Below are positions 1 through 64,000 of a stretch of 64,000 nt of DNA, piece by piece. A program made the translations under genes and the position numbers. How positions within the stretch are numbered: position 1 is the first letter of the stretch; the number at the start of each line of letters is the position of its first letter. Origin of the DNA: Modestobacter sp. VKM Ac-2985 (GTDB lineage: Bacteria; Actinomycetota; Actinomycetes; Mycobacteriales; Geodermatophilaceae); contig NZ_JAPVBI010000002.1 of the NCBI RefSeq assembly GCF_026967925.1, positions 1,293,628 through 1,357,627 on the forward strand, given 5' to 3'. A model generated the notes under the pieces. The model ran no database searches, had not been told where the DNA came from, and saw nothing but the letters and a program-made list of their open reading frames with translations.

Positions 1-1
1 G

Positions 2-1276
2 AACCGGGCAGCGCAGCGGCTCGCCCTGGCCGAGCTGCTGGCCGGCCAGGACGAACCGACCGACGCCGCGCTGCTGATCGTCGAGCTGCACGGCCTGCGT
101 GCGGCCCTGGAGAACGCCGGCAGCGAGGTCGTCGAGACGACGCTGACCGAGGTCGCCCGCCGGCTGCGCGCGACGGTGCGCGGCGAGGACCAGGTGGCCC
201 GGATCGGCACCGAGCTGTTCAGCGTGCTGGCGCACGGGACCGGGGACGAACACGATCGGCTCGCCGCCCGCTGTCTGGCGGCGATCGAGACGCCGATCGT
301 GACCGACGCCGGGATCGTGGACCTCTCCGGCGCGGTCGGGCTCGTCCCGCTGGACCGGGGGCTGTCCGAGGGTCAGGCGGTCGACCGGGCCGAGCTCGCC
401 GTCGTGGCCGCCCGGGCGGCCGGCAGCGGCTCGGTGCGCCGGTACCGGTCCGAGCTGTCCGCGGCCCGCGACCGCCGGGAGCAGCTGCGCGAGGACCTGG
501 TCGGCGCTCGGGAGCGCGGTGAGCTCGCGCTCGCCTGGCAGCCGATCGTCGCCCTGGACGACCAGCGGGTCACCGGCGTCGAGGCGCTGCTGCGCTGGCA
601 GCACCCGCTGTACGGGGAGGTGCCGCCGGAGGAGTTCCTGCCGGTCGCCGAGCGGGCCGGCCTGGTGGTCGACCTGCAGCGCTGGGTGCTGCGCGAGGCG
701 ACCGCCGCCGCGCTGACCCTGCCCCGGGACGGCGCGGCGCTGAAGCTGGCGGTCAACGTCTCGGCCGCCCACCTCGCGGCCGGGACGCTGGTCGGTGACG
801 TGACGGCTGCCCTGCGGGACAGCGGCCTGCCGCCGGAGCGACTGGTCGTGGAGATCGCCGAGTCCAGCCTTGAGGTCGGTGCGCTCGCCGACGACGTGGC
901 GGCGCTGCGGCTGATGGGCGTGCGCCTGGCCCTGGACGACTTCGGCAGCGGGCGCTCCTCGTTGCCCGCCCTCGGACGACTGCCGATCGACATCATCAAG
1001 CTGGACCGCAGCCTGCTGTCCCGGGTCGACCGGGACCCGTACAGCCGGGCCGTCTGCCAGGCCGTGGTCTCGCTGGCCGCGACCCTGGGCATCGACGTCG
1101 TGGCCGAGGGCGTGGAGACGACCAGCCAGCTGACGGCGCTGCGCGCCCTCGGCTGCGGGTACGCCCAGGGCTTCCTGCTCTCCCGCCCGGTCGGGCTGGC
1201 CGGGCTGGTGCAGCTGCTGGAGTCCGACACCGGGCGGCTGTGGCCCGGCATGGCCGGCCGGGTGGGCGCATCGTGA
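2..1276 (+). CDS. Cyclic-di-GMP phosphodiesterase with degenerate GGDEF domain (5' partial)
   Basis: The frame is open from the first bases, so the gene begins outside the window; 424 residues are visible. The first ~150 read as a GGDEF fold, but the signature is degraded (RIGTELF where RxGGDEF is expected), so cyclase activity is not expected. The EAL domain follows (about residues 180-415) and looks intact: EALLR at ~194, NVS, EIAES, DDFGSG, KLDRS and AEGVE are all present, which are the metal- and substrate-binding positions of active c-di-GMP phosphodiesterases. The stop overlaps the next gene's GTG. The function is probably c-di-GMP hydrolysis, with the dead GGDEF as a possible GTP sensor (inference). 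Any N-terminal sensor is out of view. Confidence 0.88.
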   Translation, partial: NRAAQRLALAELLAGQDEPTDAALLIVELHGLRAALENAGSEVVETTLTEVARRLRATVRGEDQVARIGTELFSVLAHGTGDEHDRLAARCLAAIETPIVTDAGIVDLSGAVGLVPLDRGLSEGQAVDRAELAVVAARAAGSGSVRRYRSELSAARDRREQLREDLVGARERGELALAWQPIVALDDQRVTGVEALLRWQHPLYGEVPPEEFLPVAERAGLVVDLQRWVLREATAAALTLPRDGAALKLAVNVSAAHLAAGTLVGDVTAALRDSGLPPERLVVEIAESSLEVGALADDVAALRLMGVRLALDDFGSGRSSLPALGRLPIDIIKLDRSLLSRVDRDPYSRAVCQAVVSLAATLGIDVVAEGVETTSQLTALRALGCGYAQGFLLSRPVGLAGLVQLLESDTGRLWPGMAGRVGAS

Positions 1277-4047
1277 CCGCGCTGCCCGCTCCGTCGTCCG
1301 GCGTCCCGGCGCTGCCCCTCGTGCCCGCCGGGGCGCGCTGGCCGCGGGCGACGGTGCTGTCCCTGCTCGGTGCGGTCGCCGGCGGCCTCGCCGTCGTGGA
1401 GACGCTCTGGCCCGCAGCCTCGGCGCACTCGGCGCCGGCGGTGCTCAGCGCAGCGTCGCTGGCCATCGGGGTGCTCGTGGTGCGGCACGCCAAGCGGCTG
1501 GACCGGGAGTCGGCGGCGCCCTGGCGGGCGTTCGCCGTGCTCGCTGCCCTGCTGACCCTGGGCGAGGCGATCGCCGCCGTCCGCGGGGCCGGGGTGAACG
1601 CGGTGACCGCCGGGCCGCAGGACGTCGCGCTGGTCGCCGCGGTCCCCTTCGCGCTGCTCGGCTGCGCCCGGCTGATCCGGTCGGCCGCCGTCGGGATCGG
1701 TGCGCGGGTGGCGCTGGACGCCGCTGTCGCCCTGGTCGCCCTCTCCGCGCTGGCCGAGGTGGTGATCGGCACGGCGCTGGGCCGGACGGCCGACTCGGTC
1801 GACGACCTCATGGCGCGGGGCTACCCCGCCGCGGGCGTGGTGCTGTGCACCGTCGGGCTGGTCACCTTCGCCGGGGTGGGCCAGGCCCGCCGGGCCGCGG
1901 CCGGGTGGCTGCTCGCCTGCTTCGCCTCGGTGGCCGTGGTGACCGTCAGCGGTGCCATCGCCGTGGCCGTCCCCTCCGTCCTCACCGACGTGGTCAGCGG
2001 CACGGCCTGGCTGGCCATGCTGGCCTTCGGCACCCTCGCCATCGCCGCCGACCCGGGGCGGTCCGCCGACCCGGACGAACCCCTCGAGGTGCCCCTGCTG
2101 GGGGTCGTGGTCGGCTACTGCGCCGCCTTCGGCGTGGTCCTCGTCCTGCTGGTGGGCAGGATCGCCGGGCGGTCGATCCTGCCGGTGGAGGCGGCCGCCG
2201 CGGCCCTGCTCCTGCTGCTCACCTTCGCCCGCACCCTGGTGTGGGCGGCGGACGGCGCCCGGCTGACCAGGCAGGTGCTGCGCACCGAGGCCTACTTCCG
2301 GACGCTGGTGCACAGCGCCGCCGACATCGCCATCGTGCTGGACCACCGGGGTCGGATCACCTGGGACTCCACCGCAGGGCACCACCCGCACGGCTGGACG
2401 GCGCGGGACCTCGAGGGCCGGCAGCTGGTGGAGTTCGTCCACGCCGACGACCGGGCGGAGCTGGCGGCGGCCCTCGCCGCGGGCGGCGACCCGGGGCAGG
2501 GTCGCGGGCGGGTCTTCCGGCTGCGGGGCAAGGACGGCAGCTGGCGGGCGTACGAGACCGTGCGGGTGGTGCCCTCGAGGACGCTCGACGCGCTGCCGAG
2601 CGCGGCGCCGGGTGTCCACGACGCCGCCGGTCTGGTGCTGCACCTGCGCGACGTCGACTCGCGCCGGCACAGCGAGCGCGAGCTGGAGCGGATGGCCTAC
2701 ACCGACTACCTCACCGGGCTGCCCAACCGGGCCCGGCTGATGGCCGCCCTGGCCGGCGCCCGGAGCCGGGCCGCGGAGGGCGAGGTCTCCTGCGTGCTGC
2801 TGCTGGACCTCGACGGCTTCAAGGCGGTCAACGACATCGCCGGGCACGAGGCCGGCGACCTGCTGCTGACCGAGGTCGCCGACCGGCTGCGCGCCTCGGT
2901 CCGGGACCGCGACCTGGTCGGCCGGCTCGGTGGCGACGAGTTCGCCGTCGTCGTCCGGGCCGACCTGGACGAGGCCACCGCCCTGGCCGAGCGGATCATC
3001 GCCGAGCTGGCCGGCGTCCACCGCTCGGTGCCCACCCCCGGCGCCGACCCGGACCTGGTCTTCGACGTCTCCTGCAGCATCGGGGTGACCGAGCTGAACC
3101 CGGCCGACGAGGTCCCGGTGGCGATCCGGAACGCCGACCTGGCGCTGCGCGCGGCGAAGGCGGCCGGCAAGGGGCGGGTCCGCCGGCACGGCGAGACCGC
3201 CGACAGCGCCACCGTCCGGCGCACCCGGCTGGCCCGCGACCTGCCCGACGCGCTGTCCCGGGGGCAGCTGCGGCTGGTCTACCAGCCGGTCGTCGGCGTC
3301 GCCGAACGCCGGGTGCTGGGCGTGGAGGCGCTGGTCCGCTGGGACCACCCGGTGCTCGGTGAGGTGTCGCCGGAGGAGTTCGTACCGCTGGCCGAGGACG
3401 ACGGGCTGATCGTGCCGCTCCAGCGGTGGGTGCTGGAACAGGCCACCGCCGAGCTCGCCGGGCTGGTCCGCGAGGGACGTGACCTGCGTGTGGGGGTCAA
3501 CATCAGCGTGCGGCACCTGCAGTCGGGCAGCCTCGTGCCCGACGTCGCTGCCGCCCTGGCCCGCGCCGGGCTGCCGGCGCAGCGGCTCATGCTGGAGGTG
3601 ACCGAGTCGCTGTTCATCGGTCAGCCGGACCGGGCCGACGGTGACCTGCAGACGTTGCACGACATGGGCTGCGTCATCTCCCTCGACGACTTCGGCCGGG
3701 GGTACTCGACCTTCGCCTACTTGGCCCGGCTGCCGGTCGACGTGCTCAAGATGGACCGCGAGTTCCTCGCCGGCATCGCCGGCGACGCACGCAGCGCGGC
3801 GCTCGTGCACAGCGTGATCGAGCTGGGGAAGCGGCTGTACATCGACGTCGTCGCCGAGGGCGTGGAGACCCCGGAGCAGCTGGCGGCGCTGCGCGACCTC
3901 GGCTGCCGGTACCTGCAGGGCTTCCTGCTGGGTCGCCCGACCAGCCCCGCGGAGCTGCCGGCGGTCATCGACGCGTTCGACCCGGACCTGCTCGACGCCG
4001 TGTCCGGGCAGGCGTCGCCGGCGGTCGCCGTCCCAGGAACCGTGTAG
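1273..4047 (+). CDS. Membrane-anchored PAS-GGDEF-EAL protein (bifunctional c-di-GMP enzyme)
   Basis: A 924-residue protein starting at a GTG that overlaps the previous stop (GTGA). Residues ~20-310 form a run of about eight hydrophobic helices, followed by a PAS domain from ~338. A GGDEF domain has an intact motif at 553-557 and an RDRD inhibitory site at the canonical distance upstream. An EAL domain starts near 685 (EALVR, NIS, EVTES, DDFGRG, KMDRE, AEGVE). Both active sites look complete, so it could make and break c-di-GMP; net direction cannot be read from sequence. It is translationally coupled to the upstream EAL gene, suggesting a local signalling pair at the membrane. Confidence 0.92.
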   Translation: MTALPAPSSGVPALPLVPAGARWPRATVLSLLGAVAGGLAVVETLWPAASAHSAPAVLSAASLAIGVLVVRHAKRLDRESAAPWRAFAVLAALLTLGEAIAAVRGAGVNAVTAGPQDVALVAAVPFALLGCARLIRSAAVGIGARVALDAAVALVALSALAEVVIGTALGRTADSVDDLMARGYPAAGVVLCTVGLVTFAGVGQARRAAAGWLLACFASVAVVTVSGAIAVAVPSVLTDVVSGTAWLAMLAFGTLAIAADPGRSADPDEPLEVPLLGVVVGYCAAFGVVLVLLVGRIAGRSILPVEAAAAALLLLLTFARTLVWAADGARLTRQVLRTEAYFRTLVHSAADIAIVLDHRGRITWDSTAGHHPHGWTARDLEGRQLVEFVHADDRAELAAALAAGGDPGQGRGRVFRLRGKDGSWRAYETVRVVPSRTLDALPSAAPGVHDAAGLVLHLRDVDSRRHSERELERMAYTDYLTGLPNRARLMAALAGARSRAAEGEVSCVLLLDLDGFKAVNDIAGHEAGDLLLTEVADRLRASVRDRDLVGRLGGDEFAVVVRADLDEATALAERIIAELAGVHRSVPTPGADPDLVFDVSCSIGVTELNPADEVPVAIRNADLALRAAKAAGKGRVRRHGETADSATVRRTRLARDLPDALSRGQLRLVYQPVVGVAERRVLGVEALVRWDHPVLGEVSPEEFVPLAEDDGLIVPLQRWVLEQATAELAGLVREGRDLRVGVNISVRHLQSGSLVPDVAAALARAGLPAQRLMLEVTESLFIGQPDRADGDLQTLHDMGCVISLDDFGRGYSTFAYLARLPVDVLKMDREFLAGIAGDARSAALVHSVIELGKRLYIDVVAEGVETPEQLAALRDLGCRYLQGFLLGRPTSPAELPAVIDAFDPDLLDAVSGQASPAVAVPGTV

Positions 4048-4052
4048 CCGTT

Positions 4053-4067
4053 TCCCACGACGTGGGA
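4053..4067. promoter_or_regulatory. 15-bp palindrome upstream of the ilvB leader promoter
   Basis: TCCCACG-a-CGTGGGA is a perfect 7-bp inverted repeat with a one-base centre, ending 8 nt before the -35 hexamer at 4076. It could be an operator; it lacks a T-run, so it is a poor terminator for the preceding gene. Confidence 0.4.
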
Positions 4068-4075
4068 CGACGCGG

Positions 4076-4105
4076 TTGACGGGGCCGTGTTGCGGGGCGC
4101 ACAGT
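4076..4105 (+). promoter_or_regulatory. Promoter of the ilvBNC leader
   Basis: TTGACG (4076-4081), 18-nt spacer, CACAGT (4100-4105). The -10 ends 6 nt before the GTG of the leader peptide, the leaderless spacing common in actinobacteria. Confidence 0.55.
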
Positions 4106-4111
4106 GTCCAC

Positions 4112-4147
4112 GTGCCACGCACTCGTCTGCTCGTAGCGATCCACTAG
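4112..4147 (+). CDS. ilvB attenuator leader peptide
   Basis: An 11-codon reading frame, GTG to TAG, reading [11 protein letters not shown]: two Leu, one Val and one Ile codon in six residues. It sits directly after a -10 hexamer and directly before two stacked hairpins, the second with a T6 tail. This is the arrangement of attenuation leaders of branched-chain operons, where ribosome stalling on uncharged Leu/Val/Ile tRNAs prevents termination. Translation is inferred. Confidence 0.7.
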
Positions 4148-4209
4148 CGCGCCGGTCCCTCCCGACCGACGCGCCACCCCTCCGTGCCACCCGGCACGAG
4201 GGGTTTTTT
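4147..4209 (+). terminator. ilvB transcription attenuator (pause hairpin and intrinsic terminator)
   Basis: Hairpin one spans 4147-4174: an upper stem C53-G54-G55-T56-C57 with 64-68 and a lower stem 47-51 with 70-74, separated by one mismatch. Hairpin two spans 4177-4203: a stem with one bulge, CCCCT.C.GTGCC against GGCACGAGGGG, loop ACCC, followed by six T residues (4204-4209). The gene start lies 88 nt downstream. Terminator strength and geometry are seen; regulation by charged tRNA levels is inferred from the leader. Confidence 0.75.
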
Positions 4210-4296
4210 GTTGGCCGGGCACTTTCCGGGCCGACTCCCCGCCACCGACAGGCGTCCGCCGCAGCACCCCACCCCGCGCCCAGGGAGATCGTCGAG

Positions 4297-6254
4297 ATGA
4301 GCACCACCAGCACCGGCCGCACCGCCGCGGCCCACCCCTCGTCCGCAGCCGGTCCCGCGGCCGGCCCGGCTCCTGGCGCCGGTCCCGCGCCGGCCACGGC
4401 CGTCGTCCCCAGCGAGGCCGCCGCCCAGGCCACCCTCGGGGTGGAGACGACCGCCCGGTCGATGGCCGAGGCGGCCGCCGAGCCGGTCTCCGGCATCACC
4501 GGCGCACAGAGCCTGGTCCGGTCGCTGGAGGCGGTCGGTGTCGAGGTGGTCTTCGGCATCCCGGGTGGGGCGATCCTGCCGGCCTACGACCCGCTGTTCG
4601 ACTCCGCGCTGCGGCACGTGCTGGTCCGGCACGAGCAGGGCGCCGGGCACGCCGCCACCGGGTACGCCCAGGCGACCGGCCGGGTGGGGGTCTGCATGGC
4701 CACCTCCGGGCCCGGCGCCACGAACCTGGTCACCCCGCTGGCCGACGCGTACATGGACTCGGTGCCCATGGTCGCGATCACCGGGCAGGTGCCGACCGCC
4801 GCCATCGGCACCGACGCCTTCCAGGAGGCCGACATCCGCGGCATCACCATGCCGGTGACCAAGCACAACTTCCTGGTCACGGACGCAGCGGAGATTCCGC
4901 AGAAGATCGCCGAGGCGTTCCACCTGGCGAGCACCGGGCGTCCCGGGCCGGTCCTGGTCGACATCCCCAAGGACGTCCTGCAGGCCAGGACCGACTTCAG
5001 CTGGCCGCCGCGGATCGACCTGCCCGGCTACAAGCCGACCACCCGTCCGCACGGCAAGCAGGTGCGCGAGGCCGCGGCCCTGATCGCCGCGGCCCGCCAG
5101 CCGGTGCTCTACGTCGGCGGCGGCGTCCTCAAGGCCGGTGCCGCCGAGGAGCTGGCCGAGCTGGCCGAGCTGACCGGCGCCCCGGTGGTCACCACGCTGA
5201 TGGCCCGCGGGGCCTTCCCGGACAGCCACCGGCAGAACCTGGGCATGCCGGGCATGCACGGCAACGTCACCGCGGTCACCGCGCTGCAGAAGGCCGACCT
5301 GCTGGTCGCCCTGGGCGCCCGCTTCGACGACCGGGTGACCGGCGAGCTGTCGAGCTTCGCCCCGCACGCCGCCGTCGTCCACGCCGACATCGACCCGGCC
5401 GAGATCGGCAAGAACCGCAAGGCCGACGTGCCGATCGTCGGCGACGCCAAGGCGACGATCGTGGAGCTGGTGTCCGCGCTGCGCGCCGAGCACGAGGCCG
5501 GCCGGACCCCGGACCTGGACGCCTGGTGGGAGCAGCTGGAGGACTGGCGCACCCGCTACCCGCTGGGCTACGACTGGCCCGAGGACGGGATGCTCTCCCC
5601 GCAGTACGTGATCGAGCGGCTGGGTGCGATCGCCGGCCCGGACGCGATCTACGCCTCCGGGGTCGGGCAGCACCAGATGTGGGCGGCCCAGTTCATCTCC
5701 TACGAGAAGCCGGGCACCTGGCTCAACAGCGGCGGGCTGGGCACGATGGGCTACGCCGTCCCGGCCGCGATGGGCGCCAAGTACGGCATGCCCGGCACCA
5801 CGGTGTGGGCGATCGACGGTGACGGCTGCTTCCAGATGACCAACCAGGAGCTGGCCACCTGCGCCATCGAGGGCATCCCGATCAAGGTCGCCGTCATCAA
5901 CAACGGCAACCTGGGCATGGTCCGGCAGTGGCAGACCCTGTTCTACGAGGGCCGCTACTCCAACACCCACCTGAACACCCACGGCGGCAAGGAGGGGACG
6001 GCCCGGCAGGTCCGCATCCCCGACTTCGTCACCCTCGCCGAGGCGCTGGGCTGCGTCGGGTTGCGCTGCGAGTCCAAGGACGACGTCGACGCGGTGATCG
6101 AGAAGGCCATGGCGATCAACGACGCGCCCGTCGTCATCGACTTCATCGTCGGCTCCGACGCCCAGGTGTGGCCGATGGTCGCCGCCGGCAAGAGCAACGA
6201 CGAGATCCTGGCCGCGCGCGACGTGCGCCCGGTCTTCGGGGAGGGACAGGTCTG

Positions 6255-6255
<1 letters not shown>
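4297..6255 (+). CDS. ilvB: Acetolactate synthase large subunit
   Basis: Condenses two pyruvates to 2-acetolactate, or pyruvate with 2-oxobutyrate to 2-aceto-2-hydroxybutyrate: the first common step of valine, leucine and isoleucine synthesis. The protein has 652 residues; the first ~65 are an Ala/Pro-rich extension. The ThDP-activating glutamate lies in HEQG (E113), and the ThDP-binding GDG...NN motif is in the C-terminal third. The start is the ATG after GGGAG; its stop overlaps the ATG of ilvN. Likely regulated by the leader attenuator at 4112-4209. Confidence 0.97.
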
Positions 6256-7878
<1,623 letters not shown>

Positions 7879-7938
7879 GGCAACGTCCGCTGAGGCAGGG
7901 GCCCCGCTGAGGCAGGGCCCCGCTCGGCGGGGCGACAG

Positions 7939-7976
7939 GACACGACCCCCGCAGCGTCTGCTGCGGGGGTCGTGTC
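7939..7976. terminator. Bidirectional hairpin terminator between ilvC and the YGQ-repeat gene
   Basis: A perfect 17-bp stem (GACACGACCCCCGCAGC and its complement) with a GTCT loop, between two convergent genes. It lacks a T-run, as is common for high-GC actinobacteria. Three copies of GCTGAGGCA precede it at 7876-7910. Confidence 0.7.
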
Positions 7977-7993
7977 GCGTCGCGGGGGAGTGG

Positions 7994-9061
7994 TCAGCGG
8001 TTGGCTGCCCGCTGGGCCCGGCGGGCGGCGAAGTAGCGGCTGGCCGGCTTGAGGCAGACCAGCAGGACCGTGGACACGGCGGCGGCGACCAGCAGCAGGG
8101 AGAACAGGATGCCGCCCGGGGCGCCGTCGCCGAGGCTGCCGAGGAGCGTCAGGCCGGTGAACGCGATGGCGATCGACCCGCCGACGATCAGCAGCACCCG
8201 GCTGCGGCCGGTCAGCGCCCAGACCGAGCCCCAGATCATCAGCACCGTCCACAGCACCGTGACCAGCCCGAAGGCCAGCGCGATCCCGCCCACGGCGCCG
8301 AGCCCCCCGCCGACGCCGGGGACGAGCTCTTCCTCGAAGCCCTCGAAGCCCTCGGCGCCCGCGAGGGCCGCCGCGCCGAAGACGATCAGGAAGAAGCCGA
8401 CCAGGACGCCGAACGCGGCCAGCACGAAGCCCAGGACGGCGGCGGTGATCACCGCGCCGGGGCGGGCGGTCGCCGGGGACTCCCCGTAGCCGTACTGGCC
8501 GTAGGACTGTCCCTGCTGGCCGTACGGCTCGGGCTGGCCGTACTGGCCTTGCCCGTACTGGCCTTGGCCGTACTGGCCCTGCCCGTACTGGCCTTGCCCG
8601 TACTGGCCCTGGCCGTACTGGCCTTGGCCGTACTGCGGTTGGCCGTACTGGCCCTGCCCGTACTGGCCCTGCCCGTACTGGCCCTGCCCGTACTGCGGTT
8701 GGCCGTACTGGCCCTGCCCGTACTGGCCCTGCCCGTACTGGGGCTGGCCGTACTGAGGCTGCTCGTACTGCGGTCGTCCGTACTGCGGCTGGCCGTAGGG
8801 GTCCTGCCCGTACGCGGGCTGAGTGGCTCCTTGCTCCTGGCCGTACTGCTCCTGGCCGTACTGCTCCTGGCCGTACTGCTCCTGGCCGTACGAGGGCTGG
8901 CCGTAAGGGGGCTGGCCCGGCTGCTCCCCGGGCTCGGAGCTCTGACCGAAGGCGGTGGAGCCGGTGGATCCGGGAGCTGGGGGTTGCGCTCCGTCCTCCG
9001 GCTGCTGGCCGAACGGGGTCGTCTCGTGACGGCCCTGGGCGTCGTCCCGGTCGCTGCTCAT
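7994..9061 (-). CDS. Membrane protein with long Tyr-Gly-Gln low-complexity tail
   Basis: A 355-residue protein; start fixed by GGAGGAG 4 nt before the ATG. Residues ~1-55 are polar. Residues ~55-195 are a run of short units ([18 protein letters not shown]) made almost only of Gln, Tyr and Gly, with no predicted fold. Residues ~200-345 contain four hydrophobic helices with an acidic loop (GFEGFEEE), ending in a basic cytoplasmic-type tail. Actinobacterial membrane proteins often carry Gln/Pro/Tyr-rich tails, but function is unknown. The Tyr-Gly-Gln bias resembles condensate-forming domains of eukaryotic FUS-type proteins; that is analogy only. Confidence 0.85.
8530..8905 (-). repeat. Tandem 15-nt coding repeats (YGQ units)
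   Basis: In-frame repeats of about 15 nt, on the plus strand alternating TGGCCGTACTGGCCC and TGCCCGTACTGGCCT, each encoding a QYGQ(G/P) unit. Near-identity of neighbouring copies suggests expansion by slippage, so copy number is likely variable between strains. Confidence 0.9.
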
Positions 9062-9207
9062 GATCTCCTCCGACGAGGCCGGTGGCACCGGCGCTTCGCC
9101 GTCAGCTTGGCGGTGCCGGCAGGGCCGGGCAAGCACGGGGGGCCACCCGTCGTGTCCACCCAGTGGGACCAGCGGACACCGGCGCATCGCGGGGTCGGTG
9201 GCGTCCC

Positions 9208-9213
9208 TACGCT
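9208..9213 (+). promoter_or_regulatory. -10 element for leaderless serA transcript
   Basis: TACGCT ends 8 nt before the serA GTG. With no Shine-Dalgarno sequence in between, the transcript probably starts at or next to the start codon. Confidence 0.5.
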
Positions 9214-9221
9214 GTGGAGCC

Positions 9222-10823
9222 GTGACCACGACCACGCCCGTCGTCCTGATCGCCGAAGAGCTCGCGCCCAGCGTGTTGGAGGTGCTCGGCGGTGACGTCG
9301 AGATCCGGCACGTCGACGGCGCCGACCGGGGCGCCCTGCTGCCCGCGCTCGCCGATGCCTCGGCCGTGCTGATCCGGTCGGCCACCCAGATCGACGCCGA
9401 GGCGCTCGCGGCGGCGCCGCGGCTCAAGGTCGTCGCGCGGGCCGGGATCGGCCTGGACAACGTCGACGTCCCCGCGGCCACCGAGCGCGGTGTGCTGGTC
9501 GTCAACGCGCCGACCTCCAACATCGTCAGCGCCGCCGAGCACGCGGTCGCCCTGCTGCTGGCCGCCGCCCGGCACATCCCGGCCGCCGACGCCTCGCTGC
9601 GCGAGGGGAAGTGGGCGCGGTCGAAGTTCACCGGCGTCGAGGTCACCGAGAAGACCGTCGGCGTCGTCGGGCTGGGCCGGATCGGGGTGCTGGTCGCCCA
9701 GCGGCTGGCCGCCTTCGGCGTCACGCTGATCGCCTACGACCCCTACATCCAGCCCGGCCGGGCCGCCCAGCTCGGCGTCCGCCTGGTCTCCCTGGACGAG
9801 CTGCTGCGCGAGTCGGACTTCATCACCGTCCACCTGCCCAAGACCCCCGAGACCCTCGGCCTCATCGGTGCCGACCAGCTCGCCGCCACCAAGCGGGGCG
9901 TGATCATCGTCAACGCCGCCCGTGGCGGGCTGGTCGACGAGGCCGCCCTGGCCGAGGCGCTGCAGTCCGGCCAGGTGGGTGCCGCCGGCATCGACGTGTA
10001 CGCCAAGGAGCCCTGCACCGACAGCCCGCTCTTCGGGCTGCCGAACGTGGTCGTGACCCCGCACCTGGGCGCCTCCACCACCGAGGCGCAGGACAAGGCC
10101 GGCACCGCCGTGGCGCGCAGCGTGCGCCTGGCGCTGCAGGGCGACTTCGTGCCCGACGCGGTGAACGTCCAGGCCGGCGGCATCGTCGCCGAGGACGTCC
10201 GCCCCGGCCTGCCGCTGGCCGAGAAGCTCGGCCGGGTGTTCACCGCGGTCGCCGGTGGGCTGGCCCAGTCCGTGCAGGTGGAGGTCCAGGGCAAGATCGC
10301 CGAGTTCGACGTCTCCGTCGTCCAGCTCGCGGTGCTCCGCGGCGTCTTCTCCGACGTCGTCGAGGAGCCGGTCACCTACGTCAACGCACCGCTGCTGGCC
10401 GACCAGCGGGGCCTGGACGTCACCCTGTCCAGCAGCACGGAGAGCCCGCACTACCGCAACCTGATCACCGTGCGGGGGGCGATGGCCGACGGCGCCGAGG
10501 TGACCGTCTCGGGAACCCTCTACGGCAAGAACCAGGTGCCCAAGCTGACCGAGGTCGGTGGCTTCGAGATCGACCTGGCCGCCGACGGCTACCTGCTGTT
10601 CTTCATCTACGCCGACCGGCCCGGTGTCGTCGGCACCGTGGGAGCCGCCCTCGGGGAGGCCGGGGTCAACATCGCCGGTGCCCAGGTCAGCCGCACCACC
10701 CAGGGCGGCGAGGCGCTGATGGCCGTGACCGTCGACAGCCCGGTCAGCGGGGAGCTGCTGGCCGACATCGGCCAGCGGATCGGCGCCCGGCAGGTCCGGG
10801 CCGCCGACCTCAACCCGAGCTGA
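9222..10823 (+). CDS. serA: D-3-phosphoglycerate dehydrogenase
   Basis: Oxidises 3-phosphoglycerate with NAD+, the first step of serine synthesis. The 533-residue length matches the long actinobacterial type. It has an N-terminal substrate domain, a Rossmann domain ([10 protein letters not shown]), the catalytic Arg/Glu/His set ([18 protein letters not shown]), an intervening ASB domain (~325-455) and a C-terminal ACT domain (~460-533) that binds serine for feedback inhibition. The GTG start is chosen because it follows a -10 at leaderless spacing and matches the family N terminus; the frame is open further upstream without a better start. Confidence 0.96.
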
Positions 10824-10848
10824 CCCACCCGCACCCAGCGCGACCACC

Positions 10849-10879
10849 GGCCGCGCCGTCCCACCGGGACGGCGCGGCC
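10849..10879. terminator. Hairpin terminator after serA
   Basis: A 14-bp perfect stem (GGCCGCGCCGTCCC and complement) with a 3-nt loop, 26 nt after the serA stop; no T-run. Confidence 0.65.
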
Positions 10880-10944
10880 TCGTCGTGCCCGGGGGCGATC
10901 GGCGGGCGCAGGTGGCGGGTGTGAGGCCGGGGCCGGGCGCCCAC

Positions 10945-10950
10945 TAACCT
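10945..10950 (+). promoter_or_regulatory. -10 element for leaderless leuB transcript
   Basis: TAACCT ends 8 nt before the leuB ATG; no ribosome-binding site is visible. Confidence 0.5.
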
Positions 10951-10958
10951 CTGGCCTC

Positions 10959-11978
10959 ATGCGCCTGGCAGTGGTACCTGGAGACGGCATCGGTCCCGAG
11001 GTGGTGGCCGAGGGCCTCAAGGTCCTGGGCGCGGTCGCCCCGGACATCGAGAGCACCCCCTACGACCTGGGGGCGGCCCGCTGGCACCGCACCGGTGAGC
11101 TGCTGCCGGACTCGGTCCTGGAGGAGCTGCGCCAGCACGACGCGATCCTGCTGGGCGCCGTCGGTGACCCGGGCGTGCCCAGCGGCATCCTGGAGCGCGG
11201 GCTGCTGCTCAAGCTGCGCTTCGAGCTCGACCACCACGTCAACCTCCGCCCGGCCCGGCTGTTCGACGGCGTGCGCAGCCCGCTGGCCGAGCCCGGCGAG
11301 ATCGACATGCTCTGCGTGCGCGAGGGCACCGAGGGCCCCTACGTCGGCAACGGTGGCGTGCTGCGGCGGGACACCCCGCACGAGGTCGCCACCGAGGTCA
11401 GCCTGAACACCGCCTACGGGGTGGAGCGCGTCGTCCGGTACGCCTTCGAGCGGGCGGTCGCCCGGCCGCGCAAGCACCTCACGCTGATCCACAAGACCAA
11501 CGTGCTCACCCACGCCGGCTCGCTGTGGTCGCGCACCGTCGAGGAGCTCTCCGCCGAGTTCCCCGAGGTCAGCGTGGCCTACCAGCACGTCGACGCCGCG
11601 GCGATGTTCTTCATCACCGACCCGGGCCGCTACGACGTGATCGTCACCGACAACCTCTTCGGCGACATCGTCACCGACGTGGCCGCCGCCGTCACCGGGG
11701 GGATCGGGCTGGCCGCCAGCGGCAACCTCGACGTGTCGGGGACCAACCCGAGCATGTTCGAGCCGGTGCACGGCTCCGCGCCGGACATCGCCGGGCAGGG
11801 CATCGCCGACCCGACGGCGACCGTGCTGTCGGTCGGGCTGCTGCTGGAGCACCTCGGCCGGCCGGAGCTGGCCAAGAAGGTCAACGCGGCGGTCGCCTTC
11901 GACCTCTCCACCCGGGACCCGGGGGCGCCGATCCGCACCACCGAGATCGGCGACCGGCTCGCCGCACTGTCCGGCTGA
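10959..11978 (+). CDS. leuB: 3-isopropylmalate dehydrogenase
   Basis: Oxidative decarboxylation of 3-isopropylmalate in leucine synthesis; the family also accepts the 3-methylmalate made in the citramalate route to isoleucine. 339 residues, usual length. Visible motifs are GDGIGPEV, the substrate loop [28 protein letters not shown] and the NAD-binding [12 protein letters not shown]. It sits just before cimA, consistent with service to both leucine and isoleucine pathways. Confidence 0.97.
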
Positions 11979-11981
11979 CGA

Positions 11982-12019
11982 CCCGGCGGGGCGCGGCCTG
12001 CTCGCTGCGCCCCGCCGGG
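11982..12019. terminator. Hairpin terminator after leuB
   Basis: CCCGGCGGGGCGC pairs perfectly with GCGCCCCGCCGGG (13 bp, 12-nt loop) starting 3 nt after the leuB stop; no T-run. Confidence 0.65.
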
Positions 12020-12083
12020 CCGCCGTCCCGCACAGTGGACGACCCGTTCCGAGAACCGAGTTCGGCGTGCTCTACTGGTGGTG

Positions 12084-12116
12084 ATGGACGCCACCCGCAC
12101 GATCATCATCAGCTAG
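12084..12116 (+). CDS. cimA attenuator leader peptide with triple isoleucine
   Basis: A 10-residue frame, ATG to TAG, reading MDATRTIIIS with three consecutive ATC isoleucine codons before the stop. It is followed at once by two hairpins, the second with a T6 tail, and then by citramalate synthase. The amino acid sensed (Ile) matches the product of the pathway controlled. A possible -10 (TCTACT) ends 7 nt before the ATG. Confidence 0.75.
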   Translation: MDATRTIIIS

Positions 12117-12171
12117 CGCGCAGTCACCTCCCCGGACTGCGCGCAACCTCCCGTACCCCGGGAGGTTTTTT
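12116..12171 (+). terminator. cimA transcription attenuator
   Basis: The pause hairpin is GCGCGCAGTC (12116-12125) paired with GACTGCGCGC (12135-12144), a 10-bp perfect stem. The terminator is ACCTCCCG (12146-12153) paired with CGGGAGGT up to 12166, then a run of T to 12171. The loop of the first hairpin (ACCTCCCC) repeats the left arm of the terminator, so the right arm GGGAGGT has two possible partners. The cimA start is 40 nt downstream. Confidence 0.75.
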
Positions 12172-12210
12172 CGTGTCTGGGCCCAGTACCGAACCGACCC
12201 GGGAGACACC

Positions 12211-13827
12211 GTGGCCACGCACCCCGCCACCGAGCTCGACCTCGACCCGACCGACTTCCACGTCTTCGACACGACCCTGCGCGACGGCGCCCAGCGCGAG
12301 GGCGTGAGCTGGTCCGTCGCGGACAAGCTCGCCGTCGCCCGGTTGCTCGACGAGATCGGCGTCGGCTTCATCGAGGGCGGCTGGCCGGGGGCACTGCCCA
12401 AGGACACCGAGTTCTTCGCCCGGGCCCGCACCGAGCTGGACCTCCAGCACGCGCAGCTGGTGGCCTTCGGCGCCACCCGCAAGGTCGGCGTCCGGGTCGA
12501 GGACGACCCCCAGGTGCGCGCGCTGCTGGACGCGCAGACCCCGGTGGTGTGCCTGGTGGCCAAGTCCGACGTGCGGCACGTGCGCGAGGCGCTGCGCACC
12601 ACGCCCGAGGAGAACCTGGCGATGGTCGCCGACACCGTCGCCTTCCTGGTCGGGCACGGACGGCGGGTGTTCGTCGACTGCGAGCACTTCTTCGACGGCT
12701 ACGCCGCCGACCCCGACCACGGTGTCGCGGTGCTGGAGGCCGCCTTCGCCGCCGGCGCCGAGGTGGGCGTGCTGTGCGACACCAACGGCGGGATGCTGCC
12801 GATGAGCGTGGGCCGGGTGGTCGCCGACGTCCGCGCGCGGACCACCGGGAAGCTCGGCATCCACTGCCAGGACGACACCGGGTGTGCGGTGGCCAACAGC
12901 CTGGCCGCCGTGGAGGCCGGCGTGACCCACGTGCAGGGCACCGCCAACGGCTACGGCGAGCGGGCCGGCAACGCCGACACGTTCGCGCTGATCGGCAACC
13001 TGGTCACCAAGATGGGGCTGCCGGTGGTGCCGGCCGCGTGCCTGCCCGAGCTGAAGCGGGTCAGCCACGCGATCGCGGAGCTGGCCAACATCGCCCCGGA
13101 CGACCACCAGCCGTTCGTCGGCGCCTCGGCCTTCGCGCACAAGGCCGGCCTGCACGCCAGCGCCATCAAGGTGCGCCCGGAGCTGTACAACCACCTGGAC
13201 CCGGCGGTCGTCGGCAACGACATGCGCATCCTGGTCACCGAGATGGCCGGCCGGGCCTCGATCGAGCTCAAGGGGCGCGAGCTGGGGGTGGACCTGGCCG
13301 GGCAGGCCGACGCCATCGGCCGGGTGGTGGACCAGGTCAAGGTGCTGGAGGCCGACGGCTGGTCCTTCGAGGCCGCCGACGCCTCCTTCGAACTGCTGCT
13401 GCGCAACGAGCTGCCGGGGGCCCCCGCGCCGCTGTTCGAGCTGGAGAGCTACCGGACCTCCGTCGAGCACTGGGGGAACGGGGTGGTCGTCAGCGAGGCC
13501 ACCGTCAAGGTGCACGTGCCGAACGAGGACGGGACGACGGAGCGGGTGATCAGCACCGGCGAGGGCAACGGCCCGGTCAACGCGCTGGACAACGCGCTGC
13601 GGCAGGCCCTGGTCAGCCGGTACCCGCACCTGGCCGACGTCTCGCTGGCCGACTACAAGGTGCGCATCCTGGGCTGGAACGGCGGCACCAGCGCCACCAC
13701 CCGGGTGCTCGTCGACAGCACCGACGGGGTGGGGGAGTGGACCACCGTGGGGGTGCACGACAACATCGTCGAGGCGTCCTGGCACGCCCTGGTCGACGCC
13801 TTCACCTACGCGGTGCGGCGTCGCTGA
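12211..13827 (+). CDS. cimA: Citramalate synthase
   Basis: Condenses acetyl-CoA with pyruvate to (R)-citramalate, giving 2-oxobutyrate and isoleucine without threonine deaminase. The 538 residues hold an HMGL-like TIM barrel (DTTLRDGAQREGVSW; EGGWPG; CDTNGGMLP; HCQDDTGCAVANS) and a C-terminal LeuA-type allosteric domain from ~400 with a characteristic GNGPVNALDNALR motif. This full-length CimA type differs from 2-isopropylmalate synthase mainly in the substrate pocket, so a LeuA-like activity is the alternative. Its triple-Ile leader and position next to leuB support citramalate. GGGAG precedes the GTG start. Confidence 0.9.
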   Translation: MATHPATELDLDPTDFHVFDTTLRDGAQREGVSWSVADKLAVARLLDEIGVGFIEGGWPGALPKDTEFFARARTELDLQHAQLVAFGATRKVGVRVEDDPQVRALLDAQTPVVCLVAKSDVRHVREALRTTPEENLAMVADTVAFLVGHGRRVFVDCEHFFDGYAADPDHGVAVLEAAFAAGAEVGVLCDTNGGMLPMSVGRVVADVRARTTGKLGIHCQDDTGCAVANSLAAVEAGVTHVQGTANGYGERAGNADTFALIGNLVTKMGLPVVPAACLPELKRVSHAIAELANIAPDDHQPFVGASAFAHKAGLHASAIKVRPELYNHLDPAVVGNDMRILVTEMAGRASIELKGRELGVDLAGQADAIGRVVDQVKVLEADGWSFEAADASFELLLRNELPGAPAPLFELESYRTSVEHWGNGVVVSEATVKVHVPNEDGTTERVISTGEGNGPVNALDNALRQALVSRYPHLADVSLADYKVRILGWNGGTSATTRVLVDSTDGVGEWTTVGVHDNIVEASWHALVDAFTYAVRRR

Positions 13828-13836
13828 GGGAACCGG

Positions 13837-14637
13837 TCAGCGGCGCCGGAGGTCCCGCTCGATCTCCCGGGCAGCAGCCTGCAGCGCGGGCAACAGGTCG
13901 TCGCGGACCGCGTCCGGGGTGCTGTGCCGGGCCGAGGCGGAGATGTTCATCGCGGCGAGCACGGCGCCGTCGCCGTCCCGCACCGGCACCGCGATCGAGC
14001 GCAGCCCCTCCTCGAGCTCCTGGTCCACCAGCGCCCAGCCCTGGTCGCGGGCCTCGGCCAGCGCCCGGCGGAGCCGGTCGGGGTCGGTGACGGTGAAGGG
14101 GGTCAGCGCCGTCAGCTGCGCGGTCTGCAGGTAGCGCTCCCGGTCGGCGTCCGGCCGGGCGGCCAGCAGCACCCGGCCCATCGACGTCGCGTGGGCCGGG
14201 AACCGGGTCCCGACGTTGATGGCGACGGTCATGATCCGCCTGGTCGGCACCCGGGCGACGTAGACGATCTCCTCGTCGTCCAGCACCGACAGCGAGCACG
14301 ACTCGTGCACCTCGGCGGCCAGGTGCTCCAGGTGCGGGCGGGCCACCTCCGGCAGGGACAGCCCGGACAGGTAGGCGTAGCCCAGCTCCAGCACCCGCGG
14401 ACGCAGCTCGAACAGCCGGCCGGCGGAGCGGACGTACCCCAGCTCGACCAGGGTGAGCAGGAACCGGCGGGCAGCGGCCCGGGTGAGCCCGGTCTGCCGG
14501 GCGACCTCGCTGAGGGTCAGCTGGGTGTGCTCGGCGTCGAAGGCGCGGATGACGGCGAGCCCGCGCGCCAGTGACTGGACGAAGGCCTCCGGTCGCTCGC
14601 GGCCGCCCTCGTCGCCGGCGGGTGCCATCGCGTCCAT
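13837..14637 (-). CDS. IclR-family regulator, Pca/Pob type
   Basis: A 266-residue protein with an N-terminal winged-helix HTH (~18-80, LTLSEVARQTGLTRAAARRF) and an IclR effector-binding domain (~95-255, including INVGTRFPAHATSMGRVLLA). This sequence style is typical of regulators of protocatechuate or hydroxybenzoate pathways. GGGAGGAG precedes the ATG. It is divergent from the ABC importer and ThDP enzyme genes and most likely controls them in response to an aromatic or keto acid (inference). Its 3' end converges on cimA, 9 nt apart. Confidence 0.92.
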   Translation of the reverse strand: MDAMAPAGDEGGRERPEAFVQSLARGLAVIRAFDAEHTQLTLSEVARQTGLTRAAARRFLLTLVELGYVRSAGRLFELRPRVLELGYAYLSGLSLPEVARPHLEHLAAEVHESCSLSVLDDEEIVYVARVPTRRIMTVAINVGTRFPAHATSMGRVLLAARPDADRERYLQTAQLTALTPFTVTDPDRLRRALAEARDQGWALVDQELEEGLRSIAVPVRDGDGAVLAAMNISASARHSTPDAVRDDLLPALQAAAREIERDLRRR

Positions 14638-14691
14638 CGAACTCCTCCCGGGCGGCGTCCTCTACGCCCGATCACGGTTCCAGCACGAGCG

Positions 14692-14740
14692 TTGACGTGA
14701 CTGGCCTCACGACCTACGTTCCTCACCTGAACGCACGTTC
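14692..14740 (+). promoter_or_regulatory. Promoter and putative IclR operator of the ABC importer operon
   Basis: TTGACG (14692-14697), 17-nt spacer, TACGTT (14715-14720). Nine bases further on is GAACG-ca-CGTTC (14729-14740), a perfect 5-bp inverted repeat placed where a bound regulator could block or recruit polymerase. It lies in the 222-bp divergent region with the IclR gene. Confidence 0.6.
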
Positions 14741-14859
14741 GGATGCCGCACACCGTAGTGGGACCCGGGTGGTCGTCCACCCGTCGGCGGACAGGTTCGA
14801 CCACTCGCCCTCACCGTGGAGGACAGGCACCTGATGCACCTGCTCACCGGGGCAGCGCC

Positions 14860-15693
14860 ATGACCACGACCGAGGTGCGCCCCGCCCGGGCGGGTGCCGA
14901 GCCGGTCCGCCGGCGCCGTCGCGAACTCCCGTCGTCGGTCCTCGGCCTGGGCGGGCTGCTCGTGTTCGCCGCCCTGCTCGAGCTGCTGCCCCGCACCGGC
15001 CTCGTGTCTGCGGACTACTTCCCGCCGTTCAGCGAGATGGTGCGGGCGCTGGTGGAGGCAGCCGGCACCGACCGCTTCTGGGCCGCGACCGCACAGACGG
15101 TCCAGGCGTGGGGGATCGGTCTGGGGATCGCGCTCGTGGCCGGGATCGGCCTGGGCCTGCTGATCGGCAGCGTCGAGCTGCTCCGCCGGTTCACCGCCTC
15201 GACGATCGAGTTCCTGCGGCCGGTGCCGTCGGTGGCGCTGATCCCGCTGGCGGTGCTGCTGCTGGGCCTGGGCCTGCAGTCGACGCTGCTGCTGGTCGTG
15301 TACGCCTCGTTCTGGCAGATCCTGATCCAGGTGATCTACGGGGTGCAGGACGTCGACCCGGTCGCCCGGGAGACCGCGCGGTCCTACCACCTGGGCCGCT
15401 GGGCCCGGGTGCGGTACCTGATCTGGCCGACCGCGCTGCCCTACGTGATGACCGGCGTGCGGTTGGGTGCGGCGGTCGCCCTCATCCTGGCCGTGACCGC
15501 CGGCCTGGTCGGCATCGGCACCGGGCTCGGTGCGGAGATCGCGCTGGCCCAGTCGTCCAACGCCGTCCCGCTGGTGTACGGCCTGGTCATCTTCACCGGC
15601 CTGCTGGGCGTGGTGGTCAACCTGGTCGCCCGCGCGCTGGAGCGCCGCACGCTGGCCTGGCACTCGTCGGTGCGCGCGGACGTGGGGGGCTGA
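14860..15693 (+). CDS. ABC importer permease, NitT/TauT family (first)
   Basis: A 277-residue inner-membrane permease with about six hydrophobic helices and the BPD_transp_1 cytoplasmic loop (ARSYHLGRWARVRYLIWPTALP, trimmed family EAA motif). It resembles SsuC/TauC/ThiX components. The start is the ATG giving MTTTEVRP, after a 222-bp regulatory gap. Two different permease genes in tandem imply a heterodimeric channel. Substrate unknown; context suggests a small organic acid. Confidence 0.92.
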   Translation: MTTTEVRPARAGAEPVRRRRRELPSSVLGLGGLLVFAALLELLPRTGLVSADYFPPFSEMVRALVEAAGTDRFWAATAQTVQAWGIGLGIALVAGIGLGLLIGSVELLRRFTASTIEFLRPVPSVALIPLAVLLLGLGLQSTLLLVVYASFWQILIQVIYGVQDVDPVARETARSYHLGRWARVRYLIWPTALPYVMTGVRLGAAVALILAVTAGLVGIGTGLGAEIALAQSSNAVPLVYGLVIFTGLLGVVVNLVARALERRTLAWHSSVRADVGG

Positions 15694-15695
15694 TC

Positions 15696-16499
15696 GTGCG
15701 GGGACCGGTGGTGGACCCGGTGCTGCGCTGGGGCAGGACGCTGGGCTTCGCGCTCACCCTGCCCGTCGTCCTGGTCACGCTGTGGTGGGTGTGGTCGGCC
15801 GACAGCACGAACTACTACGCACCGCCGCTGCAGACCATCCTCACCACGTTCGGTGACGTCTGGTTCTCCGAGCGCCTGCGCGCCGACGTGCTGCCCAGCG
15901 TCACCCGGCTGGCGATCGGCTACACCGGGGCGGTCGTGCTCGGGGTCGGGCTGGGCGTGCTCCTGGGGGCCAACCGCACGCTGCGGCGGGTGACCGAGCC
16001 GGTGCTGGAGTTCTTCCGGGCCATCCCACCGCCGGCGCTGATCCCGATCCTGTTCCTGTTCGCCGGCATCGGGGACACCGCCAAGGTCATCGTGATCGTC
16101 TCCGGTGCCGTCTGGCCGGTGCTGCTCAACACCGTCGAGGGCGTGCGCGCGGTGGACGACGTCCTGTCCGACACCTCGCGGTCCTACGGCGTCACCGGCC
16201 TGGCCCGGCTCCGCCACCTGGTGCTGCCGGCGGCCAGCCCGCAGATCGTCGCCGGCATGCGCCAGGCGCTGTCGATCTCGATCATCCTCATGGTGATCAG
16301 CGAGATGTTCGCCTCCACCAACGGGCTGGGGTTCAGCGTCATCCAGTTCCAGCGCAGCTTCGCCATCCCGGAGATGTGGAGCGGGATCCTGCTGCTCGGC
16401 CTGCTCGGGTTCGTCCTGTCCCTGCTGTTCCAGCTCTTCGAACGGCGCAGCCTGCGCTGGTACCACGGCCTGCGCCGATCTCAGCGAGGAGAGAACTGA
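15696..16499 (+). CDS. ABC importer permease, NitT/TauT family (second)
   Basis: A 267-residue permease with six predicted helices and the EAA-loop SYGVTGLARLRHLVLPAASP. GTG start 2 nt after the previous stop; its own stop overlaps the ATG of the ATPase. It pairs with the preceding permease. Confidence 0.92.
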   Translation: MRGPVVDPVLRWGRTLGFALTLPVVLVTLWWVWSADSTNYYAPPLQTILTTFGDVWFSERLRADVLPSVTRLAIGYTGAVVLGVGLGVLLGANRTLRRVTEPVLEFFRAIPPPALIPILFLFAGIGDTAKVIVIVSGAVWPVLLNTVEGVRAVDDVLSDTSRSYGVTGLARLRHLVLPAASPQIVAGMRQALSISIILMVISEMFASTNGLGFSVIQFQRSFAIPEMWSGILLLGLLGFVLSLLFQLFERRSLRWYHGLRRSQRGEN

Positions 16500-17359
16500 T
16501 GACCCAGCCGCTGCTCGACGTCGCCGGCGTGCAGAAGACCTACACCGGCTCCGGCCGGACCGTGGAGGCGGTCCGCGACCTGACCTTCTCCGTAGGGGAC
16601 GGCGAACTGGTGTGCATCGTGGGCCCGTCGGGGGCGGGCAAGACGACGCTGCTCAAGTGCATCGCCGGGCTGCTGGAGCCCACCGCCGGCACCGTCACCC
16701 TCGCCGGCGCCCGCGTCGACGGGCCGCCGGACGCGATGGCGGTGGTCTTCCAGGAGTACGGCCGCAGCCTCTTCCCGTGGATGACCGTCGAGGGCAACGT
16801 CGAGCTGCCGCTGAAGCAGAAGAAGCTGGACAAGGCCCGCCGACGGGAGCTGGTGCGCGACGCACTGGAGGCCGTGGGCCTGGCCGACGTGCACAGCGCC
16901 TACCCGTGGCAGCTGTCCGGCGGCATGCAGCAGCGTGTGGCGATCGCCCGGGCGGTGGCCTACGAGCCCAAGGTCCTGCTGATGGACGAGCCGTTCGCCG
17001 CCGTCGACGCACAGACCCGGGCCGACCTCGAGGACCTGATCCGCTCGCTGTGGCACAAGCTGGGGGTGACCATCCTCTTCGTCACCCACGACATCGACGA
17101 GTCGGTCTACCTGGGGCAGCGGGTGCTCGTGCTGTCCTCCTCCCCGACGGTGATCATGGAGGACCTCGCCATCGACCTGCCCGACGAGCGCACCCAGCTG
17201 GAGACCCGGTCCTCGCCGCGGTTCGCCGAGCTGCGCGGGCACGTCTACGAGCAGATCCAGCTGGCCAAGCACCGCAAGGGCGATCAGCACCAGCGCGACG
17301 AGGTGGCGCCTGCGCGGTCCGCCCACGGCGCCACGGTCGCCGCCGAGCCCGGCTCCTGA
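16499..17359 (+). CDS. ABC importer ATPase, NitT/TauT family
   Basis: A 286-residue nucleotide-binding subunit: Walker A GPSGAGKTT (~43-51), Q-loop FQEYGRSLFPW, signature LSGGMQQRVAIARA, Walker B VLLMDEPF, H-loop VTHDIDES. Same subclass as SsuB/TauB/NrtD. ATG overlaps the upstream permease stop. The C-terminal ~35 residues are polar and variable. Confidence 0.95.
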   Translation: MTQPLLDVAGVQKTYTGSGRTVEAVRDLTFSVGDGELVCIVGPSGAGKTTLLKCIAGLLEPTAGTVTLAGARVDGPPDAMAVVFQEYGRSLFPWMTVEGNVELPLKQKKLDKARRRELVRDALEAVGLADVHSAYPWQLSGGMQQRVAIARAVAYEPKVLLMDEPFAAVDAQTRADLEDLIRSLWHKLGVTILFVTHDIDESVYLGQRVLVLSSSPTVIMEDLAIDLPDERTQLETRSSPRFAELRGHVYEQIQLAKHRKGDQHQRDEVAPARSAHGATVAAEPGS

Positions 17360-17406
17360 CCAACGGTTCCGTCCCCCGTCCCCGCACGCCCGGCAAAGGA
17401 GCCCCC

Positions 17407-18375
17407 ATGCGTCGCCTGCTCGCCCCGCTCGCCGCCCTCGCGCTGCTGACCACCGCCACCGCCTGCGGCGGCTCGTCCGACGAGCCGTCCACCGACACCG
17501 AGGGCGGGCTCACCCAGCTCACCGTCGGCATCATCCCGATCATCGACGTCGCCCCGATCTACCTCGGGCAGGAGCAGGGCTTCTTCGAGGAGCGGGGCAT
17601 CGAGCTGGAGCTGGTCCCCGGCTCCGGTGGCGCCGCCGCGGTGCCCGGCGTGGTGGCCGGGGACTTCGACTTCGCGTTCGGCAACGTGACGTCCCTGCTG
17701 CTGGCCCAGACCCAGGGCCTGCCGCTGCAGGTCGTCTCCAACGGGACAGCCTCCACCGGTGACCCGGCGACCGACTTCTCCGCCGTCGTCGTGCCCGCCG
17801 ACAGCCCGGTGCAGACCGCCGCCGACCTGGCGGGCCGGACCGTGGCGGTGAACAACCTCAAGAACATCGGCGAGGTCACGATCCGCAAGGCCGTCGAGGA
17901 CGCCGGCGGCGACCCCTCGGCGGTCGAGTTCGTCGAGCTGGGCTTCCCGGACATGCCGGCCGCGGTGGCCAACGGGAGCGTGGACGCCGCCTGGGTGGTC
18001 GAGCCGTTCGTCACCGTCGCCACCGACCAGGGCGCCCGCGCCGTGGTGAGCAACTTCGCCGAGCCGGTCGAGGACCTCACCGTGGCGACCTACTTCACCA
18101 CCGAGCAGATGCTCGCCGAGAACCCGGAGCTGGTCGACGACTTCCAGGCCGCCATGGCCGAGTCGCTGCAGTACGCCCAGGACAACCCGGACGAGCTGCG
18201 CCGGATCATCACGAGCTACACCAGCATCACCCCCGAGGTCGCCGAGCAGATCGCCCTCCCGTCCTTCCCGGAGGAGATCAACGTCGAGTCGATGGAGACG
18301 GTCGCCGAGCTGATGGCCGAGTACGGGATCACCGAGGAGACCGCCGACGTCGACGCGCTGCTGGCGACCGACTGA
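17407..18375 (+). CDS. ABC importer substrate-binding lipoprotein, NMT1/THI5-like
   Basis: A 322-residue secreted lipoprotein. The signal peptide ends in ...TTATAC-GGSS, so Cys20 is the likely lipidated residue. The mature part is an NMT1-like periplasmic fold (IPIIDVAPIYLGQEQGFFEE; AGDFDFAFGNVTSLLLA; GSVDAAWVVEPF). AAAGGAG precedes the ATG. It delivers ligand to the permease pair; relatives bind sulfonates, nitrate, pyrimidines or aromatic acids, so the ligand is open. Confidence 0.93.
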   Translation: MRRLLAPLAALALLTTATACGGSSDEPSTDTEGGLTQLTVGIIPIIDVAPIYLGQEQGFFEERGIELELVPGSGGAAAVPGVVAGDFDFAFGNVTSLLLAQTQGLPLQVVSNGTASTGDPATDFSAVVVPADSPVQTAADLAGRTVAVNNLKNIGEVTIRKAVEDAGGDPSAVEFVELGFPDMPAAVANGSVDAAWVVEPFVTVATDQGARAVVSNFAEPVEDLTVATYFTTEQMLAENPELVDDFQAAMAESLQYAQDNPDELRRIITSYTSITPEVAEQIALPSFPEEINVESMETVAELMAEYGITEETADVDALLATD

Positions 18376-18377
18376 CC

Positions 18378-20009
18378 GTGCCCGGCCCCACGACCCCTCC
18401 TGCGGCGCCGACGGTCCGGGACGTCACCTTCGACGTGCTGCGCCGGCTCGGCCTGACCACGATGTTCGCCAACCCGGGCTCGACCGAGGTGCCCTTCCTC
18501 GCCGGGCTCCCCGACGACATCGAGTTCGTGCTCGCGCTGCACGAGGGGTCGGTGGTCGGCATCGCCACCGGCTGGGCCATCGCCCGCGACCGGCCGGCCC
18601 TGGTGAACCTGCACACCACGGCGGGGCTGGGCAACGCCGTCGGCGCGCTGGCCACGGCCCGGGTCAACCGGGCGCCCCTCGTGGTGCTGGTCGGCCAGCA
18701 GGACCGGCGGCACCTCGCCCTGGAGCCCTTCCTCGCCGGCAGGCTCGCCGGCCTGGCCGGTGACTACCCGGTCTGGGTCGACCAGCCGGTGCGCGCCCAG
18801 GACGTCCCCGGGTCGATCGCGCGCGCCCACCACGAGGCGGTCACCGGGCGCGGCCCGGCGATCGTCATCGTCCCGATGGACGACTGGGCGCAGGAGATGT
18901 CCGACCCCGGCCCGCCGGCCGCGGCGGCCGTGGTGCGTCGCCCGGTCGGGGTCGACGAGGCCACGGTCGCCGAGGTCGCCGAGCTGCTCGACGGTGCGAC
19001 GGCGCCGGTGCTGGTGGTCGGTGCCGGCGCCGACACCGCCGTCACCCGGGCGGCCTTGGTGCAGCTGGCCGAACGGCTCGCTGCACCGGTGCGCCAGGAG
19101 GCCTTCGGCGCCCGGGCGGGCTTCCCCCAGGACCACCCGCAGTACCAGGGGCTGCTGCCCGCCGGCCGGGAGCGGCTGCGTGGGGTGCTGGCCGGCCACG
19201 ACCTCGTGCTGGTGGTCGGCGCCCCGGCCTTCCGGCAGTACCCCTACCAGCCCGGCCCCTTCGTCGACCCCGGCACCCGGATCGTGCAGGTCAGCCAGGA
19301 CCCGGCCGAGGTGCACCGGAGCCCGGCCGACCTGGCCGTGCTCACCGACCCCGGCGTCTTCTGTGCCGCCCTCGCCGAGCGGGTGACCGACCGCGGCCGG
19401 CCGCCCGGCCCGCCGCGGACACCGGTGACCGTGCCGCCGCCGGCGCCGGGGGAGCCGCTGCGGGCCCCGCACGTCTACGCCCAGCTCGCCCAGCGGCTCG
19501 ACCCGGACACCGTGGTGGTGGAGGAGTCGCCGTCCACCCGCCAGCTGCTGGAGGAGATGGTCCCGTCCCGGCAGCCGCTGGGGTACCTGGGCGTGGCGAT
19601 GGGCGGCCTGGGGTTCGGCATGCCGGCCGCCATCGGCGTCCGGATGGCCCGCCCGGACCGGCCGGTGGTCGCGGTCCTCGGCGACGGCTCCTCGATGTAC
19701 GCCGTCCAGTCGCTGTGGACAGCGGCCCGTTACGGCGTCGGCGTCCTCTTCCTCGTCTTCGCCAACGGCGGCTACGCGATCATGGACAAGCTGGTGGAGC
19801 GGCAGGGCGCCGGCACGGCGCCGTGGCCGAGCTTCCCCGAGGTGCGGCTCTCCGCCCTGGCCACCGCGCTCGGCTGCCCCGCCCGCCGGATCAGCAGCCA
19901 CGAGGAGCTGCTGGCGGCGCTGGACGACGTGCTTCCCCGGCTCCGGGAGCTCGACGCCCCGCTGCTGCTGGACGTCGACGTGGCCCCGGAGGCCGACTTC
20001 AACCCCTGA
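18378..20009 (+). CDS. Benzoylformate-decarboxylase-like ThDP enzyme
   Basis: A 543-residue ThDP-dependent decarboxylase starting 2 nt after the binding-protein stop, so part of the importer operon. Residues equivalent to Ser26, Glu47 and His70 of Pseudomonas putida benzoylformate decarboxylase are present at a constant offset (S35 in NPGST, E56 in LHEG, H79 in NLHTTAG), and GDGS...N forms the cofactor motif. The second catalytic histidine (His281) aligns with Tyr288 in FRQYPYQPG, so activity may differ. Likely decarboxylates an imported 2-keto acid; oxalyl-CoA- or phenylpyruvate-type activity is possible. The numbering comparison is from memory. Confidence 0.82.
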   Translation: MPGPTTPPAAPTVRDVTFDVLRRLGLTTMFANPGSTEVPFLAGLPDDIEFVLALHEGSVVGIATGWAIARDRPALVNLHTTAGLGNAVGALATARVNRAPLVVLVGQQDRRHLALEPFLAGRLAGLAGDYPVWVDQPVRAQDVPGSIARAHHEAVTGRGPAIVIVPMDDWAQEMSDPGPPAAAAVVRRPVGVDEATVAEVAELLDGATAPVLVVGAGADTAVTRAALVQLAERLAAPVRQEAFGARAGFPQDHPQYQGLLPAGRERLRGVLAGHDLVLVVGAPAFRQYPYQPGPFVDPGTRIVQVSQDPAEVHRSPADLAVLTDPGVFCAALAERVTDRGRPPGPPRTPVTVPPPAPGEPLRAPHVYAQLAQRLDPDTVVVEESPSTRQLLEEMVPSRQPLGYLGVAMGGLGFGMPAAIGVRMARPDRPVVAVLGDGSSMYAVQSLWTAARYGVGVLFLVFANGGYAIMDKLVERQGAGTAPWPSFPEVRLSALATALGCPARRISSHEELLAALDDVLPRLRELDAPLLLDVDVAPEADFNP

Positions 20010-20397
20010 GCGGCGCCACCGTGCTGGCCAGCAGGCAGAACTCGTTGCCCTCCGGGTCGGCCAGCACGTGCCAGGTCATCTCCTCGGTGAACGGGCCCTG
20101 GCCGACGTCCACCGGGGTGGCGCCGAGGGCGAGCAGCCGGTCCAGCTCCTCGGCCTGCGACCGGTCGGTGGCGTTGAGGTCCAGGTGCAGCCGGCGCTTG
20201 CCCGGCGTCGGGTCGGGCACCGGGACGAAGTCCAGCACGGGCTGTGGGCCCTTGGGCTCCTGCCCCGGTGGGCCGATCGTCACCACGCCGTCCTCGTCGG
20301 TGTCCTGCACCTCGTAGCCGAGCACCTCTGCCCACCACCGGGCGAGCGCGGCAGGGTCGGTGGAGTCGACGGCGACTGCGGTGATCCGGGCGGCCAT
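19999..20397 (-). CDS. VOC-family (glyoxalase-like) protein
   Basis: A 132-residue vicinal-oxygen-chelate fold: two beta-alpha-beta modules with VDSTDPAALARWWAEVLGY at the start, HLDLNATD in the middle and VLADPEGNEFCLL near the end, typical of uncharacterised actinobacterial glyoxalase_6 proteins. The start is the ATG giving MAARITAVAVD, 5 nt after a TACCGT -10; the frame is open further upstream but runs through a duplicated promoter. Its 3' end overlaps the convergent decarboxylase by 11 nt. Substrate unknown. Confidence 0.88.
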   Translation of the reverse strand: MAARITAVAVDSTDPAALARWWAEVLGYEVQDTDEDGVVTIGPPGQEPKGPQPVLDFVPVPDPTPGKRRLHLDLNATDRSQAEELDRLLALGATPVDVGQGPFTEEMTWHVLADPEGNEFCLLASTVAPLRG

Positions 20398-20443
20398 GAC
20401 GCACGGTAGCGACCCGGGGATGACGCACGGCAGCGACCTGAGG
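20396..20443 (-). repeat. 24-bp tandem duplication of a promoter/start module
   Basis: Two adjacent 24-bp copies (20396-20419 and 20420-20443) differ at three positions. On the minus strand the proximal copy reads TCGC-TACCGT-GCGTC-ATG, giving the VOC gene its -10 and start. The distal copy reads TGCCGT, with ATC where the start would be. Confidence 0.75.
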
Positions 20444-20477
20444 GACGCCGCACGGTGGCCGGGCACGGAGCCCCGAC

Positions 20478-20483
20478 TAGCCT
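20478..20483 (+). promoter_or_regulatory. -10 element for the FAH-family gene
   Basis: TAGCCT ends 6 nt before the GTG start; a leaderless transcript is likely, although the spacer GAGGAC could act as a weak ribosome site. Confidence 0.45.
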
Positions 20484-20489
20484 GAGGAC

Positions 20490-21299
20490 GTGCGCATCGT
20501 CCGCTTCGCCCACCCAGCCGGCATGTCCTTCGGGGTCCTCGACGGGGACGGCCAGGTCGCCCAGATCGAAGGCCACCCGTTCGGTCAGATCTCCTTCACC
20601 GGTCAGCGGTACGCCGCGGCCGATGTCCGGCTGCTCTCACCGATCCTCCCCAGCAAGGTGGTCGGCATCGGCAAGAACTACGCCGACCACGTGCAGGAGA
20701 TGGCGACCGGGGACGCACCGGAGGAGCCGCTGGTCTTCCTCAAGCCCTCCACCACGGTGATCGGCCCGGGTGACGCGATCCGCATCCCGGCCGGCAGCAC
20801 GAACGTGCACCACGAGGTCGAGCTCGCCGTCGTCATCGGGGCGCGCGGCGCCCGCCAGGTCAGCCCGGAGCAGGCGCTGTCCAGCGTCTTCGGGTACACG
20901 ATCGGCAACGACGTGACCGAGCGCGACATGCAGCGCAACGACGGGCAGTGGACCCGGGCGAAGGGCTTCGACTCCTTCTGCCCGCTCGGCCCGTGGATCG
21001 AGACGGACCTGGCCGGCCTCGGCAAGGACCCCGCAGACCTGGAGATCACCTGCAGCGTGGACGGCGAGCTGCGCCAGTCCGGCCGGACCAGCCAGCTGCT
21101 GTTCGGCATCCCGACGCTGATCTCGCACATCTCCCAGGTGATGACCCTGCTGCCCGGTGACGTGGTGCTGACCGGCACCCCGGCCGGCGTCGGCCCCATC
21201 GCCCCGGGGCAGCGCGTCGAGTGCACGATCGAGGGGCTGGGCACGCTGACCAGCACCGTCGCCGGCGCCGACCCGACCTCCACGGCCGGCGTCCGATGA
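20490..21299 (+). CDS. Fumarylacetoacetate hydrolase-family protein
   Basis: A 269-residue protein with a C-terminal FAH fold: [25 protein letters not shown], the metal-ligand motif [33 protein letters not shown] and TGTPAGVGP. Such proteins hydrolyse or isomerise acylpyruvates or decarboxylate oxaloacetate. The placement directly before gltX is conserved in mycobacteria, suggesting a housekeeping acylpyruvase or oxaloacetate role rather than a catabolic one. Its stop overlaps the gltX ATG. Confidence 0.93.
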
Positions 21300-22780
21300 C
21301 CGCCCCGGCCGGTCCGGTCCGCACCCGGTTCTGCCCGTCCCCGACCGGGCTGGTGCACGTCGGCCTGCTCCGGACGGCGCTGTTCAACTGGGCGCACGCC
21401 CGGCACACCGGCGGCACGTTCGTCTTCCGGATCGAGGACACCGACGCCGCGCGCGACTCCGAGGAGTCCTACCGCCACCTGCTGGACTGCCTGCGCTGGC
21501 TCGGCCTGGACTGGGACGAGGGCCCGGAGGTCGGCGGCCCGCACGGCCCGTACCGGCAGTCCGAGCGGTACGACGTCTACCGCGAGGTGGCGGCGAAGCT
21601 GCTCGCCTCCGGGCACGCCTACGAGTCCTTCTCCACCAACGAGGAGGTCGACGCCCGCCGCCGGGCCGCCGGCCAGGACACAAAGCTCGGCTACGACAAC
21701 CACGACCGGTCCCTCACCGATGCGCAGAAGGCGGCGTTCCGGGCCGAGGGCCGCGACCCGGTGCTGCGGCTGCGGATGCCCGACAGCGACCTGGTCTGGG
21801 ACGACCTCGTGCGCGGGGAGGTCCGGTTCGCCGCCGGGTCGGTGCCGGACTTCGTGCTGGTCCGCGGCAACGGGGCGCCGCTGTACCCCTTCGTCAACCC
21901 GGTCGACGACGCCCTCATGGGCATCACCGACGTGCTCCGGGGCGAGGACCTGCTGCCCTCCACCCCGCGGCAGCTGGCCCTCTACGCCGCGCTGACCGAC
22001 ATCGGCGTCGCGCAGGGCACCCCCCGCTTCGGGCACCTGCCGTACGTGACGGGGGAGGGGAGCAAGAAGCTCTCGAAGCGGGACCCCACGTCCAACGTCG
22101 ACGTCTACCGCGAGCGCGGCTTCCTGCCCGAGGGGCTGGTCAACTACCTGGCGCTGCTGGGCTGGTCGATCGCCGAGGACCGGGACGTCTTCTCCACGGC
22201 CGAGCTGGTCGAGGCGTTCGACGTCACCCGGGTCAGCGCCAACCCGGCGCGGTTCGACGTGAAGAAGGCGGAGGCGATCAACGCCACCCACCTGCGGGCG
22301 CTGCCGGTCGAGGAGTTCCTCGCCGCGGTGACGCCGTACCTGGCGAGCGCTGGGCTGGTCACCGACCCGCCCACCGCCGAGCAGGCCGCCACGCTCGAGG
22401 CGATCGCCCCGTTGGCCCAGGAGCGGATGATCGTGCTCTCCGACGCCGTCGGGCTGCTCGGCTTCCTGTTCACCGAGGACGTCGAGATCGACCCCGCGGC
22501 CGCGGAGAAGCAGCTGGGCGCCGGCGCCGGTGAGGTGCTGGACGCCGCGACCGCGGCGCTGCACGCCCTCCCGGAGTGGACGACCGCTGCGATCGAGACG
22601 GCGCTCAAGGAGGCCCTCGTCGAGGGGCTCGGCCGCAAGCCGCGGCAGGCGTTCGGTCCGGTGCGGGTGGCCGTCAGCGGCCGGACGGTGTCCCCGCCGC
22701 TGTACGAGTCGATGGAGCTGCTGGGCCGGGAGCGCACCCTCGCCCGGCTGGCCGCGGGCCGCGGCATCGCGACCGGATGA
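21296..22780 (+). CDS. gltX: Glutamyl-tRNA synthetase
   Basis: Charges tRNA-Glu, and in actinobacteria also tRNA-Gln before amidation. 494 residues, class I synthetase: HIGH-type motif in [22 protein letters not shown]-type KKLSKRD, and the helical anticodon-binding C-terminal domain. The ATG overlaps the upstream stop. The tRNA-Gln and tRNA-Glu genes lie 1.4 kb downstream. Confidence 0.97.
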
Positions 22781-24069
22781 CCGGACGGGGCGACGGCGCC
22801 TGGGCGCAGCCCGAGCCGCCGTACAGCGGCCCGCCGCCGACCGGCCGGTACGGCGCCCCGCCCCGGGTGCCCCTCGGTCCGCCGCCGGGTGGTCCCGCCG
22901 GTTGGCCGGCCGCCCCCGGGTGGATGGCACCCGGGGTGCCGCCGTCCCCGCCTCCGCCGCAGCGCCCCCACCCGCTTCCGGCGCGGCCGGTGACCCCGCC
23001 CGGGGCGCCTCCGCACGACACGCCCCAGCCCTACGCGCTGCTCATGCGGACGCGGGACTGGGCGTGGTGGCGTCCGGTGCTGGGCCTGCTGCTGTTCACC
23101 GTGCTCTACGGGGTGGCCGCCGTGGTCCTGGTGCTGGTCGTCGTGCTGACCGGGGTGGTGCCGGACCTCGCCATGCAGGACCTCACCGACATCGGGGTGC
23201 TGCTGGTCACCAACGCCTCGCTGATCGTGGCCATCCCCATCGTGTGGGTGTGCTGGCTGGTGCCGCACGGGTTGAAGATCGGCTGGTCGTCCTCGGTGCT
23301 GGGCCGGCTGCGCTGGCGGATGCTGCTGCCGTGGACCTGGCGTGGCCTGGCGACGCTCGGGCTCGCGGTCGCCATCGGCCTGCTGCTCACCATCGCGGGC
23401 ACCGACCTGTCGATCACGGGGCCGACCTCCTCCTTCGGCTGGCTGCTCCTGGTCGTCCTGCTGACGACGCCGCTGCAGTGCGCGGCCGAGGAGTACTTCT
23501 TCCGCGGGTACCTGAGCCAGGCGATCGCCGGCTGGGTCGGCCGCCCGCAGGCCGGTGCCGTGGTCGCGGGGGTGCTGACGGCCGCGCTGTTCTCCGCCGC
23601 GCACGCACCGCCGGACGTCGAGACGTTCCTCTACCGGTTCGTCATCGGCCTGGTGTTGTCGGCGGTGGTCTGGCTGACCGGGGGGCTGGAGGCCGCCATC
23701 GCCCTGCACACGGTCAACAACGTGGTGATCTTCATCATGGCCGGGGCGCTGGGGGAGGAGCTCGCCACAGCGGACCCCGGCGGCGCACTGAGCCTGGCGA
23801 CGACCGTGCTCGGGATGTCCGGCATGGTCGCCTTCGTCGTCTGGGTCGCCGTCACCAGCCGGCGGCTGCAGCCGGAGCTGCTCAGCCCCGCACTGCAGCT
23901 GACGGCCCCCGGCCCGGCAGGGCCAGCTCAGCCGCGGTGGGGCGGGCCGCCTGCTCCACCGCCCTGGGGCGGGCCGCCGGTCCCGCCCCCGTGGGGTGGC
24001 CCGGGGGCGCCGCGGCCCTGGGCGCCGGGCCCGTCGACGGGCGGGTGGGGTCGGCCGCCGGGGGGCTGA
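22777..24069 (+). CDS. CPBP intramembrane protease with proline-rich tails
   Basis: A 430-residue protein with eight or so hydrophobic helices between ~85 and 375. The CPBP (Abi/CAAX-type) catalytic motifs are present: EEYFFR, FSAAH and HTVNN. The N-terminal ~70 residues are Pro/Gly-rich, and the last ~50 are PPPWGGPP-type Pro-Trp-Gly repeats, both presumably cytoplasmic and disordered. Translationally coupled to gltX (ATGA). Substrate unknown; CPBP proteins include prenyl-protein proteases and bacteriocin-immunity proteins. Confidence 0.9.
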
Positions 24070-24074
24070 CCCGC

Positions 24075-24106
24075 CGGCGGAGGGGGTGCCTGCGCCCCCT
24101 CCGCCG
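24075..24106 (+). terminator. Hairpin terminator after the CPBP gene
   Basis: CGGCGGAGGGGG pairs with CCCCCTCCGCCG (12 bp, 8-nt loop), starting 5 nt after the stop codon; a short T-rich stretch (TATTGTTTCTT) follows at 24114. Confidence 0.65.
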
Positions 24107-24154
24107 GGATCGGGTATTGTTTCTTCCCGGCGCCGCAAGGTGCTGCACGGCCAT

Positions 24155-24226
24155 TGGGGTATGGGGTAATTGGCAGCCCGACGGTTTCTGGTTCCGTTAG
24201 TCTAGGTTCGAGTCCTGGTACCCCAG
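24155..24226 (+). tRNA. tRNA-Gln (anticodon CTG)
   Basis: A 72-nt cloverleaf: acceptor TGGGGTA/TACCCCA, anticodon loop TTCTGGT (CTG reads CAG codons), T-arm GGTTCGAGTCC. CCA is not encoded. TATTGT at 24115-24120 may be part of its promoter. Confidence 0.95.
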
Positions 24227-24270
24227 CGAGGAGCACATCTCCTCTGTACGACCGCACCACAGCACCACCT

Positions 24271-24343
24271 GGCCCCGTCGTCTAGCGGCCCAGGACGCCG
24301 CCCTCTCACGGCGGTAGCGAGGGTTCGAATCCCTTCGGGGCTA
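24271..24343 (+). tRNA. tRNA-Glu (anticodon CTC), copy 1
   Basis: A 73-nt cloverleaf: acceptor GGCCCCG/CGGGGCT with a terminal G-U, anticodon stem CCGCC/GGCGG, loop CTCTCAC (anticodon CTC), T-loop GGTTCGAATCC. No encoded CCA. Confidence 0.95.
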
Positions 24344-24351
24344 CACCTGAC

Positions 24352-24383
24352 AGAGCCCCCGACCCACCCGGGTCGGGGGCTCT
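24352..24383 (+). terminator. Terminator of tRNA-Glu copy 1
   Basis: AGAGCCCCCGACCC pairs perfectly with GGGTCGGGGGCTCT (14 bp, ACCC loop), 8 nt after the tRNA. Confidence 0.8.
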
Positions 24384-24491
24384 CGTGGTCTCTGCGGGCC
24401 CTCCGGGCGAGGGTCGACGGCCGGAGGCGCCGGCGGGAGGGTCTCGCGAGGGGCGGCTGGGCCGTCTGGCAGAATCCACGTCGCACCACCT

Positions 24492-24564
24492 GGCCCCGTC
24501 GTCTAGCGGCCCAGGACGCCGCCCTCTCACGGCGGTAGCGAGGGTTCGAATCCCTTCGGGGCTA
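24492..24564 (+). tRNA. tRNA-Glu (anticodon CTC), copy 2
   Basis: Identical in sequence to the copy at 24271. A 14-bp terminator hairpin follows at 24573-24604. Confidence 0.95.
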
Positions 24565-24572
24565 CACCTGAC

Positions 24573-24604
24573 AGAGCCCCCGACCCACCCGGGTCGGGGG
24601 CTCT
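24573..24604 (+). terminator. Terminator of tRNA-Glu copy 2
   Basis: Same 14-bp stem and ACCC loop as the first copy. Confidence 0.8.
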
Positions 24605-24693
24605 CGTCGTCTTCCGGGTGCACCTCCGTGGGTCTGGTCACACAACCCCCCGTTGCGGTGACCAACGAAGTGCCGGGGTGGTCGAACTTTGTT

Positions 24694-24707
24694 AGCTTCG
24701 CGAAGCT
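24694..24707. promoter_or_regulatory. 14-bp perfect palindrome upstream of the symporter
   Basis: AGCTTCGCGAAGCT reads the same on both strands, 101 bp before the symporter start, in an AT-richer patch (GAACTTTGTTAGCTT) that may hold the promoter. It is a candidate operator; no cognate regulator is adjacent. Confidence 0.5.
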
Positions 24708-24808
24708 GATCATCGCGCTGTGCCACCGTGCCTCGCCCTGTGAGGCAGGCAGGGGTCCCGGCCGGTCCTGGTCGGGGCCCGATCTCACCGAACCTGGAGG
24801 GAACCCCG

Positions 24809-26485
24809 GTGGTCCTCGCAGCGGACGAGACGCTGCGGCTCGATGCGAACGTCATCGACTACGCGCTCGTCGCCGCCTACTTCGCCGTCGTCCTGCTCAT
24901 CGGCTTCGCCGCCCGTCGCCGGGTGTCCGACAGCCTCGACTTCTTCCTGTCCGGCCGGTCGCTCCCGGCCTGGGTGACCGGCCTGGCGTTCATCTCGGCC
25001 AACCTCGGAGCCGTCGAGATCATCGGCATGTCGGCCAACGGCGCCCAGTTCGGCATGGCCACGTTCCACTACTTCTGGATCGGCGCCGTGCCGGCCATGC
25101 TCTTCCTCGGCGTGGTGATGATGCCCTTCTACTACGGGTCGAAGGTGCGCTCCGTCCCGGAGTTCATGCGCCGCCGGTTCGGCACCGGGGCCCACCTGGT
25201 GAACGCGCTGAGCTTCGCGCTCGCCCAGGTGCTCATCGCCGGCATCAACCTCTACCTGCTGGCCACCGTCGTGAACGCGCTGCTGGGCTGGCCGCAGTGG
25301 ATCTCGCTGATCGTCGCCGCGGCCGTCGTGCTGAGCTACATCACCCTCGGCGGCCTCTCGGCGGCCATCTACAACGAGGTGCTCCAGTTCTTCGTCATCG
25401 TGGCCGCGCTGCTGCCGCTGACGCTGATCGGCCTGCACCGGGTGGGCGGCGTCGGCGGCCTGGTCGACGCGGTCCGCGACAGCGGCAACGAGAACGACCT
25501 CAGCTCGTGGCCGGCCAGCGACCTCACCAGCATCGACAACCCGGTGCTGTCGGTGATCGGGATCGTCTTCGGCCTGGGCTTCGTGCTCTCCTTCGGCTAC
25601 TGGACGACGAACTTCGTCGAGGTCCAGCGGGCGATGGCGACGAAGTCGATGTCGGCCGCGCGGAGCACCCCGGTCATCGGCTCGTTCCCGAAGATGTTCA
25701 TCCCGTTCATCGTGATCGTTCCCGGGATGATCGCCGCGGTCCTGGTCAACGAGGTGCGGGAGCTGAAGGCCGGCGGTGACCCGGGGGTCACCTACAACGA
25801 CTCGATCCTGCTGCTGATCCGCGACGTGCTCCCCAACGGCCTGCTGGGCGTGGCGATCGCCGGCCTGCTGGCCTCGTTCATGGCCGGCATGGCGGCCAAC
25901 ATCTCGGCCTTCAACACGGTCTTCAGCTACGACCTCTGGCAGCAGTACGTGAAGAAGGACCGCCCGGACGAGTACTACCTGAGGGTCGGCCGGCTGGCGA
26001 CCGTCGGGGCGACGGTGACCGCCATCTTCACCGCGCTCATCGCCGCGGGCTTCGACAACCTGATGGACTACCTGCAGACGCTCTTCGGCTTCTTCAACGC
26101 CCCGCTGTTCGCCACGTTCATCCTGGGCATGTTCTGGAAGCGGATGACCCCGACCGCCGGCTGGGCCGGGCTGGTCTCCGGCACCGGTGCCGCCGTCCTG
26201 GTGTGGTCGCTGAGCGAGGTCGGCGTGATCGGGCTGGAGGGCCAGGGGGCGAGCTTCGTGGCCGCGGGTGCGGCCTTCGTCGTGGACATCGCCGTGAGCG
26301 TCGCGGTGAGCATGGTGACCGCACCCAAGCCCGTCTCCGAGCTGGCCGGGCTGGTGTACTCCGAGACGCCCAAGGAGGACCGCACCGACCCCGAGGCCCA
26401 CCGGTTGCCCTGGTACCAGTCGCCGACGAAGCTCGCCGGCGTCTCCCTGGTCATGGTCATCGCCCTGAACCTGGTCTTCCGTTGA
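24809..26485 (+). CDS. Sodium:solute symporter (SSS family)
   Basis: A 558-residue membrane transporter with about 13-14 hydrophobic helices. It has the SSS core near the N terminus (FFLSGRSLPAWVTGLAFISANLGAVE) and the mid-protein GLLASFMAGMAANISAFNTVFSYDLW segment, which in the family holds sodium-site serine/threonine and asparagine residues. Closest in feel to SglT-type sugar or proline/inositol symporters; substrate cannot be told. GGAGGGAA precedes the GTG; the open frame extends upstream without hydrophobic or conserved sequence. Confidence 0.94.
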   Translation: MVLAADETLRLDANVIDYALVAAYFAVVLLIGFAARRRVSDSLDFFLSGRSLPAWVTGLAFISANLGAVEIIGMSANGAQFGMATFHYFWIGAVPAMLFLGVVMMPFYYGSKVRSVPEFMRRRFGTGAHLVNALSFALAQVLIAGINLYLLATVVNALLGWPQWISLIVAAAVVLSYITLGGLSAAIYNEVLQFFVIVAALLPLTLIGLHRVGGVGGLVDAVRDSGNENDLSSWPASDLTSIDNPVLSVIGIVFGLGFVLSFGYWTTNFVEVQRAMATKSMSAARSTPVIGSFPKMFIPFIVIVPGMIAAVLVNEVRELKAGGDPGVTYNDSILLLIRDVLPNGLLGVAIAGLLASFMAGMAANISAFNTVFSYDLWQQYVKKDRPDEYYLRVGRLATVGATVTAIFTALIAAGFDNLMDYLQTLFGFFNAPLFATFILGMFWKRMTPTAGWAGLVSGTGAAVLVWSLSEVGVIGLEGQGASFVAAGAAFVVDIAVSVAVSMVTAPKPVSELAGLVYSETPKEDRTDPEAHRLPWYQSPTKLAGVSLVMVIALNLVFR

Positions 26486-26516
26486 TCGTCGCCAGCGTTC
26501 CCGAGAGGAGCACCCC

Positions 26517-26840
26517 ATGAGCACGTCGCGCAACGGGCAGGACGCGGGCGGAGCGCCGGCGACCGGTGGCCGGCACACCGCGGGCGCCTATGACGTCCGG
26601 GTCGTCATCGCGGCCTTGATCGGGCTGTACGGCGTCGTCCTGATCGTCCTGGGCATCGTCGACTACGGCCCGGAGGAGGCCGCCAAGACCGGCGACGTGA
26701 ACGCCAACCTGTGGGCCGGCATCGGCATGCTGGTCTTCGCGCTGGTCTTCGTCGCCTGGACCCGGCTGCGGCCGGTGGTCGTCGAGGACGGCGAGGCGGT
26801 CGAGGACCCCACCGGGGGAGCGGACAGCGCAGGACGCTAG
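26517..26840 (+). CDS. Small two-helix membrane protein linked to the symporter
   Basis: A 107-residue protein: polar N terminus (~1-27), helix 1 (~29-48, VVIAALIGLYGVVLIVLGIV), a short charged loop, helix 2 (~66-82, AGIGMLVFALVFVAW), acidic tail. GAGAGGAG precedes the ATG, 31 nt after the symporter stop, so it is probably cotranscribed. Many actinobacterial SSS genes are followed by such a small membrane protein; role unknown, perhaps a subunit. Confidence 0.85.
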   Translation: MSTSRNGQDAGGAPATGGRHTAGAYDVRVVIAALIGLYGVVLIVLGIVDYGPEEAAKTGDVNANLWAGIGMLVFALVFVAWTRLRPVVVEDGEAVEDPTGGADSAGR

Positions 26841-26850
26841 CCCCGGCAGC

Positions 26851-26898
26851 ACGCGAGGACGGCCCGCAGCGGGTGCCCGCTGCGGGCCGTCCTCGCGT
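26851..26898. terminator. Bidirectional 23-bp hairpin terminator
   Basis: ACGCGAGGACGGCCCGCAGCGGG and its exact complement are separated by only TG, so about 21-22 bp can pair with a short loop. It lies between the convergent membrane-protein and M23 genes; no T-run. Confidence 0.75.
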
Positions 26899-26904
26899 CC
26901 GGCG

Positions 26905-27747
26905 TCAGTCCGCTGCCACCCCGAGCAGCTCGCCGTCGGCCGGCAGCCCGTCGGTGCCGTCGGTGGCGCCGCCCCGGAAGGCCATCGGCAGGCCGGCTGA
27001 GGCGGCCAGCCGGGGTGAGTCGCAGAGCTGGACGTGCAGGTGGGGCTCGCTGCTGTTGCCGGAGTTGCCGCACTCGGCCAGCTGCTGGCCGGCCACCACC
27101 CGGTCGCCCGGCCGGACCCGGACCGAGCCCTTGCGGAGGTGGACGAGCGCGGCGCACGCCCCGTCGTCGGCCCGGACGACGACGTGGTTGCCGGCGAGCC
27201 AGCGGGCGCCGCCCAGCTGCCGGACCGAGCCCTCGACCACCAGCAAGAACAGGATCGACAGCCAGCCGCTGCGGGCCCGGTGGTCGCGCCGCCGCTGGTG
27301 CACGCGCGCCACGACCCCGTCGACCGGGCTGTGCAGCGGCCGGCCGAACGCCGGGTACTCCTCGGGCCGGCGCCACTGGCCGCCCGAGCCGAACTCCGGG
27401 CGGCTCCCGTCGGGCGGGTCGAGCACCAGGTCGATCGCGTGGGTCTGGCCCAGGCTGTGCACGCCGTGCGAGGGGACCTTCGACGCCGGGGAGTTCAGCG
27501 CCCGCCACGGTCCCTGCACGGGAGGGGCGACCAGCCGCACCGGCGCGGCGGGCGGTGCCACCCGGTCCAGCAGGAGGAAGCCGATCAGCACGACCATCCC
27601 GGGGACGCCCGTCCCGGGGAGCACCTCGAGCACGTCGACCAGGATCAGCAGGACGCCGAGCGCGGGCAGCGGTGGTCGGACCCGGGCCGCCAGCCGGCGC
27701 AGCCCCGGCCCGGTCGCGGTGCCCGTCCTCGTCGCGCCGTCGCTCAC
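26905..27747 (-). CDS. Membrane-anchored M23/LytM-type peptidase
   Basis: A 280-residue protein with two hydrophobic helices near the N terminus (~28-62) and a LytM domain from ~95. Zinc-ligand motifs are present as HAIDLV (H and D) and HLHVQ. In the family these cleave peptidoglycan cross-bridges, but many membrane versions are adaptors. An insert (QRRRDHRARSGWLSIL) interrupts the domain. The GTG start overlaps the upstream regulator's stop (GTGA), so translation is coupled to it. Confidence 0.87.
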   Translation of the reverse strand: MSDGATRTGTATGPGLRRLAARVRPPLPALGVLLILVDVLEVLPGTGVPGMVVLIGFLLLDRVAPPAAPVRLVAPPVQGPWRALNSPASKVPSHGVHSLGQTHAIDLVLDPPDGSRPEFGSGGQWRRPEEYPAFGRPLHSPVDGVVARVHQRRRDHRARSGWLSILFLLVVEGSVRQLGGARWLAGNHVVVRADDGACAALVHLRKGSVRVRPGDRVVAGQQLAECGNSGNSSEPHLHVQLCDSPRLAASAGLPMAFRGGATDGTDGLPADGELLGVAAD

Positions 27748-28250
27748 GACGACACCGCCGCGAGCACCACGAGCAGCGGCACGACCCGCTCAGCCGGTAC
27801 CCCGTAGGCGCCCCGGCCCGTCGTGCGCAGCCAGCCGGCGCTGGTGAGCTGGCGCAGGTGGTGGTGCAGCTGCCCGGTGGTGCCCAGGCCGGGGAGGGCG
27901 GCCAGCGCCGCGGTCGTGGTGGTCCCGCCGAGCACCTCGCGCAGCAGTCGCAGCCGCACCGGGTGGGCCAGCGCGGACAGGCTCGTGGCCAGCACGTCGT
28001 CGTCCGCCGGGTCCGCGGTGCGCAGCTCCTCGACGTCGTGCGTCCGCTGCCAGGCGTACTCCTCGCCGCCGGGCAGGCGCACCTGCCCGCCGTAGGCCAC
28101 CGCGCCACCGGGCAGCTCGGCCGCCTCGGCGGCCAGCGCCTGGAGCAGCCAGAACCGCTCCGGCGTCGGCACCCCGGCCGGTGCGGTCTCCAGTCGCGCT
28201 TCCAGCGCGGCCAGCCGTTCCTCGATCCGGGTCAACCGGGCATCGTCCAC
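27744..28250 (-). CDS. ArsR-like winged-helix regulator
   Basis: A 168-residue protein. Residues 1-30 form an amphipathic helix (IEERLAALEARLE) suited to dimerisation. A winged helix-turn-helix fills ~85-150 (LSALAHPVRLRLLREVL; TGQLHHHLRQLTSAGWL). No cysteine or histidine metal site is obvious. GTG start 7 nt after a minus-strand TACTGT. Coupled to the M23 peptidase gene; likely controls this two-gene operon. Confidence 0.88.
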   Translation of the reverse strand: MDDARLTRIEERLAALEARLETAPAGVPTPERFWLLQALAAEAAELPGGAVAYGGQVRLPGGEEYAWQRTHDVEELRTADPADDDVLATSLSALAHPVRLRLLREVLGGTTTTAALAALPGLGTTGQLHHHLRQLTSAGWLRTTGRGAYGVPAERVVPLLVVLAAVSS

Positions 28251-28257
28251 CCGCCAG

Positions 28258-28276
28258 ACAGTACGGAACTACGTAG
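28258..28276 (-). promoter_or_regulatory. Promoter with inverted repeat before the ArsR-M23 operon
   Basis: On the minus strand TACTGT (28263-28258) ends 7 nt before the GTG, and TACG-tagttc-CGTA overlaps it from upstream (28262-28275). A repressor bound there would cover the -10, so autoregulation is plausible. Confidence 0.45.
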
Positions 28277-28291
28277 GGACGAACAAGCGTC

Positions 28292-28993
28292 TCAGCGGGC
28301 GGCGCGGGAGATCGCCACGGCGGCGTCCAGGACGGCGCTGACCACCTCGGGGCTGGGGCGGCGGCCCAGCCGTTCGACCGGTCCGGAGATCGACACGGCG
28401 CCCAGCACACCGCCGGTCCCGTCCCGCACCGGGGCGGACAGCGAGGCGACGCCGGCCTCGCGCTCGGCGACGCTGTGCGCCCAGCCGCGGCGGCGGACGT
28501 CGAGCAGCGTGCGAGCGGTGAAGCTGGCCGCCGGCAGCAGGGCGGTGACCTCCTCGGCGGGGGAGAAGGCCAGCAGCACGTGCGCGGCCGAGCCGGCGGT
28601 CAGGGGGAGGCGGGCGCCCAGGGGCACGGTGTCGCGGAGCCCGCTGGCGCGCTCGGCGACGGCGATGCACACCCGGCTGCCGCCGTCGCGCACGTAGAAC
28701 TGGGCGCTCTCGCCCGTGCTGTCGCGCAGCACGGCCAGGTGTCGACCGGCGAGGTCGCCGAGGTCGACGCCGCCCCGGCCGAGCTCGGCCAGCGCCGGGC
28801 CGGGGGCCCAGGTCCCGGTGTCGGTCCGGCGCAGCAGCCGGTGCGCTTCCAGCGCCGTGGCGAGCCGGTGCGCGGTCGCCCGCGGCAGCTCCGTGCGCGC
28901 CACCAGCTCGGCGAGGCTGGCCGGCTCGGCCGAGACCGCGCGGAGGATGGCCACGGCTTTGTCCAGGACCGCGACGGGGTTAGGCTGTCCCAC
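28292..28993 (-). CDS. ltbR: IclR-family leucine-pathway regulator (LtbR/NdgR type)
   Basis: A 233-residue IclR protein beginning [23 protein letters not shown] at ~20-65 ([20 protein letters not shown]), effector domain ~80-230 ([33 protein letters not shown]; split motifs of NdgR). The divergent position opposite leuC is the conserved place of LtbR/NdgR, which control leuCD and other amino acid genes in actinobacteria. The GTG start is chosen over an upstream ATG because the extra segment overlaps the operator region and is not family-like. Confidence 0.93.
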
Positions 28994-29002
28994 GCAGCAA
29001 TA

Positions 29003-29022
29003 CTCGCATCCCAACATGTGAG
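29003..29022. promoter_or_regulatory. Putative LtbR operator between ltbR and leuC
   Basis: CTCGCAT-cccaac-ATGTGAG is an imperfect inverted repeat (6 of 7 pairs) in the 49-bp divergent gap, 20 nt upstream of leuC. Position fits a shared operator. Confidence 0.5.
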
Positions 29023-29042
29023 ATGGCAACGAGGAGGACCCC

Positions 29043-30467
29043 GTGGGCAGGACCCTGGCGCAGAAGGTGTACGAGCAGCACGTCGTCCGGCGGACGGCGG
29101 GAGAGCCCGACCTGCTCTACATCGACCTCCACCTCGTGCACGAGGTGACCAGCCCGCAGGCCTTCGACGGGCTGCGGGCCGCCGGGCGCACCGTGCGCCG
29201 GCCGGACCTGACCATGGCCACCGAGGACCACAACGTCCCGACCCTGGACATCCTCGCCCCGATCGCCGACCCGGTCTCCCGCGCCCAGGTCCAGGCGCTG
29301 CGGAACAACGCCGCCGAGTTCGGCATCCGGCTGGCCCCGATGGGCGACCGGGACCAGGGGATCGTGCACGTCATCGGCCCGCAGCTGGGGCTCACCCAGC
29401 CGGGCATGACCATCGTGTGCGGCGACAGCCACACCTCCACCCACGGCGCCTTCGGTGCGCTGGCCTTCGGCATCGGCACCAGCGAGGTCGAGCACGTGCT
29501 GGCCACCCAGACGCTGCCGCAGCTGCCGGCCAAGCAGATGGCGGTGACCGTCGACGGCGAGCTGCCGCCGGGCGTCTCGGCGAAGGACGTCATCCTCGCC
29601 GTCATCGCCCAGATCGGCACCGGCGGCGGCCAGGGGCACGTCATCGAGTACCGGGGCAGCGCGATCCAGGCGCTGTCCATGGAGGCCCGGATGACGATCT
29701 GCAACATGTCGATCGAGGCCGGCGCCCGCGCCGGACTGATCGCCCCCGACCAGACGACGTTCGACTTCCTGGCCGGCCGCCCGCACGCCCCCCAGGGTGC
29801 CGACTGGGACGCCGCCGTCGCGCACTGGTCGACGCTCACCACCGACGACGACGCCGTCTTCGACCACGAGGTGCACATCGACGCGGCCGCGCTGACCCCC
29901 TACGTCACCTGGGGCACCAACCCGGGCCAGGGGCTGCCGATCGACGCGTCGGTGCCCGACCCGGCCACGATCGCCGACGAGAACGAGCGCCGGGCCGCCG
30001 AGTCGGCGCTGGCCTACATGGGGCTGACCGCCGGCACCCCGCTGCGCGAGATCGACGTCGACACCGTCTTCCTCGGGTCGTGCACCAACGGCCGGATCGA
30101 GGACCTCCGGGTCGCCGCCGCCCTGCTGAAGGGCAAGCACGTCGACGCCGACACCCGGATGCTCGTCGTCCCCGGTTCGGTGCAGGTCAAGTTGCAGGCG
30201 GAGGCCGAGGGGCTGGACCAGGTGTTCCTGGACGCAGGCGCGGAGTGGCGGGGGGCGGGCTGCTCGATGTGCCTGGGCATGAACCCCGACCAGCTGAAGC
30301 CGGGCGAGCGCGCGGCCTCCACCAGCAACCGCAACTTCCAGGGCCGGCAGGGCAAGGGCGGGCGCACCCACCTGGTCTCCCCGGCCGTCGCCGCGGCGAC
30401 CGCGCTCACCGGCCGGCTCACCGCTCCCGCCGACCTGCCCGACGCCCCGATCCCCGCTGGAGTCTGA
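29043..30467 (+). CDS. leuC: 3-isopropylmalate dehydratase large subunit
   Basis: Aconitase-family subunit that carries the 4Fe-4S cluster and isomerises 2- to 3-isopropylmalate (and citramalate to 3-methylmalate) with LeuD. 474 residues. Cluster cysteines sit in [11 protein letters not shown] and [17 protein letters not shown] and substrate-loop motifs are present. GAGGAG precedes the GTG start. Confidence 0.97.
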
Positions 30468-30472
30468 CCGAG

Positions 30473-31078
30473 ATGGACGCCTTCACCACGCACACCGGCA
30501 CCGCCGCCCCGCTGCGGCGCAGCAACGTCGACACCGACCAGATCATCCCGGCCGAGTACCTCAAGCGGATCACCCGCACCGGGTTCGAGGACGGCCTGTT
30601 CGTCGCCTGGCGCACAGGAGAGCCGGACTTCGTGCTCAACCAGCCGCAGTACGCCGACGCCTCGATCCTGGTCGCCGGGCCCGACTTCGGCACCGGTTCC
30701 TCGCGGGAGCACGCGGTCTGGGCGCTGCTGGACGGCGGCTTCCGGGTGGTGATCAGCTCCCGGTTCGCCGACATCTTCAAGAACAACTCGACCAAGTCGG
30801 GGCTGCTCACCGTGCTGATGGCCGAGCCGGAGGTCGAGGCGCTGTGGGCCGCGATCGAGGCGGACCCGGCCACTCCGGTGACCGTGGACCTGCGGGCGAA
30901 GCGGGTCACCTACGACTCGGTCACGGTGCCGTTCGAGACCGACGACTACACCCGGTGGCGGCTGCTGGAGGGGCTCGACGACGTCGGCCTCACCGAGCGG
31001 CACCTCGACGACATCACCGCGTTCGAGGCGCAGCGCCCGGCCTGGCTGCCCCGCTCCCTGCCGGCGCTCCCCTCCTGA
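30473..31078 (+). CDS. leuD: 3-isopropylmalate dehydratase small subunit
   Basis: A 201-residue swivel-domain subunit: [16 protein letters not shown] near the N terminus and [13 protein letters not shown] for substrate binding. ATG 5 nt after leuC. In most actinobacteria the HU gene hupB follows; here the 30-bp gap to mutT1 leaves no room for it. Confidence 0.97.
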
Positions 31079-31083
31079 GGGAG

Positions 31084-31103
31084 GCCCGCCCGGTCGGGCG
31101 GGC
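31084..31103. terminator. Short hairpin between leuD and mutT1
   Basis: GCCCGCCC pairs with GGGCGGGC (8 bp, 4-nt loop) between two convergent genes; no T-run. Confidence 0.55.
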
Positions 31104-31108
31104 TCGGA

Positions 31109-32077
31109 TCAGCTCCGGCCGGCGGTGCTCGGCGTCAGCGTGCCGGCCGGGGCCGCGGGGTCGGCGGTGAAGTCCCGGTAGTAGTCGGCGACCAGGGCAC
31201 CGGGCCGGCCGCCGAGCGCCCACACGCTGCCCTTGGCCGACGGCGGCCACAGCGCGCCGGCGGTGCCGTGCCACCGCACCCCGAGGGCGAGCAGCACCGC
31301 GGGGATGGCGCCGCCCTGGCTGCAGATGACCACCGGGCCGTCGGCGTCGGCGTCGGCCAGCAGGCCGCTCACCAGTTCGACGCCGGCCTGCGGGTCGGCG
31401 TCGAACCCCTCCTCGCCCAGTTCGGGCACCGCCCCCACGGTGGTCCCCAGCTCGCGGGCCAGCGGGTCGAGGGTCTGCTCGCAGCGCACCGGTGGGGCGG
31501 CCAGCAGCCGGGCCGGCCCGAAGACCGGCAGGACGGCGGCCAGCGTCGCGGCCTGCGCGCGGCCCCGCCGGTCCAGCGGGCGCTGGTCGTCCGGGCCGTC
31601 CCAGTCCGACCGGTCGCCGGCCGAGGCGTGCCGCACCAGCAGCACCCGAGGCGCCCGGGGCACGTCGGTGCGGGCCAGGTCCTCGAGCACCGCCCGGTCG
31701 TGGCTGTGGGTGACCAGCTCGACGGCCTGCGGGACGGGCAGCCAGCGCAGCTCGTCGACCTCGTCGTTGGGGGCGAACGCGCCGCCGACGGCCGCCATGA
31801 CCCAGTAGTCCACCCGCTTGGGGCCATGCCGGGTCTCGTAGCGGGTCTGCACGCTGCGCCGGCCGACGGACACCTGCAGGCCGGTCTCCTCGCCGACCTC
31901 CCGGACGGCGGTGACCAGTGGGTGCTCACCCGCGTCCAGCTTGCCCTTGGGCAGCGACCAGTCGTCGTACTTCGGCCGGTGCACCACCGCGGTCTCGACC
32001 GCGCCACCGTCCCCGGTGCGCCACACCACGCCGCCGGCGGCAGCGATCAACCGGTCGTCCTCAGCCAGTGCTCTCAC
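31109..32077 (-). CDS. mutT1: Nudix hydrolase fused to histidine phosphatase (MutT1 type)
   Basis: A 322-residue two-domain protein. The Nudix domain (~8-145) has the box [23 protein letters not shown], whose REVGEE core is intact. The phosphoglycerate-mutase-like domain (~165-300) begins LLVRHASAG with the catalytic RHA. In mycobacteria this fusion hydrolyses 8-oxo-dGTP and diadenosine polyphosphates. The GTG start lies inside the ppk 3' end (17-nt overlap); the longer frame upstream runs through ppk and is rejected. Confidence 0.94.
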
Positions 32078-34151
32078 CGCGCATCGCCAGCAGCTCCTTC
32101 TGGTTGTCCCGCTCCCCGGTGCGGTGCCAGGTGGCATCGCCGGCCAGCTGCCAGCTGCGCACGTCGGGGGCCATCGCCTCGTCGAACACCCGCTTCAGCT
32201 GGCGGGCAGCCACCGGGTCGTTGACCCGGAGCAGCACCTCGACCCGCCGGTCCAGGTTCCGGTGCATCAGGTCCGAGCTGCCCAGCCACCACTCCGGTGA
32301 ACCGTCGTTGGCGAAGTTGACCACCCGGGAGTGCTCGAGGAACCGGCCGACGATCGAGCGGACCCGGATGTTCTCGCTCAGCCCCGGCACACCGGGGCGC
32401 AGTGCGCAGATGCCCCGGATGACCAGCTCCACCGGCACGCCGGCCAACGACGCCTCGTAGAGCGCGTCGATGATCTGCTCGTCGACCAGCGAGTTCACCT
32501 TGATCCGGATGCCCGAGGGCCGGCCCTCCGCGGCGTGCCGGGCCTCGCGGCGGATCTTCTCGACCAGACCGGCGCGGATCCCGTGCGGGGCGACCATCAG
32601 CGACCGGTAGGTGGTCTGCCGGGAGTAGCCGGTGAGGGTGTTGAACAGGTCGGTGAGGTCCGCGCCCACCCGGGGGTCGGCGGTGAGGATGCCGAGGTCC
32701 TCGTAGATCCGGGCGGTCTTCGGGTTGTAGTTGCCGGTGCCGATGTGGCAGTACCGGCGGATCACCCCGTGCTCCATCCGGACGACCAGTGCGGTCTTGC
32801 AGTGGGTCTTCAGGCCGACCAGCCCGTAGACGACGTGGCAGCCGGCCCGCTCCAGCGAGCGGGCCCAGCTGATGTTGGCCTCCTCGTCGAACCGGGCCTT
32901 GATCTCGACCAGGACGACGACCTGCTTGCCCGCCTGGGCCGCCTCGATCAGCGCCGAGACGATCGGGGAGTCACCCGACGTGCGGTACAGCGTCTGCTTG
33001 ATCGCCAGCACGTGCGGGTCGGCGGCGGCCTGCTCGATGAAGCGCTGCACGCTGGTGGCGAAGGAGTCGTAGGGGTGGTGCACCAGCACGTCCCCCTCCC
33101 GCAGCGTGGCGAACACGCTCTTGGGGGTCTCGCCCTCGCTGAGCCGGGGGTGGGTGGCCGGCACGAACGGCTCGTCCTTGAGCTCGGGCCGGTCCAGGTC
33201 GTAGAGCGCCATCAGCGAGCCGAGGTCGAGCAGCCCGGGCACCGAGACGACGTCGGCCGGGCTGATCTCCAGCTCGTGCACCAGGACGTCGAGGATCTGC
33301 GGGTCCATCGTCTCGGTGACCTCCAGCCGCACGGCCGGGCCGAACCGGCGCCGGGCCAGCTCGCGCTCCAGCGCCTGGAGCAGGTCCTCGTCGCGGTCCT
33401 CCTCGACCTCCAGGTCGGCGTTGCGGGTGACCCGGAACAGGTGGTGGTCGATCACGTCCAGGCCGGGGAACAGCGCGGTCAGGTGCGCCGCGATCAGGTC
33501 CTCCAGCGGGAGGAACACCGCCTCGGCGTCCGTGCTGTGCGTGTTCGTCCCGATCGGGATGAACCGCGGCACGTTGTTGGGCACCTTGATCCGGGCGAAG
33601 CGGGGGGCGCCGGTGTCCGGGTCGCGCACCGAGACGGCGAGGTTCAGCGAGAGCCCGCTGATGTAGGGGAAGGGGTGCGCGGGGTCGACCGCCAGCGGCG
33701 TGAGCACGGGGAAGACCTGGTCCCGGAAGTACTCCCGCAGCCGCATCGCGTCGGCCTCGGCCAGGTCCGACCAGTGGATGATCCGGATGCCCTGCTCGGC
33801 CAGCCGCGGCGCCACGTCCTTGTCGAAGACGCTGGCGTGCCGGTGGACCAGGGCCTGGGTGCGCTCGGTGACCCGGGCCAGCTGCTCCCGGATGGTCAGG
33901 CCGTCGGGGGAGCGCACGGTCAGCCCGGTGCTCTGCCGGCGCTTCATCCCGGCGATGCGGACCATGAAGAACTCGTCGAGGTTGCTGGCGAAGATCGACA
34001 GGAACTTCACCCGCTCCAGCAACGGCAGGCCGTCGTCCTCGGCCAGCTCGAGGACCCGCGAGTTGAAGTCCAGCCACGAGAGCTCGCGATTGAGGAAGCG
34101 GTCGGCGGGCAGCGGTGGAGAGGCAGCGGGCACGGGTCGATCCTGCCTCAC
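32061..34151 (-). CDS. ppk: Polyphosphate kinase 1
   Basis: Reversibly polymerises ATP gamma-phosphate into polyphosphate. 696 residues with the four PPK1 domains: N ([17 protein letters not shown]), H head, and two C domains with the catalytic histidines in THCKTALVV and [13 protein letters not shown] overlaps the cofC stop (GTGA). Second gene of the cofC-ppk-mutT1 operon. Confidence 0.96.
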
Positions 34152-34777
34152 CTGGCGGTGGAGGAGAGGAACCCCGTCGTCCGGGGCCCGACCCCGAGGT
34201 GCCGGGCGGCCGCCAGGTCGGCGGGGGTGTCGACGTCCCGGCGGAGCCCGGGCCAGTCCCCGGTCAGGGCGACCGCCCCGCTCCCGGTGTGGGCGGCGGC
34301 GGACCCGGGGCCGAAGCGCGGGTCGAGCTCCCCGGCGGACACGGCCAGGAGCGTCGTCCCGGTGCCCGCGGTGTCGGCGACGAAGCTGCGCGGCCGGTCA
34401 GCTGCCTCGGCCAGCGCGCCGGACAGCTCGTCGGTCCGGAGGGCGGGCAGGTCGGAGTGCAGCGCGGCCAGCGGCCCGGCGCCGGCGGCCCGGGCGATGC
34501 GGGCACCGTGCTCCACTGCGGCGTTGAGGCCACGTCCGGGCCGGTCGTCGACCGCGCGCGCGCCCAGGCCGGTGACCACGGCGGCGGCCCGTCGGTCGTC
34601 GGTGACCACGAGCACCAGGCCGACGGCGGGGCTGGCCAGTGCCGCGGCCACGGTGTCGCCCAGCAGGGCCAGCACCAGCTCCGCGTGCACTGCCGGGGTG
34701 CCGGCGGTCATCGGCGCCAGCCGGGTCTTGGCCGCGGCGAGCCGCTTGGCCGGGACGACGACCGACCACCGCTGCAC
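34148..34777 (-). CDS. cofC: Phosphoenolpyruvate/phospholactate guanylyltransferase (F420 synthesis)
   Basis: A 209-residue CofC/FbiD-type nucleotidyltransferase: [16 protein letters not shown] at the N terminus, LVVTDD, then GLNAAVEHG and LHSDLPAL. It activates phosphoenolpyruvate (or 2-phospholactate) with GTP for coenzyme F420 assembly. GTG start ([11 protein letters not shown]). The same ppk neighbour is found in mycobacteria. The rest of the F420 pathway is not in the window. Confidence 0.92.
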
Positions 34778-34905
34778 CGGCCAAGCTCAGCACACCGGCT
34801 CCGGGGTGGGTGCACGACCGGTGGCGGGGGGCCACTGCGCAGGTCGCCGCGGGAGGTGATCTGCTCCCCCCACCACAGTCCTCCGGCCCCGAGGAGCCCG
34901 CCGCG

Positions 34906-36330
34906 ATGAGCACCACCCCCGACCGCACCGCCGAGGTCGCCGCCGCCGCGGCGGGCCACCTGGAGTCGTGGCTGGAGCACCAGCGCCGCCGGCTGCGGGT
35001 GCCGGGCGTGCAGGCCGCCGTCCGGGTCGGTGGCGAGCTGGTGCTGGACACCGCGCTGGGGGTCGCCGACACCGACAGCGAGGCGCCACTGACCCCCGGC
35101 CACCTGTTCCGGATCGCCTCGCACTCCAAGACCTTCACCGCCACCGCGGTGCTGCAGCTGGTCGAGGCCGGGCGGATGCGGCTGGACGACCCGATCGGGC
35201 AGTGGGTGCCGGCGCTCGAGGGGTCGGCGCTGGCCGCGGTCACCGTGCGGGAACTGCTCGGTCACCAGGGCGGCGTCATCCGGGACGGCGGGGACAACGA
35301 CCACTGGCAGCTGGGCCGGCCCTTCCCGGACGCGGAGCTGCTGCTGCGCATCGCGGTCGAGGAGGGCGCGGTCTTCGAGCGCAACGAGCACTTCAAGTAC
35401 TCCAACATCGGCTACTCGCTGCTCGGGTCGGCGATCGAGGCGGTGACCGGCGCCTCCTACGCCGAGCACGTGCAGCGCGCGGTGCTCGACCCCCTGGGCC
35501 TGGCCGACACCGGCCCGGAGTGGGACCCGGCCCGGGCCGGCGAGCACGCCACCGGGCACACCGGCCTGCTGGACGGGGAGGACACCCGGCTGGCCATCCC
35601 GGCCGTGGACACCCGGGCGATGGCCGCCGCGACCGGCTTCTGGTCGACCGCCCGCGACCTCACCGCCTTCGGCACGGCCCTGACGACCGGCGACACCCGG
35701 CTGCTGCGGGAGGACACCAAGCGGCTCATGCGCCGGCCGGAGTCCGAGATCCGCGCGCACGGCGCCCCGCCGCGGCACTACGGCCTGGGGCTGGACCTGC
35801 GGACGGTCGGTGAGCGCCGGCTGGTCGGGCACAGCGGCGGCTTCCCGGGGCACATCACCCGCACCTGGATCGACCCGGAGGCCCAGGTCGTCGTCACCGT
35901 GCTGACCAACGCGGTGGACGGGCCGGCCGACCTGCTGGCGCGTGGACTGTTCGGCCTCCTCGACCTGGCGCTGGCCGCCCCCGCCGGGGAGCCGCAGCCC
36001 CCGGCGGCGGAGCTGGCCCGCTACGCCGGGCGCTTCGTGAACCTCTGGGGGGCCACGGACGTCGCGCTGCTGGGCGGCCGGCTGGTGCTGCTGCACCCCA
36101 GCGCGCCCGAGCCGGCCGAGGAGCACCTCGAGCTCACCGTCGAGGGCCCGGACACCCTGCGCCAGGAGGCGGTCGCCGGGTTCGGGGCGGCCGGGGAGAC
36201 GGTGCAGTACACCTGGGCCGAGGACGGCACCGCGGCGTCGGTGCGGTTCGGGGGCATCTCGGCCTGGCCGGCCGAGGTCTTCCGGGCGCAGCGGGCTGCC
36301 CAGGTCCGCGCCGGCGGGGCCGGCCGATGA
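34906..36330 (+). CDS. Serine hydrolase, beta-lactamase (class C)/PBP-like fold
   Basis: A 474-residue protein; catalytic domain ~10-350 with the three penicillin-recognising motifs SHSK (SxxK nucleophile), YSN and HSGG. No signal peptide, so cytoplasmic. The C-terminal ~120 residues are a beta-rich extension common in esterase/aminopeptidase-like members. GAGGAG precedes the ATG; its stop overlaps the amidohydrolase start. Probably an esterase or D-amino peptidase rather than antibiotic resistance. Confidence 0.88.
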   Translation: MSTTPDRTAEVAAAAAGHLESWLEHQRRRLRVPGVQAAVRVGGELVLDTALGVADTDSEAPLTPGHLFRIASHSKTFTATAVLQLVEAGRMRLDDPIGQWVPALEGSALAAVTVRELLGHQGGVIRDGGDNDHWQLGRPFPDAELLLRIAVEEGAVFERNEHFKYSNIGYSLLGSAIEAVTGASYAEHVQRAVLDPLGLADTGPEWDPARAGEHATGHTGLLDGEDTRLAIPAVDTRAMAAATGFWSTARDLTAFGTALTTGDTRLLREDTKRLMRRPESEIRAHGAPPRHYGLGLDLRTVGERRLVGHSGGFPGHITRTWIDPEAQVVVTVLTNAVDGPADLLARGLFGLLDLALAAPAGEPQPPAAELARYAGRFVNLWGATDVALLGGRLVLLHPSAPEPAEEHLELTVEGPDTLRQEAVAGFGAAGETVQYTWAEDGTAASVRFGGISAWPAEVFRAQRAAQVRAGGAGR

Positions 36331-37871
36331 CCGCGCTGCTGCTGCGGTCGGCCCGGGTGGACGGCCGGACCCGCGACGTCCTGGTCGCCGACGGGCGGGT
36401 GCGGGCGATCGCCGACGACCTGTCCTCCGGTGCCCCGGGGCTCGACCGGCTCCCCGTCCCGCTGGAGGTGGTGGACCTGGCCGGGGCCGTGCTGCTGCCC
36501 GGCCTGCAGGACGCGCACACCCACCTGGAGCAGTGGGCCGCGACCCAGCGGCGGGTCGACGTCTCCGCGGCGCAGTCGGCGAAGGAGGCCGCCGCCCTGA
36601 TGGCCGCCGCGCTGGCTGCCGCGCCGCCCGCACCGGCAGCGGTGGTGCTGGGCCACGGCTTCCGGGACGCGCTGTGGGCCGAGCCGGCCACCGCCGCCGT
36701 CCTGGACGACGCCCTGGCCGGGGTGGCGCCGCCGGACACCAGCGTCGTCCTGGTCAGCGGCGACCTGCACACCACCTGGGCGAACACCGCCGCCACGCGG
36801 CGCTTCGGCCTGAGCGACCCGACCGGGGTGGTGCTGGAGCAGGAGGCGATGGACGTCGTGGCCCGGGCCGCCCGGGTCGACCCGGCCGTCCTGGACGGCT
36901 GGGTGCTGGACGCCATGGTCGCGGCGGCGGCGCGTGGCCTCACCTCCGTCGTCGACCTCGAGTACGGGGACCTGGTCAGCTCCTGGGCCCGGCGGGCCGG
37001 GCTGCGGGAGGGCGGTCCCGCGCTGCGCGTTCGGGCCGGGGTCTGGATCGACCGGCTGGAGGAGGCGATCGCCGCCGGGCTCCGCAGCGGCGACCCGCTG
37101 CCCGGGGTGAGCGACCCGGTCGCCGCCGACCGGGTGCGGATGGGCCCGCTGAAGGTGTTCGTCGACGGCTCGCTCGGCACCCGCACCGCCTTCTGCCACG
37201 ACCCGTACCCGGGGGCGGCGGGGGAGGACGCGCACGGGGTGCTGCGCACCCCGCCGGCCGAGCTGGAGCGGCTGCTGCGCCGGGGGGCCGCGGCCGGGCT
37301 GGACCTCGCCGTGCACGCCATCGGCGACCGGGCCGCCGCGGTCGCGCTGGACGGGTTCGCCGCCGCTGGCTGCACCGGCCGGATCGAGCACGCCCAGCAG
37401 GTGCACGACGCGGACCTGCCGCGCTTCGCCCAGCTCGGCGTCGTCGCCAGCGTGCAGCCCCGGCACGCCCTCGACGACCGGGACGCCGCCGACCAGCACT
37501 GGGCCGAGGGGACGGCGCGGGCCTTCCCCTACCGGTCGCTGGTCGACGCCGGCGCCGAGATCGTGCTCGGCTCCGACGCGCCGGTGGCCCCGCTGGACCC
37601 CTGGGACGGCATCGCCAGCGCCGTCCACCGGTCCCTGGACGACCGCCCGGCCTGGCACCCCGAGCAGCACCTGGACCTGGACACCGCACTGGCCGCGGCC
37701 AGTGGTGGACGCCGCGTCGTCCGGGTCGGGGACGTGGCCGACCTGGTGGTCCTGGCGGAGCCGCCCGCGACCGTCCTGGCCCGGGACGGTGCCGACGGAC
37801 TCCGGGCGACGCAGGTGCTGGCCACCCTGGTCGGCGGCCGGTTCACCCACCGAGCACCCGAGCTCGGCTGA
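36327..37871 (+). CDS. Amidohydrolase family 3 (YtcJ-like)
   Basis: A 514-residue metal-dependent hydrolase: N-terminal composite beta domain, DAHTHL metal motif (~63-68), HAIGDRA, EHAQ and GSDAP later in the barrel. The family acts on N-acyl amino acids, formamides and ring amides; substrate unknown. Translationally coupled to the upstream serine hydrolase (ATGA), suggesting a two-step breakdown of an ester or amide compound. Confidence 0.9.
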   Translation: MTALLLRSARVDGRTRDVLVADGRVRAIADDLSSGAPGLDRLPVPLEVVDLAGAVLLPGLQDAHTHLEQWAATQRRVDVSAAQSAKEAAALMAAALAAAPPAPAAVVLGHGFRDALWAEPATAAVLDDALAGVAPPDTSVVLVSGDLHTTWANTAATRRFGLSDPTGVVLEQEAMDVVARAARVDPAVLDGWVLDAMVAAAARGLTSVVDLEYGDLVSSWARRAGLREGGPALRVRAGVWIDRLEEAIAAGLRSGDPLPGVSDPVAADRVRMGPLKVFVDGSLGTRTAFCHDPYPGAAGEDAHGVLRTPPAELERLLRRGAAAGLDLAVHAIGDRAAAVALDGFAAAGCTGRIEHAQQVHDADLPRFAQLGVVASVQPRHALDDRDAADQHWAEGTARAFPYRSLVDAGAEIVLGSDAPVAPLDPWDGIASAVHRSLDDRPAWHPEQHLDLDTALAAASGGRRVVRVGDVADLVVLAEPPATVLARDGADGLRATQVLATLVGGRFTHRAPELG

Positions 37872-37996
37872 CGGGCGCGCGGGAGGTCGCCGCCCGACAC
37901 CCGGGGGCGCGTGCCGGCCGATCCGGGCCGGGGGGCACGATCATGGGCTGGGTCGTCGGTGCAGCGCCGGCGGGCCACGAGACGGAAGGGGGCCCG

Positions 37997-38815
37997 GTGT
38001 CCGAGCACCTGTCACCGAGCGCGGCCACCGTGCCCGCTCCACGCGACCGGCGCCCCTCCCGCCGGCGGACCCGTCGCCCGGTGCCCTGGGCGCTGCGGCT
38101 GTGCGTCGCGGTCGTGTACCCGTCGGCCTCCGCCGCCTTCCGGCTGAGGTACCACCACGCCGACCGGATCCCGCCCACCGGTGGCGTGCTGCTGGTCGCC
38201 AACCACGTCTCGGTGCTCGACCCGCTGGCCTGCGCCCGGCTGGTCTGGGACGCCGGCCGGGCCCCGCACTTCCTGGCCAAGGACACCCTCTTCAGCGGCG
38301 TGGCCGGCGCCATCCTGCGGGGGGCCGGGCAGATCCCGGTGTCGCGTGGCTCCAGCGCGGCCAGCTCCTCGGTGCACGCGGCGAAGGCGGCGCTGGACGC
38401 CGGGGACGTCGTGGTGGTCTATCCGGAGGGCTCGGTCACCCGGGACCCGGACTGGTGGCCGATGCAGGCGCGCTCCGGGGTCGCCCGGCTCGCGCTGACC
38501 ACCGAGGCGATGGTGCTGCCGGTCGCCCAGTGGGGTCCGCAGCGGGTGCACGACTACCACACCAAGACCCTGCACCGGCGGCTGCGGACCCCGGTGGAGC
38601 ACCTGGTGGGCGAGCCGATCGACCTCTCCGAGCAGCGCGCGCGGGTGCGGGCCGGCGCGCCGCTGACCCCCGAGCTGCTGCGCGAGGTGACGGACCTGCT
38701 GATGGCCCGCGTGCGCGACCAGCTCGGTGAGCTGCGGGGTGAGCAGCCCCCGGCGCAGTTCCACCCGAGGCCGTCCCGCACGCTCCCCGGCGACCTGCCC
38801 GGAGCGGCCGCATGA
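37997..38815 (+). CDS. 1-acyl-sn-glycerol-3-phosphate acyltransferase
   Basis: A 272-residue PlsC-family enzyme: NHVSVLD (HX4D catalytic motif), [22 protein letters not shown]. It makes phosphatidic acid at the membrane face; a hydrophobic segment precedes the motif. GTG start after GGAAGGGGG. Coupled to gpsA by ATGA overlap, linking glycerol-3-phosphate supply to its acylation. Confidence 0.93.
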
Positions 38816-39807
38816 CCCGCGCCGCCGTGCTGGGCGCCGGCTCGTGGGGCACCACCTTCGCCAAGGTGCTCGCCGACGCCGGGTGCTCGGTGACCCTGCA
38901 CGCCCGCCGTCCCGAGCTGGTCGCGACGATCACCGCGACCCGGGAGAACGCCGACTACCTGCCGGGCGTGCGGCTGCCCGACGCGGTGCGGGCCACCGTC
39001 GACGCGGCCGAGGCGCTCGACGGCGCGGACGTCGTCGTGCTGGCGGTCCCCAGCCAGACGCTGCGGGCCAACCTGACCGGCTGGGCGCCGCTGCTGCCCC
39101 CCGACTCCTCGTTGCTGTCGCTGATGAAGGGCGTGGAGCTCGGCACGACCAAGCGGATGAGCGAGGTGATCTGCGAGGTCACCGGCGCCGGCGCCGGCCG
39201 GGTGGCGGCGCTCTCCGGGCCCAACCTGGCCCGGGAGATCGCCGAGGAGCAGCCCTCGGCCACGGTGATCGCCTGTGTGGACGCCGACCGGGCCGCGGCG
39301 CTGCAGGCGGCGTGCCACACCCGTTACTTCCGGCCGTACACCAACCCGGACCTGGTCGGCTGCGAGCTGGGCGGTGCGGTCAAGAACGTGATCGCGCTGG
39401 CCTGCGGGGTGGCCGCCGGCCTCGGCTTCGGTGACAACACGCGGGCCTCGCTGATCACCCGCGGCCTGGCCGAGACCGCCCGGCTGGGCATCGCCCTCGG
39501 CGCCGACGTCACCACCTTCGCCGGGCTCGCCGGGCTGGGCGACCTGGTGGCCACCTGCTCCTCGCCGCTGTCGCGCAACCGCACCTTCGGTGAGCACCTC
39601 GGCCAGGGGATGTCGGTCGCCGAGGTGGAGCAGATCACCCGGCAGACCGCCGAGGGCGTGAAGAGCTGCCGCTCGGTGCTGGACCTGGCCCGTGCCCACG
39701 GGGTCGACGTGCCGATCACCGAGGCGGTGGTCCGGGTCTGCCACGAGGGCGAGTCCGCCGCGCAGATGGTGCGCGAGATGATGTCCCGAGAGGCCAAGCC
39801 GGAGTAG
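38812..39807 (+). CDS. gpsA: Glycerol-3-phosphate dehydrogenase (NAD(P)+)
   Basis: Reduces dihydroxyacetone phosphate to glycerol-3-phosphate for lipid synthesis. 331 residues: [17 protein letters not shown] Rossmann motif, [11 protein letters not shown], the catalytic lysine in [11 protein letters not shown], and [11 protein letters not shown]. Confidence 0.96.
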
Positions 39808-39847
39808 ACCCCCCGGGTCGCCGTCGCACACCCGTGGAGGACCGTCC

Positions 39848-41008
39848 GTGACCACCCCTGAACTGCCCCCTGTGCTCGGCGACGGCACCCGGCTGGTGCA
39901 CGCCGGGGACGACCCGGCGGTGCCGGGCACCCCGCTCCGCCCGTCGCCGGTCTTCGCCGCGCCGTACCACCTCGGCGACGAGGCGCCCGGCTGGCAGGGC
40001 GCCGACGGCTACGCCCGTCCGGACAACCCGACGCTGCGGGTGTTCGAACGCGCGGTCGGCGAGCTGGACGGTGGCGACTGCCTGTCCTTCGCCACCGGGA
40101 TGGCGGCGATCAGCTCCGCCGTCCTGGCGCTCGTCGCCCCCGGCGACCGGGTCGTGCTGCCCGCGGACGGCTACTACGCCACCCGGGTGCTGGCCCGCGA
40201 CGAGCTGGCTCGCTTCGGGGTGCAGGTGCAGCTCGTGCCCACCCTGGAGATCGAGGACGTCGCCGCCCGCGGGGACCTCGACGGCGCCCGACTGGTGCTG
40301 CTGGAGACCCCCAGCAACCCGCAGCTGGACGTCTGCGACATCGCCGCCGTCGCCCGGGCCACGCAGGCCTCCGGCGCGGTGCTGGTGGTGGACAACACCA
40401 CGGCGAGCCCGATCGGGCAGCGCCCGCTCGCGCTGGGCGCCGACGTCACCGTGGGCTCGGACACCAAGGCCCTGACCGGGCACAGCGACGTCCTGCTCGG
40501 GCACGTGAGCACCGCCCGCACCGAGCGCGGCCGGGAGCTGCACACCCGGCTCGCCGCCTGGCGCAAGACCACCGGCAACACCCCCGGGGTGTTCGAGGCC
40601 TGGCTGGCGCACCGGTCGATGGGCACCCTGGACCTGCGGCTGGCCCGGCAGGCCGCCAACGCGGCCGCGCTGTCGGAGCTGCTGGCCGACCACCCGGCGG
40701 TCAGCGGTGTCCGGTGGCCCTGGCGGCCGCAGGACCCGTCGTACGCGCTGGCGACCCGGCAGATGCTGCGCCCCAACGGCGTGGTCTCCGCCGAGCTCGC
40801 CGACGCCGACGCCGTGGCCCGCCTGGTTCGCGGCAGCCGGCTGGTCGCGGCCGCGACCAGCTTCGGCGGCATCCACACCACCGTCGACCGGCGGGCCCAG
40901 TGGGGCGGGGACGCCGTCCCGGCCGGGTTCGTGCGGTTCTCCTGCGGCATCGAGGACACCGCCGACCTGGTGGCCGACCTGACCTCCGCGCTCGGGACCC
41001 TCGGCTAG
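39848..41008 (+). CDS. Cystathionine gamma-lyase-like PLP enzyme
   Basis: A 386-residue Cys/Met-metabolism PLP enzyme: YARPDNPTLRVFE, FATGMAAIS, LLETPSNPQLDV, and the PLP-lysine region GSDTKALTGHSD (K in SxTK). It could act as cystathionine gamma-lyase, beta-lyase or methionine gamma-lyase. GTG preceded by GGAGG. Its stop contains the first bases of the ddl -10. Confidence 0.9.
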   Translation: MTTPELPPVLGDGTRLVHAGDDPAVPGTPLRPSPVFAAPYHLGDEAPGWQGADGYARPDNPTLRVFERAVGELDGGDCLSFATGMAAISSAVLALVAPGDRVVLPADGYYATRVLARDELARFGVQVQLVPTLEIEDVAARGDLDGARLVLLETPSNPQLDVCDIAAVARATQASGAVLVVDNTTASPIGQRPLALGADVTVGSDTKALTGHSDVLLGHVSTARTERGRELHTRLAAWRKTTGNTPGVFEAWLAHRSMGTLDLRLARQAANAAALSELLADHPAVSGVRWPWRPQDPSYALATRQMLRPNGVVSAELADADAVARLVRGSRLVAAATSFGGIHTTVDRRAQWGGDAVPAGFVRFSCGIEDTADLVADLTSALGTLG

Positions 41009-41011
41009 GGT
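41006..41011 (+). promoter_or_regulatory. -10 element for leaderless ddl transcript
   Basis: TAGGGT, whose TAG is the stop of the upstream gene, ends 8 nt before the ddl ATG. Confidence 0.45.
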
Positions 41012-41019
41012 CGGCGGCG

Positions 41020-42198
41020 ATGACCGGGAAGGCGCGCAAGACCAGGGTCGCTGTCGTCTTCGGCGGGCGGAGCGCGGAGCACGCGATCTCCTGCGTGTCC
41101 GCCGGGAGCGTGCTGGCCGCGCTGGACCCGGCGCGGTACGAGGTGGTGCCCGTCGGCATCACCCGGGACGGCCGCTGGCTGCTGCACGACGGCAAGGACC
41201 TGGCGATCGACGACGGGCAGCTGCCCGAGGTCCTCGACGGCACCGCGGTCTCGCTCGTGGGCGACCCGGCCGGTCGCGGGCTGGCGGTGCTGGACGCCGG
41301 GCAGGCGATCGGCCGGCTCACCGAGGTCGACGTCGTCTTCCCGGTGCTGCACGGCGCCTACGGCGAGGACGGCACCATCCAGGGCCTGCTGGAGATGTCC
41401 GGGCTGCCCTACGTCGGCTCCGGGGTCTTCGCCAGCGCTGCGTCGATGGACAAGGAGTTCACCAAGCAGCTGCTCTCCGCGGCCGGGATCCCGCAGGGCG
41501 ACCACGTGGTGCTGCGCGACGCCTCCGGTGCGCTCCGTGCCGACCCGGCGCTGCTGGACGAGGCGGCCCGGGCGCGCCTCGGGCTGCCGGTCTTCGTCAA
41601 GCCCTCCCGCGCCGGCTCCAGCATCGGCATCACCAAGGTCACCGACTGGGCGCAGTTCCCGGCCGCCGTCGCGACGGCGGCTGCGGTCGACCCGAAGGTC
41701 GTGGTCGAGGCCGCGGTGCCCGGCCGGGAGATCGAGTGCGGGGTGCTCGCCGCCCCCGGCGCGGGGCTGCCCGACGTCAGCCTGCCGGCGGAGATCCGGT
41801 TGCGGCCGGGCACCGACTGGTACGACTTCGACGCCAAGTACCTCGAGGACGCCGTCGAGTTCGACGTGCCCGCCGACCTCACCCCCGAGCAAGTGAGTGC
41901 GGTGCAGGAGACGTCCCGCCGGGCCTACCTGGCCCTGGACTGCGCGGGCCTGGCCCGGGTCGACTTCTTCCTGACCACCGACCCGGCGACCGGTGCCGAC
42001 CGATGGGTCGTCAACGAGGTCAACACGATGCCCGGCTTCACCCCGATCTCGATGTTCCCGCGGATGTGGGCCGCCTCCGGGGTCAGCTACCCCGAGCTGG
42101 TCGACCGGCTGGTCGCCAGCGCCCTGGCCGGCCGGGGGCCGGACGCCGGAGAGCTGGACAGCACCCCGCGGGACGGCGCCGTGCTGGGCGCCGGATGA
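41020..42198 (+). CDS. ddl: D-alanine--D-alanine ligase
   Basis: An ATP-grasp ligase making D-Ala-D-Ala for peptidoglycan. 392 residues: VVFGGRSAEHAISCVSA, VLHGAYGEDGTIQGLLE, VKPSRAGSSIGITKV, and the metal-binding VNEVNTMPGFTPISMFP near the C terminus. Start at the ATG (MTGKARK); the frame continues upstream inside the previous gene. Confidence 0.96.
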   Translation: MTGKARKTRVAVVFGGRSAEHAISCVSAGSVLAALDPARYEVVPVGITRDGRWLLHDGKDLAIDDGQLPEVLDGTAVSLVGDPAGRGLAVLDAGQAIGRLTEVDVVFPVLHGAYGEDGTIQGLLEMSGLPYVGSGVFASAASMDKEFTKQLLSAAGIPQGDHVVLRDASGALRADPALLDEAARARLGLPVFVKPSRAGSSIGITKVTDWAQFPAAVATAAAVDPKVVVEAAVPGREIECGVLAAPGAGLPDVSLPAEIRLRPGTDWYDFDAKYLEDAVEFDVPADLTPEQVSAVQETSRRAYLALDCAGLARVDFFLTTDPATGADRWVVNEVNTMPGFTPISMFPRMWAASGVSYPELVDRLVASALAGRGPDAGELDSTPRDGAVLGAG

Positions 42199-42845
42199 CC
42201 TCGCGGCTGCGGCGGGGCGCCGCGGCCGCAGCGCTGCTCCTCTCCCCGGTGTGCACCGGCTGCGCGTCCTCCGACGCCGACCCGGTACCCGAGGCGGCGA
42301 CGTCGATGGCGACCCCGACCAGCGCGGCCGAGTTGGAGGCGCTGCTGGTCGAGGAGGTCCCCTCCGGGCTGCCGCGGGTGCCCGACGACGAGCTGGCCCC
42401 GCCGGCGGGGGAGAAGACGATCGACGACGTCGCCCGGTACGGGGAGGACGCGCAGCGCCAGCAGGAGGTGCTCGCCGACTACGGCTACACCCGCGGCTGG
42501 GAACGCTTCTGGCGCTCGGGGGAGGAGCTGACCAGCGTCTTCATCGACCAGTTCGCCGACCCGGCCGGCGCGGTCACCTACGCCGACGACCTGGCCCGCA
42601 ACGACGCCGAGCACTACGGCGGTGACCTGGACCGCTCGCCCGGCGGGCTGCCGGACGACTGCGTGCTGCTCGCCCAGGACGATCCGGCGCCCGAGACCCG
42701 GATGTCCGGCCCGGCGGTCTTCGCCTGGTGCTCGGTCGGGGTCCTCACCGTCGCGGTCGCGGCCGTCGCCGACACCCCGGAGGCGGCGCGCCGCGAGCTG
42801 GAGGCGGTCACGACCGCTCAGCTCGACCGGCTCCCGACCGGGTGA
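42195..42845 (+). CDS. Putative secreted lipoprotein
   Basis: A 216-residue protein of unknown function. The N terminus (RLRR then a 12-residue hydrophobic stretch) ends at a lipobox-like VCTGC-ASS, so Cys23 is the likely lipid anchor. The mature part is acidic, with two later cysteines (DDC, WCS) that could pair. Resembles actinobacterial 'DUF-like' surface lipoproteins. ATG overlaps the ddl stop. Confidence 0.8.
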   Translation: MTSRLRRGAAAAALLLSPVCTGCASSDADPVPEAATSMATPTSAAELEALLVEEVPSGLPRVPDDELAPPAGEKTIDDVARYGEDAQRQQEVLADYGYTRGWERFWRSGEELTSVFIDQFADPAGAVTYADDLARNDAEHYGGDLDRSPGGLPDDCVLLAQDDPAPETRMSGPAVFAWCSVGVLTVAVAAVADTPEAARRELEAVTTAQLDRLPTG

Positions 42846-42853
42846 CGACGGAT

Positions 42854-42902
42854 CCCCGTGCCTCCCACCACTCGCGAGCTCGCGGCGGGACCCGGCACGG
42901 GG
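42854..42902. terminator. Possible terminator between convergent lipoprotein and DUF3515 genes
   Basis: CCCCGTGCC (42854-42862) can pair with GGCACGGGG (42894-42902), enclosing a smaller CTCGCGAG-type palindrome. Weak evidence; no T-run. Confidence 0.35.
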
Positions 42903-42907
42903 GCCGT

Positions 42908-43534
42908 TCAGTCGGTCGGCTCGGGCAGCGGGGCAGGGGTCGGTTCGACGTAGGGGATCGCGCCGGCGATGAGCGGGCTCAACGCGGTGGGTGCGGCGCT
43001 GTCGGAGCTGGCCGGCACCCGCACCTGCACCGGGACGTTGCGGTCGACCGTCGTCCACACGTAGACGTCGGGGTCGGTGGTGTCGACGAACCACTCCACA
43101 CCGGAGACCAGCAGCGTCTGCGGGCCGCCGACGACGTAGCCGGCCGGCGGTTCCGCGCCGCAGACCAGCACGGTCGCGGGGTCGCCCCAGGCGTAGGCGA
43201 ACGGGCTGTCGGAGTCGACCCGGCGCGAGGTCTCCTCGGCCAGCTCCAGCGGCAGCTGGCTCATCAGCGCCGGGCAGGCGAGATCGGCCTCCGGGGTGAT
43301 GTCCGGGGTGTCGACGGGCAGCGCCGGCAGCTCGGCACGGGGCGCCGAGGTGGTGCCGGAGATCTCCGCGACCGCGTCCGGCTCCTCCGCGGAGTCGGTG
43401 CCGCGGCCCAGGAGGTTGACCAGCACGAGCAGGACGACGACCAGCGGCACCAGGACGGCGGTGGCGATCAGCGCCGCCCGCCGCAACGGGTCCGGGGGCG
43501 GCGGGGTGGCCTGGTCGGGGGCCGGGGTGCTCAA
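42908..43534 (-). CDS. DUF3515 membrane-anchored protein
   Basis: A 208-residue protein: Pro-rich N terminus, one transmembrane helix (~22-42), extracytoplasmic domain with three cysteines (CPALM, VLVCGAEPP) and the pattern VDRNVPVQVRVP, typical of actinobacterial DUF3515. The start appears to be TTG at 43534, 5 nt after the AsnC-type gene's stop; no ATG or GTG lies between that stop and the helix. Function unknown. Confidence 0.8.
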   Translation of the reverse strand: MSTPAPDQATPPPPDPLRRAALIATAVLVPLVVVLLVLVNLLGRGTDSAEEPDAVAEISGTTSAPRAELPALPVDTPDITPEADLACPALMSQLPLELAEETSRRVDSDSPFAYAWGDPATVLVCGAEPPAGYVVGGPQTLLVSGVEWFVDTTDPDVYVWTTVDRNVPVQVRVPASSDSAAPTALSPLIAGAIPYVEPTPAPLPEPTD

Positions 43535-43539
43535 GCGAC

Positions 43540-43773
43540 TCAGAGGTTGACGACGGGGCAGGTCAGCGTGCGGGTGATCCCGTCGACGGACTGCACCCGG
43601 GCGACCACCAGCCGACCGAGCTCGTCGACGGTGTTCGCCTCGGCCCGCACGATGACGTCGTAGGGGCCGGTGACGTCCTCGGCCTTGGTCACGCCGGCGA
43701 TCTCGCTGATGCTCGCGGCGACCGCGGCTGCCTTGCCGACTTCGGTCTGGATCAAGATGTAGGCGTGGACCAC
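43540..43773 (-). CDS. Stand-alone Lrp/AsnC ligand-binding (RAM) domain protein
   Basis: 77 residues (VVHAYILIQTEVGKAAAVAA...) corresponding only to the RAM/ACT-like effector domain of Lrp proteins; no DNA-binding part. GAGGAAGG precedes the GTG, which rules out the longer frame. Such short proteins are widespread in actinobacteria and may bind amino acids or modulate full-length Lrp proteins. Confidence 0.9.
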   Translation of the reverse strand: MVHAYILIQTEVGKAAAVAASISEIAGVTKAEDVTGPYDVIVRAEANTVDELGRLVVARVQSVDGITRTLTCPVVNL

Positions 43774-43895
43774 GGGTTGACCTTCCTCGGGCAGTGCCTC
43801 GACGCCGGCTGCCACGTCGGCAGCGGCGGGGGGTGCGACCGGCCTGCCGAGCAGCGGGCCGATCGGCAACGTACCCCAGCCGGGGGGAGTGACCG

Positions 43896-44936
43896 ATGAC
43901 TCGGCCCCGCCCCCTGGGCCTCCAGCCGGACCCGGACGACAGCGTCGGCGCGGTCGGGGAGTTCGCCGTCATCCACCGGGTCGTGGCCCGCTCCGGCGCT
44001 GCCGCGGTGGCCCAGGTGGGCCCCGGCGACGACGCCGCGGTGCTGCGCACCCCCGACGGCCGGGTGGTGGCCTGCACCGACGTCCTGGTGGAGGGGCGGC
44101 ACTTCCGCCGTGACTGGTCCTCCGCCGAGGACGTGGGGCACAAGGCGGCGGCCGCGAACCTGGCCGACATCGCCGCCATGGGCGCCGTGCCGACCGCGCT
44201 GCTGGTCGGGCTCGCCTGCCCGGCGGGCACCCCGACCACCTGGCTGGAGGACGTCGCCGTGGGAATGGCCGCCGAGTGCGCCCCCTTCGGTGCGGCCGTG
44301 GTCGGCGGGGACACCTCGGCCAGCGCGCCGGACTCCCAGGCGGTCGTGCTGTCGGTGACGGCGCTGGGCGACCTGGGTGGTCGGGCGCCGGTGCTGCGCA
44401 GCGGCGCTCGTCCGGGGGACGTCGTCGCCGTCGCCGGGCGGCTGGGCTGGTCGGCGTGCGGGCTGGCCGTGCTGCGCCGGGGCTTCTCCTCGCCGATCGC
44501 CGCCGTGCGTGCGCACCGCCGGCCGACCCCGCCCTACGCCGCCGGCCCGGACGCCGCGGACGCCGGGGCGACGGCGATGTGCGACACCAGCGACGGGCTG
44601 CTCGCCGACGCCGGTCACCTGGCCGTCGACAGCGGGGTCCTGATCGACCTGGACCGGGCCGCGCTCCAGGAGGCGTTCGTCGACCCCGCCGGGCCGCTGC
44701 CGCAGGTCGCGGCGGCGCTGGGTGGGGACCCGATGGCCTGGGTGCTGACCGGTGGTGAGGACCATGCGCTGGTGGCGACCTTCCCGGCCGGCGCGGTCCT
44801 GCCGGCCGGCTGGACGGTCGTCGGCGCGGTGCGCGCGAGCGGCGACGACGGGCCCGGCGTGCAGGTGGACGGGGTGCCCGCGAGTCGGGTGGCCGAGGAA
44901 CTGGGGGAGGGTGCGGGGCATGTCCACTTCGGCTGA
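43896..44936 (+). CDS. thiL: Thiamine-monophosphate kinase
   Basis: Phosphorylates thiamine monophosphate to the cofactor ThDP, needed by IlvB and the decarboxylase in this window. 346 residues, PurM-like fold: GEFAVIHRVV, GPGDDAAVL, TDVLVEGRHF, NLADIAAMGA, GGDTSAS, DTSDGLLAD and GGEDHALV. A strong GGGGGGAG precedes the ATG. Confidence 0.95.
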   Translation: MTRPRPLGLQPDPDDSVGAVGEFAVIHRVVARSGAAAVAQVGPGDDAAVLRTPDGRVVACTDVLVEGRHFRRDWSSAEDVGHKAAAANLADIAAMGAVPTALLVGLACPAGTPTTWLEDVAVGMAAECAPFGAAVVGGDTSASAPDSQAVVLSVTALGDLGGRAPVLRSGARPGDVVAVAGRLGWSACGLAVLRRGFSSPIAAVRAHRRPTPPYAAGPDAADAGATAMCDTSDGLLADAGHLAVDSGVLIDLDRAALQEAFVDPAGPLPQVAAALGGDPMAWVLTGGEDHALVATFPAGAVLPAGWTVVGAVRASGDDGPGVQVDGVPASRVAEELGEGAGHVHFG

Positions 44937-45453
44937 GGCGCCGGGGGCCGCGTCCGGCCCGGCACAGCTGCGCGTCGTCGGGTACGCCGACCCGGTGGCG
45001 CAGCACCTCATCGAGCGGGTGCAGCAGGAGTACGTCGTCCGGTACGGCGGCCGGGACGCCGCGGTGGTCGACCCGGGCGAGTTCTCCCCGCCGCTTGGGC
45101 TGTTCCTGGTCGCCGAGGTCGACGGGGTGCCGGCCGGCTGCGGTGGCTGGCGCGCGCACGGGGACGGGGTGGCGGAGCTCAAGCGGATGTACGTGGAGCC
45201 CGGCTTCCGGCGACGGGGGCTGGCCGCCCAGGTGCTGGCCGAGCTGGAGCGCACCGCGGCCGCGGCCGGACACGTGCGGCTGCTGCTGAACTCCGGTGAC
45301 CGGCAGCCCGAGGCCCTGGCGCTCTACGAGCGGGCGGGCTACTCCACCGTGGCCGGCTACGGCATCTACGCGGACTCGCCGGAGGCGGTCTTCCTCGGCA
45401 AGGAGCTCATCGCCGGCCGGCCGGTGGCGGAGGAGGACGCATGGGCGTCGTGA
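44920..45453 (+). CDS. GNAT-family N-acetyltransferase
   Basis: A 177-residue acetyltransferase: ELKRMYVEPGFRRRGLAAQ holds the acetyl-CoA-binding R/Q-x-x-G-x-G/A loop, and ALALYERAGY is the usual late motif. ATG lies inside the thiL 3' end (17-nt overlap). Substrate unknown. Confidence 0.92.
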   Translation: MSTSAEAPGAASGPAQLRVVGYADPVAQHLIERVQQEYVVRYGGRDAAVVDPGEFSPPLGLFLVAEVDGVPAGCGGWRAHGDGVAELKRMYVEPGFRRRGLAAQVLAELERTAAAAGHVRLLLNSGDRQPEALALYERAGYSTVAGYGIYADSPEAVFLGKELIAGRPVAEEDAWAS

Positions 45454-46067
45454 CGTTCTCGGCGTCCTTCGGCGCCGGCGGCGCGGAGATCGCCCCGGCC
45501 GTGGCCGAACGGCTCGGCCTGCCCTTCCACGACCGGGTCATCCCGGCGCAGGTGGCCGGCCGGCTCGGGGTCCCGGTGGCCGAGGCCGAGGCCAACGACG
45601 AGACCATCGCCCGTGGGCTGTGGCGGCTGGTCAGCTCGCTGGGCACGATGCCCGACCCGGTGGGCGGGGTGCTGCCCACCGGGTCGCTGCCCGATGAGCG
45701 GGCCTATCGCCAGCAGACCGAGTGGGTGGTGACCGAGATCGCGGCCGGGCCCGGGGGCGTCGTGCTCGGGCGCGCGGGGGCGATGGTGCTGCGCGACCGG
45801 CCCGACGTCCTGCACGTGCGGCTGGACGGGCCGCCGGAGCGCCGGCTGGCGGCCGCGGTCGAGCACCTCGACCGGCCCGTCGAGGAGATGCGCCGGGAGC
45901 AGGAGGCCGCCGACGCCGCGCGGACGGCCTACGTGCGGCACTTCTACCGCTGCGACCCGGCCGAGGCCCGGCACTACCACCTCGTCGTGGACAGCACGGC
46001 GCTGCCGCACGCCACCGTGGTCGACCTGGTGGTCACCGCGGCCCACGCGCGGGGGATCGGCCACTGA
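45441..46067 (+). CDS. Cytidylate kinase-like family protein
   Basis: A 208-residue protein of the cytidylate-kinase-like family (PF13189 style): FSASFGAGGAEIA in place of a classical P-loop, LGLPFHDRVI, VVLGRAGAMVLRDRP, HVRLDGPPERR. The family resembles CMP kinases but its substrate is not established. ATG after GGAGGA, inside the end of the acetyltransferase gene. Confidence 0.87.
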   Translation: MGVVTFSASFGAGGAEIAPAVAERLGLPFHDRVIPAQVAGRLGVPVAEAEANDETIARGLWRLVSSLGTMPDPVGGVLPTGSLPDERAYRQQTEWVVTEIAAGPGGVVLGRAGAMVLRDRPDVLHVRLDGPPERRLAAAVEHLDRPVEEMRREQEAADAARTAYVRHFYRCDPAEARHYHLVVDSTALPHATVVDLVVTAAHARGIGH

Positions 46068-46083
46068 ACCGGCCAGGAACGCC

Positions 46084-46122
46084 GAAGACCCCGGCGGGTC
46101 CTCAGGACCTGCCGGGGTCTTC
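46084..46122. terminator. Bidirectional hairpin terminator before rpmB
   Basis: GAAGACCCCGGCGGGTCC pairs with GGACCTGCCGGGGTCTTC (18 bp with one G-T, TCA loop), between convergent genes. Confidence 0.75.
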
Positions 46123-46154
46123 GCAGCTCGACGGCCCCCTGTCGGGGGCCTGCG

Positions 46155-46346
46155 TCACGCCCGAGCGACCTTGCCCGCGCGGATGCACGAGGTGCAGACG
46201 TTCATGCGCTGGCGGCCGCCGCCGGTCAGCGCGGCGCGGACGGACTGGATGTTCGGGTTCCAACGGCGCGGCGTGCGGCGGTGCGAGTGCGACACCGACA
46301 TGCCGAAACCGGGGCCCTTGCCACACACATCGCACACGGCAGCCAC
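46155..46346 (-). CDS. rpmB: 50S ribosomal protein L28
   Basis: 63 residues, GTG start after GGGAG. Contains SHSHRRTPRRWNPN and two CxxC pairs (CDVC, CTSC), so it is the zinc-binding form. Actinobacteria often also carry a zinc-free copy under Zur control elsewhere. Monocistronic, divergent from the DAK2 gene, as in mycobacteria. Confidence 0.96.
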   Translation of the reverse strand: MAAVCDVCGKGPGFGMSVSHSHRRTPRRWNPNIQSVRAALTGGGRQRMNVCTSCIRAGKVARA

Positions 46347-46465
46347 GGTCGATCACTCCCAGAGAATTGGTCCAGCTGAAGTCAGGTCCTGAAGTCAGTC
46401 GCAGTGCCCGGCGGAGACCCGGGCGGGAGCCCAGGGCATGGTCCTGCCGCGCACAACTGGAGACC

Positions 46466-46471
46466 ACTGTA
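46466..46471 (-). promoter_or_regulatory. Possible -10 of rpmB
   Basis: TACAGT on the minus strand, about 120 nt before the rpmB GTG; the -35 is not clear. Two CTGAAGTCAG direct repeats (46376-46398) lie in the resulting 5' leader. Confidence 0.35.
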
Positions 46472-46567
46472 GCCGGTGCGCACGAGCCGTGTCGGACCGC
46501 CCCGTCCCCCGAGGCCGGGGCGGTGGCGGGAGGGTCGTGGGCACCCGGTCGTGTCGGTGGCCCCCGG

Positions 46568-46573
46568 TACCCT
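46568..46573 (+). promoter_or_regulatory. -10 element for leaderless DAK2-gene transcript
   Basis: TACCCT ends 7 nt before the GTG at 46581; no ribosome site is visible. This spacing is the basis for the start chosen for the DAK2 gene. Confidence 0.5.
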
Positions 46574-46580
46574 GCCGCAC

Positions 46581-48182
46581 GTGCTGGAGGCGCTGGACGA
46601 GGCCGCGGTCGGCCGATGGAGCTCCGCCGTCGTCGACACGCTGACGCAGGCGCGTGGGCGGCTCGACGAGCTGAACGTCTTCCCCGTGCCCGACGGCGAC
46701 ACCGGCACCAACCTGCTGATGACCGCTCAGGCCGCCCATGAGGCGCTGACCGGCGCCGACGGCACCGAGTCCGCCTGGGCCGTTCTTGCCCGCGGCGCCG
46801 TGCTGGGCGCGCGGGGCAACTCCGGGGCGATCCTGGCGCAGCTGCTGCGCGGCCTCGCCGACGGGCTGGCCGACGTCGACCACGTCCACGGGACGGTGTT
46901 CGCCGACGCGCTGGCGTCGGCCGCCGGCACTGCCTACGCCGCGGTCGCCGATCCGGAGGAGGGCACCTTCCTCACCGTGGCCCGGGCCGGTGCCGACGCG
47001 GCCACGGCCGCCGTCGCGGCCGGGCAGGCCGGGCTGGCCGACGTCGTGCGGGCAGCCGCCGAGGGTGCGCTCACCGCCCTGCGGGCGACCACCGAACAGC
47101 TGGCCGCGCTGCGCGACGCCGGTGTGGTCGACGCCGGGGGCGCCGGCTGGTGTCTGGTGCTCGATGCGCTGGTCGGCACGGTCACCGGCACGACGCCGGC
47201 CCGCGCGCCGCTGGACGGGCGGCCGGCCCGGCCCCGCCGGTCACCGTGGCCGGTGCCGGTTGCGCCCGCCCCCGGGCCGGGCAGCGAGGTGCAGTTCCTG
47301 CTCGCCGACACCGACGAGGCCGCCGTCTCCCGGCTGCAGACGCGGCTGGCCGAGCTGGGCGACTGCCTGGTCGTCGTCGGCGTCGACACCCCGGGTGGTC
47401 GGGAGTGGAACGTGCACGTCCACGTGAGCGACGTCGGCGCCGCGGTGGAGGCCGGGATCGAGGCGGGGAGGCCGCACCGGATCTCGGTGACCCCGCTGGC
47501 CCCGGTGCGGGCGCCGGCCGCCGCGGCGGGGGTGCGCGCCGTCCTCGCGCTGGCCTGCTCCGCCGGGCTCGCCGAGCTCTTCGGCGCCGAGGGCGTCACC
47601 GTGCTGACCGCACCGGTCGACGCGGTCGACGAGGACGCCGTCCTGCAGGCGGTGCTGGACACCGGGGCCGAGCAGGTCGTCGTGCTGCCCAACCACTGGG
47701 AGGTCACCGCGGTCACCGCCCGCGCCGCCGACCGGGCCCGCGAGGAGGGCCGGGACGTCGTCGTGGTGCCGACCCGCTCGGCCGTGCAGGGCCTGGCGGC
47801 GCTCGCCGTCGCCGACCCGGCCCGCCGCTTCGGGGACGACGTGATCGCGATGGCCGAGGCCGCCGCCGCGACCCGGTGGGCGGAGGTGACCGTCGCCGAG
47901 CAGGAGGCGCTCACCTCGGCCGGCCGCTGCGCCCCGGGCGACGTGCTGGGCAGCGCGGAGGGCGACGTCGTGGTCATCGGCGCCGACCCGGTCGCCGTCG
48001 CCCGCGACCTGCTGGACCGGCTGCTGTCGGCGGGCGGGGAGATGGCCACCGTCGTGGTGGGGGAGGAGCCCGCCCTCGGCGACGCGGTCTGCGCCCACCT
48101 CTCCGCGGTGCACCCGACGGTCGAGGTGGTCCGCTACGCCGGCGGTGCCGGGGCCGTGCCCCTGCTGATCGGGGTCGAGTAG
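46581..48182 (+). CDS. DAK2-domain protein, FakA fatty-acid-kinase family
   Basis: A 533-residue protein: N-terminal DhaL-type ATP domain (NVFPVPDGDTGTNL with Mg-binding aspartates; GARGNSGAILAQLLRG; VDAGGAGW) and a C-terminal domain of FakA proteins (VLPNHWEVTAVT; VVVPTRSAVQGLAAL). Firmicute FakA phosphorylates fatty acids bound to FakB; the actinobacterial role is less clear. Start chosen at GTG 46581; earlier in-frame codons exist from 46476 but lie before the -10. Placement before recG is conserved. Confidence 0.9.
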   Translation: MLEALDEAAVGRWSSAVVDTLTQARGRLDELNVFPVPDGDTGTNLLMTAQAAHEALTGADGTESAWAVLARGAVLGARGNSGAILAQLLRGLADGLADVDHVHGTVFADALASAAGTAYAAVADPEEGTFLTVARAGADAATAAVAAGQAGLADVVRAAAEGALTALRATTEQLAALRDAGVVDAGGAGWCLVLDALVGTVTGTTPARAPLDGRPARPRRSPWPVPVAPAPGPGSEVQFLLADTDEAAVSRLQTRLAELGDCLVVVGVDTPGGREWNVHVHVSDVGAAVEAGIEAGRPHRISVTPLAPVRAPAAAAGVRAVLALACSAGLAELFGAEGVTVLTAPVDAVDEDAVLQAVLDTGAEQVVVLPNHWEVTAVTARAADRAREEGRDVVVVPTRSAVQGLAALAVADPARRFGDDVIAMAEAAAATRWAEVTVAEQEALTSAGRCAPGDVLGSAEGDVVVIGADPVAVARDLLDRLLSAGGEMATVVVGEEPALGDAVCAHLSAVHPTVEVVRYAGGAGAVPLLIGVE

Positions 48183-50383
48183 TGGCGATCTCCATGGACA
48201 CGCCGCTGACGAAGGTGCTCGGCCCGAAGACGGCGAAGGTGATGGCCGAGCAGCTGGCGCTGCACACGGTGCGCGACCTGCTGCGGCACTACCCCCGCCG
48301 CTACGCCCGGCGCGGGGAGATGAGCCGGCTGGACGGCCTGGAGGTCGGCGACCGGGTCACGGTGCTGGCCCAGGTGAAGAGCGTCAGCACCCGGCGGATG
48401 CAGCAGCGCCGCGGCACCCTCACCGAGGTGACCGTCGGCGACGGCGCGGGCAGCATGCGGCTGGTCTTCTTCAACAACCGGCACGCGCACCTCGACGTCG
48501 GCGAGTGGGGGCTCTTCGCCGGCACCGTGGGTCTGTGGCGGGGGGACAAGCAGTTCAGCCACCCCGACTGCCACATCATCACCGGGGACGACGACGACTG
48601 GGCCCGGGCGCTGGTGCCCCTGTACCCGGCCAGCAAGGACGTCTCCAGCTGGGTCATCCAGAAGTCGGTCAAGCTGCTGCTGGACGACGCCCACTCCCTG
48701 GAGCAGCTGCTCGAGGACCCGATCCCCGAACCCGTCCGCGAGCGGCACGGCCTGGTCGACCTGGCCACCGCACTCCGGCAGAAGCACCGGCCGGAGAGCC
48801 AGGAGCAGGTCGACTCCGCCGACGAGCGGCTCAAGTGGGACGAGGCGCTCGTCCTGCAGGCGACGCTCGCCGCCCGCCGCCGGGCCGCCGCGCTGGAGCC
48901 CGGCATCGCCCGGCCGGGGCGCAGCGGCGGGCTGCTGGACGCGGTCGACGCGGCCCTGCCGTTCGCGCTGACCGACGGCCAGCGCGAGGTCGGCGAGGAG
49001 CTGGCCGCCGAGCTGTCCCGCGAGCAGCCGATGAACCGGCTGCTGCAGGGCGAGGTCGGTTCGGGGAAGACGGTCGTCGCGCTGCGGGCGATGGCCCAGG
49101 TCGTCGACGCCGGGGGACAGGCCGCGCTGCTCGCGCCCACCGAGGTGCTCGCCGCCCAGCACGCCCGCAGCCTCGGCGCGATCCTGGGCCCGCTGGGGCG
49201 CGCGGGCGAGCTCGACGGTGACCCGGAGGGCACCCGGGTGGTGCTGCTCACCGGCTCGCAGAAGGCCGCCGTCCGCCGCGAGGCGCGGGCTGCCGTCGCC
49301 GACGGGAGCGCGGGCATCGTCGTGGGCACCCACGCCCTGCTGCAGGAGGGTGTGGAGTTCGCCGACCTGGGGCTGGTCGTCGTCGATGAGCAGCACCGGT
49401 TCGGGGTGGAACAGCGGGACGCGCTGCGCGCCAAGGGCACCCGGCCGCCGCACGTGCTGGTGATGACGGCCACCCCGATCCCGCGCACCGTGGCGATGAC
49501 CGTCTACGGCGACCTGGAGACCTCCACGCTGCGCCAGCTGCCGGCCGGCCGCGGCGGGGTGTCCAGCTCGGTCGTGCCGGTGGGGGAGAAGCCGACCTGG
49601 CTGGACCGCGCCTGGGCCCGGGTGCGCGAGGAGGTCGCGGCCGGGCGGCAGGTCTACGTCGTCTGCCCCCGGATCGGCGACCTCGAGGACGGCGGCACGG
49701 GCGACGGCGGGCCGGACGACGCGGACGGCGCGCCCCCGCCGGAGGAGAAGGGCGGCGCCAGCGACAAGCGCCCCCCGCTCGCGGTGCTCGACGTCGCCGA
49801 GGGGCTGCGCAACGGCCCGTTGTCGTCGCTGCGGGTCGAGGTGCTGCACGGCCGGATGCCGCCGGAGGAGAAGGAGGCCCGGATGCGTGCCTTCGCCGCC
49901 GCGGAGGTCGAGGTGCTGGTCGCCACCACCGTCGTCGAGGTGGGGGTCGACGTGCCCAATGCCACGGTCATGGTGGTGATGGACGCCGACCGGTTCGGCG
50001 TCAGCCAGCTGCACCAGCTGCGCGGCCGGGTGGCCCGCGGGAGGCACGCCGGCCTGTGCCTGCTGGTCACCGAGGCGCCCAGCACCTCACCGACCGGGCA
50101 GCGGCTGGCCGCGGTCGCCGCGACCACCGACGGCTTCGCCCTCGCCCGGCTGGACCTGGAGACCCGCCGGGAGGGTGACGTGCTGGGCGCGGCACAGTCC
50201 GGCCGCCGGTCGAACGTGAAGCTGCTGTCCCTGCTGGACGACGAGGCGCTGATCGCCGAGGCCCGGGTCGAGGCCACGGCGCTGGTCGAGCAGGGCGGCG
50301 GGCTCGCCGACCACCCCGAGCTGGCCGCCGCCGTCGCCGCCCTGGCGCTGGACGAGCGCGCCACCTACCTGGAGAAGGCATGA
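48182..50383 (+). CDS. recG: ATP-dependent DNA helicase RecG
   Basis: Regresses stalled forks and unwinds branched DNA. 733 residues: OB-fold wedge domain (~60-170), then helicase motifs GEVGSGKTVVA, APTEVLAAQH, VVDEQHRFG, TATPIPRT, and TTVVEVGVDVPNA, with the TRG-like C-terminal hook. An insert (~505-535) is acidic and poorly conserved. GTG overlaps the DAK2 stop by one base; an ATG at 48194 is an alternative start. Confidence 0.96.
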   Translation: MAISMDTPLTKVLGPKTAKVMAEQLALHTVRDLLRHYPRRYARRGEMSRLDGLEVGDRVTVLAQVKSVSTRRMQQRRGTLTEVTVGDGAGSMRLVFFNNRHAHLDVGEWGLFAGTVGLWRGDKQFSHPDCHIITGDDDDWARALVPLYPASKDVSSWVIQKSVKLLLDDAHSLEQLLEDPIPEPVRERHGLVDLATALRQKHRPESQEQVDSADERLKWDEALVLQATLAARRRAAALEPGIARPGRSGGLLDAVDAALPFALTDGQREVGEELAAELSREQPMNRLLQGEVGSGKTVVALRAMAQVVDAGGQAALLAPTEVLAAQHARSLGAILGPLGRAGELDGDPEGTRVVLLTGSQKAAVRREARAAVADGSAGIVVGTHALLQEGVEFADLGLVVVDEQHRFGVEQRDALRAKGTRPPHVLVMTATPIPRTVAMTVYGDLETSTLRQLPAGRGGVSSSVVPVGEKPTWLDRAWARVREEVAAGRQVYVVCPRIGDLEDGGTGDGGPDDADGAPPPEEKGGASDKRPPLAVLDVAEGLRNGPLSSLRVEVLHGRMPPEEKEARMRAFAAAEVEVLVATTVVEVGVDVPNATVMVVMDADRFGVSQLHQLRGRVARGRHAGLCLLVTEAPSTSPTGQRLAAVAATTDGFALARLDLETRREGDVLGAAQSGRRSNVKLLSLLDDEALIAEARVEATALVEQGGGLADHPELAAAVAALALDERATYLEKA

Positions 50384-50934
50384 CGAGGTTGATCGCCGGC
50401 GTGGCCGGCGGGCGTCGGCTCAAGGTCCCCCGGGCCGGGGTGCGCCCCACCGGCGACCGGGCCCGGGAGGGGCTGTTCAACTCCCTGGGCTCGCTGCTGG
50501 ACCTCGACGGCGCCCGTGTGCTGGACCTCTACGCCGGCTCCGGGGCGCTCGGGCTGGAGGCGCTGTCCCGCGGGGCGGCCGAGGCGGTCTTCGTGGAGTC
50601 CGGTGCCGGCGTGCTGCCGGTGCTGCGCGGCAACATCGAGACCGTGGGCCTGCGCGGGGCGCGCGTGGTGCAGGGCAGCGTCCAGACCGTGGTGGCCGCG
50701 CCGGCGCCGGCGGAGTTCGACCTGGTGTTCGCCGACCCGCCCTACGCCGCCCCGGTCGAGGAGGTGCTCGGCGTGCTCGAGGCGCTCGCCGGCAACGGCT
50801 GGCTGGCCCCGGACGCCGTCGTGGTGGTGGAGCGGTCCAGCCGGGAGAAGACCTTCCCGTGGCCGACACCCTTCGACGGACTGCGCGATCGGCGGTACGG
50901 AGAGGCGGTGCTCCGGTACGGTCGCTTGTCGTGA
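50380..50934 (+). CDS. rsmD: 16S rRNA (guanine-966 N2) methyltransferase
   Basis: A 184-residue SAM-dependent methyltransferase: RPTGDRAREGLFNSL, SAM loop LDLYAGSGALGLEALSRGA and catalytic DPPYA. Overlaps recG (ATGA) and coaD (GTGA). Confidence 0.95.
   Translation: MTRLIAGVAGGRRLKVPRAGVRPTGDRAREGLFNSLGSLLDLDGARVLDLYAGSGALGLEALSRGAAEAVFVESGAGVLPVLRGNIETVGLRGARVVQGSVQTVVAAPAPAEFDLVFADPPYAAPVEEVLGVLEALAGNGWLAPDAVVVVERSSREKTFPWPTPFDGLRDRRYGEAVLRYGRLS
50917..50922 (+). promoter_or_regulatory. Internal -10 element for coaD
   Basis: TACGGT inside the rsmD 3' end, 8 nt before the coaD GTG, so coaD may also have its own leaderless transcript. Confidence 0.4.
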
Positions 50935-51416
50935 GGCGAGCGGTCTGTCCCGGTTCGTTCGACCCGGTCACCAACGGCCATGTCGATGTGATCGCGCGCG
51001 CCGCCGGCCTGTACGACGAGCTGGTCGTGGCGGTGCTGGTCAACCCCGGCAAGGCCGGCCTGTTCGACGTCCACGAGCGGATGTCGCTGCTGCGTGAGGC
51101 GGTCGTCGACCTGCCCAACGTCACGGTCGACAGCTTCGAGGGGCTGCTCGTCGACTACTGCCTGGCCCAGCAGATCCCGGTCATCGTCAAGGGCCTGCGG
51201 GCGGTCGGCGACTTCGAGTACGAGCTGCAGATGGCCCAGATGAACCGGGAGCTCGCCGCCGTCGAGACCCTGTTCGTGCCCACCGCACCCCAGGTGGGGC
51301 ACCTGTCCTCCAGCCTGGTCAAGCAGATCGCCCGCTTCGGTGGCGACGTGTCGTCCCTGGTGCCCAAGGCGGTCAACGACCGGCTGGTGGCCCAGTCGAG
51401 GGGGAGGCAGTCGTGA
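50931..51416 (+). CDS. coaD: Phosphopantetheine adenylyltransferase
   Basis: Transfers AMP to 4'-phosphopantetheine in coenzyme A synthesis. 161 residues: CPGSFDPVTNGH holds the TxGH nucleotide motif, with KGLRAVGDFEYELQMAQMN and SSSLVKQIA. GTG start overlaps the rsmD stop; the frame upstream of it belongs to rsmD. Confidence 0.97.
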   Translation: MRRAVCPGSFDPVTNGHVDVIARAAGLYDELVVAVLVNPGKAGLFDVHERMSLLREAVVDLPNVTVDSFEGLLVDYCLAQQIPVIVKGLRAVGDFEYELQMAQMNRELAAVETLFVPTAPQVGHLSSSLVKQIARFGGDVSSLVPKAVNDRLVAQSRGRQS

Positions 51417-52102
51417 CCGAGGTCGTGTACCGGCTCTACGAGACCGTCGACGAGCTGACGACGGTGATCGAGAACGCCCGCAGCGTGCCGATGTCCAGCT
51501 CCTGCATGGTGCCGCGCGACCACCTGCTCGACCTGCTCGACGACCTCCGGGAGAACCTGCCCGAGGAGGTCCAGCAGGCCGGGGCGATCGTCGAGCAGCG
51601 CGCCGAGATCCTGCAGCAGGCGCAGGCCGAGGCCGAGCGGCTCACCGGCCGCACCCGCAGCGAGAGCGAACAGGTGGTCGTCGCCGCCCGCCGGCAGCGG
51701 GAGGAGCTCGTCGGCACCGCCCGCCGCCAGCGGGACGAGATCCTCACCGAGGCGCAGGCCCAGGCCGACGAGCTGATCGCCGGCGCGGAGGAGGAGGCCG
51801 AGGAGCTGCTCGCCGAGGCCCGCCGGCTGCGCGACCAGCTGGTGCGGGACGGGCAGGAGCAGCGCGCCGAGCTGATCGCCGCTGGTCAGGCCGAGCACGA
51901 GCGGTTGCTCACCGAGACCGAGGTGTACCGGACCGCCGTCGACCGGGCCGACGAGCTCGGTGCTCAGACCGTCGCCGACGTGGCCCGGATGCGGGCCGAG
52001 GTGGACGACTACGTCGACAGCCGGCTGGCCGACTTCGGGAACACCCTGGCGCACATGGCGCGTTCGGTGGAGAAGGCCCGGGACAACCTCCGCAGCCCGT
52101 GA
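51413..52102 (+). CDS. sepIVA: DivIVA-like coiled-coil septation protein SepIVA
   Basis: 229 residues: an N-terminal DivIVA-like segment (~1-60, VPRDHLLDLLDDLRENLP) followed by a long, Glu/Arg/Gln-rich coiled coil (~60-225). It matches the size, fold and position (between coaD/rpmF and smc genes) of mycobacterial SepIVA, which takes part in septum and cell-wall assembly. GGGGAGG precedes the GTG, which overlaps the coaD stop. Confidence 0.88.
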   Translation: MTEVVYRLYETVDELTTVIENARSVPMSSSCMVPRDHLLDLLDDLRENLPEEVQQAGAIVEQRAEILQQAQAEAERLTGRTRSESEQVVVAARRQREELVGTARRQRDEILTEAQAQADELIAGAEEEAEELLAEARRLRDQLVRDGQEQRAELIAAGQAEHERLLTETEVYRTAVDRADELGAQTVADVARMRAEVDDYVDSRLADFGNTLAHMARSVEKARDNLRSP

Positions 52103-52149
52103 CCGGTACGCCCCACCCCTGACCGGGAGGGGCGGACGGAGGGATCGGG

Positions 52150-52155
52150 TAGGCT
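52150..52155 (+). promoter_or_regulatory. Possible -10 of the DUF177-rpmF operon
   Basis: TAGGCT lies 91 nt before the DUF177 start, in the only gap (144 bp) between sepIVA and that gene. No clear -35. Confidence 0.35.
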
Positions 52156-52246
52156 GGACGTCTGTCCGGCTGCTGCCGTCCCGCGTGCCCGTCCGGCGCG
52201 GGCCTCGCGCCGGGCGCCCCCACCTTCGACGACGACGAGTACCGAC

Positions 52247-52972
52247 ATGCCTGCTTCCTCCGCGCGCTCCACGGGGCCGTCCTCCGGCGCTGCGTCCACC
52301 GACGCCCGGCGCCCGGCCGGCGACCCCGTCGACAAGCCGCTCCCCACGCCGGCCGAGAAGGCCGCCGAGAAGGCCTGGAAGATCGACCTCCGGGAACTCG
52401 GCCGCCGGGCCGGCTCGATGCGCGAGTGGGAGAAGACCCTCCCGGCCTTGTCCGGCTGGGGCGTGGAGATGATCGGCGTCCCCGAGGGCGCACCGGTCCA
52501 GCTCCACCTCCGCCTGGAGTCGGTGATGGAGGGCGTCCTGGTCACCGGTCAGGTCGAGCTCCCGGTCACCGGCCAGTGCGCCCGCTGCCTCGACCCGGTC
52601 GAGGACACCGTGGAGCTCGACGTCCAGGAGCTCTACGCCTACGCGGGCAGCACCACCGAGGCGACCAGCGGCGAGGACGAGGTGCGCCGCATCGACGGCG
52701 ACCGGCTCGACCTGGCGCCGCTGGTCCGTGACACCGTCGTCCTGACCCTCCCGCTGTCGCCCACCTGCCAGCCCGACTGTGCCGGCCTGTGCGTCGAGTG
52801 CGGCGAGCGGCTCGACGACCTCCCTGCCGACCACTCCCACGAGGTGCTCGACCCCCGATGGGCCGGGCTCGCCGCCCGGTTCACCGAGACGGCCGACAGT
52901 GCCGACCCGACCGACAGCGCGGCCGGACCCCAGCCGGGGTCCACCAACCGCACCAACCCAGAGGAGAACTGA
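52247..52972 (+). CDS. DUF177 (YceD-type) protein
   Basis: A 241-residue protein: disordered first ~40 residues, then [14 protein letters not shown] and the DUF177 cysteine pattern GQCARCLDP and [13 protein letters not shown]. The family is tied to 23S rRNA maturation and always sits next to rpmF, as here (2 nt apart). ATG start; the Ser/Thr/Pro-rich tails are variable. Confidence 0.92.
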
Positions 52973-52974
52973 CC

Positions 52975-53154
52975 GTGGCCGTTCCGAAGCGGAAGATGTC
53001 CCGGAGCAACACCCGCGCCCGCCGGTCGCAGTGGAAGGCCACGGCCCCCACCCTGGCGCCCTGCCCCAACGCGGCCTGCCGTGAGCTCAAGCCGCCGCAC
53101 CAGGCGTGCCCCACCTGCGGCCAGCACGACGGCCGCCAGGTCCTCTCGGTCTGA
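52975..53154 (+). CDS. rpmF: 50S ribosomal protein L32
   Basis: 59 residues starting GTG ([20 protein letters not shown]) after GAGGAG. Two CxxC-type pairs (CPNAAC, CPTC) make it the zinc-binding form. Confidence 0.96.
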
Positions 53155-53170
53155 CCTGCGCAGCTCAAGC

Positions 53171-53989
53171 GTGGCGCGGCCGACCAGCACACCGGCGTCC
53201 TCGGTGCTGAGCTCCCTCCCCGGGGAGCCCAGGGCCGAGGACGCCGGTGGTCGTGTGCCCGCAGGGGGCACCGCACACGCCGAGCGGGCGGCCCGCTGGC
53301 TGCTCGGGGCGCTCGACCTCCAGCTGCCCGGCGACCTGCTCGGGCTGGCGCTGACCCACCGGTCCTACGCCTACGAGAACGGTGGGCTGCCCACCAACGA
53401 GCGCCTGGAGTTCCTCGGCGACTCGGTGCTCGGGCTGGTGGTCACCGACGAGCTCTACCGCAGCCACCCCGACCTGCCCGAGGGCCAGCTGGCGAAGCTG
53501 CGCGCCTCGGTCGTCAACATGACCTCGCTGGCCCGCGTCTCCCGGTCCCTGGGCGACGGGGGCATCGGCCCGCACCTGCTGCTGGGCCGGGGTGAGCAGG
53601 CCACCGGTGGCCGGGAGAAGGACTCGATCCTCGCCGACGCGCTCGAGGCGCTGATCGGTGCGGTCCACCTCGGGCTGGGGCTGGAGGCCGCCTCGGCGGT
53701 CGTGCACCGGCTGTTCGACCCCCTGCTGGCGGAGTCGGCCACCCGTGGGGCCGGCCTGGACTGGAAGACCAGCCTCCAGGAGCTCGGGGCCTCCCGCGGA
53801 CTGGGCGCCCCGGTCTACGAGGTCGAGGACGACGGTCCCGACCACGCCAAGACCTTCACCGCCGCGGTCCTGCTGGCCGGCGAGGTGCGTGGTTCGGGTG
53901 CCGGTCGGACGAAGAAGGCAGCCGAGCAGGAGGCCGCCGAGACGGCCTGGCACGCCCTGTCGGCCGACGGCGGACCGACCGGGGACTGA
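53171..53989 (+). CDS. rnc: Ribonuclease III
   Basis: Cleaves double-stranded RNA in rRNA maturation. Catalytic domain with signature [15 protein letters not shown] and the second acidic site [16 protein letters not shown]-terminal dsRBD (~195-265, [22 protein letters not shown]). From GTG 53171 it has 272 residues; GTG 53255 would give 244, closer to the family norm, and is the main alternative because the extra segment is poorly conserved. Confidence 0.93.
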
Positions 53990-53992
53990 GTC

Positions 53993-54871
53993 GTGCCGGA
54001 GCTGCCCGAGGTCGAGGTCGTCCGCCGCGGTCTGGAGCGCTGGGTCGCCGGCCGGACGATCCGCCAGGTCGAGGTGCACCACCCCCGCGCGGTGCGCCGA
54101 CACCTGGAGGGGGCCGACCACTTCGTCGCCGCGCTCACCGGCCGGACGCTCACCGCAGCCCACCGCCGCGGCAAGTACCTCTGGCTGCCGCTGGCCGAGC
54201 CCGACGGTGCGCCGTCCGGGCACGCCCTCGTCGCCCACCTGGGCATGAGCGGGCAGCTGCTGGTCGAGAAGCCCGACGAGCCCGACGAGGTGCACCTGCG
54301 GGCCCGGTTCCGGTTCACCGACGGCGGCCGTGAGCTGCGTTTCGTCGACCAGCGGACCTTCGGGGGGCTCGCGGTGGAGGAGGCCCCGGGCGACGGTCTC
54401 CCGGCGCGGCTGGCGCACATCGCCACCGACCCGCTGGACCCCGGGTTCGACGTCGACGCCTTCAGCGCGGCCCTGCGTCGCCGGCACACCGAGGTGAAGC
54501 GGGCGCTGCTGGACCAGACGCTGATCGGCGGGATCGGCAACATCTACGCAGACGAGTCGCTGTGGCGGGCCCGGCTGCACGGGGCCCGGCCGACCGACAA
54601 GCTCACCCGCGCCCAGGTCAGCGACCTGCTGGAGGGTGTCCGGGACGTGCTCGGCGAGAGCCTGGCGCAGGGCGGCACCTCCTTCGACTCGCTCTACGTC
54701 GACGTCAACGGGCAGAGCGGCTACTTCTCCCGGCACCTGGCCGTGTACGGCCAGCTCGACCGCCCGTGCCCCCGTTGTGGCACCCCGATCCGCCGGGAGT
54801 CCTTCATGAACCGCTCCAGCTACAGCTGCCCGCAGTGCCAGCCCCGTCCGCGCATCCGCCCGGCCCGATGA
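53993..54871 (+). CDS. mutM: Formamidopyrimidine-DNA glycosylase
   Basis: Excises 8-oxoguanine. 292 residues: N-terminal [14 protein letters not shown] (catalytic Pro and Glu after the initiator), the H2TH segment [16 protein letters not shown], and a C-terminal zinc finger CPRCG...CPQCQ. GTG 3 nt after rnc. Confidence 0.96.
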
Positions 54872-55143
54872 GCGCGCCCCGCCGGGTGGTCGCCCTGGTC
54901 GACGGCCAGGTGCAGGGCGTCGGCTACCGCTGGTTCGTGCGGCAGGCGGCGACCGGGCGTGGCCTGACCGGGTCGGCGACGAACCTGCCCGACGGCCGTG
55001 TGGAGGTCGTCCTCGAGGGCCCGGACGACGACGTGCGCGCCGCGCTCGCCGAGCTCTCCGGGCCGCGGGCCCCGGGTTCGGTCACCTCGGTGGAACACCG
55101 GGACGAGGACGTGCAGGCGGTGCCCGACTTCACCGTGAGGTGA
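54868..55143 (+). CDS. acyP: Acylphosphatase
   Basis: A 91-residue small alpha/beta enzyme hydrolysing acyl phosphates: [16 protein letters not shown] contains the catalytic Arg, and [16 protein letters not shown] the catalytic Asn. ATG overlaps the mutM stop. Same order (mutM-acyP-smc) as mycobacteria. Confidence 0.95.
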
Positions 55144-55187
55144 CGAAGACGACATCCCCCCGACACGGTGGCGTCGCCGCGCTGCCG

Positions 55188-55216
55188 TTGACCCAGGTCG
55201 GAGCTGGTGTCACCCT
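55188..55216 (+). promoter_or_regulatory. Promoter before the small coiled-coil gene
   Basis: TTGACC (55188-55193), 17-nt spacer, CACCCT (55211-55216); the start codon is 75 nt downstream. Confidence 0.5.
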
Positions 55217-55291
55217 GAGGACACCAGCCCGCGCAGACCGCCCTCCGGCGGTGCGACGGGACCTCTTCCTGCAGTGAAAGGCCGCTGAGCC

Positions 55292-55483
55292 ATGGCCAAG
55301 GCCCTGTTCGGTTCCGTCGTCGCTCCCCACGAGCTGCGAGCAGCCGAGGAGAACGCCGCCCTGCGGGCGAAGGTGCGCCGGCTCGAGGCGCAGCTCGCCG
55401 CCCTCCGCGAGGAGCGCGACGCGGCGATCGCCCGCGAGCTGCTCACCATGGCCCACGAGTCGGCCGACCCCGTCCTCGCTTAG
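55292..55483 (+). CDS. Small conserved coiled-coil protein
   Basis: 63 residues: MAKALFGSVVAPHELRAAEE followed by a leucine-heptad helix (ENAALRAKVRRLEAQLAALREE). Streptomycetes and relatives encode similar short proteins starting MAKALLG with a coiled coil. A GAAAGG lies 10 nt before the ATG. It has its own promoter-like sequence. Function unknown. Confidence 0.8.
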   Translation: MAKALFGSVVAPHELRAAEENAALRAKVRRLEAQLAALREERDAAIARELLTMAHESADPVLA

Positions 55484-55606
55484 ACCACCTCCGTCCCACC
55501 CACCTCTCCCGTGCACAGCGGGAGGGGCGATCGGCGTGTCGTGGGTGAGGATGGGGCTGCCCTGCGCTGAGCAGGACTGTCGTACCTCCCCGGGAGTCTC
55601 TCCACC

Positions 55607-58600
55607 GTGCACCTGTCCAGCCTGACGCTCAAGGGCTTCAAGTCCTTCGCGTCGCCGACGACGCTGCGCCTGGAACCGGGGATCACCGCCGTCGTCGGCC
55701 CCAACGGCTCGGGCAAGTCCAACGTCGTCGACGCCATCGCCTGGGTGCTCGGCGAGCAGGGCGCCAAGAGCCTGCGCGGCGGCAAGATGGAGGACGTCAT
55801 CTTCGCCGGCACCGCCGGCCGCCCGGCGCTGGGCCGGGCCGAGGTCACGCTCACGATCGACAACGCCGACGGCGCCCTGCCGATCGACTACACCGAGGTC
55901 TCGATCACCCGCCGCATGTACCGCTCCGGGGAGAGCGAGTACGAGATCAACGGCGACAAGGTGCGACTGCTCGACGTCCAGGAGCTGCTCAGCGACTCCG
56001 GCATCGGCCGGGAGATGCACGTGATCGTCGGCCAGGGGCAGTTGGACGCCGTGCTGTCCGGTCGCCCGGAGGACCGGCGGGCCTTCGTCGAGGAGGCAGC
56101 GGGCGTCCTGAAGCACCGCAAGCGCAAGGAGAAGGCGCTCCGCAAGCTCGACGCGATGCAGGCCAACCTCGACCGGCTCGGCGACCTGACCGCCGAGCTG
56201 CGCCGCCAGCTGAAGCCGCTGGGCCGCCAGGCCGAGGTCGCCCGCCGCGCTGCCGGGGTCCAGGCCGACCTGCGTGACGCCCGGCTCCGGCTGCTCGCCG
56301 ACGACCTGGTCGACCTGCGCGACGCACTGGACGCCGACATCGCCGACGAGACCGCCGCCCGCGCCCGGCGCGCGACCGTGGAGGCGGCGCTGGGCGAGGC
56401 CGCCGGCAGCGAGTCGGTGCTGGAGCGGCAGCTCGCCGCCGACGCCCCGGTGCTCGCGGCGGCCCAGGACAGCTGGTTCCGGCTGTCCACCCTCGCCGAG
56501 CGGTTCCGCAGCGTCGCCCAGCTCGCCGCCGAGCGGCACCGCCACCTAGCTGCCGTCCCCGCCGCCGCGCCCGGTGGCCGGGACCCCGACCAGCTGGACG
56601 CCGAGGCCGACCGGGTCGACGCCACCGAGCGCGAGCTGGCCTCCTCCCTGGAGGCCGAACGAGCCCGGCTGGAGACCGCCGTCGCGGTGCGCGGGGAGGT
56701 CGAGACGGCGCTGGCCGGGGCCGAGCGTGCGCTGGTCGCCGCCGCCCGGGCGCTGGCCGACCGGCGTGAGCAGCTGGCCCGGCTCTCCGGGCAGGCGGCC
56801 GCGGGCCGGTCCCGGGCCGCGGCCGGCGAGGCCGAGATCGAGCGGCTGGCCGCCGCCGCGACCGAGGCCGCCGACCGTGCCCAGGTGGCCGCCGACCGGC
56901 TGGCCGCCCGGCGCGACGAGCTGAGCGCGGACGCCGGCGGCGACGAGGGGCTGGCCGCCGAGCACGCCGCCGCCGTCACCGCGCACGCCGCGGCCGCCCG
57001 GGCCGTCACCGAGCTCACCGCGGCCGAACGGGCCGCGGAACGGGACCGGGCCGGCTGGCGGGCCCGCCGCGACGCCCTGGCCCTGGGTCTGGCCCCGGCC
57101 GACGGTGCCGCCGCGGTGCTCGCCGCGGGGCTGCCCGGGGTGCTCGGTCCGGTGCCCGACCGGCTGGCCGTCCAGCCCGGGGCCGAGGTCGCGCTGGCCG
57201 CTGCCCTCGGTGGGCTGGCCGACGCCGTCGTGGTCGACGGGGTCGAGCAGGCGGCCGCGGTGCTCACCCACCTGGCGAGCACCGACGGTGGCCGGGCGGG
57301 CCTGCTGGTGACCGGCGGGCTCCCGGCCGTCTCGCGGGACGGCTGGCCCGAGCTGCCCGACGGCGCCCGCTGGGCCCTCGACCTGGTGGCGGCCCCCGCC
57401 GAGCTCGCCCCTGCGCTGGCCCGGGCGCTGGAGCGGGTCGCGGTCGTCCCCGACCTGCCGGCCGCCGTCTCCCTCGTGCGCACGCACCCCCGCGTCCGGG
57501 CGGTCACCGACACCGGCGACCTGCTCGGCGCCGACTGGTCGGTGGGGGGCCAGGCGAACGCGCCGTCGGGGCTGGAGGTGCGGGCACGGGTCGACGAGGC
57601 CGCCGCCGAGCTGGACCGGGCGACCGCGCACGCCGCCGGCCTGGCCGAGGAGCTGGCCCGGGCCCGCGAGGACGCCGCGGCACGCTCGGCCGACGTCGAC
57701 GCTGCGCTCACCGCCCGGCAGGCCGGCGACCGGGCGCGTTCGGCCGCCGCCGCCGAACTGGCCGAGCTCGGTGCCGCGGCACGCTCTGCCGTGGCCGAGG
57801 CCGAGCGGCTGGACGCCGCGCGGGTGCGGGCCGAGCAGGCGCGGGAGCAGGCCGAGGCCGGGCTGGTCGAGCTGGAGGAGCGGCTGGCGGCAGCCGAGGC
57901 CGCGCCGATGGAGGAGGAGCCCGCGACCGACGAGCGCGACCGGCTGCGCGCCGAGGCGAGCACTGCCCGGCAGGCCGAGACCGAGGCCCGGCTGGCGGTG
58001 CGCACCGCCGAGGAGCGGGCCCGGTCGCTGGCCGGTCGCGCCGAGTCGCTGCGCCGGCAGGCCCGGCAGGAGCGGGCGGCCCGCGAGCGGGCCGCCGCTG
58101 CCCGGGTCGCCCGGGAGCGGGGCGCGCGGGTGGCTGCGGAGGTGCGGGCCGGTGCGGAGGAGGCGCTGACCCACCTGGCGACCTCCCTGGCCCGCGCGGC
58201 CGCCGAGCGGGACGCCCTGGCCGAGGCGCGCACCGGTCGGGAGGCCGAGCTGCTGGTGGTCCGGGCCCGCGTGCGGGAGCACACCGCGGAGCTCGACCGG
58301 CTCACCGACGAGGTGCACCGCGACGAGGTGGCCCGCGCCGAGCAGCGGCTGCGGATCGAGGCGCTGGAGTCCCGGGCGGCCGAGGAGTACGGCGTCGACC
58401 TGCCGACCCTGCTCGCCGAGTACGGGCCGGCCGCGCCGGTCGCCCCCACCCAGGCGCAGCTGGCCGCGGCGGAGGCGGCGGGGGAGCCGGAGCCCCAGCC
58501 GGTGCCCTACGACCGCAGCACCCAGGAGCGCCGGGCCGCCCGGGCCGAGCGGGACCTCGCCGCGCTGGGCAAGGTCAACCCGCTGGCCCTGGAGGAGTTC

Positions 58601-59173
58601 GCGGCCCTGGAGGAGCGGCACACCTTCCTGGCCACCCAGCTGGAGGACCTCAAGGCCACCCGCCGCGACCTGCTCACCGTGGTCCGCGAGGTGGACGCGC
58701 GCATCCACCAGGTCTTCGCCGAGGCCTTCGCCGACACGCAGCGGGAGTTCGAGCAGGTCTTCGCCACCCTCTTCCCCGGCGGGGAGGGGCGGATCTTCCT
58801 CACCGACCCGGAGAACCTGCTGACCACCGGTGTGGAGGTGGAGGCCCGGCCGCCCGGCAAGAAGGTCAAGCGGCTGTCCCTGCTGTCCGGTGGCGAGCGG
58901 TCACTGACCGCCGTGGCGCTGCTGGTCGCCATCTTCCGCGCCCGGCCCTCGCCGTTCTACGTCCTGGACGAGGTTGAGGCGGCGCTGGACGACGTCAACC
59001 TGGGCCGGCTGCTCACCCTGATCGAGCAGCTCCGCGACACCTCGCAGCTGATCGTGATCACCCACCAGAAGCGGACGATGGAGATCGCCGACGCCCTCTA
59101 CGGCGTGAGCATGCGCGGCGACGGCATCACCGGCGTGATCAGCCAGCGGCTGCGCGAGCTCGAGCCCGCCTGA
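55607..59173 (+). CDS. smc: Chromosome segregation ATPase SMC
   Basis: Condensin core subunit that extrudes and compacts DNA loops. 1188 residues: N-terminal Walker A GPNGSGKSNVVDA (~32-44), long coiled coil, hinge (~490-640), return coil, ABC signature LSGGERSLTAVA (1093-) and Walker B FYVLDEVEAALDD. The coils are very rich in Ala, Arg and Glu. GTG start; the kleisin subunits ScpA and ScpB are not in the window. Confidence 0.97.
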   Translation: MHLSSLTLKGFKSFASPTTLRLEPGITAVVGPNGSGKSNVVDAIAWVLGEQGAKSLRGGKMEDVIFAGTAGRPALGRAEVTLTIDNADGALPIDYTEVSITRRMYRSGESEYEINGDKVRLLDVQELLSDSGIGREMHVIVGQGQLDAVLSGRPEDRRAFVEEAAGVLKHRKRKEKALRKLDAMQANLDRLGDLTAELRRQLKPLGRQAEVARRAAGVQADLRDARLRLLADDLVDLRDALDADIADETAARARRATVEAALGEAAGSESVLERQLAADAPVLAAAQDSWFRLSTLAERFRSVAQLAAERHRHLAAVPAAAPGGRDPDQLDAEADRVDATERELASSLEAERARLETAVAVRGEVETALAGAERALVAAARALADRREQLARLSGQAAAGRSRAAAGEAEIERLAAAATEAADRAQVAADRLAARRDELSADAGGDEGLAAEHAAAVTAHAAAARAVTELTAAERAAERDRAGWRARRDALALGLAPADGAAAVLAAGLPGVLGPVPDRLAVQPGAEVALAAALGGLADAVVVDGVEQAAAVLTHLASTDGGRAGLLVTGGLPAVSRDGWPELPDGARWALDLVAAPAELAPALARALERVAVVPDLPAAVSLVRTHPRVRAVTDTGDLLGADWSVGGQANAPSGLEVRARVDEAAAELDRATAHAAGLAEELARAREDAAARSADVDAALTARQAGDRARSAAAAELAELGAAARSAVAEAERLDAARVRAEQAREQAEAGLVELEERLAAAEAAPMEEEPATDERDRLRAEASTARQAETEARLAVRTAEERARSLAGRAESLRRQARQERAARERAAAARVARERGARVAAEVRAGAEEALTHLATSLARAAAERDALAEARTGREAELLVVRARVREHTAELDRLTDEVHRDEVARAEQRLRIEALESRAAEEYGVDLPTLLAEYGPAAPVAPTQAQLAAAEAAGEPEPQPVPYDRSTQERRAARAERDLAALGKVNPLALEEFAALEERHTFLATQLEDLKATRRDLLTVVREVDARIHQVFAEAFADTQREFEQVFATLFPGGEGRIFLTDPENLLTTGVEVEARPPGKKVKRLSLLSGGERSLTAVALLVAIFRARPSPFYVLDEVEAALDDVNLGRLLTLIEQLRDTSQLIVITHQKRTMEIADALYGVSMRGDGITGVISQRLRELEPA

Positions 59174-59194
59174 CCCGGTTCGGGCCGCGCCCGG

Positions 59195-59968
59195 TCACGC
59201 GGCCGGCGCGGTGGACACCTCCAGGTCGACCAGCAGGGGGTGGTGGTCGGAGGCGCCGGCGCCGTCCAGCACCCGGGCACCGGTGACCGTCACGCCGGCC
59301 GACACCCACACCTGGTCGATCCGCATACGCGGGCGGCGGGCCGGGTGGGTGAGCCCCTGGCGGGCGTGCAGGGAGAAGCGCCAGGCCTGGTCGCTGCGGT
59401 CGGCCGCCGTCTCCCAGGCGTCGCGGAGGTGGGCGCGCAACGGGGCCAGCTCCGGGGCGGTGGCGTCGGCGTTGAGGTCGCCGACCAGCACCGCCGCCGC
59501 CCGCGGGTCAGCGTGCAGCTCGGCGACCGCCGCGGCCTGCCCGGCCCGGTCGTCGGCCGACCGGCTGGACAGGTGCGTTGTCGTCACCCAGAGCACCCCG
59601 CCGGCCAGCTCGACCCCGGTGCGCAGCGCAGTGCGCGGCTCCCCCCGCCCGGGCAGCCGGTGCAGGTCGGAGCCCAGCAGCGGGAGCCGGGACAGCACGG
59701 CGTTGCCGTACTGCCGGCGCTCGCTGCCCCGGCCCGGCTCGTCGATCGAGGGCCCCCACGCCAGCTCCATCCCCAGTGCGCGGGAGAGCAGCAGCGCCTG
59801 GTCGGCGTGCTCGCTGCGGTCGCCGAAGTGCCGGTCGACCTCCTGCAGGCAGATCACGTCGGCGTCCGCGGCCTGCAACACCTGGGCGAGGCGGGCCAGG
59901 TCGTGCCGGCCGTCGCCGCCGACGCCGTGATGGGTGTTGAACGTGACCAATCGAACCGCGCGGGACAC
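59195..59968 (-). CDS. Endonuclease/exonuclease/phosphatase-family protein
   Basis: A 257-residue EEP fold: VRLVTFNTHHGVGG at the start, QEVDR (metal-binding Glu), TTHLSS, LVGDLNADAT and the final GASDHHPLLVDL, all conserved catalytic positions. Could be a nuclease, phosphodiesterase or sphingomyelinase-like enzyme. The GTG start is chosen because homology begins there; GTG/ATG codons up to 60178 extend into AT-richer, non-conserved sequence. No secretion signal on this start. Convergent with smc. Confidence 0.85.
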   Translation of the reverse strand: MSRAVRLVTFNTHHGVGGDGRHDLARLAQVLQAADADVICLQEVDRHFGDRSEHADQALLLSRALGMELAWGPSIDEPGRGSERRQYGNAVLSRLPLLGSDLHRLPGRGEPRTALRTGVELAGGVLWVTTTHLSSRSADDRAGQAAAVAELHADPRAAAVLVGDLNADATAPELAPLRAHLRDAWETAADRSDQAWRFSLHARQGLTHPARRPRMRIDQVWVSAGVTVTGARVLDGAGASDHHPLLVDLEVSTAPAA

Positions 59969-60251
59969 TGGGTTGGGACCGGGGACGGATATGTTCACGA
60001 CGACCAGCGTGCCCGTCTCAACGTGCATCCACGTATGGGGCCTGCCGTCGTCCGCCCGGTCGGCGTCCCCGAGCGCCGGCCCGGCCACGCCGTGTATGCC
60101 CCGTGACCCGGACGCCGCTTTGACGACACATAAGCTCTCAAGGGACGTCTCCATGGTTTCGTCATGGACAAGGTGCACTCTGGTGATGAATCAGACGGGG
60201 GCAGTCGATGCGCGGATCGTGCCGGGGTAACTCGCGGCTGGCTGGGCCAGG

Positions 60252-60968
60252 GTGACCGGTTCCTCGAGCGAGGAGATGAATCGCTCGGCTGAGATGGAAC
60301 AGTTGCACGAATCGGTCGCCGCGGCGGTCATCGACGCCTATTACCCCGAGGCAGTCCGCTCCGGATCCGTGGCGCGGACCCGGGCCCAGATGGCGCAGTC
60401 GGCGGTCTCGCTGTTCGCGGCGGGGGCACTGGCCACTCTGACCGTCACATCCTTGCAAGACGAGCCTTGGCCGGTGAAGGGCCTGGCGTGTTTGGCGATC
60501 GCCGCGTGGCTGGCGTCAGCGGTCGGCTACACCCGAGCCGTCGGAAGTCCGGTGCCCTTCGATCATGAGACAACGCGCGCCCGGACGAGGTCCGAGCTCG
60601 TCTCGATCGTGCTGCAGCGCGCCCTTATGGAGAAGAAGTTCGTCGACGTCCGGCAGCGGTGGGCGGGTGTCCTGGCCATCGTGGCGCTCGCCGCAACGGC
60701 GCTGACAGTCAGCGTCGCGGTCTTCATCGGCCAGTCCTTGGAGCGGGAGTCGGCGACGCTCACCCTCACCGCTGAAGGGCAGCGGGCAGTGAGCGAGCTT
60801 TGTGGCCGGCCACTGGTCCGGCTGGAGGGGCGACTCCAAGTTGAGCCGGAGGATCTGCGCACGGTCAACGTCCTCACCGCGCCCGGGACGTGCGGCCCGG
60901 AACCCCAGGAGCTGGTCGTGACCCGCACGCTCGTCACGGCACTCCTCGTCGACGGAGGTGACGAATGA
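60252..60968 (+). CDS. Three-helix membrane protein of a putative conflict system
   Basis: A 238-residue protein not matched to a known family. An amphipathic N-terminal region (to ~45), then hydrophobic helices at ~50-68, 75-95 and 139-159, with a basic cytoplasmic-type segment between the second and third (~105-136), and a C-terminal ~75-residue domain with two cysteines (ELCGRPL, GTCGPEP). Its stop overlaps the ATG of the large NTPase gene, so the products are probably made together and may form a membrane-bound complex, with this protein as an effector pore or an anchor. GTG start; ATG 60276 is an alternative. Confidence 0.75.
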   Translation: MTGSSSEEMNRSAEMEQLHESVAAAVIDAYYPEAVRSGSVARTRAQMAQSAVSLFAAGALATLTVTSLQDEPWPVKGLACLAIAAWLASAVGYTRAVGSPVPFDHETTRARTRSELVSIVLQRALMEKKFVDVRQRWAGVLAIVALAATALTVSVAVFIGQSLERESATLTLTAEGQRAVSELCGRPLVRLEGRLQVEPEDLRTVNVLTAPGTCGPEPQELVVTRTLVTALLVDGGDE

Positions 60969-63900
60969 CACACCAACCCACTCACGTGCTTGTGATCATG
61001 CGCCCAGGTTTGACGGAGTCGGGCGCCGGACCCGAGCTGATAAAGGCCTGCTCGACGGCATTAGAGACGATTGCCACGGCCCAAGGAGGCTTGGCAGCGG
61101 TCCTGCTTGTTGGCTCCCTGACCAGCAATGCCGAAGCGGTCGAGTTTGAGGCGGTAGACCGCCTGCTCTCGGTGATCCGCGATGAGGCGGCGCGCCTGGC
61201 CGTGGCCGACGAACCGGAGTGCCCTGCACTGGCAATTCCTGGTCCCGATGACCGGGAGGCCCTGTCCCCCAAGCGTGCAGCATTGCGATCACTGCAGGGT
61301 TCGTGGGCGGCCACGGAAGGTGCACTTTTCCAAGGGGACGCGCCGGAGGAGTTGGCTGCCATCGAGTCGGCCTTCGGCCTCTACGAGCTGTGGTCAGCCG
61401 ACCAGCACGCGGCACTGCCGGGGTGGCACGGCGGCATGGTGCCGGGCGACGGGAGCTGCACGCTGGATATCGCCGGTTCGCGAGTCGGGATCATTTCGGT
61501 CAACTCTGCGCTCCGGATGCTGAGCTCCCCAGCCTCGCCGGACATCGCCACGTGCGGACCCGCTCAGGTGGCTGATGCAGTAGGCACCGACGACATCGGG
61601 ACTTGGGCCCGGGATCGTGACGCGGTGGTCCTGGTGGCGGCCTCCCGTGGCGCGGGCGAAAGCGGGACAGTCCCCATCGGCGATCATGTCGGTCTCTTCG
61701 CGGACGACGGGGCGGTCCCGGCTCAGGACCCCTTCACATGGCGGGCCACCGTGGGCTCATCGGTCGTGTGCCTGGTGGACGTTGCTCGCGCGGTGACGGC
61801 CCGTGGAACATCGGAGGAGCAACGGTCATCGCGTGGATTCGAACGTGAGCCAAGAGCGGACGGTGCAGCCGATAACCCTAATGAGGCGCCCGGCGAGCGG
61901 GGTCTGTCTCGGGACGACGCCACACGGAGCTTCACTAGAGACATAGCCACGGGCCGGGCCGCGCTGCTCGTTTTCGACGGATTGGCACAGCTCTGCAAGC
62001 CCAGCGGAGCGGCGATGTCCGACCGCGCCGAACTTCGAGGAAGGTTGCTTCGCCTTCTAGGAGTGGGCGACGACGATCGTCGAGCAGGCCTCGGCGACCT
62101 GCTCAGGTTTTCTTGTCAACGTGACCCCCAGGGGGCGCGGGCAGCTGTCCGAGAGGTCAGTGACATCGAGGAGTCAAGTCCCCTCGTGCGGCGGCTCGTC
62201 AGCGCCCCGTGGACCCGCGTTTACGACACGACGGGTTCGAGTGCCTACCGGCGGGTTCTCGACGAGGATTCGGCGCTGGCCAAGTCCGTGACCGTGACGG
62301 ACGCGCATGTCGAGTCCACGAGTGCACGACCCGGAGTCCGGCAAGTCATCGCCCTTAACGGCGAGGGGCAATGCGCGCCTGAGGCCGTAACGTTCAGCAT
62401 GTCCGCCGGCCATGGCAAGACTCCAAGGGACACCTGGCACAGACGTCTGTCCGCCGACTTCGTCACCCGGCCAGTCGTCGTCCTGGCGGCGACGACGGAC
62501 GATCCCGACCTCTGGGCCTACCTAGATCTGCGTGGTGATGCGGGTGCTGACGCGTCGCGACCGGCGCCGGCAACGTACCTGGTGTGTCCTCAAGTCGGAG
62601 CCGAGGCGCGGTGGCGGCTGGACGTCATGGGTGTGTCGCTCATCGAGGAGACCAGCGAAACGTTCGTTGCCGTGCGTCTCGCGCCCAATCGTCAGGAGAT
62701 CGCCATCGGCGGGGTCGCGCTAGCGCGAGCTGGGACTCGTGGTGAGCGCGCCAAGGGGATGCGCTTGCTCACTGCACTGCTGGGCGAGGTCGCTGCGGGC
62801 ACCGACCGCACCGTCGCCTCGGGCGATTTCCTCCGCGGTCATGATCCGTCGTGGCAGGACATCGCGACTGAGCGGCCGCCCCGGCTATCTAGGCTCGCCC
62901 AGCTGGCGGCGCGCGCCAGCGTGGAACCCGGCCAGCGTCAAGTGGTCCTCTTGCTCGGCAGGTCGGGATCGGGGAAAACGACGACGCTGATGCAGTTCGG
63001 TGCTGACCTCGTGCGCTCCGGGTTAACCGTCGGATGGGTGGACCGATCCTTCGGGGAAGGTCGCAAGATGCTCGTCGAGGAAGCGATTGACCTGTCAGTC
63101 GACGCGGTTCTGCTCGACGACGTCGACATGTTCGGGAGTGAGAGCCTGGAGACGATGCGGTTGCTCAACAGGAACGGGAAGGTCCTCGTCGTCGGCTCTG
63201 CGCGGAGGACCGCCCTGTACGCGCTCGAGGGCGTCCGCAGTTTCACCACCGTCGATCAGGACGAACCGTTGACCGACGACGACATCCGGAAGGTCATCGC
63301 CGCACTAACTAGGTATAGCTTGCTCAATAGCTTGCGAGGCGTGCGCCCCGCGGCCGCGCGAGTCCAGCGCTTTCACGAGCTGTCGAGGCGTGACTTGATG
63401 GCCGGCCTCATTCAGGTCGTCGAGGGTCAGCCCTTCGACGAGCGCGTTGCGTCCGAGTATCAGCAGCTGCAAGGCCTGGAGAGGGATGCGTACGGCATCG
63501 TCAGTGTCGTGAGTCACGTGAATAAGGCGCCGACGATCCCAGGCGAGCATCTCGTTCAGATGCTCGCCTCTGCCCCTCCCTACCGCGAGGCGCAGACAGC
63601 TATCGATGCGCTGATCGACCAACGTCTCATCGACGAGGACGTAGCGGGCGCTGTGAAGTGCCGGCACCGGGCGATCGCCGATCGCGTCGTGGAGACAATG
63701 GGTCGCGGCGGTGATGGTCTGGTCTCCGCAATGGGGGCCCTCCTGTTCTTCTATGCGGAGCAGGCACATGAGATCCGCGACCCCGGGGAACCGGATCGTC
63801 GGCAGATGATTGCCCTGCTTAATCACAATCTCATGCGGAAACTCGGCCTTCCGGCAGCAGACGTACGAAATCTGTACGACTCGGTACGTGAGTGGCTGGA

Positions 63901-64000
63901 GGAGGACCTCCACTACTGGCTCCAGCGTGGGTCCTATGAGGTTGAGATCGGTGACTTTCAGCGAGCCGCGGGATACCTCAGTCAGGCGCGCGGGTGCGTC
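60965..64000 (+). CDS. Pseudo-phosphoesterase / pseudo-SIR2 / STAND NTPase protein (3' partial)
   Basis: 1012 codons without a stop, running off the window. (1) ~1-270: calcineurin-like phosphoesterase pattern with metal ligands replaced: MRPG for SDLH at 12-15, GS for GD at 50-51, GPDD for GNHD at 93-96, AAS for HHP at 225-227. (2) ~330-575: SIR2-like pattern, also degraded: VFDGLAQ for the GAGxS loop, DTTGSS for TTNYD, NGEG for the catalytic HG; TDDPDLW is kept. (3) P-loop NTPase with Walker A GRSGSGKTTT (665-674), Walker B AVLLDDVD (714-721) and GSARR (744-748), as in STAND proteins. (4) Winged-helix-like stretch (~830-900). (5) From ~985, EIGDFQRAAGYLSQA, probably the first TPR-type repeat. 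Domain calls are by hand alignment. TTA codons occur at residues 33 and 687. Confidence 0.7.
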   Translation, partial: MTHQPTHVLVIMRPGLTESGAGPELIKACSTALETIATAQGGLAAVLLVGSLTSNAEAVEFEAVDRLLSVIRDEAARLAVADEPECPALAIPGPDDREALSPKRAALRSLQGSWAATEGALFQGDAPEELAAIESAFGLYELWSADQHAALPGWHGGMVPGDGSCTLDIAGSRVGIISVNSALRMLSSPASPDIATCGPAQVADAVGTDDIGTWARDRDAVVLVAASRGAGESGTVPIGDHVGLFADDGAVPAQDPFTWRATVGSSVVCLVDVARAVTARGTSEEQRSSRGFEREPRADGAADNPNEAPGERGLSRDDATRSFTRDIATGRAALLVFDGLAQLCKPSGAAMSDRAELRGRLLRLLGVGDDDRRAGLGDLLRFSCQRDPQGARAAVREVSDIEESSPLVRRLVSAPWTRVYDTTGSSAYRRVLDEDSALAKSVTVTDAHVESTSARPGVRQVIALNGEGQCAPEAVTFSMSAGHGKTPRDTWHRRLSADFVTRPVVVLAATTDDPDLWAYLDLRGDAGADASRPAPATYLVCPQVGAEARWRLDVMGVSLIEETSETFVAVRLAPNRQEIAIGGVALARAGTRGERAKGMRLLTALLGEVAAGTDRTVASGDFLRGHDPSWQDIATERPPRLSRLAQLAARASVEPGQRQVVLLLGRSGSGKTTTLMQFGADLVRSGLTVGWVDRSFGEGRKMLVEEAIDLSVDAVLLDDVDMFGSESLETMRLLNRNGKVLVVGSARRTALYALEGVRSFTTVDQDEPLTDDDIRKVIAALTRYSLLNSLRGVRPAAARVQRFHELSRRDLMAGLIQVVEGQPFDERVASEYQQLQGLERDAYGIVSVVSHVNKAPTIPGEHLVQMLASAPPYREAQTAIDALIDQRLIDEDVAGAVKCRHRAIADRVVETMGRGGDGLVSAMGALLFFYAEQAHEIRDPGEPDRRQMIALLNHNLMRKLGLPAADVRNLYDSVREWLEEDLHYWLQRGSYEVEIGDFQRAAGYLSQARGCV

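Follow-up and report, generated by a model that had tools for sequence, protein, structure and literature searches.

Analysis of a 64,000-nucleotide stretch of the Modestobacter sp. VKM Ac-2985 genome (the window) identified two adjacent genes that we read, with about even confidence, as a horizontally moving, Avs-like conflict system, in which a three-helix membrane protein is the probable effector of a STAND ATPase and phages are the presumed target. The reading is supported by the STAND domain, a protein of the same build elsewhere in the genome, the linkage of the two genes, their insertion at this site, their patchy distribution and their co-divergence. Doubt arises because within the window the pair lies in no defence island, the partner matches no known effector family, no relatives were found among plasmids, phages or viral contigs, and the variable Micromonospora interval that holds the pair also contains genes of metabolic or regulatory appearance. 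Many bacterial STAND sensors bear their own effector enzyme, and here the ancestral enzyme part appears to be dead. If the reading is true, the pair would be an example of how the output of a STAND sensor can pass to a separate effector, and its partner would join the candidate membrane effectors.

Gene pair and domain architecture of the ATPase

Both genes are real and intact. The membrane partner gene (60252..60968, on the + strand, as are all gene, domain and motif coordinates below) encodes 238 aa as called from a GTG; in the eight-copy alignment, homologues start nearer residue 16. As described in the sequence-only reading, it overlaps by an ATGA the ATPase gene, of which the first 1012 codons (60965..64000) lie in the window, open at its edge. 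This overlap is peculiar to this genome, and the spacing in other copies is 2-6 nt. The complete ATPase gene was recovered intact past base 64000; it encodes 1137 aa, with the stop at L002:8006 (window equivalent 64378). The pair is more than a chance arrangement, since both frames are open and neighbouring in eight distinct copies and dN/dS was below 1 for every domain (five pairs computed).

Residues 621-750 (62825..63214) matched the curated family nSTAND_NTPase5 (PF25199, cut-off 34 bits) with a score of 93.8 bits and E 1.1e-26, and two relatives scored 100.7 and 101.2 bits. The motif table places Walker A (GRSGSGKT) at residues 665-672 (62957..62980) and Walker B (AVLLDD) at residues 714-719 (63104..63121). 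The P-loop NTPase proposed from the letters is therefore a member of a curated STAND family. The GK[ST] of Walker A and the DD of Walker B persist in 8/8 aligned copies, although the seven from Micromonospora (7/8 aligned) have D in place of the first glycine of Walker A. The winged helix and TPR-like repeats that had also been proposed gave no significant match in any library searched. The C-terminus of the ATPase is conserved.

An Avs-like STAND architecture was borne out, as was linkage with the membrane protein. Avs5 (AVAST type 5) is described in the relevant passages of PMC12931631 as SIR2-nSTAND3-repeats. The window protein shares with it the SIR2-like domain, the STAND NTPase and a putative C-terminal repeat region, and the C-terminus showed a local, sub-threshold likeness to Avs5. 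Unlike Avs5, it carries nSTAND5 rather than nSTAND3, has lost the SIR2 motifs, and has an extra N-terminal domain and, in all copies found, a membrane partner. On the ATPase, the nSTAND3 profile scored 22.8 bits, under its cut-off of 27.2, and the Avs5 profiles scored 10.2 bits (NCBIfam, cut-off 1000) and 10.1 bits (PADLOC, E 0.035). No defence family scored meaningfully in the PADLOC and NCBIfam scans.

The middle domain (residues 319-600, 61919..62764) appears, with moderate support, to be derived from SIR2. A Pfam search produced no hit for it. Aligned alone with the SIR2 part of an own-genome SIR2_2-nSTAND5 protein (L146:6438-8894, 818 aa), it gave an hhalign probability of 51 (E 1.5e-4), against a best value of 3.3 among 38 control proteins. 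Both PF25199 and SIR2_2 are over cut-off in the L146 protein, to which the window protein is homologous across residues 319-861. The L146 protein retains a GAGAS stretch and N-x-D at the SIR2 site, whereas the window protein has neither; the L146 protein also lacks domain 1, and no membrane partner is present among its adjoining called genes.

The claim that the ATPase includes a pseudoenzyme is supported for this SIR2-like domain. GAGxS is the name of a SIR2 catalytic motif, and solely the middle glycine of this stretch is left in 8/8 copies. The Asn and Asp of TxNxD (TTNXD in passages of the Avs5 paper, PMC12931631) are both replaced in 8/8 copies, while the HG position keeps HG in a single copy and reads NG in the other seven. 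With these motifs lost, an NADase effector at the N-terminus is improbable, which would make the membrane protein the better effector candidate. It is distinctly unlikely that the protein is an Avs5-like NADase after all, with a divergent SIR2 cleaving NAD through other residues and the membrane protein anchoring or regulating the ATPase. Purifying selection on the SIR2-like domain would fit such an enzyme, as would the NG, with which Avs5 itself functions according to passages of PMC12931631; but the same passages report that Avs5 immunity is lost upon mutation of the TxNxD Asn or Asp, neither of which survives here.

A search of the open-licence PMC literature on inactive SIR2 and its variants returned one STAND protein among the matches listed, Avs5, and searches there for PF25199 or nSTAND5, and for Avs with STAND and pseudoenzyme, gave no match. 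The pair shares a common design logic with predicted STAND conflict systems (Kaur et al. 2020, 2021; PMC7159879, PMC8195603). The passages compared list modules of calcineurin, SIR2 and inactive-enzyme type among the effector or decoy parts, and in them no three-helix membrane protein is paired with a pseudo-SIR2-nSTAND5 protein.

Domain 1 (residues 1-285, 60965..61819) matches no recognised family and is the fastest-evolving part of the ATPase, at about twice the rate of the rest within Micromonospora. It had been read as calcineurin-like, but Pfam, hhalign and PDB profile searches did not support such homology. Of six N-termini, five gave nothing in Pfam at E 10 and the sixth a single irrelevant match; hhalign against nine own-genome PF00149 loci, some perhaps in the wrong frame, reached at most 0.9% probability; and the PDB profile search produced a single irrelevant row. 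Calcineurin-like phosphoesterases carry the metal-binding motifs DxH, GD, GNH, H and GHxH, and just a GD was found in domain 1, at one place in 5/8 copies. The best control match was the neighbouring EEP protein, at 28-29%, and depended on a single GD-containing stretch. A structure model of residues 1-625 (5 sequences) had a mean pLDDT of 40.9, too poor for a fold search. Open-licence PMC literature yielded nothing on STAND with metallophosphoesterase or metallophosphatase and SIR2.

Membrane partner and proposed mechanism

The membrane partner belongs to no known family. Its description as a three-helix membrane protein was upheld, with three hydrophobic segments in 3/3 sequences examined and corresponding helices in a model of moderate quality. 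Hydropathy and the AF2 model place helix 1 at residues 39-67 (60366..60452), helix 2 at residues 73-98 (60468..60545), and a long helix with the third membrane segment at residues 113-161 (60588..60734). A small alpha/beta domain follows at residues 166-233 (60747..60950; eight-copy alignment, AF2 model), in which Cys184 and Cys214 are invariant across the eight copies. Judging from the predicted topology, this C-terminal domain is probably extracellular.

The partner model (67.8) gave no structural match at E 0.001; NINJ2 (top row, E 0.37) and NINJ1 (E 1.4) were not counted. The SLATT membrane effector profile reached E 2.2 in 1/8 partner members, and comparison with known effector families gave no match. 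A second partner-like match in the same genome (L007, E 7.8e-4) had no such ATPase next to it in the 3.3 kb listed and was attributed to chance.

Membrane proteins in known anti-phage systems are believed to act as suicide effectors, according to a passage in PMC9122126. By analogy with its family, the ATPase would be inactive at rest, would bind an invader or a damage cue, and would then swap nucleotide and oligomerise through its STAND core. Because the SIR2-like domain lacks the NAD-binding and catalytic motifs, the system probably does not act by cleaving NAD. The assembled ATPase would most likely act on the co-encoded three-helix protein, which would impair or perforate the membrane and so halt the infected cell. 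A speculative extension, which we consider unlikely, is an inverted STAND receptor: the dead enzyme-derived N-termini would form a variable sensor or decoy, the conserved C-terminus would fit the three-helix protein, and the latter would represent a new family of membrane-attacking effectors gated by protein contact and not by a nucleotide messenger.

Insertion, distribution and co-divergence

The pair lies in an inserted segment, the left part of which occupies 59961..64000 (blastn to four congeners; GC). The whole insert, of about 4488 nt (4.5 kb; L002:3589-8076, window equivalent 59961-64448), is missing from 4/4 congeners examined by blastn, in which 4-14 nt are found instead, and its GC is 0.659 vs 0.751 in the flanks. 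The pair accounts for all of its called genes and sits between housekeeping genes. A defence-island location was looked for, and the pair proved to be isolated within the window. A transposon was rejected as the explanation, as neither terminal repeats nor a target duplication is conspicuous and only two genes were called in the insert. An Rfam scan of window positions 55000-64000 and a sigma-70-type promoter scan of L002:3540-8130 gave no match.

The pair was found in 7/160 Micromonospora and in 2/200 of the order, and genome-contig scans returned four Micromonospora records in one scan and none in another. No relative was found among plasmids, phages or viral contigs. Two Micromonosporaceae proteins with strong PF25199 matches (L192, L193) were set aside as shorter, at 651 and 635 aa, and a further PF25199 match (G251) belonged to a distinct 1318-aa protein. 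In 8/8 distinct copies the partner lies directly upstream of the ATPase. Rather than a fixed housekeeping context with no linkage, the pair thus shows constant linkage and a patchy distribution, and is read as horizontally mobile; within Micromonospora it always occupies the pheT-argC interval (7/7). NTPase distances correlated with those of the partner at r 0.95, and with those of ArgC at r 0.23. In one pair of copies ArgC is 96% identical and the NTPase merely 54%.

These patterns bear on two further explanations. STAND proteins also act in regulation, and the pair could be an envelope-sensing or stress-regulation system with no defence role, in which the partner C-terminal domain, which carries the two invariant cysteines and probably faces outward, would sense the exterior and the STAND protein would transduce the signal in the cytoplasm. 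We regard this as fairly improbable, given the very patchy distribution, the low-GC insertion here and the discordance with the flanking argC. The close spacing of the two genes, and their joint movement and divergence, might suggest a toxin-antitoxin-like or selfish addiction cassette, in which the ATPase would restrain the membrane protein and host benefit would be incidental. This we hold to be very unlikely: the ATPase retains a full switch design and a conserved C-terminus, is large for a plain antitoxin, and has no relative on plasmids.

Elsewhere in Micromonospora, the pheT-argC interval is nearly empty or has other contents. By eye, other genes there look metabolic or regulatory. Of three occupants that were scanned with Pfam, two held NB-ARC/TPR STAND genes, in keeping with the conflict-system reading. 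The interval looks variable in this genus, and could be mined for further accessory systems.

Insertion and its surroundings

The STAND ATPase gene (L002:4593-8006, 1137 aa) is cut by the edge of the window (G000:C2:1293628-1357627, where G000 is the strain's own genome) and was completed from L002, the own-genome stretch beyond that edge, for which window positions equal L002 + 56372. It is preceded by the gene for its membrane partner (L002:3880-4596, 238 aa), and the two overlap by ATGA, in agreement with the coupling described in the sequence-only reading. Upstream of the pair lie an exo/endonuclease/phosphatase (EEP) gene, assigned by Pfam, and smc. A PhoD-like gene (Pfam) lies downstream, followed by genes that we take, from reading their translations by eye, to be ftsY, transporter genes, amtB, glnB, glnD and ffh.

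Comparison with congeners showed the pair to be an insertion of ~4488 nt. All four congeners examined aligned on both sides and carried 4-14 nt instead, with the PhoD-like gene adjoining the EEP gene directly; a fifth, with no match, stood outside the comparison. The GC content of the insert was 0.659, against 0.751 in the flanks, and third-position GC was 0.83 and 0.74 for the pair and 0.93 and 0.98 for the two flanking genes. The EEP gene (window 59195-60178, minus strand) adjoins the junction. Its reading frame runs on into the insert, and it was called at 327 aa, compared with 253 aa in the congener stretch L082, so its start may have changed.

Domains of the ATPase and its partner

Eight distinct copies were compared, the own copy and seven from Micromonospora. 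Pfam identified nSTAND_NTPase5 at ATPase residues 621-750 (93.8 bits, cut-off 34) and no other family above cut-off. All eight copies keep GK[ST] in Walker A and DD in Walker B, upholding the P-loop NTPase core read from the sequence, though the first glycine of Walker A was replaced by D in seven.

The own genome also encodes a second STAND protein of 818 aa, with nSTAND5 and a recognised SIR2_2 domain (L146:6438-8894, equal to G000:C2:910437-912893, beyond the window). Residues 319-861 of the eight-copy profile aligned with this protein (probability 97.5, E = 4.9e-12), a score that takes in the NTPase common to both; the middle domain alone (residues 319-600) is the fairer test. Its alignment covered nearly all of the SIR2 part (probability 51, E = 1.5e-4; for the full protein, probability 37, E = 3.5e-4), while the top value among controls, 38 other window proteins, was 3.3. 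These alignments lend moderate support to a SIR2 origin. Opposite GAGAS only the middle glycine was retained, and opposite N-x-D stood T-x-S/T, each in 8/8 copies; at the HG position seven copies read NG and one HG. Avs5 is functional with NG but requires the Asn and Asp of TTNxD (PMC12931631). Given these replacements and the Avs5 requirement, we read the domain as a pseudoenzyme, the term already used in the sequence-only reading. The L146 gene contains a GAGAS stretch and has a low third-position GC of 0.61; among the genes called beside it, none resembled the membrane partner.

Domain 1 (residues 1-285) gave no meaningful match in Pfam, hhalign or the PDB profile search, and the predicted model of residues 1-625 was not interpretable. 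The calcineurin-like identity proposed for this domain is a lead only, prompted by a GD in 5/8 copies where a metal motif could be. TPR and winged-helix labels likewise stayed unproved. The C-terminal region resembled Avs5 locally, but only below threshold (E = 0.035 in PADLOC, 0.12 in NCBIfam and 0.2 for PDB entry 9nah, a 'SIR2 family protein'), and these similarities are not mutually independent.

No family was matched by the partner in Pfam or further profile searches. It has three hydrophobic segments, consistent with the three-helix membrane protein first described. A model of moderate confidence (pLDDT 67.8) begins with one helix, followed by two membrane helices and by a long helix that takes in the third membrane segment; residues 166-233 form an alpha/beta domain. 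A fold search with this model returned no significant match. Cys184 and Cys214 of the alpha/beta domain, which may face outward, were invariant across the eight copies.

Linkage, divergence and possible mechanism

ATPase relatives were found in 2/200 genomes of the order (own genome counted), 1/396 of the phylum (own genome only), 2/394 of the class by profile search, and 7/160 of Micromonospora, the last apparently including four named records with a relative. A domain 1 + SIR2 profile matched 2/197 genomes of the class. The partner search in the order returned both ATPase-positive genomes and one match judged to be chance. The partner gene was directly upstream of the ATPase, on the same strand, in each of the eight distinct copies, which bears out the proposed linkage of the two genes.

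Among the seven Micromonospora copies, ATPase identities correlated with those of the partner (r = 0.95) and of ArgC (r = 0.23), values that are descriptive, pairwise identities being interdependent. Between copies L004 and L018, ArgC was 96% identical, the ATPase 54% and the partner 63%. Either the two genes are exchanged together, separately from their flank, or the pair is diverging very fast there.

The dN/dS ratio was below 1 for every domain in the five pairs computed. In six Micromonospora pairs, which have sequences in common, it was 0.35-0.42 for domain 1 and 0.15-0.23 elsewhere in the protein, with domain 1 exceeding the remainder in no fewer than 999 of 1000 bootstraps for each pair. 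Across windows of residues 1-300 the identity among the seven copies was 0.38-0.65; at 841-1080 it was 0.75-0.89. Domain 1 could be a variable sensor, yet relaxed constraint would give an identical pattern. Against a fast domain 1, the most distant pair, L004/L018, showed a smaller contrast (0.67 versus 0.39-0.49), and when the own copy was compared with the seven, identity in domain 1 (28-32%) did not fall below that in the SIR2-like domain (25-31%).

Proteins of the STAND family are switched by nucleotide and assemble upon a trigger, and the ATPase would by family act in this way. Since the SIR2 part is dead and every copy comes with a membrane protein, output through the membrane, via the co-encoded protein, would be the simplest course; every functional step here is one that we infer. 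In anti-phage systems that are already known, the transmembrane proteins are believed to act as suicide effectors (PMC9122126). Calcineurin, SIR2 and inactive modules have already been placed in STAND or related conflict systems (Kaur et al. 2020, PMC7159879; 2021, PMC8195603), so the design is known. No description of this particular pair turned up in searches of the open-licence literature.

The pheT-argC interval in Micromonospora

All seven Micromonospora copies lie between genes that we take, from their translations, to be pheT and argC. Among 30 argC loci, the best 30 by score from 81 genomes, the gap was <=191 nt in seven and 701 nt in one; pheT was absent within ~1.5 kb of argC in the other 22, two of which carry the pair. 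In 32 larger regions, hand-picked and mostly with non-empty intervals, gaps were 1976-11086 nt in 26, 151-213 nt in three and 701 nt in one, and two had no pheT within the stretch. The interval is a variable site. Its status as a defence hotspot is only putative: NB-ARC/TPR genes occurred in two of the three occupants whose proteins were scanned with Pfam, and other occupants appeared, by eye, metabolic or regulatory.

Across species (L083-L114, the pheT-argC regions) the interval ranged from ~150 nt to 11 kb, with dissimilar gene sets. The NB-ARC/TPR STAND genes were in L088 and L093. One gene set recurred, at L092:7391-11459 and in similar form in L093, L108 and L113; in L092, among neighbours without Pfam families, it encodes a HEAT-repeat-like protein (PF13646, E = 9.4e-6, slightly under cut-off).
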